From Armatimonadota bacterium (lineage in GTDB: Bacteria; Armatimonadota; Fimbriimonadia; Fimbriimonadales; Fimbriimonadaceae), in assembly GCA_018268355.1 (NCBI GenBank), contig JAFDWR010000006.1:1-43008 (forward strand): a stretch of 43,008 nt of DNA, given 5' to 3'. The first letter of the stretch is position 1; the number at the start of each line of letters is the position of its first letter. Under the pieces are notes generated by a model, which searched no databases, was not told where the DNA came from, and was given only the letters and a program-made list of their open reading frames with translations. The position numbers and the translations under genes were made by a program. This document shows positions 1 to 43,008 of this stretch, piece by piece.

Positions 1-1
1 C

Positions 2-475
2 GCGATGGGCCACGGTGACATCAAGATGGCGCGCGGCTTTGGGGCGGTGCTCTTTCCGATGGGGACCGTGCTCAGCTGTGGCATGGCGGTTGCGGTCGGC
101 GCGATCCTCGGCATCCTTCAAGTGATCTTGCTCAAGTCGAAGAATCGACCGGGTGCGGCCGAGGGGGACGGCGAACCTGAACCTGCCGAACCTGAAGTCT
201 ACGAAGAACCGGAGTCGATCGGGTCGCTGCTCAAGTCGGGACTTGGCTACGTGCTCTGTTTTGACCTCATCGGTCTTGCGATCCCGAAGTTCTACAAGTC
301 ATGGTTTGGCGAAGACGCGATCCTACCGTTCGAGGAAGTCGAGGAGTGGAACCCCGACTACACGATGATCCCGTTCGGCCCCTATCTCGCCCTCGGTGCG
401 ATTCTGATCATGCTGTTCGAGTCGCCCATCGTGACCGCTGTCCAAAATTACTGGCGTCATGCGACCGGTTCTTGA
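2..475 (+). CDS. pilD: Prepilin peptidase (PilD/GspO-like), C-terminal part, cut by window start
   Basis: Inner-membrane aspartyl protease of the A24 family, which cleaves the leader of type IV prepilins and N-methylates the new N-terminus. The frame is already open at base 2, so the 5' part lies outside the window. The visible part begins with the catalytic GxGD motif (G-H-G-D, bases 8-19) followed by K-M-A-R-G-F-G-A, as in the family. Three hydrophobic segments follow. An acidic, Pro/Glu-rich cytoplasmic loop (about residues 45-75) separates the first two, and an I-P-F-G-P-Y-L-A-L-G stretch typical of the last helices is near the end. The first catalytic Asp and any zinc-binding domain would be upstream. 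It precedes four prepilin-like genes, its expected substrates. The family call is secure; activity is inferred from the single visible Asp. Confidence 0.85.
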   Translation, partial: AMGHGDIKMARGFGAVLFPMGTVLSCGMAVAVGAILGILQVILLKSKNRPGAAEGDGEPEPAEPEVYEEPESIGSLLKSGLGYVLCFDLIGLAIPKFYKSWFGEDAILPFEEVEEWNPDYTMIPFGPYLALGAILIMLFESPIVTAVQNYWRHATGS

Positions 476-503
476 CCATCCGGCAACGTTCCTGCCGTAA
501 AAT
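472..503 (+). promoter_or_regulatory. Weak candidate promoter before the first prepilin gene
   Basis: A TTGACC box (472-477) overlaps the pilD stop, and TAAAAT (498-503) could serve as -10. The spacer is 20 bp, longer than the usual 16-18, so this is only a candidate. The rest of the 109-base gap up to the prepilin start shows no other convincing signal. Confidence 0.25.
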
Positions 504-584
504 GGTTCGATTGATAAAGATTCATGCGGAACAGTGGGGAACTGACCCCCGTCTAAATCCGCAGGATTCGTGGAGTTTGTGCGT

Positions 585-1466
585 ATGCGAGGGAATCAAA
601 AGGCGTTTACCATCATCGAGCTGCTTGTCGTGATTGCGATCATCGGCATCCTAGCAGCCATCATCACCCCGGTTTACAGCCGAGCTAAGGTGAGTGCGTA
701 TCGGAGTTCGGACATTTCAAACATGAATGCGATCCGCAATGCCATTCAGCTTTACAAGGCCGACCAGGGAGCCTATCCTCCCCAGCTGATGGGCTTTGCC
801 ACGCTGTACACGGCGGGCGGAGCGACGGTTCCTGCATCCCAGCTTCGAAGCTTTGTATATCCGAAGCGCATTCCTGCGGTTGAAACCTTCCGCCCTGCGC
901 TCCTTCGGGTGAACGAGACGACCCTGACCGCAGCGGTTTGGCCGAGCCAAGATCCGCGACCGGTGGGCACGACTCCCATTCTTGATTTGAACGGCGACGG
1001 ACTCGTGAACAACGCGGACGACACCGTCGGCGCGCGACAAGCCTTCGGTCCTGGCACTGTGGTGACGCGAACCGTTCCGGTTGCCCTTCTGAACCCGGTT
1101 GAGATCATCAACGGCACCAACACCGCCTTCTTCTATAAGGTGAGCGGCTACGATGTCGCTGATGTTCGAGCAGGTGGCAACGCCCTCTGCACGGGCGATG
1201 GACTCCCGGCTTGCACCGAGCTTCGCTACACTCCGTTCTGGACCAACCTCGGTCTTTCGACGGGCGGCGCGAACGACGATCCTCGTCAGCTCGGTTACAA
1301 CGATCCGCCCGATTCGACGGTGGTGACTTGGAACAGCTTCTATCGCGAGTATTCGAACGCTCAGGTCAGCCGCCTGAAGCAGGACATCGTCCTCTTCCTC
1401 GGTGGTTCGGCCCGACCGTACGACTCCAAGGATGTTGCCGAGCGTTCCTGGCGCAACCTCCCCTGA
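585..1466 (+). CDS. Type IV prepilin-like protein (FimU/GspH position)
   Basis: Secreted pilin-like subunit of 293 aa. A six-residue basic leader ends at A7; the mature N-terminus is F8-T-I-I-E12 followed by a hydrophobic helix to about residue 30 (the N-terminal methylation signature). Position -1 is Ala rather than the usual Gly. The helix continues into a typical pilin stalk with a Y-P-P-Q turn near residue 65. The globular part contains a calcium-type loop D-L-N-G-D-G-L-V-N-N-A-D at about residues 134-145, like dockerin or EF-hand loops. I chose ATG 585 because GGAG (572-575) sits nine bases before it; a GTG at 570 is an alternative that adds five residues. It is first of four prepilin-like genes after pilD. 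Whether it is the major pilin or a minor one cannot be decided from sequence. Confidence 0.85.
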   Translation: MRGNQKAFTIIELLVVIAIIGILAAIITPVYSRAKVSAYRSSDISNMNAIRNAIQLYKADQGAYPPQLMGFATLYTAGGATVPASQLRSFVYPKRIPAVETFRPALLRVNETTLTAAVWPSQDPRPVGTTPILDLNGDGLVNNADDTVGARQAFGPGTVVTRTVPVALLNPVEIINGTNTAFFYKVSGYDVADVRAGGNALCTGDGLPACTELRYTPFWTNLGLSTGGANDDPRQLGYNDPPDSTVVTWNSFYREYSNAQVSRLKQDIVLFLGGSARPYDSKDVAERSWRNLP

Positions 1467-1490
1467 TTTGTAACCTTAGACCTTTGAACA

Positions 1491-1516
1491 CGATGAGGCG
1501 TCACCCCGCCTCATCG
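1491..1516 (+). promoter_or_regulatory. Intercistronic RNA hairpin between prepilin genes
   Basis: A perfect 10-bp stem, CGATGAGGCG (1491-1500) pairing with CGCCTCATCG (1507-1516), with a six-base loop. No T-run follows, so it is not a classical terminator. The next gene's GGAGA Shine-Dalgarno begins at the last base of the stem. It could stabilise the 3' end of the upstream prepilin message or limit access to the downstream ribosome site. Confidence 0.55.
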
Positions 1517-1524
1517 GAGATGAT

Positions 1525-3540
1525 ATGCGACTGAATCGGTATAACCTTCGACGACGCGGTACGACCCTGATTGAACTTCTGGTCGTGATCGTGATCTTTC
1601 TGGCCGGCATCCTCGCCGTCGTTCAGATTTTCCCCGGCGGATTTAAGATCCTGACCGACCGTAGTGACCTGGCTGCTGCCACGTCGCTCGCGGGTGGCGA
1701 AATGAATCGACTCAAGGCACGGCCCGACCTGCTTCCCGAAGCGATTCTCCCGATTCAATACACGGCCCTGGGTGCAGGGGTCTATCGAATCGACATCGAC
1801 AGCAATCGCGACCCCGAGGACCTGAACTTCGGTTCGAACGTCACCGCGGTCAATGCCGCGGGTAACGCGGAAGACGCTGCCGCCAACGACCTCGGCAAGT
1901 GGCAGTACCAACAGGGTGCCAACGTCACCCGACTGGTCATCGGTGAAGGTGGTCTCATCCCCGCGCCGGTGGGCACCCCCCAGATTCCGGTCGGTAGCCG
2001 ACGAACGCTCCAGTTCGCGCCGATCCTCGTGAGCCCGAACTACGGATTTGTTCCCGTCGGTGCCGCCGCTCCGGTTCCGGTCCTTGTTTATGGACCCGAC
2101 ATGCTGCGACAGCTCACCGCCCCGCCCGCGGGTCCGGTCGAGTCGTACGAATACTTCCTCGAGAACGCCGGTTCGAACGCTGCGCGGATTTCGCTCCCGA
2201 CTTACACCACGCCGATCCAGTACCGACTTCGCCTGACTTACTACCAAAACTCGGGTGGCAATGTCATCCCGCGTGACCGAATCCTCGTCCTGACGATTCC
2301 GGCGGGCACGCTTGGTGGCTACTTCAGCGTGAACCTCTCCACCTTCCTCGGTGCCGGAACGTTCCTCGGGCTGAGCGCAGATTCGCTCCAGGTCGCACGA
2401 CTGTTCACCGACCGAACTGGTGCGGCGTTCAGCGCGGACAACCCCTACGAGTTCCGATTGCTCTCGCCCCAGGTGGGAACCATCGAGTTCAACCCGGTCG
2501 GCTACCAATATCAAGAAGTTCGCAGCGACGGACGCCGATCCGCGCTCGTTGCCCGCGTGGACTATGTGGTCTATGACTGGCGCGTCCTTCGCACCGAGTT
2601 CCGCATTCCGACCGCCGCTGAGAAGGTTCAACGACTTCCGATCCGCAACCTGAAGGTTGGTGGTCAGAAGGAAGTCGATGGCAGCTCGTTCACGGGACTT
2701 GGATTCACGGTCCCGAACGGCGCCGGTGGCTTTAGCAACGCGGCTGACTTCGCCCTCGTGGACGTGGAAACCGGCGGTGTGTACGTTTATAACCCGACGA
2801 ACCCGGCCGACCCCGCGCCGCCTGCGAACTCGATCAACGACTTCTACGTCAACCCGACGCAGTCGTCCTACTCGGTGGACAAGTCGCAAGGCATCATCCG
2901 CTTCTTCGACTTCGATCGAAACGACGCCAACGGAATCCAGCTTCTGCTCGCGCTGCCGGGTGCGCCTGCTCCGGTGGTCGTGAACGCCGAAGGTCGAACC
3001 GTCCGCGCGCTCTACATGGGACGCAAGGAATGGTCGATGCAGGTCTACAAGGCATCGGAGTCGTACCGATTCAGCGTGACCGCTCCGGTCGCTCAATCCG
3101 CCTACGTGGGTGGGACGGCGGCTGCCTATGGTTTCGCACCGGTCGCCGGTGAGACGCCTGCCTCGGCAACCCGAATCTACTTCCCGAACTGCGACGTCCG
3201 ACGCCAAGTCGTCATCGACCAGATCTACTACCGACGCGCCGGTGACACGCTGCCGCGAGTCCTCGAAGGCGTGCGGATTAAGCTGGATCGAACCGACGCG
3301 CTCGGCCCGTACGCAGACATCCGCGACATCGACCCGCTTGCGACGACCTTTGACTTCACGAGCTACGGCTACGCAGTGAAGGGCGTGCGAGGTGCTTCGG
3401 TCAACGTCCGCGCCATGTTCAACCCCGAAGTGATTCGGCTGAACCTTGGCACCGCGACCAACTACCAGCAGGTGGTTGATTGGACCCGCACGATGCGCCG
3501 ATCGAACAACGAATCCTTCCTCCAGCGAGGTACCAACTAA
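1525..3540 (+). CDS. Large prepilin-like protein (PilV-like minor pilin)
   Basis: Prepilin-like protein of 671 aa, about three to four times the usual minor pilin length. The leader is basic and ends at G12; the mature protein starts T13-T-L-I-E17 and continues as a hydrophobic helix to about residue 36. GGAGA (1516-1520) precedes the ATG closely. The remaining 600 residues are rich in beta-type Tyr/Val/Gly/Pro sequence and match no domain I recognise. A motif at residues 449-461, Y-S-V-D-K-S-Q-G-I-I-R-F-F, recurs in the giant protein ending this operon. The gene overlaps the start of the next by one base (TAATG). The position after a FimU-like gene and before PilW- and PilX-like genes supports a minor-pilin role; the function of the oversized head is unknown. 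Confidence 0.8.
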   Translation: MRLNRYNLRRRGTTLIELLVVIVIFLAGILAVVQIFPGGFKILTDRSDLAAATSLAGGEMNRLKARPDLLPEAILPIQYTALGAGVYRIDIDSNRDPEDLNFGSNVTAVNAAGNAEDAAANDLGKWQYQQGANVTRLVIGEGGLIPAPVGTPQIPVGSRRTLQFAPILVSPNYGFVPVGAAAPVPVLVYGPDMLRQLTAPPAGPVESYEYFLENAGSNAARISLPTYTTPIQYRLRLTYYQNSGGNVIPRDRILVLTIPAGTLGGYFSVNLSTFLGAGTFLGLSADSLQVARLFTDRTGAAFSADNPYEFRLLSPQVGTIEFNPVGYQYQEVRSDGRRSALVARVDYVVYDWRVLRTEFRIPTAAEKVQRLPIRNLKVGGQKEVDGSSFTGLGFTVPNGAGGFSNAADFALVDVETGGVYVYNPTNPADPAPPANSINDFYVNPTQSSYSVDKSQGIIRFFDFDRNDANGIQLLLALPGAPAPVVVNAEGRTVRALYMGRKEWSMQVYKASESYRFSVTAPVAQSAYVGGTAAAYGFAPVAGETPASATRIYFPNCDVRRQVVIDQIYYRRAGDTLPRVLEGVRIKLDRTDALGPYADIRDIDPLATTFDFTSYGYAVKGVRGASVNVRAMFNPEVIRLNLGTATNYQQVVDWTRTMRRSNNESFLQRGTN

Positions 3541-5852
3541 TGAGCGTAACGACCCAGCGAAAGGGAACAGACCCCCGCCAATCCAAGTCGATGAAGGCAA
3601 TGGCATCGATTCGTCGCGCTTATACGCTCGTTGAGCTGTTGACCGTCATCGCGATCACTGCGGTGATCCTGACGATCATCGTTCTTCCGATCATCCAGAC
3701 CTTCAACCTCACCCGAGCCGCCCAGGCATTCGCCGACGCTCAGGATCGAGCGCGCGGCGTCATGGAGAAGGTCCAGCGTGACATCGGCAACGCGGCAAGC
3801 GTCCGCGAGAACGATGGTCTCAAGGGGTCGATCAACATCGCGGTCCCAGGTGGACCCGGTTCGTCGTCCGCACTCGTTGCCGTTGCCCTCGGTAGCTGCA
3901 AGCTCGACCTGCTCATGCCGGCCCAAGAAGGCGCGATCGGACCGAGCGGTGCCTATCGCAACCCCGGCCAACCGATTCTAGATGCCTCGGGCAACATCAT
4001 TGGCTACAAGGAAGACCCCACGATCCAGGCCCCTCGCGGCACCATCGCGACGCCTTCGTCGACCGGTGTCACCCTTGTTCGATGGTGGGTTGGACTTCGC
4101 GATCCGTTCGCTCCGTACAACAACCCGTATCAGGTTTGGAGCACCGATCCGACCTTCGGCGGCACACTGCAGGCTCGCGGCTCCGGCAAGGACAACCTCT
4201 ATGTCCTCTACCGAGCAGAGGTCGCCCTGAGCGTCCCGCGAAACGTTAACGGCAATATCCGCTTTGTCCCGAACACCGACTTCTTTGACGTCGACCCGCA
4301 GGGACGACTGATCATCGACGACCCCGACTTCTTCCGCCCGAACGGCGACCTTACGCTGGGTGCGATCATCAACAACGACGCCCGAGCACGCCGCATTCGC
4401 AACTGGAAGACCAAGGCGGTCATCCAAACCGAACTCAGCCGCTACGATCTCATCACGCCGGTCTTTGACAAGGCGAGCAAGCGAACGGTCTTCGACCTCC
4501 TTCCGGGAGGCATCGTCAGCCCGCGACTCCAGCCGCTCATCCAGTTCCGACCGGAGCGACTGAGCGAGGGCTCGGCTGAAGGTCAGCAGGTCGTCCGATT
4601 TGGCGCCGAACAAGACAACGCGGTCATCGCGGGTCCGGAAGTCTTCCGAACCAAGTTGGCCGGTTGGCAGAACTCGGTGGTTCGCGTGCTTCCGATCTTC
4701 AACCGGGTCAATCCGGCTTGGACGAGCGCTGATCCTTACGCGATCCTTCGACGACGAACTCCGGGTGGCCCGTACAGCCTGTACGCGATCACCTCGGCGG
4801 GCGCGATTGATGACCTCGTCGCAGGAACCGAGCTTTGGGACCACGACGCCTTTGAGCGAGCCCTCAGCACGCCCAACGTGAGCGCCTATGCGTTCTCGTA
4901 TGCCCTCCAGCAAGCAGATGCCCGATCGGGATGGCTCGCGACGAAGGCGACCTTCGAGAACGTGTTTGTTCCGTTCCTTGCCGATGGCAACCTCGGACGA
5001 GTCACCGCCAGCTTTAGCAGCGAGATGGTCGGAAACCCGGCCACCCTCGTCGCGCCGCTCGGTGGGAACAGCCCGACCGCCGCGACTGGCCTCGAGCTCA
5101 CGCCGAGCAGCGACGCGGCATCGCAGGGTGCCACTCCGTTCTCCGATCCGCTCTTTGCTTCGATCAACCGCAAGTTCAATCGACTCTGGAACCAGTTCCC
5201 GACGATGCGACCGGATGTTCACCGCTTCGTTGACCTGCGGGTTCTTCCCCAGCAGGACGGCACGATCAGCCCGCTCGACCCGACCAACGGTTTCTCGCGC
5301 GCTTCGATCGTCCCCGGCAGCGAAGAGATCTACGGTCCGGACCAGAAGTCGGGTCCGAACTACGGCAAGCCGGTTCGATACACCCGTACGACGAACGCCA
5401 ACCCTGGCCCGAACGAGTATCGAATCAACTATGTCGACCAGGTCGAGCCGAACTATGCCAACCCTGGACTTGGCCTGCCGCCGACCGAAGTTGCTGGTTT
5501 CAATCCGGCGGTCTACGATCCGACCAACTTTGTGAGCGCGGTCTACCAGCCTCGCTTCAAGGCCGGTTACATCCAGCTCAACAGCGACCCCAACGTTCCG
5601 CTTCCTGCGCTTTATGCAGATGGAACACCTGGCACGATTAAGGTCGTCTACAAGTTCCAGTTCACGAAGGCAATCGCACGACCTTCTCAGCCGAGTGGCG
5701 TTGGGCTCACCGACACGGTGAACGTCGAATACGACTCGCGACAGATCATGCGCGTCTTGGTGACGATCAAGAACTTCCCACAATCGAATTTGCCGAACGG
5801 CCAGACCGTTACTCTCTCGGGAGAGGCTCCTGTTCGGAACTATCTACGGTAA
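3540..5852 (+). CDS. Large prepilin-like protein (PilW/GspJ-like minor pilin)
   Basis: Prepilin-like protein of 770 aa. The start ATG overlaps the previous stop (TAATG), with GCGAGG about nine bases upstream. This gives a 27-residue leader ending A27, then Y28-T-L-V-E32 and a hydrophobic helix to about residue 53. ATGs at 3591 and 3600 would give shorter, more typical leaders but lack a good ribosome site. Residues 53-85 resemble PilW/GspJ stalks (A-Q-A-F-A-D-A-Q-D-R-A-R, then M-E-K-V-Q-R-D-I-G-N-A). The rest is a very long beta-rich head unlike ordinary minor pilins and not recognised. Position -1 is Ala. In the same operon as the PilV- and PilX-like genes; only six bases separate it from the next start. 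Confidence 0.8.
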   Translation: MSVTTQRKGTDPRQSKSMKAMASIRRAYTLVELLTVIAITAVILTIIVLPIIQTFNLTRAAQAFADAQDRARGVMEKVQRDIGNAASVRENDGLKGSINIAVPGGPGSSSALVAVALGSCKLDLLMPAQEGAIGPSGAYRNPGQPILDASGNIIGYKEDPTIQAPRGTIATPSSTGVTLVRWWVGLRDPFAPYNNPYQVWSTDPTFGGTLQARGSGKDNLYVLYRAEVALSVPRNVNGNIRFVPNTDFFDVDPQGRLIIDDPDFFRPNGDLTLGAIINNDARARRIRNWKTKAVIQTELSRYDLITPVFDKASKRTVFDLLPGGIVSPRLQPLIQFRPERLSEGSAEGQQVVRFGAEQDNAVIAGPEVFRTKLAGWQNSVVRVLPIFNRVNPAWTSADPYAILRRRTPGGPYSLYAITSAGAIDDLVAGTELWDHDAFERALSTPNVSAYAFSYALQQADARSGWLATKATFENVFVPFLADGNLGRVTASFSSEMVGNPATLVAPLGGNSPTAATGLELTPSSDAASQGATPFSDPLFASINRKFNRLWNQFPTMRPDVHRFVDLRVLPQQDGTISPLDPTNGFSRASIVPGSEEIYGPDQKSGPNYGKPVRYTRTTNANPGPNEYRINYVDQVEPNYANPGLGLPPTEVAGFNPAVYDPTNFVSAVYQPRFKAGYIQLNSDPNVPLPALYADGTPGTIKVVYKFQFTKAIARPSQPSGVGLTDTVNVEYDSRQIMRVLVTIKNFPQSNLPNGQTVTLSGEAPVRNYLR

Positions 5853-5858
5853 CTCAAG

Positions 5859-8800
5859 ATGAAGGCGACCCTCACGTTTCGACGACGACAAAGCTCAGGA
5901 CAGACCCTGATCATCGCACTCGCGGTGCTCGGTGTGCTCCTTGTCCTCGGTGCCGTTTTCTTGGGCTTCGTAAACCGGAGCATCGTCAGTGGCTCGACCG
6001 CCCAAAAGCGATCGGTGGCTGACGATCTCGCCCAGAGCGGTGTCACCTATGCCCACGCGCAGCTGCAATCGAGCCCGCTGGGTGCCGACTGGCGACCGAC
6101 TCCGACCGCGGCGATCAACGGTCAAGATCCCGACCTGAGCTACCTCCAGGCCGGCGGACCTGATGGACTCGGCGCTTATAGCCGCATCGAGTTCAACCGA
6201 GGCCGCGCGCTCGTCCGAGTTCGCTATGCTCCGACCGAGGCGAGCCTGCTTTCGACGACCAACAGCCTTCGAAACCCCGCCGCCCAGCGATCGTACATCG
6301 TCATCGAATCGGTGGGCCGATCGGGCGAGGTGAAGGCCTCCGACCCGACCACCCTTCGAACCGGTGAGCGCGCCCAAGAGCGAAAGCTCATCGCCTACGC
6401 TTCGGTTGGCCTCATCGACCAAGGTCGATTCATCACCAACATCCACAACGAGTCGCGCGCTGCCGAAATCGGCATGCCGACTGCGATGGGTTCGACCTTT
6501 GTGAAGACGGGTAACCCCGCGATCGACGTCGCCCTTGCGGTGCCGGTCCAGATGGGACAGAACGCTCCGATCTTCGACCCGACAGTGGGACTCTTCACTG
6601 CGACCTCGGTCGCGACCGGTGGTGGACTTCGTGTCAACACCGACCTAATCGTTCATGGCACGATCGACGCCTACCTCAACAAGACCCTCGGCGACGGTTG
6701 GAACGTGTACGGCCTCATCCGAGGTGCGGATTCCAATGCCCAGCTTCGACTGAACGTCAGCAATGGCTACAACGCACCCGTCACCACGGTGATGTCGAAT
6801 GGCGGACCGAACGACCTCGACTCGCGAGGCGGTACGTTCCGAACGATTGGTACCATTCGCGATGGTGTGACCGGTGTGGACGCCGACGGCTTCCCCCGCG
6901 GCGTGCGCAAGCTCGAAGCGCCCAACGTTTTCGCCCCCGACAAGCAGACTGGTACCAACCGCTACGTCCAGCTCACCGCCGAATCGGGCGTGATCGGCAA
7001 CGCGGGCAATTCGGGACGCTTTGGCCAAGGCCAGAACATCTACGTCGACAACGTCAGCGACCTGCAGATGCGAAACGATGAAAGCGGACGCATCGATGCG
7101 GGTACGAACGAGTCGCTCCTCTACGATTGGTTGAACCCGTTCAATGGTCGAGCCAACTCGGGCTGGCGCGGCGCTTACTATGTGCCGACCGGTGCCTACC
7201 TTCAGCTCCTCATCGACGGCTTCTCGATCACTCGAAACAGCAACTCGCCGAACGTGGCTGAGCGAACTTGGAAGGCGGCTGATGGCACCGACAGCGGCTC
7301 CAGCGTCCTCCGATTCCGACTTGGACGCGGCACCCGAGGCGATGTCCGCATCGTCAACGGCCTCACTCCGGGCATTTCGATTGCGGGCGCGCTCGCTCCT
7401 GCCGACTTCGACCTCGGTCAGCCGTTTGGCGGCGTCCTTTACTTCGAAGGCAACGTTCGCGTTCGCGGAACCATCGCCACCAACGTGCCGATGACCGTCG
7501 TGAGCGGCGGAACCATCTACATCGACGGTTCGATCACCAAGGGTGTGCTCGGTAACGACGTCACCGTGAACGATCCTGTGCCCGCCTTCCGCGCTGGCTA
7601 TGGACTTCCGATCACCACGCCGAGCCGCTCGATGCTCATGCTCATGGCTCGCCAGTACGTGGCAGTCAACACGACCCAGTTCGTCGGTCCTTCGCCTGGC
7701 CAGGCACTGACCGTGAAGGGCGGTTCGAGCTCGGGCGCAGTCCAGCTCGCCGCTGGTGGCGGAGCCAACCTCAGCTTCCGAACGGACCTTCTGCTCGACC
7801 CGGTCGCCTCGCCGACCCCTCTGAGCCCTTCGACTTGGGTGCCGTTCAGCACGACCTACACCCAGCCGAGCCCCGCCAACCTGAACCTGCCCCAGCAGCT
7901 CCTGCTCACCCACGCGATGGATGACAGCGGCAGCGGTGCACCGGCTTCCTGGCTCTCGATGGATGTGAACTTTGGCCTTGGTGCCGCGAACACCTGGAAC
8001 TACCTGTTCCCGCTTCGCTTCCAAGCCGTCCCGACGTTCCCGATCAACACCGCGAGCACGACGGTCGGACGATTCAACTCGAACGCCGCCCTCGCCTACC
8101 AGGGAACCACTTGGATCGAGCCGGGCCACACCACCGCCGGAATGAGCATCATCTACGGCATCGGTGGTCAGCCTTACCAGCGCTTCCCGAAGTTTGAGTC
8201 GATCAACTTCAACCTCTTCGATGGTTCGGGCTTCGCCTTCAACCCCGGCAACTTCACGTTGGCCGGTAATGCGGGCACCCCGACGGGTTCGTACACCGGA
8301 CTGATGCACTCAACTAACGAGTTCACCTTCCGCGCCAACCCGCAGTTCAGCCAGCCGAGCGACGACTACCTCATCGCCCGAACAGCGATCGTCCCGCTCG
8401 ACGTCAAGATCGAAGCCTCGGTCTATGCTCAAGAAGGCTCGTTCTTCATCATCCCCGGTCCTGGATTCAACACGAATCCGAACGACCGACGCGACACCTA
8501 CGAAGCCCGCGTGGCGACGCTGGTGGGCGGTGGTGCAAGCCAGACCGTGGCCCGCGATACCGCAGACCAAGAGCGAGCCGACAACTTCGGTTCGATGCCT
8601 GGCAGCCCGTTCTATGGCGAACCGCTCGACATCAAGGTCGACCTGATCGGTTCGATCTCCGAGAACATGCCGCCTTCGATGAGCGTTCAGGCCGAATGGC
8701 TCCGCAAGTGGGGATGGATTCCTCGCTGGCAGGGTGCCGAGCGAATGTCGAACGGCGAAGAGCGCCAGATCCCGCGCCAGCACTTCCCGGGTCGAAATGA

Positions 8801-9005
8801 GAACGATCCGCGATTCGCCCTCGTGGTGCCCAATTTCACCCTGATCTACGATCCCGCCCTTGCGACGGGACGACCGGTCGGTTTCGATTCTTCGAACACG
8901 ATCAATGACTACCTGCGACGAGATGCCAACAACAATCCGCTTCCGCCGATGCCAAGGCTTCCCGTCAGTCCCACCCTCTCCTACTTCGGCGAGGTGAACC
9001 CCTAA
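5859..9005 (+). CDS. Very large PilX/GspK-like prepilin
   Basis: 1048-aa protein with a PilX/GspK-type N-terminus: basic leader to G14, then Q15-T-L-I-I19 and a hydrophobic helix to about residue 38. Mature position 5 is Ile instead of Glu, a known trait of GspK/PilX-type subunits that cap the pseudopilus tip. After the helix, S-V-A-D-D-L-A-Q-S-G-V-T-Y-A-H-A fits the PilX stalk, which often has an ARSGA-like stretch. The following 950 residues are Gly/Asn/Thr-rich and beta-type, with A-V-N-T-T-Q-like and G-T-I-like strands but no domain I can name. GspK is usually near 330 aa and PilX near 200, so this is greatly enlarged. The stop overlaps the next start (TAATG). Confidence 0.78.
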   Translation: MKATLTFRRRQSSGQTLIIALAVLGVLLVLGAVFLGFVNRSIVSGSTAQKRSVADDLAQSGVTYAHAQLQSSPLGADWRPTPTAAINGQDPDLSYLQAGGPDGLGAYSRIEFNRGRALVRVRYAPTEASLLSTTNSLRNPAAQRSYIVIESVGRSGEVKASDPTTLRTGERAQERKLIAYASVGLIDQGRFITNIHNESRAAEIGMPTAMGSTFVKTGNPAIDVALAVPVQMGQNAPIFDPTVGLFTATSVATGGGLRVNTDLIVHGTIDAYLNKTLGDGWNVYGLIRGADSNAQLRLNVSNGYNAPVTTVMSNGGPNDLDSRGGTFRTIGTIRDGVTGVDADGFPRGVRKLEAPNVFAPDKQTGTNRYVQLTAESGVIGNAGNSGRFGQGQNIYVDNVSDLQMRNDESGRIDAGTNESLLYDWLNPFNGRANSGWRGAYYVPTGAYLQLLIDGFSITRNSNSPNVAERTWKAADGTDSGSSVLRFRLGRGTRGDVRIVNGLTPGISIAGALAPADFDLGQPFGGVLYFEGNVRVRGTIATNVPMTVVSGGTIYIDGSITKGVLGNDVTVNDPVPAFRAGYGLPITTPSRSMLMLMARQYVAVNTTQFVGPSPGQALTVKGGSSSGAVQLAAGGGANLSFRTDLLLDPVASPTPLSPSTWVPFSTTYTQPSPANLNLPQQLLLTHAMDDSGSGAPASWLSMDVNFGLGAANTWNYLFPLRFQAVPTFPINTASTTVGRFNSNAALAYQGTTWIEPGHTTAGMSIIYGIGGQPYQRFPKFESINFNLFDGSGFAFNPGNFTLAGNAGTPTGSYTGLMHSTNEFTFRANPQFSQPSDDYLIARTAIVPLDVKIEASVYAQEGSFFIIPGPGFNTNPNDRRDTYEARVATLVGGGASQTVARDTADQERADNFGSMPGSPFYGEPLDIKVDLIGSISENMPPSMSVQAEWLRKWGWIPRWQGAERMSNGEERQIPRQHFPGRNENDPRFALVVPNFTLIYDPALATGRPVGFDSSNTINDYLRRDANNNPLPPMPRLPVSPTLSYFGEVNP

Positions 9006-12000
9006 TGTTGCGACGACTCTTCAGTTGGACCATCGCCCTGACCGCACTATCGGTTGGGGCCCAGGCGCAAAACGGCTATGCCCAGCGGACCCAAGAAATC
9101 CGCGCGGGCATCGTTGTGCTTGAAGGTAGCCGCGTCAACAATAACGCGGCGAATCCTCCGGCAAACGACACGCCTTTCGTCTGGCTGAACTGCGACCAGA
9201 ACACCGCCGCCAAGCCGGCGGGCTGGAAGTTCTTTAACCCGAACGCTCCCGGCGTTGCCACCCAAGCCATCGTGACCCGATGGTCGGCGATCAACACGCT
9301 CATCGGCTCGCCGAACCCGGGACCGACGCTCGGCGAATCGGTCACCAAGCGGATGGCCGCCTACTGGGAGGTCAACCTCACCACCGCGACCGACCAGCAG
9401 ATCGCGGACTACGACGTTCTTCTCGTTCCTGCTTATCGAAATACGTCGCTGAACCCCGCCGAGCGCGAGAAGCTGCGACGATTCGTCGATAGCGGCGGCG
9501 TGCTTTGGGTCGACTTCAACGTTTCGAACAGCACTGCGATCGACCAGTCGAACAACTTCCCGGTTCCGTTCCTTGCTCAAAATGGCGGCGGACTCGAGAA
9601 CTCGTTCGACCAGTTCCACCCGCTCGTCTCGTTCCCGAACCCGATCTCGATCACCTCGATTCGGTCGTTTGCGAGCGATGGCAACCAGGGAACGATCGGC
9701 AACGTCACCTTCGCCGGGCTCGGCGGAATCGGCGCGCTCAACATGCCGCTTCCCGAAGAGAGCCTCCGGCTTCAATCGGTTGCCGCAACCGCCGCCGGAC
9801 CCACGATTTCGGTCGCGCAGTCGGGCGATGGATTTGTCGTCGTCACCGCTCGCGGCTACGCGCAGACCCTGAACAACCTTCAGAACACCAGCCGGGTCGT
9901 CGTCAACAACTATGGCTACCGCGCGAATGGCGGTTCGTTCACCCGAACCCAGGACGCGCTCGTCAAGTTCGTTGTCAACCTTGTCAGCCTGCCGACCGGC
10001 TCGCCCCAGATCAGCCAGGGCGCGCACAAGCAGAGCTCCTCGGCGGTCGACGTCAGCGCGCCGCTCCTCAAGCGATTTGATACTGACGTGATTCCCGGTG
10101 GCGTGCCCCAGGGCTCGATCTACCGCGGACTGCTCGTCGTGAGTACCGGTAACACGGTCCGTGTCTACGACGCGAACCCCTCGTCCGACCTTGATGGCGA
10201 CGGCAATGCCGACGACGGCACCCCGGATTACGCCGGTGGTTCCGCGATGGACCTCATTTGGGAGTCGTCCGCTCTTCCTGGACCGATCTCCTCTCCGACC
10301 TGCACCGAAGTGGCCAACCCGGCTGGTGTGCCCAAGGATCAAATCCTTGTTGTCGACGGCAACGGTCGCCTCGTGGCTTTTGACGCCTTCCCGACCAATG
10401 CGAACGGCCAGCTCCAAGCGGGTCCGATCGCTCCGGCTTACGTCGTCGCGCCGCCGTCTGCACCCGCAGGCGTCGACCCGATCGTGAACGCGCCTCTGCC
10501 GCCCACGGTCCAAGATGGCGTCGTCTTTGTCGCAGACCAGATTCCGCCTCCCGGCTTCGGTTCGACCAACGTCGGCCGCGTATGGCTTGCCGATCCTCGA
10601 CTCGGAACCGACATCTCGAGCGGTGGCCGATTCCAGGTGGGCAGCGGCGTGCTCCCGACCTTCTCAAACAGCGTCACGGTGGGTTACATCCCGATCGCCG
10701 ACAACTCGGGCGGCCTCGACCGCGTCGTTTATGGCCCGGGCGTTGCCAACGGCACCTCCTACCAGTCGGCGACCCTTGTAAGCCTTTGGCTCGGCGCCAA
10801 GGGCGAGAATCCTCCGCCTTCCGCGCTCAGCGTGGTCACCGTCGGTCCGAACAGCTACCTCTCGGTGCAGACCCGCGCCTCGCGCCAAGGTCTCCCGATT
10901 CGAATTCCGGCTTCGCTCGGTGCGGGTTCGCACCTCGGTGTGAAGCTTTCGATCATCGACCAGAACGGCGACCCCTGGACGAGCGCGCAGATGGCGAGTG
11001 CCTTTGATGGCACCGTGGTCCAAGCCACGCCGGGCGAGCTTCGCTTCGGTCTCACCGGTCCGCTCCCGACGCTGCCCAGCGGCCAGATCGCAGTCGGCGT
11101 TCGCGTTGATTACACGATCGACTGGGGTGGCATCCTCCCCGCGCTTCAGGGTCAAGTGGTTCGTGGCACGCTCAGCATGCCCGACGACTTCAACCTTCAA
11201 GCCAGCGACCGACGACGCTTCATTGGTTCGCTTGCGCTTTCGCCGCGAGGAACGATCTATGCCGTTCAGAGCACGGCCGCGCGAAACTTCGCCGGTGGCT
11301 TTATCAACCCGAGCCAGACGGGCGGTTCGTTCTACGCGATCCGAGAAGAGGGTCGAGGCAACTTCCGAGTTCTCAACCGCTACGATCTCTATCCGCCGCA
11401 CACCGTTCAGCTGAGCGGGGGCGCGACCGCGAGCTACAGCGCGACGTTTGAAGACAACGACGAACTCACGCAGATCCCGCAGGCGGCCATCCTTGCCGGT
11501 CAGTTCCAAAACCTGACCTTCACCGGCGGCCCCGCGATTCGAAATGGCACCGTCTACGTCACCGCGATGGGGAACAAGGGCAACATCCCGTTCATCCCCT
11601 ACACGATCCTGATGGCCTTCCGAGGCGAGGGTGAGTCGCCCAACATTCGACTCAGCTCGTTCCCCGACGGCTCGTCGATCGTCCAGCCGGACTTCATCCA
11701 GTCGGCAGGCGGAAACAAGCGCACGCCGAACCGCTACAGCACGCTGACCCCGAGCCAATACACTTGGGATCAAACCCAGAGCGTTCTCACGATCAACAGC
11801 CTTGCCAACGTGACTCGTGGACAGATCACGGGCGCGATCAGCACGAGCCAACCGGTCATCTTGAAGAGCCCGAACGGCGCGCCTGACCAGATCTTCTACC
11901 CGGACGCAAACAACTCGAACTGGAACCCGCTCCTGTGGTACGTCGTGCTTCACGGCGATGCCTCGCGCACGGCCCCGTTCGTGACCGGCAACACGGTCTT

Positions 12001-13804
12001 CCTTGCCTCGAGCTCGGCGCTGCCCGACATCCTCACCCGAGGATTCAGCAACCCGTTCACGCTGCAAACCTACGTCATGGGCAACGCCCTTTCCGCAGAC
12101 GTGAGCGGTTCGGATCCGTTCTTGATCCCGAACACGGCGCGGCCTTGGGTCAGCCAGATCAGCCGACTCCGCGTTCGCGGAACCGACGTCGAAGGCAACC
12201 CGGACGTCCGATGGCCGCAATATGTTGGCCTCGAATCGTTCGAGAACTTTGTCCAGCGACTGTTCCAGACCGTCATCGGTAGCCCGAGCAGCGGCTACTC
12301 GAGGCGCGATGCCGCGATCTTCGGTGGCGACAAGGCCCTCGTGATCGCCGGTGGAACTACCAACGCAGGCGGCGTCTTCACCGGCTCGCAGTTCGGTGCG
12401 TTCTCTCGCGCTGACCTCCTGGTCGCCGATCAGGGCCGCGTGGGCCGATTCGACCCTGCGGGTAACCCGATCTGGAGCACGGATTCAACCGAGAACTTCG
12501 GCACCGTCGACGTCAATGGCTCGTCGAGAGCCCAAGACCTCGTCCGACCGACCCGTGCGTACATCGCTTCGCCGTCGGATATCGTGGTCGTGGACAGCGG
12601 CGCAAGCCGAGTCATCCGATTCGACCAGTCGGGACGCGAGACTCGCTCGATCAAGAACTTCCGCGTGGACGACAACTTCGTTCCCGATGGATTCAAGGGT
12701 GGCGACCCGACCTCGCTGTCGTCGCCGTCCGATGTCTCGTTCTTTGGCGAGTTCGTGATCCAGGCCAACAACCTTTTCACGGGTGCCCAGCCGGTTGAGT
12801 ATTGGGCCCACTACGTGGTCGCAGATGCTGGAAATCGACGCATCGTCGACATCGTGGACCGTTATTCGGTGGACGCGAACCGACGCATCTCGGACCCGAT
12901 CCAGCTTGGCACGCTCTTCTGGCACTCGCCGAGCCTCTATTCGGGCAAGAACTTCCAGTACACGTCAATCACGCGACTGAAGGTCGATCCGCTCAACGCG
13001 GCCTCGCCCTACTACTACGTGGCGGGAATTGGATCGGCGATGCCGACCCGAACCGACGCGGGACTCGATTCGCCGGCCCTCAACGGCCAGCGACAGACGG
13101 AAGGTGGCAATGGCGGCATCGTCATCCTCAATCCGTTCAACCCCGCAGCCAACATCGTGATCAACGAGGTGCTCGTCCCCGCCATCGGTGCTAACGCCCT
13201 TTGGAACGAGGACACCGCGACCTTCAGCTCGCCCGCCTATGCGGCGCAGCAGAAGAAGCTGAGCACGCTCTACTCGGTCACCGCTCGTACCGAAGGCAAC
13301 GCACCCGCGATCATGTTCACGGATGCAACCGGAATTTACGAAATGGTGCAAAACGCCGGGGTCTGGACGGTGCGATGGATGCTGCCCAACTCCGTCTATC
13401 GAGTGATGCGAGGCATTCGCAACACGTACGATACGACGCTTTCTGCTCCGTTCAACACGCCGGGTGTCCCGTCGACGAGTAACGCTGCTGATCTCAACGC
13501 AGTCTATGCTCGCCGACTCGACTCGGGTGAGGTCATCGTGGTGAATGCCTACAACGGCACCACCCGTGGCATCCGACAGGCCAACGGAACGTTCCTGGGC
13601 CGCGTCGCTCTGCCGGGAGAGATCCTGCAGATCGATGGCTTTATCGACCCGCTTGCGGTTGACCCGGCGAACCCGAACCGCAACTACGGATTCTCGTTCC
13701 TAAAGACGAACCTTGGATTTGGACGTCTAAGCATTCGCTATGAACTGCCGCCGATCTCGGGAGCTCGCGGCATTCTCCAACCCATTTTTGCCGATCGAAG
13801 GTGA
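9005..13804 (+). CDS. Giant secreted beta-propeller-type protein (PilY1 position)
   Basis: 1599-aa exported protein with a signal peptide (residues 1-21, cleavage after A-Q-A). Residues 136-172 (Y-D-V-L-L-V-P-A-Y-R, then E-K-L-R-R-F-V-D-S-G-G-V-L-W-V-D) resemble the class I glutamine-amidotransferase-like fold seen in DUF4159-type proteins, without an evident catalytic Cys. From about residue 370, propeller-type repeats appear (R-G-L-L-V-V-S-T-G-N-T-V-R-V-Y-D) with a calcium-type loop at 395-404 (D-L-D-G-D-G-N-A-D-D). NHL-like repeats lie at about 1138-1290 (L-L-V-A-D-Q-G-R-V-G-R-F-D; I-V-V-V-D-S-G-A-S-R-V-I-R-F-D). It starts at TAATG after the PilX-like gene, as pilY1 follows pilX in Pseudomonas. 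PilY1 also has a C-terminal propeller with a calcium loop, but direct homology is not evident by eye; a tip-adhesin role is inference. Confidence 0.75.
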   Translation: MLRRLFSWTIALTALSVGAQAQNGYAQRTQEIRAGIVVLEGSRVNNNAANPPANDTPFVWLNCDQNTAAKPAGWKFFNPNAPGVATQAIVTRWSAINTLIGSPNPGPTLGESVTKRMAAYWEVNLTTATDQQIADYDVLLVPAYRNTSLNPAEREKLRRFVDSGGVLWVDFNVSNSTAIDQSNNFPVPFLAQNGGGLENSFDQFHPLVSFPNPISITSIRSFASDGNQGTIGNVTFAGLGGIGALNMPLPEESLRLQSVAATAAGPTISVAQSGDGFVVVTARGYAQTLNNLQNTSRVVVNNYGYRANGGSFTRTQDALVKFVVNLVSLPTGSPQISQGAHKQSSSAVDVSAPLLKRFDTDVIPGGVPQGSIYRGLLVVSTGNTVRVYDANPSSDLDGDGNADDGTPDYAGGSAMDLIWESSALPGPISSPTCTEVANPAGVPKDQILVVDGNGRLVAFDAFPTNANGQLQAGPIAPAYVVAPPSAPAGVDPIVNAPLPPTVQDGVVFVADQIPPPGFGSTNVGRVWLADPRLGTDISSGGRFQVGSGVLPTFSNSVTVGYIPIADNSGGLDRVVYGPGVANGTSYQSATLVSLWLGAKGENPPPSALSVVTVGPNSYLSVQTRASRQGLPIRIPASLGAGSHLGVKLSIIDQNGDPWTSAQMASAFDGTVVQATPGELRFGLTGPLPTLPSGQIAVGVRVDYTIDWGGILPALQGQVVRGTLSMPDDFNLQASDRRRFIGSLALSPRGTIYAVQSTAARNFAGGFINPSQTGGSFYAIREEGRGNFRVLNRYDLYPPHTVQLSGGATASYSATFEDNDELTQIPQAAILAGQFQNLTFTGGPAIRNGTVYVTAMGNKGNIPFIPYTILMAFRGEGESPNIRLSSFPDGSSIVQPDFIQSAGGNKRTPNRYSTLTPSQYTWDQTQSVLTINSLANVTRGQITGAISTSQPVILKSPNGAPDQIFYPDANNSNWNPLLWYVVLHGDASRTAPFVTGNTVFLASSSALPDILTRGFSNPFTLQTYVMGNALSADVSGSDPFLIPNTARPWVSQISRLRVRGTDVEGNPDVRWPQYVGLESFENFVQRLFQTVIGSPSSGYSRRDAAIFGGDKALVIAGGTTNAGGVFTGSQFGAFSRADLLVADQGRVGRFDPAGNPIWSTDSTENFGTVDVNGSSRAQDLVRPTRAYIASPSDIVVVDSGASRVIRFDQSGRETRSIKNFRVDDNFVPDGFKGGDPTSLSSPSDVSFFGEFVIQANNLFTGAQPVEYWAHYVVADAGNRRIVDIVDRYSVDANRRISDPIQLGTLFWHSPSLYSGKNFQYTSITRLKVDPLNAASPYYYVAGIGSAMPTRTDAGLDSPALNGQRQTEGGNGGIVILNPFNPAANIVINEVLVPAIGANALWNEDTATFSSPAYAAQQKKLSTLYSVTARTEGNAPAIMFTDATGIYEMVQNAGVWTVRWMLPNSVYRVMRGIRNTYDTTLSAPFNTPGVPSTSNAADLNAVYARRLDSGEVIVVNAYNGTTRGIRQANGTFLGRVALPGEILQIDGFIDPLAVDPANPNRNYGFSFLKTNLGFGRLSIRYELPPISGARGILQPIFADRR

Positions 13805-16800
13805 TGATTCGCATGAGGAATACCATGGCGCTACTAGCCCAACGACTCCGCCGAAACCTAACGCTAGGTCTCGGCCTGGTCGCCCTTGTCTCTGTCGCTC
13901 AGGCACAGGACTTTCCAACCCACAGCGGTAATAACCAGCGCTCGGGTACGAACGGAGATGTCCTTGGCGCCGGACCGGGCCAGGGCCTGATCTCTTGGTT
14001 CTTTCCGAATGCGGCAGAGCCGTTCCCGTCGGGAATTTTCCGCAACCAGACCTCGACCGAGGCGGTTGCCGTTCCGGGTGGAACGTGGCTGAACGCGGGT
14101 CCCCTCGTGGCGACTGGCGGTGCGGCCATCATTCCGATCAACGCCACCCCCGAGCAAGGTCCCGAGCCTGCTGGGACGGCTGAATACGTCTACACCGGCA
14201 TCGTGGCGTCGACCTTCCGCGTCGACGGCGTGGATTACGATCCGACCGTGCCGCTCGTGCCGGGTACCGCCCGCTACTTCCAGTGGACGATGACCCCGCC
14301 GGTGGCCGACCAGTTCACCCCGCGAACCTACGCCCTTTTCGTGAACGTGCCGCAAGGTCCGACCGACATTGCCCCGTCGCCGGTTAACAACCAGCGCTAC
14401 CAGGTCTATGAGGTCTTCTATGGCAACAACCGCCGATGGGTAGAGATCGTCGACACCTGGCAGAACGGCTACGTTCGCCTTGGCGCAGCCGGTCGAAACC
14501 AGCCGCTCGTCTTCCAATACAGCGGTAACCCGGCCCAGGCCATCCGCGTCCGCGTTTACAACACGATGGCCCGCGATGGGTTCAACAACCTTCTGAACGG
14601 CGATCCGAACAACCCGCAGGTCGTACCGACGGACCGCGTCGTCTATGCCGACGCCGTTTTCGCCAAGCCTTCGGTGGGTTCCTACTCGGCAGGCGCAACG
14701 GTTCGATCGAACCCGAACGTTTTGGCTGCGCTCCAGCCGATCCGAACGGTGGCTGCGTTCAACCGCGTTGCCGCCACGCAGGATGTCGACCCTCGATTTA
14801 CCAACGAGTTCATCACCGGTGAGGTGAGCAGCTACGACTACAACACCGGCAACCGCCGATGGAAGTTCTCGGCCGCGAACGCGCGAAACATCGCTATCAC
14901 GGAAGACAACACCGACGCCACCGCAAGCGCGGGATGGACGGTGACGACCACGCCTGATGACAAGATTGGCGACAACTATCTGATTTCGACCAACCCCGTC
15001 ATCGCCGACCCGAACACGGCGGAGAGCGTGAACTACGTTCCTGCCCTCGTTCCTGGCGACTACAACGTCGAGATGTTCCTGCCTGGCCCGCGCGAGAATA
15101 CGGCGATCCAGCCGTTCTGTACGCAACAGGTCGTCCGAATCCACGAGGGTGCCAGCGTCTTTGACTTCACCGTCAACGTCACCACCCAAAGCGGTTGGGT
15201 AACGATCGGAACCCGCAAGTACAAGCACGACCCGCAGAACGGTAACCCGCTCCGCGTGGAAATCCTTGCCGCTTCGCTCGATCCCCAGGACATCATCGAC
15301 CTGAAGGTGGCTTATGCGGATGCCGTCCGGTTCGTCCGGCCCGTCTATGCGGCAGTCACCGCGACGCCGGTCCAAGCAACCTGTAAGGTTCGACTTAGCC
15401 CGGCTGAAATCATTCCGCCGGAGCGCGACATCGTGCTCATCCCGGCTGAGGATGGTCGACTCTACTGCGTCGATGCCCAGGGTAATCCCGACGGCACCAC
15501 CAATCTTTACTGGACCTATCCGAGCCTTCCCGATCCGGCCAATCCGACCGCCGTCGACCCCAACCTCGACGTGCCCGCGAATGCGCCGATCGCCAATCGA
15601 CTCGATGGCGAAGATGGCGTCCTGCTCGCCCAAATGCCCCAGGGCTTTGGCCTGAGCTCGCCCGTCATCCAGCGAATCAATGGCGACGACTACGTCTTCA
15701 TCGGTTCGCGCAATGGCCGCGTCTACTGCATCGAAATGGCAGGCCGAGGCGACCAGAACTTTGGCACCGGCAAGGCGGGAACCACCCGACGACGCTGGAC
15801 CTTCCCGCAGGACTATCCGCAGCAGCGACAAAGCGCTCTCGGCCAGATCGTGGGTTCGGTCTCGTTTGCCGACGTCGGTGGACAGCCGACGCTGTTCGTC
15901 CCCGACACCAATGGTCGCGTTTGGGCGCTTGATGCCCTCGGCAACAACGTTCAACGAACGACGACCGTTCGATGGGCCTTCCCGGCTATCAACCAGCCGA
16001 CGCTTGGACCGGTCACCACGACGCCGATGGTGGCGTTCAACCCGCAGCGCGTTTACTTCGGCACCACACCGAAGGACGACACTGCCACCGGCCAGCTCTG
16101 GTGCGTGGATGCGGCGAACCCGCTCAACCTTGCTCGGCAGTGGTTCCTTAATGGCACCAACTTCCCGGGCGGCCCCGTCAACTTCGAGGCCTTCAAGGGA
16201 GGCTTTGCCGCCGGAACGGCAGCCGAGCTTGGCAGCCCGACTGACCAACTCTTCGTGGCGAACACGAACGGCAACGTCTATGCCTTCCAGCCAGACGGAA
16301 CCTTCGTGTGGCAGACCGACGAAGTCGGCGCCGGTATTGAGGCTCCGCTTTCGCTGTCGCGAGTGAGCGTCCCCGATCAAACGGGGAACCTGTATGATCG
16401 AACGCTTCTCCTCTTGGCGACCAAGAACGGCAGCTACCAAGGACTCTTTGCTGATCCCGCGACGCTCAACCTGTTTGGTGGCCGCCTCGCTTGGGGTTAC
16501 CAAGGCGACGGCATCGACCAGACGGCAGGCCTTGCCGTGGGTCGAAATTGGATGTACACCGGCGATAGCGAAGGCAACTTCTACGCCTTCGACGGAACCG
16601 GCAACCCGCAGGTGGGTGGCATTCCGCCTGGAGGTCGAATCAGCCCTCCGAACGAGCCGCCCGCACCGAACGTGAACTTCCGCAACACGATCATCAAGTT
16701 CATCACGTCGGATGCCGCTCGCCGGCTGAAGTTGGCCCCCGGTGATCCTCAGCGACTCACCTACGCCGACGTCATCACGGGCAACACCTACGACATGACT

Positions 16801-19800
16801 CGAAACCCGGCCGCGTTCGACTGGGGTGAGACGGTCCACGTGCTCGTTGGTAACTTCCCGTATGCGACCCAGACCCCGAACGGCACCGTCGTCGCTCCTC
16901 CGAGAGTTCAATACTCGTTCCGAGTCGGCGGTCGAACCCTGCGAACGCTCCAAGCGAACTCGCGACAGTTCGACACGGTGAGCGGATCGAATCCGCCCGC
17001 CTTCCGCGATGGCTTTGCGATCTTCGACTACGTGGTCCAGGGTTACGGCCAAGACGGCATCGCCGTCGGTGACGGTCGAGTGACGATCTCGATCCGAACC
17101 CAAGCGCTCAACGACAGCGGCGCAGACTCCGTCGTGGCGATCCCGCCGACGCAGAACAACCGCACGTTCGCGGTCGCCAATCCGATCGCGATCAGCACCC
17201 AGGCACTCGCCGGTGGTCCGATCACGGTGGCCAACCTCGACCCGGCTCGATCCTTCGGCCTTTCGACGAACCCGTCGGATGCTGAGAACCGAGTCAACGG
17301 CACGCCGCTCGTCGGTGCCAAGAACGGTGCCTTGCTGGCCACCTCCGCTGGTTCTTTGAACCACGGTGGATCGGCGGTCACTCCGTTCTATGTGGTCGAC
17401 CGAAGCCTCATGTCGCTGCTCCGCGGCCAGGGCCAGGGCCTCTACAACGTTCGCGCGCTTCGCGGCGAGCTTGAGTGGCAGGGCGCAGGCGCAACGGTCT
17501 TCCGACCGATCGGCGCGGCAGGCTTTGAGGACCTTCCGATTCGATTCCCGAACAACAGCCTTGACTATCCGAACTTGAGCCGAGATACGACTCGAGTCAC
17601 CAAGGATCCGAATGGCATTTCGGAGAACCCGATCTTCTCGCCGGTCACGTTGAACGCACCGCTCATTCCTGACACTAACAACCCTCAGGTCCGAACGATG
17701 GCAGTCACTCCGTTTGAGGTCGGGCTGAGCGTTCCGCGCTACCAGCCGGGCCCGGTGGGTGCTCCCGGCTTCACGGAAATCGGCGGTTCGGTGCTTCCGG
17801 GTGGATTCCTCGGTCGCTTCACGATCTTCGTCGACACCAACAGTGACGGCACGCTGAACTCGATCACGGGTCAGCCGGAAGCCCAACGCGGCTTCACCTT
17901 CACCGCGGGCGTCAACCCCGATCGACGACTCGATAACCTCACGCCGACGGTGGACTTCGGTTCGCTCGCCTCGGGCACCGGCTTCACGCCGGGCTTCCCG
18001 GGAACCGGTGCGAGCTCGTTCAACCCGCGTAACCCGGCATGGTCGAACATGTTCCGACCAGTCGTCCTGCGCAACGAGGGCAACGTTAACCTCCTGAACC
18101 TTCGACTCGCAAAGGGCACTGCCTTTGCGCCGGGTGGAGCGTTCAACCCGTGGCCGATCTTCGGTCCGGCGGTGGATGACCTTGCTTACTTGAACGGCGC
18201 GAGCTACCTGTTCAGCGACCTTGATGCCGGTTCGATCTCCAACTACACGTTGGCGGATAGCGGTCTCACCCCGGCCGGTTCGTTCTCGCTGCTCCCGAAC
18301 ACCTTTGTTCAAAAGCCGCGAATCACCGACCGCCGGGGCAACCAGGTCGTCACCAACCCGATCCGACGCGCCAACCCGGCGATCGGCATCACGGGTCGAG
18401 TGGGCAACAACCCCGACGCGCTGATCCCGACGCTCGATGGAACCGGCAACCTCCTGTTCCAGCCGAATGCACCGCGAATCGGTATGGCCGTTCCATTCGG
18501 ATTCCCGTCGGGCAGCTATCAACAGGCGATTCGGTTCATCGAAGACGACCTCGCGACTAACTCGGCGATGGACCTGAACAACCTCGGCGATTCGCTCGAG
18601 CCGTTCAGCGATCCGGCAACGACGATCAAGGCCAAGGTTCGAGAGACTCGTCTCACCACGAGCACGACCTTCCAGCCGCGACGCTCGCCGTCCGACCCGC
18701 TCCTGCCGATGACCGGCCGAATGGTCGATAACTTCGACCCCACGTCGATCTACATGTACAACAACCAGCAGCCCTCGGGCTACCGATTGTTGAACGGCAC
18801 GATGCTCGTCACGTGGACCTCGAACCGACCGACGGATAGCGCGGCAACGCCGACGAACCCGAGTCAGCGCGACGATTGGCGCATCTACCTTGCCACGCTC
18901 GGCGGTACCACGCCGAACGCAGCCGGTGGATTCACCCCGCTTCGCGACCTCGACGCATGGGTGCCGGGTGGAACGCAGTTCTTCCAGAAGAGCGCGCAGA
19001 CCGCAGCTGGATTCCCCGACCTCACGGGCGGCGCGAATGCAGTGCTGTACAACGTCCAGCCGGGTGAAACCGTCATCGACGAAACGCGGCAGTTCGGTTC
19101 GCCGGTCTTCCCGCTCCAGGGCGAAGCCTATTCGGCCGCGTCCTCGACGGGCCCATACATGGCGTTCATCGGATCGGTCCAGAAGCAGGCCCAGAGCGGT
19201 CGCCAGATCGAGACGCGAATCTACATCTCCAGGGCCACGGTGGCTCCGGGCGGTGTGACGCTCTCGGCTCCGGTTCCGAACAACTTCGACGTCCAGAGCG
19301 GCAAGGGTCGCCTTGCGATGGTCCAAGACGGCGACATCGCCACCGTGTTCTACGCAAGGAACGCGGCGGGTGGATCGCGACTGTACTGGACTCAGTTCAA
19401 TGGCGCAACCTGGACCGAGCCCAAGCCGGTGGACACTCCCGACGGATTCGAGTCGGTCGCTTCGCCCAGCATGACCCTCCGACGCTACTTCGGCACCGGA
19501 ACGATCGCTGGCGCGCAGAACAGCGGCTACCTCGACCTTATGGATGTGGTCTTTACGGGCCGCCTGACGGGCCGTGCGGTCGCCGAGACCTATCTCATGC
19601 GACTGGGTACCGGTGGCGCGAATGTCAGCTCGCCCGTGGAAACGGTCTGGCTGAACCAGATCATCCAAGAGCCTCTGGCTGATGGTGGCGAGCGTGGCGT
19701 GTTCCGAAGCCAAGGTCTCCGATGGAATCGATCGGCTTCCTTGAACACCGGATTCAACACGGCCAACCACCTCGTGCTCGAGCAGTTCGTGGGTGGCGCT

Positions 19801-20703
19801 GTCCAGAACCTGGAAGTGCCCGGGACCCGCGTGAATGAACGCGGAACTGGCATCGTCAGCTTCGACTGCGTCCTCGGCGGCAAGGTCTACATTGACCCGA
19901 GCCAAGGAAGCGTTCGATTCTCGACCGCACGACCGGCGCGCAATTCGTCGATCCTGCTCAGCTACCAGCCGAGCGTGATCCGCATCAGCGACTCCGACGC
20001 GGCCGCCTATTCGGCCTCGACCGTGCTGTTCGACAACCGACTGACCAGCATCACACCTAACTCGCTCGACCTTGCCGGCGGCAAGACGAACCAGGACTAC
20101 TGGTTCCGACCGAGCGGCGCGTTCGCCGTAGTGGGTGATCCGATCCGAAACGACCGGTTCCACTTCTTCTACACGCGATCGGCTTCGGGTAACGGACAAT
20201 CGGCACGGCCCTATGTCAAGACCGCTCGATTCGGCGTCCAGCTGCCGAGCGCGATCTTCACGAACGCTTCGGGTGCTCTCCTGACTCCCGGAAACGTCTC
20301 GACCCTCACCGTGGCAGGCACCCCGGCCAACGACTTCTATCAAGTCGATCCGGCCCGAGGTCGCATCTACTTCACGCGTGGCGCAGAAGACAGCATCGTG
20401 ACGGTCACGTACCGTGGCCAGACGAATAACGGTGGCTTCACCGCTCCGATCGTGCTCCAACTCCGCGTTGGACTGATCACCGAGCGCGAAGAGGCTCCGG
20501 TTCCGATGGACCAGGCCAGCAACGAGTCGCAGATCTCGGCGTTCATCGATCCGTTCGACCGTCCGGACGCCCAGGCGGGTAACCCGAACGTTCGTCGACC
20601 GTCGCTCATCTGGACCCTTTGGACGAGCACGCGCACCGGTAATACGGACATCTTTGTCCAGACCCTGGCGCCGATGTTCAGCCCGCGAGCAGGCAGCCGC
20701 TAA
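13804..20703 (+). CDS. Giant secreted protein with golvesin-like and PQQ-like propeller domains
   Basis: About 2299-aa exported protein, last gene of the pilus operon. A signal peptide ends A-Q-A before Q-D-F. ATG 13804 overlaps the previous stop (TGATG). ATG 13825, preceded by GAGGA at about five bases, is an equally good start, and GTG 13801 is also possible. Two regions (about 166-296 and 368-516) resemble golvesin/xanthan-lyase C-terminal-like domains, each ending in the typical Y-A-D-A-V strand. At least six PQQ-type propeller blades span about 540-940 (D-G-R-L-Y-C-V-D; N-G-R-V-Y-C-I-E; N-G-R-V-W-A-L-D; G-Q-L-W-C-V-D; N-G-N-V-Y-A-F; E-G-N-F-Y-A-F-D). The rest is beta-rich, with a D-T-N-S-D-G-T-L-N loop near 1342 and repeated Y-x-V-D-x-x-x-G-x-I-x-F motifs near 2029 and 2179. 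Probably a cell-surface or pilus-tip protein; its ligand is unknown. Confidence 0.78.
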   Translation: MIRMRNTMALLAQRLRRNLTLGLGLVALVSVAQAQDFPTHSGNNQRSGTNGDVLGAGPGQGLISWFFPNAAEPFPSGIFRNQTSTEAVAVPGGTWLNAGPLVATGGAAIIPINATPEQGPEPAGTAEYVYTGIVASTFRVDGVDYDPTVPLVPGTARYFQWTMTPPVADQFTPRTYALFVNVPQGPTDIAPSPVNNQRYQVYEVFYGNNRRWVEIVDTWQNGYVRLGAAGRNQPLVFQYSGNPAQAIRVRVYNTMARDGFNNLLNGDPNNPQVVPTDRVVYADAVFAKPSVGSYSAGATVRSNPNVLAALQPIRTVAAFNRVAATQDVDPRFTNEFITGEVSSYDYNTGNRRWKFSAANARNIAITEDNTDATASAGWTVTTTPDDKIGDNYLISTNPVIADPNTAESVNYVPALVPGDYNVEMFLPGPRENTAIQPFCTQQVVRIHEGASVFDFTVNVTTQSGWVTIGTRKYKHDPQNGNPLRVEILAASLDPQDIIDLKVAYADAVRFVRPVYAAVTATPVQATCKVRLSPAEIIPPERDIVLIPAEDGRLYCVDAQGNPDGTTNLYWTYPSLPDPANPTAVDPNLDVPANAPIANRLDGEDGVLLAQMPQGFGLSSPVIQRINGDDYVFIGSRNGRVYCIEMAGRGDQNFGTGKAGTTRRRWTFPQDYPQQRQSALGQIVGSVSFADVGGQPTLFVPDTNGRVWALDALGNNVQRTTTVRWAFPAINQPTLGPVTTTPMVAFNPQRVYFGTTPKDDTATGQLWCVDAANPLNLARQWFLNGTNFPGGPVNFEAFKGGFAAGTAAELGSPTDQLFVANTNGNVYAFQPDGTFVWQTDEVGAGIEAPLSLSRVSVPDQTGNLYDRTLLLLATKNGSYQGLFADPATLNLFGGRLAWGYQGDGIDQTAGLAVGRNWMYTGDSEGNFYAFDGTGNPQVGGIPPGGRISPPNEPPAPNVNFRNTIIKFITSDAARRLKLAPGDPQRLTYADVITGNTYDMTRNPAAFDWGETVHVLVGNFPYATQTPNGTVVAPPRVQYSFRVGGRTLRTLQANSRQFDTVSGSNPPAFRDGFAIFDYVVQGYGQDGIAVGDGRVTISIRTQALNDSGADSVVAIPPTQNNRTFAVANPIAISTQALAGGPITVANLDPARSFGLSTNPSDAENRVNGTPLVGAKNGALLATSAGSLNHGGSAVTPFYVVDRSLMSLLRGQGQGLYNVRALRGELEWQGAGATVFRPIGAAGFEDLPIRFPNNSLDYPNLSRDTTRVTKDPNGISENPIFSPVTLNAPLIPDTNNPQVRTMAVTPFEVGLSVPRYQPGPVGAPGFTEIGGSVLPGGFLGRFTIFVDTNSDGTLNSITGQPEAQRGFTFTAGVNPDRRLDNLTPTVDFGSLASGTGFTPGFPGTGASSFNPRNPAWSNMFRPVVLRNEGNVNLLNLRLAKGTAFAPGGAFNPWPIFGPAVDDLAYLNGASYLFSDLDAGSISNYTLADSGLTPAGSFSLLPNTFVQKPRITDRRGNQVVTNPIRRANPAIGITGRVGNNPDALIPTLDGTGNLLFQPNAPRIGMAVPFGFPSGSYQQAIRFIEDDLATNSAMDLNNLGDSLEPFSDPATTIKAKVRETRLTTSTTFQPRRSPSDPLLPMTGRMVDNFDPTSIYMYNNQQPSGYRLLNGTMLVTWTSNRPTDSAATPTNPSQRDDWRIYLATLGGTTPNAAGGFTPLRDLDAWVPGGTQFFQKSAQTAAGFPDLTGGANAVLYNVQPGETVIDETRQFGSPVFPLQGEAYSAASSTGPYMAFIGSVQKQAQSGRQIETRIYISRATVAPGGVTLSAPVPNNFDVQSGKGRLAMVQDGDIATVFYARNAAGGSRLYWTQFNGATWTEPKPVDTPDGFESVASPSMTLRRYFGTGTIAGAQNSGYLDLMDVVFTGRLTGRAVAETYLMRLGTGGANVSSPVETVWLNQIIQEPLADGGERGVFRSQGLRWNRSASLNTGFNTANHLVLEQFVGGAVQNLEVPGTRVNERGTGIVSFDCVLGGKVYIDPSQGSVRFSTARPARNSSILLSYQPSVIRISDSDAAAYSASTVLFDNRLTSITPNSLDLAGGKTNQDYWFRPSGAFAVVGDPIRNDRFHFFYTRSASGNGQSARPYVKTARFGVQLPSAIFTNASGALLTPGNVSTLTVAGTPANDFYQVDPARGRIYFTRGAEDSIVTVTYRGQTNNGGFTAPIVLQLRVGLITEREEAPVPMDQASNESQISAFIDPFDRPDAQAGNPNVRRPSLIWTLWTSTRTGNTDIFVQTLAPMFSPRAGSR

Positions 20704-20727
20704 AAACAGGCAGCAAGCAACGCTAAG

Positions 20728-20764
20728 ATCGGGGCTCTCCAACTCGGAGAGCCCCGATTTTGCT
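20728..20764 (+). terminator. Strong intrinsic terminator after the pilin operon
   Basis: Perfect 13-bp stem ATCGGGGCTCTCC (20728-20740) pairing with 20746-20758 around a five-base loop AACTC, followed at once by TTTTGCTT. It lies 25 bases after the stop of the giant propeller gene and closes the pilD-to-propeller transcription unit. Confidence 0.9.
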
Positions 20765-20849
20765 TGTCGATTTCCCTTGAATTAGCCTTTCGTGCGAACC
20801 GATCTGTTCCGATATCCCGTCTAGGCATCGTTGAACTTCAGGGAACTGG

Positions 20850-20879
20850 TTGACAGGTTAGGAGGGGCAGTGCTAACAT
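20850..20879 (+). promoter_or_regulatory. Promoter for the pilMNOPQ cluster
   Basis: Perfect -35 TTGACA (20850-20855), an 18-bp spacer and -10 TAACAT (20874-20879) preceded by TGC, an extended -10. The expected start is near 20886, about 25 bases before pilM. It lies downstream of the terminator, so the assembly genes are expressed apart from the prepilin operon. The remainder of the 207-base gap (20704-20910) shows nothing else. Confidence 0.65.
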
Positions 20880-20910
20880 TGCCCAAGCCCCTGGGCACGG
20901 TAAGGACCAA

Positions 20911-22128
20911 ATGGCAAAAAAGCTAAGTAGCGTCCTCGGGATCGATATTGGATCCCAGACGATTAAAGTTGCAGAGATTCGGACGACGGGCCGCGAGCCT
21001 TCGATTTCGGCTCTTGGCATGACGGCGACTCCTGAAGGCGCAGTGGACCACACCGGAATTTTTAATCCGGATGCGGTTGCCGGTGCTCTTAAGGCATTGA
21101 TTTCAGAGTGTGGCGCTACGGTCAACCAGGCGGTGGTCTCCATCGCGGGTCAAGCCTCGGTTCTCGTGCGCACCCTCGAAGTCCCACGCATGAACGATGA
21201 TGAGCTCAAGGAGCACATGCAGTGGGAAATCAATCGAAACATCCCGTTTGCCGAGAGCACGGTGGTCAGTGACTTCCGCAAGCTTCCCGAAGAAGATCCG
21301 GGTTCGGCGAATGTTGATGTCGTGATGGCGATTTCGCCACAGTCGGCCATCGACACCGTCGTCCAAGCGGTGAAGAAGTCGGGCCGCTCGCTGGCTGCGA
21401 TCGACGTTGAGCCGCTCGCGATCGGACGATGCCTTGAGCTTTGCTACGGCGACGTGCTCGGCACCGATCCGGTTTGTGTGGTCGACATGGGTGCCAAGAC
21501 GACCGCGATCAATGTTTACTCGGGTGGCAAGATCCTGATGCCGCGCCAGGTGCCGATTGGTGGCGACGCGATCACCAGCGCGATTGCCCAAGCGATGGGC
21601 ATGAGCAACACCGAGGCCGACCAGCTGAAGCAGGCCAGGGCATCGATCCCTGAGTCGGCAGCCACTGGAGGCGGCATGGGTGGAGCCACGGGTGGATTCC
21701 AGCCGTACAACCCCTTTGCCGACGAAACCAGTGCCTTCGTTCCGCCTGGATTCGAAGCGGCCCCCGAGCCCAGCGCTCCTGCCGCATCGGACCCGCTTCC
21801 GGTTCCTTCGGAAGACGCGGAGACGATGCGCCTCTTCAATTCCTTTAGCGGCGTCCTTGACGAATTCACGGGTGAAGTTCGACGGTCGATTGACTACTTC
21901 CGCAGCCGAGGCGGCGATGTTCGCCGAATCCTGCTGGCAGGTGGTGCGGCCAAGATCCCCGGAATGGCGCAATACTTGTCAAAGAGTCTTGGCATCGAGT
22001 GTGACGCCTTCGACCCGACTCGCCGTCTAAACATCAACGTGAGGAAAGTCGCTCCCGGCTTCATCGACGATCACAAGCAAGAGTTCGTCGTTGCAATCGG
22101 CAACGGTCTTCACATCTTTTTCGATTAA
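20911..22128 (+). CDS. pilM: Type IV pilus assembly ATPase-like protein PilM
   Basis: Cytoplasmic actin-fold protein that binds the N-terminus of PilN and links the pilus inner-membrane platform to the motor. 405 aa. The nucleotide-fold motifs are I-D-I-G-S-Q-T-I-K (11-19), V-V-D-M-G-A-K-T-T-A-I (190-200) and L-L-A-G-G-A-A-K-I-P-G-M (341-352). Family features V-P-R-M-N-D-D-E-L (91-99) and E-I-N-R-N-I-P-F (106-113) are clear. A Gly/Pro/Ala-rich segment (about 248-303) is inserted inside the second actin-like domain; most PilM proteins are near 350 aa and lack it. AAGGA (20902-20906) precedes the ATG. First gene of the assembly cluster behind a strong promoter; pilN starts ten bases after its stop. 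Confidence 0.93.
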   Translation: MAKKLSSVLGIDIGSQTIKVAEIRTTGREPSISALGMTATPEGAVDHTGIFNPDAVAGALKALISECGATVNQAVVSIAGQASVLVRTLEVPRMNDDELKEHMQWEINRNIPFAESTVVSDFRKLPEEDPGSANVDVVMAISPQSAIDTVVQAVKKSGRSLAAIDVEPLAIGRCLELCYGDVLGTDPVCVVDMGAKTTAINVYSGGKILMPRQVPIGGDAITSAIAQAMGMSNTEADQLKQARASIPESAATGGGMGGATGGFQPYNPFADETSAFVPPGFEAAPEPSAPAASDPLPVPSEDAETMRLFNSFSGVLDEFTGEVRRSIDYFRSRGGDVRRILLAGGAAKIPGMAQYLSKSLGIECDAFDPTRRLNINVRKVAPGFIDDHKQEFVVAIGNGLHIFFD

Positions 22129-22137
22129 GGTTCGCGG

Positions 22138-23046
22138 ATGAGACTAAACCTAATACCGCAAACGGTAAAGCAACGCGGCTCTTCAAAGGCCGCCTGGATC
22201 GTCGGTCCGCTAGTCTTCGTGGCTTGCGCCGCCGGTGCTGTCTTCATGGTCATTCGCTCCAAGGGCATCCTTGAGGACGTTAAGGCCAAGGCCTCCGAGC
22301 TGCAGGGCCCTTACGATGAGACGGTCGCTTATCAGAAGCAGATCGTTGACGTCGTAACCGGTCCTCGGACGGTGAACACGAAGCGCAACATCGACCTCGT
22401 CACCGCGATGACCAAGCATGTGGATGAATATCCCAACTTGATCAACGCGATCCGACCGTACATTCCGGCGTTCTTCCGCATCAATTCGATCGGAGCAGCG
22501 CCAGCGGGTGATACGACGACGGTGACGATGACGGGAACGGTGGGCAGCTTCCAGCAGTACGCCGACCTCATGCTCGCGCTCCTTCGAATTCCGGCTCCTT
22601 ACGGTCCGGTCCAGTCGATCTCGCGAAGCGGCTTCCAGCACACCGATGGCTTTGTTCCCCAGCTCACCGAGCTGGACCAGCGTGGCCGAGCCCGCAAGCC
22701 GGGTGATGCAGTCATGCCCGATGATCCGCTTGAGCGACTTCAGGCGATGATCAACCAGGGTGGCCAAACGCAGACCGGCTATCAGAGCCTGAACAACTTC
22801 GGTTCCGACGGAAACGCGGCCCGTGGTGCAATGGCCAATGAGTCGCTCGTTACGGTTCGACTCGTTCTGCCTTACAAGCTTCAAACTCCGAATCCCCGCG
22901 ACACCCTCGCCCTCTTCGGCGGTTCGGGTGGCGGAACTGCTCCTGCTGGCGGCACCCCGCCGACGGGACCGGCTCCGACCACGAGCCCCATGGGCCCGGG
23001 TAGCCGATCGGGTGGTGCCAACCCCGGACAAGGCGGTGACCAATAA
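22138..23046 (+). CDS. pilN: Type IV pilus inner-membrane protein PilN
   Basis: Bitopic inner-membrane protein of the PilMNOP alignment subcomplex. 302 aa. The N-terminus M-R-L-N-L-I-P matches the conserved PilN motif that docks into PilM. A single transmembrane helix (about 20-41) is followed by a periplasmic coiled-coil and a ferredoxin-like fold; the E-G-type strand pattern V-T-M-T-G-T-V is near residues 125-131. The last 45 residues are a Gly/Pro/Thr-rich tail not normal for PilN, which is typically 180-220 aa. The start is nine bases after pilM's stop, and its TAA overlaps the next ATG (TAATG), implying translational coupling with pilO. Confidence 0.88.
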   Translation: MRLNLIPQTVKQRGSSKAAWIVGPLVFVACAAGAVFMVIRSKGILEDVKAKASELQGPYDETVAYQKQIVDVVTGPRTVNTKRNIDLVTAMTKHVDEYPNLINAIRPYIPAFFRINSIGAAPAGDTTTVTMTGTVGSFQQYADLMLALLRIPAPYGPVQSISRSGFQHTDGFVPQLTELDQRGRARKPGDAVMPDDPLERLQAMINQGGQTQTGYQSLNNFGSDGNAARGAMANESLVTVRLVLPYKLQTPNPRDTLALFGGSGGGTAPAGGTPPTGPAPTTSPMGPGSRSGGANPGQGGDQ

Positions 23047-23816
23047 TGAATCAGACAAACAAGGTTAGCGGTTGGGTCATCATCGTGAGCGCCCTCCTTC
23101 TTGGATTGAGCGCACTCTGCTTCGGCTACTTCCAGTATTGGTCGCCCAACCTCGCGGAGGCTCAGAACTGGGCCGATCAGCGAGAGAAGCTCAAGGCTGA
23201 ACTCGACAAGCGCCCTCGTCTCGAAAAGACGATGAAGGAGGCCCTTGATCAGCAGGCCAAGCTTGAAACCCAGTGGGCAAGCGTCATTGCTGCAAAGAGT
23301 GTCGCACCGAACCTCGAGCAAGGTGGTATTGATATTGGGAAGCAGGGCTGGCAGCTCGCGGTTGACGCTCGCAAGTATCGCGACAGCGTTCAGAAGATCT
23401 TGAATCGACAGCTCCTTCGCGGTGGCGTCAAGGTTCTCGATCCCGCGCCGTTCGTTCCGATGCCCAGCGATTCGGGCACCCAGGTTGCGGCGGACATGTT
23501 TAACACGCCGCCTCTCCCCTTCCCGGTCGTCATCTACGACATGGGCACGGTTCGGGTGGAAGGAACTTACGAGCAGATCATGGCGAACGTCCGGGCCTAT
23601 AAGGACATGCCGGAATACTACGCCGTGGTCCACAACCTTCAGATTCAGGGTACGGCGCCCAAGCTTACGGGCTCGTATCAGCTCTCCTTCATCGGCTACG
23701 TCCGAGCGAAGGAAATTCATCCTGCCGTTCCGGAAGGTGCTGACGGTGGTTCGGGTGGCGGTGATGCCGGTGCCGGACCTGCGGGTCGACCTGGAAAGAC
23801 GAGGGCAGGAGGCTAA
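23046..23816 (+). CDS. pilO: Type IV pilus inner-membrane protein PilO
   Basis: Partner of PilN in the inner-membrane PilNO heterodimer. 256 aa. One N-terminal transmembrane helix (about 8-29), then a charged helical coiled-coil region (about 33-80), then the periplasmic fold with G-T-V-R-V-E-G-T-Y-E-Q-I (about 176-187), a strand pattern typical of PilO. The C-terminal 30 residues are Gly/Ala-rich. Coupled to pilN by a one-base overlap and followed three bases after its stop by the PilP-like gene. The assignment relies on position, topology and the strand motif together, as PilO sequence is poorly conserved. Confidence 0.85.
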   Translation: MNQTNKVSGWVIIVSALLLGLSALCFGYFQYWSPNLAEAQNWADQREKLKAELDKRPRLEKTMKEALDQQAKLETQWASVIAAKSVAPNLEQGGIDIGKQGWQLAVDARKYRDSVQKILNRQLLRGGVKVLDPAPFVPMPSDSGTQVAADMFNTPPLPFPVVIYDMGTVRVEGTYEQIMANVRAYKDMPEYYAVVHNLQIQGTAPKLTGSYQLSFIGYVRAKEIHPAVPEGADGGSGGGDAGAGPAGRPGKTRAGG

Positions 23817-23819
23817 GCC

Positions 23820-24527
23820 ATGACCACGAAGAACATGACATTGAAGAGCTCGCTTCTTGCGATCGCAGCATTCGCCGCGGTTGCGGGTTGCAACGGACCT
23901 GTGGTTGAGGACTATCAGCCGCCGGCTCTTCGGAAGCAAAAGGAAACCGTGGTTGCGGGCGTTGATGCTGGCATCAAGGTGGAGCCCTCGACGCAGGACA
24001 TCTTCAAGGAAGCCAACAACCGACTCTTCGCCACGCGAGCCAATCCGTTTGTGCTCACGTCGGCGCAGGCCAAGTTCGAACGCGAGCAATACACCGAGCG
24101 TGTGACCTCGACGATGGGTGGCTGGTTCAGCGACGTTCAAGTTCCTGAGGACAAGGACGTTATTCCAACGATCGAACCGCAGCCTTATCGACGTCTATCA
24201 GGTGTCATTGTCGGATCCAGCGTTCTTGCGCTGATCGACATGGGCGACGGTCGAGAAATCATCGTTCGACCGGGTCAGATGATCCCGGGAACGCCCTGGA
24301 CCGTTTCGTCTATCGATGGCGACAAGGCGACGCTCACCCGATCGGGTAACGTGCAGCCTAAGGTGGTCTTCGTTCCGCTGCAGGGCAAGATTCCCGTAGT
24401 GAGCGGCGGCGGTAGCGGTGGCCAGGGTGGCGAAGGCAACCCCGAAGGTGGCCCCAGCCCGGCAAGCCGAGGACGAACTCGCGCCTCTGGTGGTGGCGGC
24501 GGACGCCCGAACGGTGAAGGCAGCTAA
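23820..24527 (+). CDS. pilP: PilP-like pilus lipoprotein
   Basis: Predicted inner-membrane lipoprotein of 235 aa. The signal ends in the lipobox A-V-A-G-C with C24 as the lipidated residue. A disordered linker leads to a compact beta domain (about residues 120-185) with V-I-V-G-S-S-V-L-A-L-I-D-M-G-D-G-R, then I-V-R-P-G-Q-M-I, then W-T-V-S-S-I-D-G-D-K-A-T-L, which follows the PilP/GspC homology-region pattern that contacts the secretin. A Gly/Arg-rich tail of about 50 residues ends it. AGGAGG (23807-23812) is seven bases before the ATG. It sits between pilO and the secretin genes exactly where pilP is expected. The call is by pattern and position; sequence identity to known PilP is likely low. 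Confidence 0.75.
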   Translation: MTTKNMTLKSSLLAIAAFAAVAGCNGPVVEDYQPPALRKQKETVVAGVDAGIKVEPSTQDIFKEANNRLFATRANPFVLTSAQAKFEREQYTERVTSTMGGWFSDVQVPEDKDVIPTIEPQPYRRLSGVIVGSSVLALIDMGDGREIIVRPGQMIPGTPWTVSSIDGDKATLTRSGNVQPKVVFVPLQGKIPVVSGGGSGGQGGEGNPEGGPSPASRGRTRASGGGGGRPNGEGS

Positions 24528-24594
24528 GAATTCGGCAACAATTTAGAAACAACTCCACGATTTGGACATTTAACTATTCGGAGATCGATCAACT

Positions 24595-25344
24595 ATGCGA
24601 ACCAATCTCAAACTCGCACTCGCGCTTGTCATGGGCGCTTTCCTCGTCGGTGGCGCACCGATCAAGGCTTACGCTCAGGGACCGGAAAACACGAACATTC
24701 CGTCGCTGGAGCTTCAAGAAGCCGATGTTCGCGAAGCGCTCAAAGCCCTTTTCCGAATCGTTGGCGTCAACTACACCATCGCGCCGGAAGTCCAAGGCAC
24801 GGTCACGGTCAGCCTGAAGAACACCACGTTCGAAACTGCTCTGCGAACCATTCTGCAGCAGGTCGATGCTACGTGGCGCGTTGAAGGCGGCACGTACATG
24901 ATCATCAAGCGAGAGGCTGCGCCTCCTCCTGATGGTGGCAACAACGGCGGCAACACGGCTCCCGCTTCGTCCACGAAGATCTATCGTCGAATCAAGATCC
25001 TCAGCGCTGACCCGTTCCACATCGCACAGATGATTGGCGCGGAAGGCGGCTCCCAGCAGTACGTCGGCGGCTGGCCTGAAACGTCCGTTATGGCCGGTGG
25101 CGGCATGATGGGCGGCATGGGCGGCATGATGGGCGGCGGCATGGGCGGCATGGGCATGGGCGGCATGATGGGCGGCATGGGCGGCGGCATGATGGGCGGC
25201 ATGGGCGGCGGCATGATGGGCGGCATGGGCGGCGGCATGATGGGCGGCATGGGCGGCGGCATGATGGGCGGCATGGGAGGCGGCGGCATGGGCGGCGGCT
25301 TCGGTGGCGGCCGATGGATCAATAACGGTAACGGCCGCGGCTAA
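24595..25344 (+). CDS. STN-domain protein with Gly/Met repeat tail (split secretin N-terminus)
   Basis: 249-aa exported protein. The signal peptide ends A-Y-A at residue 27. Residues 35-105 form an STN (secretin/TonB short N-terminal) domain: L-E-L-Q-E-A-D-V-R-E-A-L-K-A-L-F, then V-N-Y-T-I-A-P-E-V-Q-G-T-V-T-V, then the L-L-type ending R-V-E-G-G-T-Y-M-I. A short K-I-Y-R-R-I-K-I-L-S-A-D-P strand, like the start of a secretin N1 domain, follows and then stops in a tract of almost pure Gly and Met (about residues 167-240). No secretin pore domain is present. GGAG (24580-24583) lies 11 bases upstream of the start. It stands directly before the full secretin, suggesting an accessory periplasmic ring or gate made as a separate polypeptide. 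Confidence 0.8.
   Translation: MRTNLKLALALVMGAFLVGGAPIKAYAQGPENTNIPSLELQEADVREALKALFRIVGVNYTIAPEVQGTVTVSLKNTTFETALRTILQQVDATWRVEGGTYMIIKREAAPPPDGGNNGGNTAPASSTKIYRRIKILSADPFHIAQMIGAEGGSQQYVGGWPETSVMAGGGMMGGMGGMMGGGMGGMGMGGMMGGMGGGMMGGMGGGMMGGMGGGMMGGMGGGMMGGMGGGGMGGGFGGGRWINNGNGRG
25159..25278 (+). repeat. Five tandem 24-bp units coding Gly-Gly-Met-Met-Gly-Gly-Met-Gly
   Basis: Five head-to-tail copies of a 24-bp unit (ggc ggc atg atg ggc ggc atg ggc), identical except for one GGA codon in the last. Degenerate copies extend on both sides, so the Gly/Met tract covers about 25096-25311. The low codon diversity suggests recent slippage or expansion. Confidence 0.92.
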
Positions 25345-25352
25345 ACTCGCGC

Positions 25353-25358
25353 TATAAT
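25353..25358 (+). promoter_or_regulatory. Candidate -10 box before pilQ
   Basis: A perfect TATAAT at 25353-25358 in the 43-base gap before pilQ, 29 bases ahead of the ATG. No good -35 is visible 16-18 bp upstream, where the end of the Gly-rich gene lies. It may give extra transcription of the secretin gene. Confidence 0.35.
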
Positions 25359-25387
25359 CGTCGAACACCGGGAGGAACAAGGAAGGA

Positions 25388-27028
25388 ATGCGAAAAATCT
25401 GGGCAATGCTCGCAATGACGGCGGTCGTGGGAATGGTCGCGCTGGGAACCCCCAGCGTGGCCCAAACCACGGACCCCGCCGCTCAGGTGCGAATCGATCT
25501 TAATCTGAAGGATGCGGACCTGATCGCGGCCACCAAGGCCGTGACCGCACAAACGGGAATTCAGTTCGTCTTCGAAGGAAGCAACGAACCGTTCAATCGG
25601 GTCACGCTCTCGCTGAATGGTGTGAGCGCAGAAGACGCCATCACCTACATCTGCCAGGCCGCAGGTGCTTATTGCCGAAAGGACGTGAACGGTGTTTACG
25701 TCATCTCGCGCACCAAGCCTGTGATCAACAATGGCGGAGTGGTGACGGGTCCGAGCGTCGCTCCTCGCCGCAACAACATCATGAAGAAGTTCAAGCTGAT
25801 GCACACCAGTGCAGAAGCTGTGTATCAGAAGATCATGGGATCGCTGATCACCTTCGAAGATGATGGCGGCGCGATCAAGCGACTCATGCAGTTCACGAAC
25901 CACATGACCGATGCCGAGCGGTATCGATCGACCGGTGTTCTGAACCCGCAGTCCCTTCTTCAGCAGGTCCAGCCTCAGGCCGTTCCGGTCTCGGGCGGCC
26001 AACTCACCGGACGCGACACGGGCAACAACATCGCTCTCCCGGGCGACAGCGGTAACCAGTTCGCGGGCGGCGGTGGCCTCCAGGGTGCTGGCGGTGGTGG
26101 TCTCCAAGGCGGCGGCGCCGGTGGTGGTCTCCAAGGCGGTGGTGCAGGTGGTCTTCAGGGCGGCGCGACTCTTCGCGGTGGCCAGGGCCTCGTTCCTTCG
26201 TCCATCGACTTCATCAGCTACGATCCGACCGACAACAGCCTCCTCGTCCGAGGAACCAGCGAAGAAGATATCGCTGAGCTCCAGAAGGCGATTGGTCTGT
26301 TCGATAAGGCTCCGAAGCAGGTGACGGTCAAGGTCGAATTCATCACGACCTCGGACAGCATCAGCTCCAACATCGGTTACGACTGGCTTTATCAGCGCGG
26401 TCCGCTCCAGATGGGTAACACCCCTGGTAGCTTTACGACCTCGTCCAACCCGATCTTCATCAACTACGCGACGGGCAACCTGTCGACTCGAGTCCGAGCC
26501 GCTCTCCGAGAAGGCAAGGGTCGAATCGTCACCGCTCCCGTGCTGCGAACGCTGAACAACCAGCCGGCAACGGTCACCTTCAGCTTCATCACCTACGTGT
26601 TCTTCCCGATCATCACCCCTAACGGTCTGGCCGGCTCGATCATCACGTACAACTCGCAGCAGCTGAACATCGGAACCTTCTTGACCCTTTCGCCTCGTAT
26701 CAACGAGGACGGCACCATCGTGATGTTCATCAACACGCAGGTTGCCAACCCCGCAGGCACCGCTGCTTCGCCGGACGGCCGACTGGTCTTCCCGAACATC
26801 TCGCAGCAGCAGGTCTCGGTGGTCGCTCGAGTCAAGAACGGCGAAACGATTGCTCTCGGTGGTCTCACCACGAAGAACGACGAAGTCACGGTGAACAAGT
26901 TCCCCGTCCTCGGTGATCTCCCGGTCATCGGTCAGTTCTTCCGAAGCACCACCAAGGCCAAGTCCACCTCCGATCTCATCATCTTCGTCACCCCCACGGT
27001 GATCGAGGACGACGATACGGGCGGCTAG
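25388..27028 (+). CDS. pilQ: Type IV pilus outer-membrane secretin PilQ
   Basis: Multimeric outer-membrane channel through which the pilus passes. 546 aa. The signal peptide ends S-V-A at about residue 25. An STN-like domain (33-110: L-N-L-K-D-A-D-L-I-A-A-T, then V-T-L-S-L-N-G-V-S-A-E-D-A) and an N1-type domain (about 128-225) come first, then a Gly/Leu/Gln linker (about 227-259). An N-domain strand set (Y-D-P-T-D-N-S-L-L-V-R-G) and the secretin domain (about 315-540) follow, closing with F-P-V-L-G-D-L-P-V-I-G-Q-F-F-R-S, the family signature. PilQ is often 600-750 aa with AMIN domains; these are missing. GGAGG and GGAAGGA precede the ATG. Last gene of the cluster, followed by a terminator. 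Confidence 0.93.
   Translation: MRKIWAMLAMTAVVGMVALGTPSVAQTTDPAAQVRIDLNLKDADLIAATKAVTAQTGIQFVFEGSNEPFNRVTLSLNGVSAEDAITYICQAAGAYCRKDVNGVYVISRTKPVINNGGVVTGPSVAPRRNNIMKKFKLMHTSAEAVYQKIMGSLITFEDDGGAIKRLMQFTNHMTDAERYRSTGVLNPQSLLQQVQPQAVPVSGGQLTGRDTGNNIALPGDSGNQFAGGGGLQGAGGGGLQGGGAGGGLQGGGAGGLQGGATLRGGQGLVPSSIDFISYDPTDNSLLVRGTSEEDIAELQKAIGLFDKAPKQVTVKVEFITTSDSISSNIGYDWLYQRGPLQMGNTPGSFTTSSNPIFINYATGNLSTRVRAALREGKGRIVTAPVLRTLNNQPATVTFSFITYVFFPIITPNGLAGSIITYNSQQLNIGTFLTLSPRINEDGTIVMFINTQVANPAGTAASPDGRLVFPNISQQQVSVVARVKNGETIALGGLTTKNDEVTVNKFPVLGDLPVIGQFFRSTTKAKSTSDLIIFVTPTVIEDDDTGG
26066..26164 (+). repeat. Gly-rich G-G-G-L-Q-G repeat inside pilQ
   Basis: About four imperfect units coding Gly-Gly-Leu-Gln-Gly with Gly/Ala spacers, placed between the N-domains and the secretin pore domain. 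It probably acts as a flexible linker. It belongs to the same Gly-rich style as the other proteins of this cluster. Confidence 0.8.
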
Positions 27029-27050
27029 GCTTCGTCCAGAAAAGCAAGCC

Positions 27051-27092
27051 AAGTGGCGACGGAGATAAACTCCCGTCGCCACTTTCCTTTTT
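27051..27092 (+). terminator. Intrinsic terminator after pilQ
   Basis: Perfect 12-bp stem AAGTGGCGACGG (27051-27062) pairing with 27073-27084, a ten-base loop, then TCC and TTTTT (27088-27092). It lies between pilQ and aroK and separates the pilus cluster from the metabolic operon. Confidence 0.88.
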
Positions 27093-27109
27093 GCGGGACA
27101 CTAGGCAAG

Positions 27110-27628
27110 ATGACAAAGTCGTGGATTCTGGTCGGGATGATGGGGGCAGGGAAGTCCGCCGTTGGGCGAGCCCTCGCCGAAGCATCCGGACGCGAGTTCA
27201 TCGACACCGACCAGATTCTCCAAGGTCGGTTCGGACGCTCCATCAGCCAGTTCTTTGCCATCTATGGCGAAGAGGCTTTCCGAGGCCACGAAACGAGCGT
27301 GCTGAAGTCGCTCGAACCTGGCCATAACGTGATCAGCACTGGCGGCGGCATCGTCACAAGGCAAGAGAACTGGGAAGAGTTCGCCCGCCTCGGCACCACG
27401 ATCTACCTCGAATCTTCGCCCGAAGTCCTCATCAACCGGCTCGCGCTTTCGAAGAAAAAGCGTCCCCTCCTCGCGGTCGACAACTGGGAAGACAAGCTCA
27501 GCTCGCTCCTCGACACGCGCCGCGAGCTTTACGAACAAGCCGATCTTCGTTACTCGGTCGACGGGAACGACATCCAAGCCGCCGCCGAAGGCATCATCCA
27601 ACTCCTGGAGCAGCGCGATGCGACTTGA
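27110..27628 (+). CDS. aroK: Shikimate kinase
   Basis: Cytosolic enzyme phosphorylating shikimate at the 3-hydroxyl with ATP, fifth step of the chorismate pathway. 172 aa, normal length. Walker A G-M-M-G-A-G-K-S (9-16), the D-T-D substrate motif (32-34), R58, the S-T-G-G-G motif (77-80) and the lid with K-K-R-P-L-L all present. ATG 27110 is chosen because the open frame upstream runs through the pilQ terminator. Only a weak AGG precedes the start. Overlaps aroB by 11 bases, so the two consecutive chorismate enzymes are coupled. Confidence 0.95.
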   Translation: MTKSWILVGMMGAGKSAVGRALAEASGREFIDTDQILQGRFGRSISQFFAIYGEEAFRGHETSVLKSLEPGHNVISTGGGIVTRQENWEEFARLGTTIYLESSPEVLINRLALSKKKRPLLAVDNWEDKLSSLLDTRRELYEQADLRYSVDGNDIQAAAEGIIQLLEQRDAT

Positions 27629-28592
27629 GGTTCGCCAGGCCTCCCGAACGACCACCGTCGAGCTGGGCGAGGCAAAACCGGCCGATGGCATCGTGCTCAT
27701 CGACTCCCGCGTCGCCGAACTCTATCCCGATCTTGCCCGCGGCGCAATCATCGTCCCGCGCGGCGAACGGTCAAAGTCGCTGCGCCAATTCGGACGGCTC
27801 CATGCCGAGCTCGTCGCCAAAGGCGCGAACCGAAAGAGCCAACTGATCGCCATCGGCGGCGGGGTTGTCGGCGACCTTGTCGGTTTTGTTGCCGCCACCT
27901 ACATGCGCGGCATCGCCTACGAGTCCGTTCCCACCACCCTCCTCGCGATGGTCGATTCCAGCGTCGGCGGAAAGGTCGCGATCGACCTCCCCGAAGGCAA
28001 GAACCTCGTGGGCAGCTTTTGGCCCCCGACGCGGGTCACCATCCAGCCCCAGTTTCTGAGCACCCTGCCACCACGCCAGGTCCGCAATGGCCTCGCCGAG
28101 GTGCTCAAGATGGGCTTCATCCGCGATCCCTTTCTAGCCGAACCAAGGCCGGTCACTGCCGAACTGATCTTCCGGGCCATCAAGAACAAACAGGAGGTCG
28201 TCGAAGCCGACGAGTTCGAGACCCTGGGGATCCGGGCAATCCTCAACTTTGGCCACACCATCGGCCATGCGATCGAAGCCGTTCTCGGCTACCGGGGCTT
28301 GCTCCATGGCGAGGCGGTCGCGGTTGGCATGGCGGCGGAGGCCAAACTCGGCGAGACGCTCGGCATCACCGAGCCCGGAACCGCTGCCGAAGTGGGCCGT
28401 ATCCTGCATCAAGCGGGACTCCCCACAAGCCACCTCCTCCTTAGCGATCCGGAACGGCTGATCGACCGAATGCGTTCGGATAAAAAAGCCGAAGGCAACG
28501 GGTTGGCATTTAGCCTCTTGAATCGAATCGGCGAATGTAAACTACAAACGGGTATCCGCGAGTCCGACGTGGTCCGTGCATTGAGAGACTGA
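27618..28592 (+). CDS. aroB: 3-Dehydroquinate synthase
   Basis: NAD- and metal-dependent cyclase making 3-dehydroquinate from DAHP, second step of the chorismate pathway. 324 aa, a little shorter than the usual 350-370. NAD motif G-G-G-V-V-G-D (80-86), the V-P-T-T-L-L-A-M-V-D-S-S-V-G-G-K signature (104-119), and likely metal ligands E161, H213 (N-F-G-H-T) and H230 (L-H-G-E-A). GGAG (27607-27610) gives the start at seven bases. Its TGA overlaps the next ATG by one base. Confidence 0.95.
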   Translation: MRLEVRQASRTTTVELGEAKPADGIVLIDSRVAELYPDLARGAIIVPRGERSKSLRQFGRLHAELVAKGANRKSQLIAIGGGVVGDLVGFVAATYMRGIAYESVPTTLLAMVDSSVGGKVAIDLPEGKNLVGSFWPPTRVTIQPQFLSTLPPRQVRNGLAEVLKMGFIRDPFLAEPRPVTAELIFRAIKNKQEVVEADEFETLGIRAILNFGHTIGHAIEAVLGYRGLLHGEAVAVGMAAEAKLGETLGITEPGTAAEVGRILHQAGLPTSHLLLSDPERLIDRMRSDKKAEGNGLAFSLLNRIGECKLQTGIRESDVVRALRD

Positions 28593-28798
28593 TGAGCAAA
28601 ATTCGCCAAGGAATGATCACCCTCTGCTTCGTGCTCCTCGGTGCAGGATTCCTTGGTGGATTGATCACGGGCAAAAACGGCCAAGGCCCGATGTGGTCGG
28701 CGAAGATGGACCAAGCGCCGATTCGGATGCTCGCGCTGTTCCTCATCGTCCTCGCCGTCCTCTTTGCCTTCCTTCCCGAGAAGGAGTCGAAGCCTTGA
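28592..28798 (+). CDS. Small membrane protein, two predicted helices
   Basis: 68-aa hypothetical protein starting at TGATG with aroB's stop. Hydrophobic segments at about residues 8-26 and 44-61, with a short polar loop between. No family recognised. It ends four bases into the pseudokinase gene, so it is translated in the same operon. The fixed location before an envelope sensor could mean a small partner of it, but that is speculation. Confidence 0.7.
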   Translation: MSKIRQGMITLCFVLLGAGFLGGLITGKNGQGPMWSAKMDQAPIRMLALFLIVLAVLFAFLPEKESKP

Positions 28799-30702
28799 TC
28801 GGTCGCGTCCTGCGCATCCGCTATGAGGTGCTCGCCGAGCACGACGAAACGTCGCCCATCTTTGACTCCTACCTGGGGCGAGACCGGGTCCAGGCCCGCG
28901 ACGTCGCCCTGCGCGTCTTCAAGCCCAACCTCACTGAAGTGCCCGCGATGGCCTCGCGGCTCCAATCGGTGATTCACAAGTTTCAGCCCGCGCGGTCCTC
29001 GCAAATCGAATCGATGTTCGCGGTCGAAGAAGACGAGGGGACCTACTTCCTCGTCTCCGACCTCTCGAAGGGAATCAGCCTGACCCGAAGGGTGAAGCAG
29101 TTGGCTCCCTTTAGCGCCCCTGTGGTCGTAGGGACCGCGGTCAGCCTTGCTGAGGCTCTCGACCCGATCCACCAACTCGGCCTCGCCCACGGCGACCTGA
29201 ACGGCAACAACGTCATCGTCCAGCTGGACAACTCGGTTCGCGTTATCCTCCCCGGCATCTGGGAGATCTATTCAGCCTCATCCACGGCGGGCGTCCTCGT
29301 ACTGCCGAGCATGTCGCCCTACCTCGCGCCCGAGGTGAGCCTTGGCGGCCTCCCGAATCCAACGTCGGACGTCTACAGCGTCGGCGTGCTCATGTTCGAG
29401 CTCCTTTCGGCAAAGCTACCGTTCCAGGCCGACAACCCGGTGACGATGGCGATCCGACACCAGAATTCGGCGGTGCCGAGCGTGCGGATGTACAACCCTG
29501 GCGTCCCGATGGTGCTCGACGAGATCATCAAGAAGTGCCTGGTCAAGGACCCCGCCAAGCGATACGGCAACGCCTCGGACCTTCTGCAAGACCTGCGGAT
29601 GGTCCAAGATGCCCTGCGGTTTGGAAAGACCCTGACGTGGCCACTGCGGGTCGAGCCGGTGGGCCAGATCGCCGAACCCGCAGAGCCAAAAGAGCCCGTG
29701 GTGGGGAACGTCGCTCCCGCGATGGGTGCGGCAAGACCCGAGCCGGAGGAGAAGCCGGCCAAGAAGACGAGGGAGCGTATTGCGGGCGACGTCCCGGTTT
29801 GGCTGATGGTCATGACCGCGTTTGTCGCCGCGATTGCTCTGACGATGCTCGGCATGTGGTTCTGGCAGTTCAGCGGCAAGGCCAAATCGGTGCGCGTGCC
29901 GAAGGTAAAGGGCCTGAAACTCGCCGAAGCAGGACGGCTCCTGCGCGAAACCGGCCTCCAGATGAAGCTCATTGGCACGGTCCCGTCGAAGGGCGTGCCA
30001 GCCGACGTCGTCATGGACCAACAGCCCGGCCCCGACATGCGGGTGGGCGAGGGTTCGGTGATCTACGTGAAGAAGAGCCCCGGCGCGGACTCGGTCCAGA
30101 TGCCCAAGATCATCGGCATGAAGGTCAACCAAGCGCGGGACTACCTTGCCCAAGCCGACCTGCGGCTCGACGAGAACACGGAGAAGGTGAATTACCCCGG
30201 CGTCGTGGATGGAGCGATCATCGACCAGGATCCCAAGCCGTTCAAGATGGTGCAGAAAGGGACCCGGATCAAGGTGCGGGTTCAGGATTCTGGAACCAAC
30301 GCAACCGGCACCCTGCGGGCAGATGACGCCCGGATCGCGAGCACCTACAACCTGAACATTCGCCTTCGAGGCATCAGTGAGCCGGTCATGGTCCGCGTGG
30401 TCATGCTCGACGCCCTCGGCCAGCGCGAGCTGTACAACAAGCAGGGCAAGCCCGAGGAGCAGGTTCAGATTTCGGCCACGGGCTACGGCGGCGAGGTCTA
30501 CTTCGAGGTCTATTACAACGACACGCGCGTTTATCGACAGCGCCAGGTCGCGCCGAAGGATGCGACCCGGGTGCCAACCGATGACGGTGGTGGCGGTGGC
30601 AATGACAATGGCAACGGAGATGGCGGCTCCCCGGGCGAGCCCGACGGTGCGCGGGCGAACAATCCGGGTGCCAACCTTGCGCCAACCCCAGGAGATATGT
30701 AA
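28795..30702 (+). CDS. PASTA-domain serine/threonine kinase-like protein, probable pseudokinase
   Basis: 635-aa membrane protein with the PknB/PrkC layout: kinase-like domain (1-280), juxtamembrane linker, one transmembrane helix (about 334-356), two PASTA domains (365-428 and 433-497) and a C-terminal beta domain with a Gly/Asn tail. TTG 28795 has AAGGAG (28781-28786) eight bases upstream and overlaps the previous stop. The glycine-rich loop is not recognisable. The VAxK lysine is Arg (V-A-L-R, R40). HRD reads H132-G-D134. DFG is replaced by L-P-G near 152-154. The A-P-E (178-180) and S-D-V-Y-S-x-G (191-197) motifs remain, so the fold is intact while ATP/Mg binding residues are lost. PASTA domains bind muropeptides or lipid II in the family. 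Probably an envelope sensor or scaffold rather than an active kinase. Confidence 0.87.
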   Translation: MIGRVLRIRYEVLAEHDETSPIFDSYLGRDRVQARDVALRVFKPNLTEVPAMASRLQSVIHKFQPARSSQIESMFAVEEDEGTYFLVSDLSKGISLTRRVKQLAPFSAPVVVGTAVSLAEALDPIHQLGLAHGDLNGNNVIVQLDNSVRVILPGIWEIYSASSTAGVLVLPSMSPYLAPEVSLGGLPNPTSDVYSVGVLMFELLSAKLPFQADNPVTMAIRHQNSAVPSVRMYNPGVPMVLDEIIKKCLVKDPAKRYGNASDLLQDLRMVQDALRFGKTLTWPLRVEPVGQIAEPAEPKEPVVGNVAPAMGAARPEPEEKPAKKTRERIAGDVPVWLMVMTAFVAAIALTMLGMWFWQFSGKAKSVRVPKVKGLKLAEAGRLLRETGLQMKLIGTVPSKGVPADVVMDQQPGPDMRVGEGSVIYVKKSPGADSVQMPKIIGMKVNQARDYLAQADLRLDENTEKVNYPGVVDGAIIDQDPKPFKMVQKGTRIKVRVQDSGTNATGTLRADDARIASTYNLNIRLRGISEPVMVRVVMLDALGQRELYNKQGKPEEQVQISATGYGGEVYFEVYYNDTRVYRQRQVAPKDATRVPTDDGGGGGNDNGNGDGGSPGEPDGARANNPGANLAPTPGDM

Positions 30703-30708
30703 CCCGGC

Positions 30709-31353
30709 ATGAAGTGTGAAATCGCCCCCTCCGTTTTGTCCTTTCCCCACGGCGAAATCCAGCCGCGGGTGGCCGAGCTCGTCGCCGCCGGAGCATCACT
30801 CATTCACCTCGATGTCATGGACGGCCAGTTTGTCCCTCCGATCACCTTCGGCGATGGACTTGCCGCGAGTCTAAGGTCGATCCCGGGCATTCGGCTCGAA
30901 GCCCACTTGATGACGGTGACGCCGGATCGTCACTTCGAGGCGTTCGTGAAGTCAGGCTGCTTCCGCGTGATCTTCCATGCCGAGGCGACCGCCCACTCCC
31001 ACCGTTTGATCCAAACCCTCCACGGAATGGGCGTCCAGGCGGGTATCGCGATCAACCCGGGGACTTCGGTCGCGGCGGTTCGTGAGGTGTTGCACCTCGC
31101 CGACCACTGCCTGATCATGACCGTCAACCCCGGTTGGGGCGGCCAAGCGATGATCCGTGAAGCGCTCGACAAGGTGCGGAAGGTTCGCGCGATGCGCCCA
31201 GACATCGAGATCCAGGTGGACGGCGGGATCGACGCGACCACCCTGCCCCTCGCGAGAGAAGCGGGAGCAAACCTCTTTGTGGTTGGCAGCCACCTGCTTG
31301 CCTACAATAGCCTCGCGGAAGCCGCCCAGACGCTGAACAAGCTCTGCCAATGA
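30709..31353 (+). CDS. rpe: Ribulose-phosphate 3-epimerase
   Basis: Pentose-phosphate enzyme that interconverts ribulose-5-P and xylulose-5-P. 214 aa TIM barrel of normal size. Metal and acid residues are in place: H33 and D35 (H-L-D-V-M-D-G), H66 (E-A-H-L-M), D171 (Q-V-D-G-G-I). M-T-V-N-P-G-W-G-G-Q is the phosphate-loop signature with Trp in place of the usual Phe. CAGGAG lies about 15 bases upstream, inside the end of the pseudokinase gene. A PASTA kinase next to rpe is also found in Firmicutes (prkC-rsgA-rpe). Confidence 0.95.
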   Translation: MKCEIAPSVLSFPHGEIQPRVAELVAAGASLIHLDVMDGQFVPPITFGDGLAASLRSIPGIRLEAHLMTVTPDRHFEAFVKSGCFRVIFHAEATAHSHRLIQTLHGMGVQAGIAINPGTSVAAVREVLHLADHCLIMTVNPGWGGQAMIREALDKVRKVRAMRPDIEIQVDGGIDATTLPLAREAGANLFVVGSHLLAYNSLAEAAQTLNKLCQ

Positions 31354-31646
31354 AGACCTTTACGCTTGGCCTGATGATCTTTTGCGTGGCGATGGTGATT
31401 GGCCAAGGCTCGATCGTCGGCCCCAAGCCCGCCGACAGCGCATCGAAGCTCGTCCACAAGGCTTACGCGCTGAAGTTTTTCACGTACGGGTTCACCCTTG
31501 GCCTCGCGGTGGTGGTGCTGATGGTTTGTGGCTTGATCCTGCTCCGAAAGGCGCGCGAGGACTACCGGGTTGAGAAGTTACGGCTGATGCAAGACCTCGT
31601 TGAGGGCAGCCTCCAAGACCACGCGAAGAAGGGCGACGATGAATGA
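31350..31646 (+). CDS. Small membrane protein with two helices
   Basis: 98-aa hypothetical protein. It begins in the rpe stop (ATGA overlap) and its end overlaps ribD by eight bases. Hydrophobic segments at about residues 4-23 and 46-67, then a charged cytoplasmic tail of about 30 residues. No family recognised. Codon use matches its neighbours, and coupling on both sides supports it as real. Confidence 0.75.
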   Translation: MKTFTLGLMIFCVAMVIGQGSIVGPKPADSASKLVHKAYALKFFTYGFTLGLAVVVLMVCGLILLRKAREDYRVEKLRLMQDLVEGSLQDHAKKGDDE

Positions 31647-32643
31647 CCAAGCGTTGATGGCGCGCGCGATTGAACTTTCCCTCCTCGGGAGCACCGCCCC
31701 GAACCCCCATGTTGGCTGCGTGATTGCCGTGAATGGCGAGATCGTCGGCGAAGGCTATCACGAACGCGCGGGAGGCGACCATGCCGAGGTCGCCGCGCTG
31801 AAGATGGCAGGCGAACGTGCCCGTGGCGGCACCGCGTATGTCACCCTCGAGCCCTGCAACCACCAGGGTCGCACCGGCCCCTGCACCGAGGCGATGATCG
31901 CCGCTGGCGTGATGCGGCTGGTTTATGCGGTTGCTGACCCGAACCCCCGAGCCGCGGGTGGGGCGGAGCGGATGCGCGCGGCGGGCCTTCAAGTTGAGCA
32001 CGGGCTTCTCGCCGCGGAGGCTGAGGCCGCGAACGAAGCGTGGCTCACCGCCGTCCGGCGGGGCAGGCCGTGGGTACGGCTGAAGGTCGCCGCGTCAATG
32101 GATGGTAGGATCGCCCTTCCGAGCTCCGAGAGCAAGTGGATCACCGGTGAGAAGATTCGCCAGCGGATGCACCGACTTCGCGCCGAATCTGCAGCCATCG
32201 TCGTTGGCCGGCGGACGGTGGAGGTGGACGACCCCCTCCTCACGCCTCGGGGCGAAGGACTGGGAGGCATCACTCCACTGCGCGTGGTCCTCGACCCTTC
32301 GAGCAAGCTCGATACGGCGCGTTACCGAGTCTTTGGGGCCGATGCGCCGACCCTGCACGTGACGGGTGAAACCCACATTCAGGACCTCCTCGATGACCTC
32401 TTTGAGCGAGGATTGACCTCGGTGCTGGTCGAGGGCGGGGCAGTCACCCATCGCTCCTTCTTAGAGGCGGACTGCGTCGACGAGATCGTGCTTTGTCTCG
32501 GCAACGTCATCCTCGGCGATGGTCCAAGTTGGGTCTCGGGGCTGGATCTGGAGTCCCTGGGCGAGGCCTCGCGATGGCGACTTGAATCCACCGAAGCGAT
32601 CGACAATGATTGCCTGATCAAGTTTCGACGCCAAACCTCGTAA
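31639..32643 (+). CDS. ribD: Bifunctional riboflavin biosynthesis deaminase/reductase RibD
   Basis: Deaminates and then reduces the pyrimidine intermediate formed from GTP in riboflavin synthesis. 334 aa. Deaminase half: zinc ligands H48-A-E50, C73 and C82 in the H-A-E and P-C-N-H-Q-G-R-T-G-P-C motifs. Reductase half (about 145-330): R-L-K-V-A-A-S-M-D-G-R-I-A and V-E-G-G-A (residues near 265). About 30 residues shorter than E. coli RibD. ATG 31639 follows GAAGGG closely and overlaps the preceding gene. Last gene of the aroK operon; no ribE, ribBA or ribH is present here. Confidence 0.94.
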   Translation: MNDQALMARAIELSLLGSTAPNPHVGCVIAVNGEIVGEGYHERAGGDHAEVAALKMAGERARGGTAYVTLEPCNHQGRTGPCTEAMIAAGVMRLVYAVADPNPRAAGGAERMRAAGLQVEHGLLAAEAEAANEAWLTAVRRGRPWVRLKVAASMDGRIALPSSESKWITGEKIRQRMHRLRAESAAIVVGRRTVEVDDPLLTPRGEGLGGITPLRVVLDPSSKLDTARYRVFGADAPTLHVTGETHIQDLLDDLFERGLTSVLVEGGAVTHRSFLEADCVDEIVLCLGNVILGDGPSWVSGLDLESLGEASRWRLESTEAIDNDCLIKFRRQTS

Positions 32644-32668
32644 CGGTCCGAGGACGCGAACGTTAGAA

Positions 32669-32678
32669 GGGTTAACCC
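32669..32678 (+). promoter_or_regulatory. Short palindrome upstream of exported-protein gene
   Basis: Perfect 10-bp palindrome GGGTTAACCC in the 59-base gap between ribD and the next gene, just ahead of its AGGAGG. It could be an operator or a weak hairpin; a site this short could also be chance. Confidence 0.25.
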
Positions 32679-32702
32679 CTCACCAGGAGGTTACTTTTCG
32701 AA

Positions 32703-33869
32703 ATGACAAGAAACTCTTCAATCATGATCTCAGCCGTCGGCCTGCTTTCTCTGCTGCCGACTTTGGCCTCTGCCCAAGATATTCGGGTTCGGCGCGACCG
32801 TGTGGTGGCGATCCGAATGGACACCGAGGTTCGGCTGAACAACGCTCGGCGAAACGACCGATTCTTCGCCACCGTCAGCGACGACCGCGACTTCCCCCGA
32901 GGCACCGTTCTCGAAGGTCGTGTGTTGAGCGTGAACCAGGGTCGACGGAATGAGCCTGGATTCATCGACATGGAGTTCTTTCAGGTCAACCTCCCGGACG
33001 GCTCGCGGGCCCGCATTGACGCGGTTCCGGTTCGACTAGACCGCCGCTACCTGCGCCAAGACCGCGATGGCCGATGGTCCGCCGACCGAAGCCGATGGGA
33101 TAACGGCACCGTCGTCGCCGCGGGTGGCGTGGGTGGCCTCATCCTCGGTGGTCTGCTCAAGCGACCGTTCGAGGGCGCTCTCATTGGCGTCCTGGCCGGC
33201 ATCGTGATCAACGAAACCGGTGGGCTTCGCGATGGCACCGCTCTCCGACGAGGTGACAAGATCGGCGCGCTCGTCCGCAACGACTTCGTCGCTCGCTACG
33301 ACTCGCGCCGCAACCCGTGGGGCGACAACCGCGACAATCGGGACAACTGGGACAATCGTGACAACCGTGATGGCCGCGACAACGGCAACCTCGACTCGTG
33401 GGACCGCAATGGCCGAGGCAACGGCGATGGATGGGACAACCGCAACGACCCGCGAAACGACCCCCGAAACGATCCTCGAAATGATCCTTGGGCCGACCGA
33501 GACAACCGGGACAACGGCATTGACCGCAACCTGAGCGTTGAGTATCGAAATCGCGCCCTGCGATGGGACCGATCCACCGAACCCTATCGAGACGGCAACG
33601 TTGTGATGGTTCCGCTCGACCAAGCCGCCCGCCAATTCGGGGTTGAGGTGGATCGATCCGGCAAGGCGATCTATCTGGATGCCGACGACCGCTCGGTCCG
33701 ACTGGAGATCAACTCGAACAACGCTCGCGTTGACGGTCGACGAGTGACCGCCGGCCGTGGGCCAGTGGAGCGTGACGGCGTGCTCTATGTGCCGCTGGAA
33801 GTGTTTGGCTGGCTGCGAGGTGAGGACGTCTCGCTCAACGGACAGCGCCTTAGTCGCATCAACAACTAA
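32703..33869 (+). CDS. Exported protein with Asp/Asn/Arg repeats and copper amine oxidase N-like domain
   Basis: 388-aa secreted protein. Signal peptide ends A-S-A at residue 24. The first domain (25-130) is beta-rich (R-D-R-V-V-A-I-R-M-D-T-E-V-R-L-N, then F-P-R-G-T-V-L-E-G-R-V). A Gly-rich hydrophobic stretch (about 139-176) resembles a glycine-zipper insert. A strongly charged D-N-R / N-D-P-R repeat (207-272) follows. The last 100 residues (V-V-M-V-P-L-D-Q-A-A-R-Q-F-G-V-E-V, then G-V-L-Y-V-P-L-E-V-F) fit the copper amine oxidase N-terminal-like domain (PF07833), often an envelope binding module and not an oxidase. AGGAGG (32685-32690) is 12 bases from the ATG. Substrate unknown. Confidence 0.75.
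   Translation: MTRNSSIMISAVGLLSLLPTLASAQDIRVRRDRVVAIRMDTEVRLNNARRNDRFFATVSDDRDFPRGTVLEGRVLSVNQGRRNEPGFIDMEFFQVNLPDGSRARIDAVPVRLDRRYLRQDRDGRWSADRSRWDNGTVVAAGGVGGLILGGLLKRPFEGALIGVLAGIVINETGGLRDGTALRRGDKIGALVRNDFVARYDSRRNPWGDNRDNRDNWDNRDNRDGRDNGNLDSWDRNGRGNGDGWDNRNDPRNDPRNDPRNDPWADRDNRDNGIDRNLSVEYRNRALRWDRSTEPYRDGNVVMVPLDQAARQFGVEVDRSGKAIYLDADDRSVRLEINSNNARVDGRRVTAGRGPVERDGVLYVPLEVFGWLRGEDVSLNGQRLSRINN
33321..33518 (+). repeat. Coding repeat rich in Asp-Asn-Arg and Asn-Asp-Pro-Arg
   Basis: In-frame degenerate repeats coding D-N-R-D-N units, then four N-D-P units (three as N-D-P-R), then D-R-D-N-R-D-N. The tract is almost entirely Asp, Asn, Arg, Gly, Pro and Trp. Likely disordered and possibly ion- or polyanion-binding. 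Confidence 0.8.
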
Positions 33870-33875
33870 TACGAC

Positions 33876-33905
33876 TTCTGAGGGCCGCGAAAGCGGCCCT
33901 CAGAA
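33876..33905. terminator. Hairpin between convergent genes, GAAA loop, no T-run
   Basis: A perfect 13-bp stem (33876-33888 with 33893-33905) closed by a GAAA tetraloop, between the stop of the exported-protein gene and the end of convergent pdxT, whose last codons it overlaps. Neither strand has a T-run after the stem, so it is either a two-way stop of a non-classical kind or an mRNA end protector. Confidence 0.6.
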
Positions 33906-34469
33906 CGTTAGGAACCACTCATGGAGTCGAGTGTCGGTCGTCAACTCGGGGTGGAAAGACGTTCCGAGCAGGTGGCCCTGGCGTACGGCGACCACTTTGT
34001 CCTCATAGGTTGAGAGGACATCAACCCCCGAGCCATAAGCGGTCACGATGGGGGCGCGAATGAAGACACCCATGACCGGCTCGTCCAATCCCTTCACCTC
34101 GACCGCATCCTCAAACGAGTGAACCTGGGCCCCGAAGGCGTTACGCTTCACGGTGATATCCAGAAGGCCGAGGGTCCATTGATCGCGGCCCTCGACGCGG
34201 TTCGCGAGCATGATCATCCCCATGCAAGTCCCCCAGATCGGCATCCCGTCCTGGGCGCGCGCCTGAATCGCCTCGCCGAGTCCAAATCGCTGAAGGAGTA
34301 GCCCCACCGTCGTGCTTTCGCCGCCCGGGATAACAAGCCGGTCGACCGCGTCGAGGTCCTCTTGAACGCGCACCTCGCGAAGGTCAGATGGCGCGACTCC
34401 CGCCCGAACAAAGGCCTCGAGATGCTTTTCGAAATCACCTTGAACGGCAAGGACGCCAATCTGGGGCAT
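33900..34469 (-). CDS. pdxT: Pyridoxal 5'-phosphate synthase glutaminase subunit PdxT
   Basis: Hydrolyses glutamine and passes ammonia to PdxS for PLP synthesis. 189 aa, normal size. P-G-G-E-S-T-T (48-54), nucleophile C82 in G-T-C-M-G, F-I-R-A-P (136-140), and the H173/E175 pair in S-F-H-P-E-L. ATG at 34469 begins M-P-Q-I-G-V-L-A-V-Q-G, the conserved family start. An upstream in-frame ATG at 34499 would only translate the promoter palindrome. pdxS is not in the window. Transcribed away from the arginase gene. Confidence 0.94.
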   Translation of the reverse strand: MPQIGVLAVQGDFEKHLEAFVRAGVAPSDLREVRVQEDLDAVDRLVIPGGESTTVGLLLQRFGLGEAIQARAQDGMPIWGTCMGMIMLANRVEGRDQWTLGLLDITVKRNAFGAQVHSFEDAVEVKGLDEPVMGVFIRAPIVTAYGSGVDVLSTYEDKVVAVRQGHLLGTSFHPELTTDTRLHEWFLTF

Positions 34470-34475
34470 GGCTGG

Positions 34476-34491
34476 AGTGTACCGGTACACT
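34476..34491. promoter_or_regulatory. Symmetric divergent promoter or operator between pdxT and arginase
   Basis: The 28 bases between the two start codons contain the perfect 14-bp palindrome GTGTACCGGTACAC (34477-34490). Its arms form TACACT on the plus strand (34486-34491) and TACACT on the minus strand (34481-34476), each exactly six bases before a start codon. This fits two outward -10 elements giving leaderless mRNAs. No Shine-Dalgarno exists for either gene. A repressor site is an alternative or additional role. Confidence 0.6.
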
Positions 34492-34497
34492 TTTGGC

Positions 34498-35496
34498 ATG
34501 GTTCAAGTGATCGGGGTCCCTTTCGACCTCTGCGGAAGGATGTTAGGCAGTCGGATGGGTCCCGCTGCCCTTCGTGCGGCAGACATCATCAAGACGCCCG
34601 AGCACTATCCGTGGCTGGTTGATCTGAACGAGACCTTCGTGGACCTCGGCGACGTCTTTGTCGACTCCATCACGGAAGACGAGCGGCGAGCGGTGGCAGC
34701 GGGGAAGGTGCCCGGGATCAAGCACTTCGGACGATTCCTCAGCACGATGACCGAGATTCAACAACGGGTCGGCGAATCGCTCGTCTCGGGCGCCACGCCT
34801 CTCGTCATCGGCGGCGACCACTCCCTTTCGATCGGCTCGGTGAGCGCGGCCCTGCACCACTTCAAGGGCGACCTCGCCGTGCTTTGGATCGACGCCCACG
34901 CCGACCTCAATTCTCCCGGCACCACCGATAGCGGAAACCTCCACGGCATGTCGATGGCTGCCCTCCTCGGGATGCCGAGCGAGATCGACGACCCCCTGAA
35001 GGACGGCCATTGGAACGAGATCCTGCGGCGAGTCGGACCGAAGTTCCTGGAGCCGCATTGCGCGGCCTGGCTCGGACTGCGCGACCTTGATCCCGACGAG
35101 CGCCGCCGATTGCTTGATCTGCCCCAATCGTATCGCCGAACGATGCACGGCATCGACCGATTTGGCCTCACCTCGGCGGTCGAAAACCTCGACACTTGGC
35201 TCCGCACGTCAGGCGCGAAGCACCTTTGGATCAGCTTTGACGTCGATACCCTCGACCCCGTTCTTGCGCCGGGCACCGGCACCGCGGTGCGCGGTGGACT
35301 CACCTACCGCGAGGCCCACCTTCTTGCCGAGCTGCTCCGAGAATTCCTCGACCACGAGGACTGCCCTTATCGGCTCGTCGGCCTAGACGTTGTGGAAACC
35401 AACCCGGTGGTGGACTCGAACAACGAAACGGGCAAGGTCGTCGTCGAGTGGGTGGATTCCCTCCTCGGCAAGTCGATCCTCGGGGGCGGCCTTTGA
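34498..35496 (+). CDS. Arginase family ureohydrolase, probable arginase
   Basis: Binuclear manganese hydrolase, most likely converting arginine to ornithine and urea. 332 aa. Metal ligands fit the family: H108 (G-G-D-H-S), D132, H134, D136 (D-A-H-A-D), D248 and D250 (F-D-V-D). N-S-P-G-T-T-D-S-G-N-L-H-G (138-150) and D-V-V-E-T-N-P are arginase-like rather than agmatinase-like. I chose ATG 34498, which starts directly at V-Q-V-I-G-V-P-F-D; ATG 34468 is in frame but would cross the shared palindrome. No ribosome site is visible, so leaderless translation is likely. Its stop overlaps the kdsD start. Formiminoglutamase or agmatinase activity is less likely but not excluded. Confidence 0.88.
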   Translation: MVQVIGVPFDLCGRMLGSRMGPAALRAADIIKTPEHYPWLVDLNETFVDLGDVFVDSITEDERRAVAAGKVPGIKHFGRFLSTMTEIQQRVGESLVSGATPLVIGGDHSLSIGSVSAALHHFKGDLAVLWIDAHADLNSPGTTDSGNLHGMSMAALLGMPSEIDDPLKDGHWNEILRRVGPKFLEPHCAAWLGLRDLDPDERRRLLDLPQSYRRTMHGIDRFGLTSAVENLDTWLRTSGAKHLWISFDVDTLDPVLAPGTGTAVRGGLTYREAHLLAELLREFLDHEDCPYRLVGLDVVETNPVVDSNNETGKVVVEWVDSLLGKSILGGGL

Positions 35497-36455
35497 GTTC
35501 AGAAGCGGGCAAAAAGGTGCTACTGCACCAGGCCGACGCCCTGCGAAAGCTGGCATCGAGCCTCGACGAGTCGTTTGACACCGCTGTCCGATGGATGCAC
35601 GAGACGCCGGGGCGAGTGATCACCTGTGGACTTGGAAAATCGGGGCACATTGCGCGCAAGACCTCGGGCACGCTCGCCTCGACGGGCTCGCCGTCGCTCT
35701 TTCTCCACGCGGCGGAAGCGATGCACGGCGACCTCGGCATGGTGACGGGAAGCGACCTTGTCCTCATGTACTCGCACAGCGGCGAATCCGACGAGCTGAT
35801 GAAGCTCTTTCCGAGCATCCGCGCGATTGGCGCAAAGACGATCCTCATCACGGGGCGGGCGGAAAGCTCTTGTGCCCGCGAGGCCGACCTCGTCCTCTCG
35901 ACCCATGTGACCGAAGAGTCGTGCCCCAACAACCTTGCCCCGACGACCAGTACGACCGCCATGCTCGCCCTGAGTGATGCGCTCGCGGTGGCGGTCATGG
36001 AGGCGCGAGGCTTCGGTTCAGAGGACTTTGCGCGATTCCACCCCGCTGGAGCGCTCGGAAAGCGGCTGCTTCTCACCGTTCGCGACGTCATGCGCGGCCC
36101 CGCCGATATTGCTCTTGTCGGTCCCGAGGCCAAGTACCTCGAGGTCAGCAAAGCAATCACCAGCGCCGGGGTCGGTGCGGCTCTGGTCGTCGATACGGAA
36201 CGGCGGCTTCTCGGCCTGATCTCCGACGGCGACCTACGTCGCCACCTTCAGGAGAGCTCGGGCAACCTCGACGAACGTGCCGACCAGCTGATGAGCAAAG
36301 GACCTCGCACGATCGAGCCCAGCCTGCTTGCGATTGAAGCCTTCGAGATCTTCCAAAACCTGCCCGCCAAAATCGGCGAAATGCCGGTTGTGGAAGGGGG
36401 CCAGGTCCTTGGCCTTCTGATGCTCAAGGACCTGATCCGAAGCGGCATCCTTTAA
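35493..36455 (+). CDS. kdsD: Arabinose-5-phosphate isomerase (KdsD/KpsF)
   Basis: Converts ribulose-5-P to arabinose-5-P, the first step to Kdo in lipopolysaccharide. 320 aa. SIS domain (about 35-170) with G-L-G-K-S-G-H-I-A (46-54), H-A-A-E-A-M-H-G-D-L-G-M (72-83), S-H-S-G-E-S-D-E (94-101) and P-T-T-S-T-T-A-M-L-A-L-S-D-A (150-163). Two CBS domains fill 195-320. TTG 35493 overlaps the arginase stop (TTGA); upstream bases are G-rich but without a clear AGGAGG. It suggests a Kdo-type outer membrane, and its substrate is also the substrate of the rpe gene product nearby. Ends in a four-base tail-to-tail overlap with the amidase gene. Confidence 0.93.
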   Translation: MSSEAGKKVLLHQADALRKLASSLDESFDTAVRWMHETPGRVITCGLGKSGHIARKTSGTLASTGSPSLFLHAAEAMHGDLGMVTGSDLVLMYSHSGESDELMKLFPSIRAIGAKTILITGRAESSCAREADLVLSTHVTEESCPNNLAPTTSTTAMLALSDALAVAVMEARGFGSEDFARFHPAGALGKRLLLTVRDVMRGPADIALVGPEAKYLEVSKAITSAGVGAALVVDTERRLLGLISDGDLRRHLQESSGNLDERADQLMSKGPRTIEPSLLAIEAFEIFQNLPAKIGEMPVVEGGQVLGLLMLKDLIRSGIL

Positions 36456-38104
36456 GCGAACTTGGTGAGGTCGGGCCGAAGAAGGGGTGTTCCTGTCTTC
36501 GCCTGAATCGCCTCGCCGAGCGCGATGAGGAGGCCCTCATCGTAGAGGTGGCCAATCAGCGAAACCCCGCGACCGTTGCCCATCGGCACATAGAGCTGAG
36601 GGTGGCCGGTGAGGTTCGTCGTGATGAGGAGGAAGCTGCCGCGGTCGCTCGTGAGGACGGCATCGAAGGGGGCAAGCTCCTTTTCGAAGGTCTCCATCAC
36701 CCGGGTTCGCGCCCGCATCGACTGGACATAGCTGACGCCGGTGCCGAACTCGTTGGCGCGGAAGATCGCCGGCCACATTGAGTTCTTCAGGTTTTCGATG
36801 CCGGGGCCGCGAGTCAGCTCATCAAAGGCAGCCGCCGCTTCCACGGAGAGGCAGTAGTCCGCGCCATCGAGCGGCGGAGTGAACTTGACCTTTTCGACCT
36901 TCACGCCGAGGCTCTTCAGTATCTTGAGTGCCTCATCGGGGCCGCCTTCCTTGTCGTCTTCATCGAGCGCGGTGTCGTTTTGGAGCACCGCGATCTTGAG
37001 CTTGCCGAAATCAATGTCCGGCCGGTACGAGAATGGGCGGTCGACCGTGCTTGTGTCGCGCGGGTCCTTGCCGTGGATAGCGGCGAGGATCGGCGCGGCA
37101 TCTTGGGCAAAGCGGACAATCGGGCCGACCTTGTCCATGGTCCAGCTAAGGGCCATCGCGCCGTAGCGGCTGACGCGACCAAACGTGGGGCGAAGGCCGG
37201 TGACTCGGCAGCGGTGGGAAGGCGACACGATCGACCCGAGCGTCTCGGTTCCAATCGCGAACGGCAGGAGTCCCGCCGCCACCGACGACGCCGAACCTGC
37301 CGACGAGCCGCTGGAGCCCTGGGCCGGATTCCAAGGATTCTTCGTCGTCCCTTCAAACCAGACGTCGTTCATCGCGAGTGCACCGAGGCTGAGCTTGGCG
37401 CAAAGCACCGCGCCCGCTGCGCGGAGCTTCTCGACGACGGCGGAATCCTCGTTGAACTTCTGATCGCGGTAGGGACCCGCACCCCACGTCGTGCGACCTT
37501 CAGAGGTCGAGAAGAGGTCCTTGATGCCGTAGGGGATGCCGTGGAGCGGCCCGCGAATCTTGCCCTTCGCGATCTCTTCGTCCGCTTGCTTCGCCTCGCG
37601 CATGGCGCGCTCTTCCAGGAGGTCGATGACGCACAGCAGCTTGGGGCCGTAGGTCTTGAGTCGGCGCAGGAAAAGCTCGGTGAGCTTGACGCTCGTCACT
37701 TGCTTTTTGCGGAGCAGCACCCCGAGGTCGGCCACCGACATGAAGGCGAGGTCGTCGTCGGACTTGAAGGTTGGCGCGGGGCGCTTCGAAAGCCGGACTT
37801 CGGTGCGCTTGCTTTCGGCGGGTTGACGACCGACGGGGTGGAAAGCAAACGCAGGGGCGACCCAATTCGGGAGTTTCAGGTTGGAGAGGGCGAGGTTTTG
37901 GTCCCGTAGCTCCTTGATGCTCGGTTGGAGGCTTTTGCGCTGATCGGCGGTGAGAGAGAAGCCGATGACCCGCTCCATCGCCGCAATGTCATCGAGCGAA
38001 AAGCTGCCCGTGGTCTGGGCAAAAGCATTCCGAACGGTGCTGGGCAGAGCGATGCCGGTGAAAGCTGCGAGAAAGAGGTTCTTGCGAGAGATTTGGCCGT
38101 CCAC
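36452..38104 (-). CDS. Exported amidase-signature hydrolase
   Basis: 550-aa amidase-family enzyme with an N-terminal signal (about 1-29, ending A-F-A). Catalytic Lys K195 (G-I-K-D), cis-Ser S267 in the G-S-S-G-S-S-A-G-S stretch and nucleophile S291 in G-T-E-T-L-G-S-I fit the Ser-Ser-Lys triad. The G-T-E-T-L-G-S variant belongs to a subgroup separate from GatA; with a signal peptide and no gatB/gatC nearby it is not the tRNA amidotransferase. The substrate is unknown. GTG 38104 is nine bases after the sufE stop and has no Shine-Dalgarno; TAAACT six bases before it includes the sufE stop and may act as a -10. Confidence 0.85.
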   Translation of the reverse strand: MDGQISRKNLFLAAFTGIALPSTVRNAFAQTTGSFSLDDIAAMERVIGFSLTADQRKSLQPSIKELRDQNLALSNLKLPNWVAPAFAFHPVGRQPAESKRTEVRLSKRPAPTFKSDDDLAFMSVADLGVLLRKKQVTSVKLTELFLRRLKTYGPKLLCVIDLLEERAMREAKQADEEIAKGKIRGPLHGIPYGIKDLFSTSEGRTTWGAGPYRDQKFNEDSAVVEKLRAAGAVLCAKLSLGALAMNDVWFEGTTKNPWNPAQGSSGSSAGSASSVAAGLLPFAIGTETLGSIVSPSHRCRVTGLRPTFGRVSRYGAMALSWTMDKVGPIVRFAQDAAPILAAIHGKDPRDTSTVDRPFSYRPDIDFGKLKIAVLQNDTALDEDDKEGGPDEALKILKSLGVKVEKVKFTPPLDGADYCLSVEAAAAFDELTRGPGIENLKNSMWPAIFRANEFGTGVSYVQSMRARTRVMETFEKELAPFDAVLTSDRGSFLLITTNLTGHPQLYVPMGNGRGVSLIGHLYDEGLLIALGEAIQAKTGTPLLRPDLTKFA

Positions 38105-38113
38105 GGCGGGAGT

Positions 38114-38542
38114 TTAGACCGAATTTCTCTTTGCTGACTCAATCTTTGTCATTCGAACCATTCCAGTGAGTCCAAGGCTCTTGCCCATCGACAGTTCGTT
38201 GCCAAAAATCTCGAAAATGATGTCGTCGGGGACCTTTTGGACCTCGGCATCGGGAAGGCCGTTCAGGCCGACCTGAAGGATTCGCGCAAGGGCCATCGCG
38301 CTGATGCCTTGCGGGTTATCGACGGCAAAGAGGTAGCGGCGACCCTCGCCGTCCGCCTCGCTCATGACAAAGACTTCGCTCTCGCATCCGGGGACCTTGC
38401 GGAACTCGTCGCGAGGAAGCTGGTCCGCTCCAGGATTGACAAACTCATCGCCCCAGCCGATCAGCGCATCGATACGCTCGGCGCGGCTCGGAAAGAGCTT
38501 GAGGTCGTCGAGGATCTCCTGGAGCGGGCCGGGCAGACTCAT
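38114..38542 (-). CDS. sufE: SufE-like sulfur acceptor protein
   Basis: 142-aa SufE-family protein, which accepts persulfide sulfur from a cysteine desulfurase for Fe-S cluster assembly. The conserved acceptor Cys is C53 in [11 protein letters not shown] 38542 overlaps the stop of the sulfurtransferase gene (ATGA), so the two are co-translated. No sufS/sufBCD genes lie beside it. Pairing with a rhodanese-type sulfurtransferase suggests a shared persulfide relay. The same order, sseA then a sufE-like gene, occurs in Mycobacterium (Rv3283-Rv3284). Confidence 0.9.
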
Positions 38543-39414
38543 CGTTCGATCGGAACTCCGACCAGGTTGCCCCACTCCGTCCACGAACCATCGTAGTTGC
38601 GGACCTCGGGGAAACCGAGCAGGTGCTTGAGGGCAAACCAGGTGTGCGAGCTGCGCTCACCGATGCGGCAATAGACGACGACATCGTCGCTGGCTTGGAT
38701 GTCGGCTTGCAGCTCGTAGAGCGACTTCAGCTCGGTAGCGGGGAGGAAGGTGCCGTCCTCGGGCGAGATCGCGCGGGCCCACGGAACGTTCTTCGCGCCA
38801 GGAATGTGTCCGCCGCGGAGCGCGCCCTCGTTCGGGTAGTCCGGCATGTGAAGCCGGGTGCCCGCATACTCCTCGGGCGAACGAACGTCAATCAGTTTGC
38901 CCGCCTTGTCGAGGTGCCGAAGCACGTCGTCGCGGAAGGCGCGATCGGTCGAATCGTCGCGGTCGGGGAAGCTCATCGGCTTGGCAAAGTAGTTCGGAAC
39001 GTCGCGGCTAAGCTCGCGGCCTTCCTTCACCCACTTGAGTCGTCCGCCATCCATGATCTTTGCGTTCTTGAACCCGAAGAGGTTGAAGACCCAGAAAGCG
39101 TAGGCGGCCCACCAGTTGTTCTTGTCGCCATAGAAGACGACGGTGGTGTCGGGGCCAATGCCATTGCGGCTGAGGAGCTCGATGAACTGCTCGCGATTCA
39201 GGTAGTCGCGGGTGAGCGGATCGTTGAGGTCACGGGTCCAGTCCACTTCGACCGCGCCGGGGATGTGGCCTGCGGAATAGAGGAGCGGGTCTTCGTTGGA
39301 TTCGACCAGTCGAACGTCCTCGCGGTTGAGGTTTTCCGCGACCCAGTCGGTGCTGACGAGCACGGACGGGTTGGCATAGCCTCGGGCTTCGATTGGAAGT
39401 GATGTCTGGGTCAT
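38539..39414 (-). CDS. sseA: Thiosulfate sulfurtransferase (SseA/CysA2-like rhodanese)
   Basis: Two-domain rhodanese of 291 aa. The C-terminal active loop is C249[10 protein letters not shown], the thiosulfate sulfurtransferase type seen in actinobacterial CysA2. The N-terminal domain has G-D-K-N-N-W-W at the equivalent loop (Asp for Cys) and is structural only, as is normal. [11 protein letters not shown] (273-283) ends the fold. ATG 39414 is chosen because GAAGGAG stands about seven bases upstream; ATG 39438 would add eight acidic residues. Heads the sseA-sufE-amidase unit and diverges from rmuC. Confidence 0.92.
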
Positions 39415-39478
39415 GTCGGCATCTCCTTCTACGTCCATCTCACTACATCATTTTCGTTCGTTTCGTAGTTCAAAAACG

Positions 39479-39484
39479 TATACT
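39479..39484 (+). promoter_or_regulatory. -10 box of a probable leaderless promoter for rmuC
   Basis: TATACT lies seven bases before ATG 39492. No Shine-Dalgarno is present in the region and no clear -35 is seen. The expected transcription start would fall at or next to the ATG. Confidence 0.45.
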
Positions 39485-39491
39485 TATGTCG

Positions 39492-41066
39492 ATGGGATTC
39501 TACCCCGTGATTGCCACCGTTCTCGCAGCCTTATTCGGCGCTGCGGCTTTGTTTCTTTGGCTGAGCCTTCGGCAGGCGCAGTCCGCCCTCGGTGAGGCAC
39601 GGCTGAACGCCACCGAGCAAGATGAGAAGCTCGCGAAGATGAGCGGTGAATTGACCCACGCTCAGATGGAGGCGGCGCGATTGGACGAACGCGCCCAGGC
39701 AGCGGAAAAGAGCGCGGCCAAGGTTGAAGATGACTTTGCCGAGCTGGAAGAGCAAGTTCGGAGCCTCACCGCCGAAGTCCAGCGTCTGCAGGTCGAGAAG
39801 ACCCAACAAGAAGAGCGACTGGAGGCCGAGAAGCGTAACATCGAGGCCCAACAAGAGCTGCTCAAGGCGGCGGAAGAGAAGTTCTCCAACATCTTCAAGT
39901 CGATCGGCGCGCAGACCCTCAAGGACAACAGCGAGGCCTTCCTCGATACCGCCAAGCGCGTCCTCACCGAGCAAACGGTCAAGGCCGAAGGCGACCTCGA
40001 GAAGCGAAACCAGGCGATCAAGGAACTCGTCAACCCGATCCAAGAAGCGCTGAAGAAGGTCGACGACGAGATGCGAAAGCTCGACCGGATGCACGCCGAG
40101 CGAAGCGAGAAGTCCGAGACGATGATCGGCGAGCTGATGCGGGGCATCAAGGAACAGGGCCGCGCCACCAACGACCTGCGCACCATGCTCAAGGGAAGCT
40201 CGTCGCGCGGCCGAATGGGCGAGATCATGTTCCGGCGAATGCTCGAGCAGGTCGGCCTGAAGAAGGGCATCCACTTTGACGAACAGTTCAGCGAAACCGA
40301 CGGCGACACCACCCGCCGTCCCGACTTCGTGGTGCGACTCCCGGGCGACCGCAGCATCGTCATCGACGCGAAGACCCCGCTCAATGCCTACGAGTCGTCG
40401 GTCGAGATCGCGGACGATGACCTCCGCCGCGAAAAGCTCAAGGAGCATGCCAAGGCCCTACGCGGACACATCGACTCGCTCGCGAAGAAGGAGTACGACA
40501 AGCTCTCGATCCAGCCTGAGATGGTGGTCATGTACCTGCCGATCGAGGCGAGCCTGAATGCCGCGCTTGAAGTCGACCCGGACGTCGTGGTCTATGGTTA
40601 CGACCGCCGCATCCTTGTCGTGTCGCCGACCCTGCTCTATGCGATGCTCCAGGTCGTGGTGCTGAACTGGAAGCAGGCGGAACTCCAGAAGAACGCGGAG
40701 GAGATTTCGAAGATGGGCGGCGAGATGACCCACCGCATTGGCATTGTCGTCGAGCACCTCGCAAAGGTCGGCGCGGGCCTGAGTTCCGCAGTCGGTGCCT
40801 ATAACGACTCCGTTGGTTCGATCGAGCGCAACCTCATCACGACCGCGAAGCGACTCCAGAAGCTGGGGATCAAGGAGACCGACAAGGCACTCGCCCTGCC
40901 GAGCGACATCCAGGACGCCAAGGACTTCACCAAGCCCGACGTCCTCATCAAGGTCCCTCTCTCGCGAAAGAGGGAACTCGACGAGCTCGCGGCCCAATAC
41001 GAACTCGACATCCTTGGCGAAGAACCCGAGGCGTTGCCCGCCGAAGTTTCCGAGCCAGCCTCGTAA
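39492..41066 (+). CDS. rmuC: RmuC family protein
   Basis: 524-aa protein with an N-terminal membrane helix (about 3-22), a long charged coiled coil (about 25-190) and the RmuC domain (about 225-430). The domain contains G-R-M-G-E-I-M-F-R-R-M-L-E-Q-V-G-L and R-P-D-F-V-V-R-L-P, then S-I-V-I-D-A-K-T-P-L, a pattern of restriction-nuclease-like PD-(D/E)xK folds. In E. coli rmuC limits inversions at short inverted repeats; the biochemical activity is not settled. ATG 39486 is in frame two codons earlier; 39492 is chosen for its spacing from TATACT. Confidence 0.88.
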   Translation: MGFYPVIATVLAALFGAAALFLWLSLRQAQSALGEARLNATEQDEKLAKMSGELTHAQMEAARLDERAQAAEKSAAKVEDDFAELEEQVRSLTAEVQRLQVEKTQQEERLEAEKRNIEAQQELLKAAEEKFSNIFKSIGAQTLKDNSEAFLDTAKRVLTEQTVKAEGDLEKRNQAIKELVNPIQEALKKVDDEMRKLDRMHAERSEKSETMIGELMRGIKEQGRATNDLRTMLKGSSSRGRMGEIMFRRMLEQVGLKKGIHFDEQFSETDGDTTRRPDFVVRLPGDRSIVIDAKTPLNAYESSVEIADDDLRREKLKEHAKALRGHIDSLAKKEYDKLSIQPEMVVMYLPIEASLNAALEVDPDVVVYGYDRRILVVSPTLLYAMLQVVVLNWKQAELQKNAEEISKMGGEMTHRIGIVVEHLAKVGAGLSSAVGAYNDSVGSIERNLITTAKRLQKLGIKETDKALALPSDIQDAKDFTKPDVLIKVPLSRKRELDELAAQYELDILGEEPEALPAEVSEPAS

Positions 41067-41086
41067 TCGTTGACCGGGGATCGGCG

Positions 41087-41092
41087 TAAGAT
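41087..41092 (+). promoter_or_regulatory. Candidate -10 box before the ARC/Mpa gene
   Basis: TAAGAT five bases before ATG 41098, with no Shine-Dalgarno in the 31-base gap after rmuC. A TTGACC at 41070-41075 is too near to act as -35 for this box. Another possible leaderless start. Confidence 0.3.
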
Positions 41093-41097
41093 TCGAT

Positions 41098-42771
41098 ATG
41101 GCCGCCGATCCCAGTCAACCGCTCCGCGAACTTGTCGAGCACCTTGAAGGTCTTGCCCCCGCGGACAGCCCGAAGCTCCAAAACGCCATCGCTGCGTTGA
41201 AGGACGAGGTCGGCAAGGTTGAACGCAAGCAGGCCGAAGATCGCCAGCTCATCACCGAATACGAAGAGGCCTACACCAAGCTGACTTCGCCCGCGAACCG
41301 GCTCGGCGTCTTCCTCGGATTTCTCGACGGCGGTGCCGCCCTGATCTCGGTCGGCGAACAAGAGTTTGTGGCTACGGTGGACCCCGCGATCAAGCCGGAA
41401 GAACTCACGGTTGGCACCCGGGTGCGGGTGAATGACGCGTATGCCGTGGTGGGCGTGATGCCTCCCGGCGAAACGGGCGGTCTTTCCCGCGTCGCCGACG
41501 TCCGCGAGGATGGCCGGATCCGGCTCGGTTCTGACGTTCCGAACGGCGAGGGCCGACTGGTCCGCCGTGCTGATGCCCTGAAGGACGAGGCAATCCGCTC
41601 TGGCGACGAAGTCCGCCTCGATTCCAGCGGCAAGGTTGCGGTCGAGTGGTTCCCTCGCCAAGAGGCGAAGGACTACTTCCTCGAGGAGGTCAAGGAAACG
41701 CCCTGGTCGGCGGTTGGCGGCCAACAAGAAGCGATTGAGCTCATTCGAGACACGATCGAACTCCCGCTGACCCACCCCGAGATTTTTGAACAGTTCGGCA
41801 AGAAGCCGATCAAAGGCATCCTGCTTTATGGCCCTCCCGGATGCGGCAAGACGCTGATCGGTAAGGCCACCGCCTATAACCTCGCCCAGGAATACAGCAA
41901 GCGCATGGGCAAGGAAGTGAAGGAGTACTTCATGGCGATCTCGGGCCCGAAGATCCTGAACATGTGGCTGGGTGAGACCGAGCGCATGGTCCGCGAGATC
42001 TTTGCCACCGCCCGCGAAAAGGCGAAGGAAGGCCGGCTCGTGTTCATCTTCATGGACGAGGCAGAATCGGTGCTGCGCACCCGTTCGACGGGCCGCTACA
42101 TGAACATCTCAAACACCGTCGTGCCGCAGTTCTGCGCCGAACTCGACGGCCTCGCGAGCCTGGAAAACGTCGTCCTCATCCTCACGAGCAACCGACCCGA
42201 CTACATCGACCCCGCCGTCCTGCGACCCGAGCGTATCGACCGAAAGGTGAAGATCAACCGCCCCGACCGAACGGCGACGACCCAGATTCTTGGCATCTAC
42301 CTCTCGCCCGACCTTCCTATCGACCCCGAACTGGTGAAGCGGATGGACGGCGAAAAGGACTGCGCCCGAAAGGAGCTCGTTGAAAAGCTGACCGAGGCAC
42401 TTTGGTCGGAGTCGAAGGACACCGAGTTCCTGCGCATCTTCAAGCGAAACGGCCAGTCGGAAACGCTCTACCAGCACGACCTTCTGTCGGGTGCGATTCT
42501 CAAGTCCATCGTGGACCGAGCCAAGGACACCGCCATCCGCCGCGCGATCGAAGCCGCGAAGGTCAAGAAGGGGGCGGACGGAATCGGAATCACGCTCGAT
42601 GACCTCCTCGACGCGGCGAAGCGCGAGTTCAAGGAGAACGAGATCTTCCCGAAGAGCGACGCGGTGGAAGATTGGCTCCAGCTCCTCGACGTCTCGCCCG
42701 ACAGCGTGGTGAATATTCGACCGATTGGCGTGAACAAGGCCGACGAGTTCATCCGCAGAAACGTCCTTTAG
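41098..42771 (+). CDS. Proteasome-associated AAA+ ATPase (ARC/Mpa-like)
   Basis: 557-aa hexameric unfoldase of the family that feeds pupylated proteins to the bacterial 20S proteasome. N-terminal coiled coil (about 28-62), tandem OB folds (about 66-190), then the AAA+ module: Walker A G-P-P-G-C-G-K-T (245-252), Walker B F-I-F-M-D-E (316-321), sensor region I-L-T-S-N-R-P (361-367) and R-P-E-R-I-D (376-381). The C-terminus is R-R-N-V-L; actinobacterial ARC/Mpa usually ends in Q-Y-L, whose Tyr opens the 20S gate, and that Tyr is absent. No pup, dop, pafA or prcBA appears in the window. The ATPase family is certain; its working with a 20S core is uncertain. Confidence 0.9.
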   Translation: MAADPSQPLRELVEHLEGLAPADSPKLQNAIAALKDEVGKVERKQAEDRQLITEYEEAYTKLTSPANRLGVFLGFLDGGAALISVGEQEFVATVDPAIKPEELTVGTRVRVNDAYAVVGVMPPGETGGLSRVADVREDGRIRLGSDVPNGEGRLVRRADALKDEAIRSGDEVRLDSSGKVAVEWFPRQEAKDYFLEEVKETPWSAVGGQQEAIELIRDTIELPLTHPEIFEQFGKKPIKGILLYGPPGCGKTLIGKATAYNLAQEYSKRMGKEVKEYFMAISGPKILNMWLGETERMVREIFATAREKAKEGRLVFIFMDEAESVLRTRSTGRYMNISNTVVPQFCAELDGLASLENVVLILTSNRPDYIDPAVLRPERIDRKVKINRPDRTATTQILGIYLSPDLPIDPELVKRMDGEKDCARKELVEKLTEALWSESKDTEFLRIFKRNGQSETLYQHDLLSGAILKSIVDRAKDTAIRRAIEAAKVKKGADGIGITLDDLLDAAKREFKENEIFPKSDAVEDWLQLLDVSPDSVVNIRPIGVNKADEFIRRNVL

Positions 42772-42774
42772 TCG

Positions 42775-43008
42775 ATGCTCTTGAGCGTGAAGGTGACGCC
42801 GAAGTCGTCGTCGAACCGGGTCCGACTCGAACCCGAAGGCGGCCTGACGGTGTGGGTCACCTCGCCTCCCGCCGATGGCGAAGCCAACGAGGCAGTCGTG
42901 AAGACGGTCGCCAAGGCCCTCGGCATTGCGCCGAGCCGGGTGTCGATTGCTCGCGGCCACACGTCGCGCACAAAACAAGTGTGCGTGGAGGGGTTGAACG
43001 CCGAGGAT
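42775..43008 (+). CDS. DUF167 (YggU-like) protein, cut by window end
   Basis: Open frame from ATG 42775 to the window end, 78 codons with no stop. V-K-V-T-P-K-S-S-S-N near the start, P-P-A-D-G-E-A-N-E-A-V-V-K (about residues 30-42) and the closing S-R-T-K-Q-V strand are the DUF167 hallmarks. The family is normally 75-110 aa, so little is missing. Starts three bases after the ARC/Mpa-like gene's stop, so co-transcribed with it. Molecular role unknown. Confidence 0.88.
   Translation, partial: MLLSVKVTPKSSSNRVRLEPEGGLTVWVTSPPADGEANEAVVKTVAKALGIAPSRVSIARGHTSRTKQVCVEGLNAED

Follow-up and report, generated by a model that had tools for sequence, protein, structure and literature searches.

The central finding in the window (the whole 43,008-nucleotide stretch that was analysed) is a gene for a membrane-anchored PASTA protein with a pseudokinase domain, and we consider it probable that this protein is a wall-binding receptor whose cytoplasmic domain serves as a protein-binding platform. 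We favour binding over enzyme activity because the catalytic residues are lost, selection is strong across the family, and the genome has no other PASTA kinase. PASTA kinases are regarded as sensors that couple the state of the cell wall to phosphorylation; a lineage with the sensor architecture, and without the enzyme or an active PASTA kinase, separates wall binding from catalysis and turns the role of a PASTA receptor lacking phosphorylation into a testable question.

Structurally, the coding sequence (28795-30702; this and all features below are on the forward strand) specifies 635 aa in a frame that is open from 28693 and reaches its stop at 30702. Translation probably begins at the TTG at 28795: AAGGAG lies 8 nt 5' of this codon, which overlaps the stop codon of the small ORF before it in the shared letters TTGA, and in most orthologues the equivalent site also holds a start codon. 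In a Pfam scan Pkinase (70 bits) and PASTA (twice) exceeded the cut-off; only kinase and PASTA families were matched, and no SPOR domain. The pseudokinase domain (residues 1-276, 28795-29622) is followed by a single transmembrane helix predicted from hydropathy (about residues 333-355, 29791-29859), two PASTA domains placed by profile matches (29890-30072 and 30094-30282), a modelled C-terminal beta-sandwich domain (30334-30549) and a low-complexity Gly/Asn/Asp tail that the alignment shows to be mostly missing from orthologues (30571-30699). This kinase-helix-PASTA order, in which the repeats would be extracytoplasmic, is that of the PASTA kinases PrkC (Bacillus subtilis), Stk1 (Staphylococcus aureus), PknB (Mycobacterium tuberculosis) and StkP (Streptococcus pneumoniae). 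The ectodomain model comprises the two PASTA domains and the beta-sandwich at a mean pLDDT of 77 with low-confidence ends, and its pTM of 0.43 makes the relative arrangement of domains unreliable. For this model and for the beta-sandwich the best Foldseek match was 3py9, the entire ectodomain of S. aureus PrkC, which suggests that the C-terminal domain resembles the end domain of that protein. Judging from the families to which they belong, the two PASTA domains and the C-terminal domain would bind peptidoglycan or its precursors outside the membrane.

Motif positions were set by alignment to PrkC and solved kinases (marker sequences of B. subtilis PrkC, PrpC and RsgA were used solely for alignment, tree outgroup and synteny), and conservation was counted in 53 proteins, that is, the window's protein and relatives nearly all from one family (probably Fimbriimonadaceae). 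At the glycine-loop position stands DETSPIFDSY, without a Gly (28843-28872); the VAIK Lys is replaced by R40 in VALR (28912-28914; Arg in 49/53, Lys in 3/53, Gly in 1/53), the alpha-C Glu by V59 (28969-28971; Glu in 0/53), and DFG by L152-P153-G154 (29248-29256; Asp in 0/53). Just past the DFG position lies a new Trp, W156 (29260-29262), which is present in 52/53 proteins and corresponds to Ala in every canonical paralogue aligned; F276-G277 are further new near-invariant residues. The APE motif (A178-P179-E180, 29326-29334) and the F-helix Asp (D192, 29368-29370) are kept. The sequence-only reading had described this same pattern, with Arg for the VAxK Lys, L-P-G for DFG, no glycine loop (DETSPIFDS in the alignment), and A-P-E, the F-helix Asp, the membrane helix and two PASTA domains retained, and alignment, hydropathy and Pfam bear it out. 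It had also called the HRD motif degraded, which holds for the Arg, whose loss is common to all of clade B (defined below), but not for the catalytic Asp: in H132-G133-D134 (29188-29196) Asp134 is kept in 50/53 proteins, and HGD is common to relatives that have the full Lys/Asp/Asp triad. Gly133 of this motif is constant (36/36). Of the three residues expected of an active PASTA kinase (Lys, HRD Asp and DFG Asp), the protein thus has R40, D134 and L152. Conserved loss among homologues, which the sequence-only reading had proposed to look for, is what these counts document, and with the DFG Asp and the alpha-C Glu both at 0/53 the loss is not due to chance.

The fold itself appears intact. An AlphaFold2 model of the domain (pLDDT 95) has the Hanks-type kinase fold, with Z scores of 31-34 to PknA and PknB, and its best matches among solved structures are PknA, PknB and Stk1, while the PDB entries nearest in sequence are StkP and Stk1; the MviN structure was absent among the 50 matches listed in the structure comparison, which does not speak against a resemblance. 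It could be objected that the alignment misplaces the motifs and that a functional Lys and a metal-binding Asp are to be found at other positions, and WNK kinases, whose catalytic Lys is displaced, offer a precedent. We find this barely credible: the model aligns with PknB over its full length (Z 31) and has a mean pLDDT of at least 90 around the motifs, and the 53 proteins contain no Lys conserved in at least 70% within residues 1-246 and no conserved Asp or Glu between 135 and 179, hence none of the displaced substitutes that the sequence-only reading had itself named as counting against it. With the Lys, alpha-C Glu, glycine loop and DFG Asp conservedly lost, the cytoplasmic domain would keep the kinase fold and be incapable of ordinary ATP/Mg phosphotransfer.

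The pseudokinase domain is also better conserved than the other domains in the 53-protein set, with a mean pairwise identity within the family of 45% versus 35-38% for the PASTA domains and 30% for the C-terminal domain. For the three pairs with the least divergence, the only ones used because values saturated beyond them, its dN/dS came to 0.05, 0.02 and 0.15, near that of the PASTA domains. The domain evolves under purifying selection, and loss conserved in orthologues together with a domain under selection is what characterises a pseudokinase. A decaying gene heading for loss could be suspected, given that catalytic residues were lost repeatedly in clade B and that some families no longer have the kinase domain; relatives of the protein, however, occur in 50/50 good-quality related genomes, nearly all of them free of stops, the dN/dS values lie at 0.02-0.15, new invariant residues have appeared, and synteny extends across the phylum, all of which makes decay a very improbable account. 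One orthologue from the same family (L050, G030:C287) sits in an open frame roughly double the usual size, at 1219 aa.

Functionally, the HGD Asp (50/53) and Asn139 (34/53) are kept more widely than a pure scaffold obviously needs, and the domain could be an unorthodox enzyme that still transfers a group via Asp134, through metal-independent phosphorylation, AMPylation or similar. The Lys, alpha-C Glu, glycine loop and DFG Asp are nevertheless gone with no conserved replacement, and Asp134 itself is missing in three members. Kinase folds can, moreover, retain the HRD Asp and the F-helix Asp for structural reasons, which may apply here. Kinase folds with altered motifs and other activities do exist, as in SidJ and SelO (PMC12599244); weighing both sides, we hold an enzyme of this kind to be quite improbable here. 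Counting against the scaffold that we favour, three family members (L024, L026 and L032) have a Lys at the VAIK position.

Among known bacterial pseudokinases, a close parallel is MviN (ActPs3), a membrane protein linked to peptidoglycan with a non-catalytic kinase-fold domain, as is proposed here; MviN is phosphorylated by PknB and recruits FhaA, and its motifs read VALT, Lsidhpsr and Y-- (PMC12599244). Unlike MviN, the window's domain keeps HGD and is fused to PASTA, and membership in ActPs3/MviN was rejected because HGD and VALR stand here against Lsidhpsr and VALT in the family description (PMC12599244). The GLW pseudokinases, which are mainly proteobacterial, have GLW in place of HRD (PMC12599244); that family was rejected as well under its definition, with HGD in 50/53 and Gly133 in 36/36, and the GxW of the window's protein lies instead at the DFG region, with HRD changed to HGD. 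A 2025 review distinguishes seven bacterial pseudokinase families and describes none as PASTA-bearing, the word PASTA occurring in it only within a reference title (PMC12599244), and we found no account of PASTA pseudokinases in Armatimonadota in the open-licence literature.

Evolutionarily, PASTA is present in 278/291 genomes of the phylum, very probably Armatimonadota, and the kinase motifs, read in representatives of most families (the window's family is labelled f1), are of two kinds, a canonical A (GEGGMA, VAIK, RREA, HRD, DFG) and a B with HGD, to which the window's protein belongs. In a tree of kinase domains B occupied one side of a branch with 99% SH-aLRT, or 98% after removal of B's long branches. 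The Lys/Asp/Asp triad is complete in 34/68 members of B, with 11 changes on the tree, and in 22/22 members of A, unlike in the window's protein; A's figure is partly true by definition, since labels were assigned by motif ahead of tree-building, whereas B's single origin is an independent result. B probably began, as far as its motifs tell, as an HGD kinase that then lost catalytic residues repeatedly, and the sister family f5 has Arg for the Lys with DFG kept. The retention of DFG in f5 and of the triad in half of clade B likewise counts against the scaffold that we favour. As part of that reading, the pseudokinase would probably have arisen through duplication of a PASTA Ser/Thr kinase. The A kinases sit in families other than the window's and away from the aro locus; at the sole locus checked (L267) the gene comes after those for an FtsW/RodA protein and a transpeptidase, a setting parallel to the actinobacterial cluster rodA-pbpA-pknB. 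Two oddities were seen in passing: a locus of family f42 (L266, G258:C13) has several canonical kinase ORFs in tandem within 12 kb, and at L099 (G260:C194) a 24599-aa open frame surrounds a PASTA kinase, which unread or masked bases might explain.

The genome of the window contains two PASTA matches, both inside the ORF 28795-30702, as do most genomes of its family. A search for an active PASTA kinase elsewhere, also proposed by the sequence-only reading, thus came back empty, with no second PASTA protein in an assembly that is 97.7% complete, so that a missing gene is conceivable. Three further Pkinase genes are present, one of which (G000:C1:1121596-1123173) encodes Lys, HRD, DFG and a membrane helix without PASTA; homologues of this kinase turned up in 41/41 genomes searched. 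The genome also encodes a PrpC-like PP2C phosphatase, away from the pseudokinase gene. Given this active-looking kinase and the phosphatase, Ser/Thr phosphorylation probably persists in the host, but not via a PASTA kinase. The pseudokinase would then stand in the place of the canonical PASTA kinase of other families. The claim of the sequence-only reading that a PASTA kinase relative with conserved catalytic loss acts by binding is well supported at the level of sequence, by the family-wide loss, the lack of a substitute Lys or Asp, purifying selection and the absence of another PASTA kinase in the genome; the reading overall is supported in part.

The gene lies in a conserved cluster, recognised by Pfam and synteny, of pilQ (secretin, 25388-27028), aroK (27053-27628) and aroB (27618-28592) upstream and rpe (30709-31353) downstream, and the window also encodes pilM in the upstream part. 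The order pilQ-aroK-aroB-[PASTA protein]-rpe-ribD, or its visible part, recurs in most families of clade B, although no aro or rpe neighbours of B were found in f6, f17, f18, f29 and f30. Firmicutes, by comparison, have prpC-prkC-rsgA-rpe (fetched loci), and paralogue A has rodA-pbpA-kinase. In E. coli K-12 the order is hofMNOPQ-aroK-aroB-damX-dam-rpe, such that damX, like the window's gene, has a pilMNOPQ-like cluster and aroB before it and rpe after it. DamX is a membrane protein that binds peptidoglycan through its SPOR domain and stimulates PBP1A/1B (PMC7642682). The window's protein has no SPOR domain, and we claim no homology. From the aro, prk and damX loci compared, wall-binding membrane proteins therefore appear upstream of rpe in three phyla, and we take this shared position by analogy as a lead to a wall or division function.

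Between aroB and the pseudokinase gene lies an ORF for a 68-aa protein (28592-28798) with two membrane segments predicted by hydropathy and no Pfam family above cut-off, which starts within the aroB stop and ends 4 nt inside the pseudokinase gene, and would hence be translationally coupled to both; the sequence-only reading had not listed it. Its consensus is GYlASq...yaa.vD.ppv..LaL. Across 56 loci of the window's family and order, a two-TM ORF was present at 50 and a one-TM ORF at 6, with the same 4-nt overlap at 52; the ORF was chosen by a hydropathy criterion with a shuffle control, in which shuffled intergenic DNA yielded two TM segments in 2/1120 cases. Other clade B families have comparable small ORFs. 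This protein would be a natural candidate partner of the pseudokinase.

The strongest rival to a binding platform places the work of the gene in the membrane helix, PASTA domains and C-terminal domain, DamX-like, and regards the pseudokinase domain as a folded remnant or a minor dimerisation module. It draws on the phylum-wide trend, which marks the ectodomain as what the protein cannot do without: in the A-bearing families f40, f41, f42 and f45 the aro locus encodes a PASTA protein of 262-334 codons that lacks a kinase domain and has a membrane helix, two PASTA domains and a C-terminal domain, and in f42, f43 and f44 there are proteins of 514-553 aa, of which three gave no Pfam kinase match and one has a remnant. 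The occupation of the E. coli K-12 aroB-rpe slot by a wall-binding SPOR protein fits as well (PMC7642682). What weighs most against this rival is conservation, since no part of the protein is better conserved here than the pseudokinase domain, which has low dN/dS and family-specific invariant residues; in addition, families without a kinase domain at the locus carry a canonical kinase elsewhere, and the window's genome does not, total absence of the kinase domain at the aro locus being seen only in A-bearing families (which are not independent of one another). We therefore consider an ectodomain-only role unlikely. PASTA-only membrane proteins, for which no aro neighbours were found, also occur in f20-f23 (L281, L282, L283 and L285).

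Returning to the wall-binding receptor with a binding platform, we posit that the pseudokinase relays cell-wall information to partner proteins by scaffolding; candidate partners are the two-TM protein that would be co-translated with it and the conserved Ser/Thr kinase that has a membrane helix but no PASTA. More tentatively, and with some doubt on our part, the locus may trace one PASTA family across the phylum from an intact-looking kinase domain through a selected pseudokinase to its absence, with a wall role of the ectodomain that is independent of phosphorylation, and with pseudokinase and two-TM protein forming here a phosphorylation-free wall-sensing complex in place of a PASTA kinase.

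Two other ORFs of the window were noted. Upstream of the pilM cluster, a 2300-aa ORF (13801-20703) has only sub-threshold beta-propeller and golvesin-like matches, and between rpe and ribD a 98-aa ORF (31350-31646), with no Pfam family above cut-off, encodes two hydrophobic stretches and recurs in part of the family.
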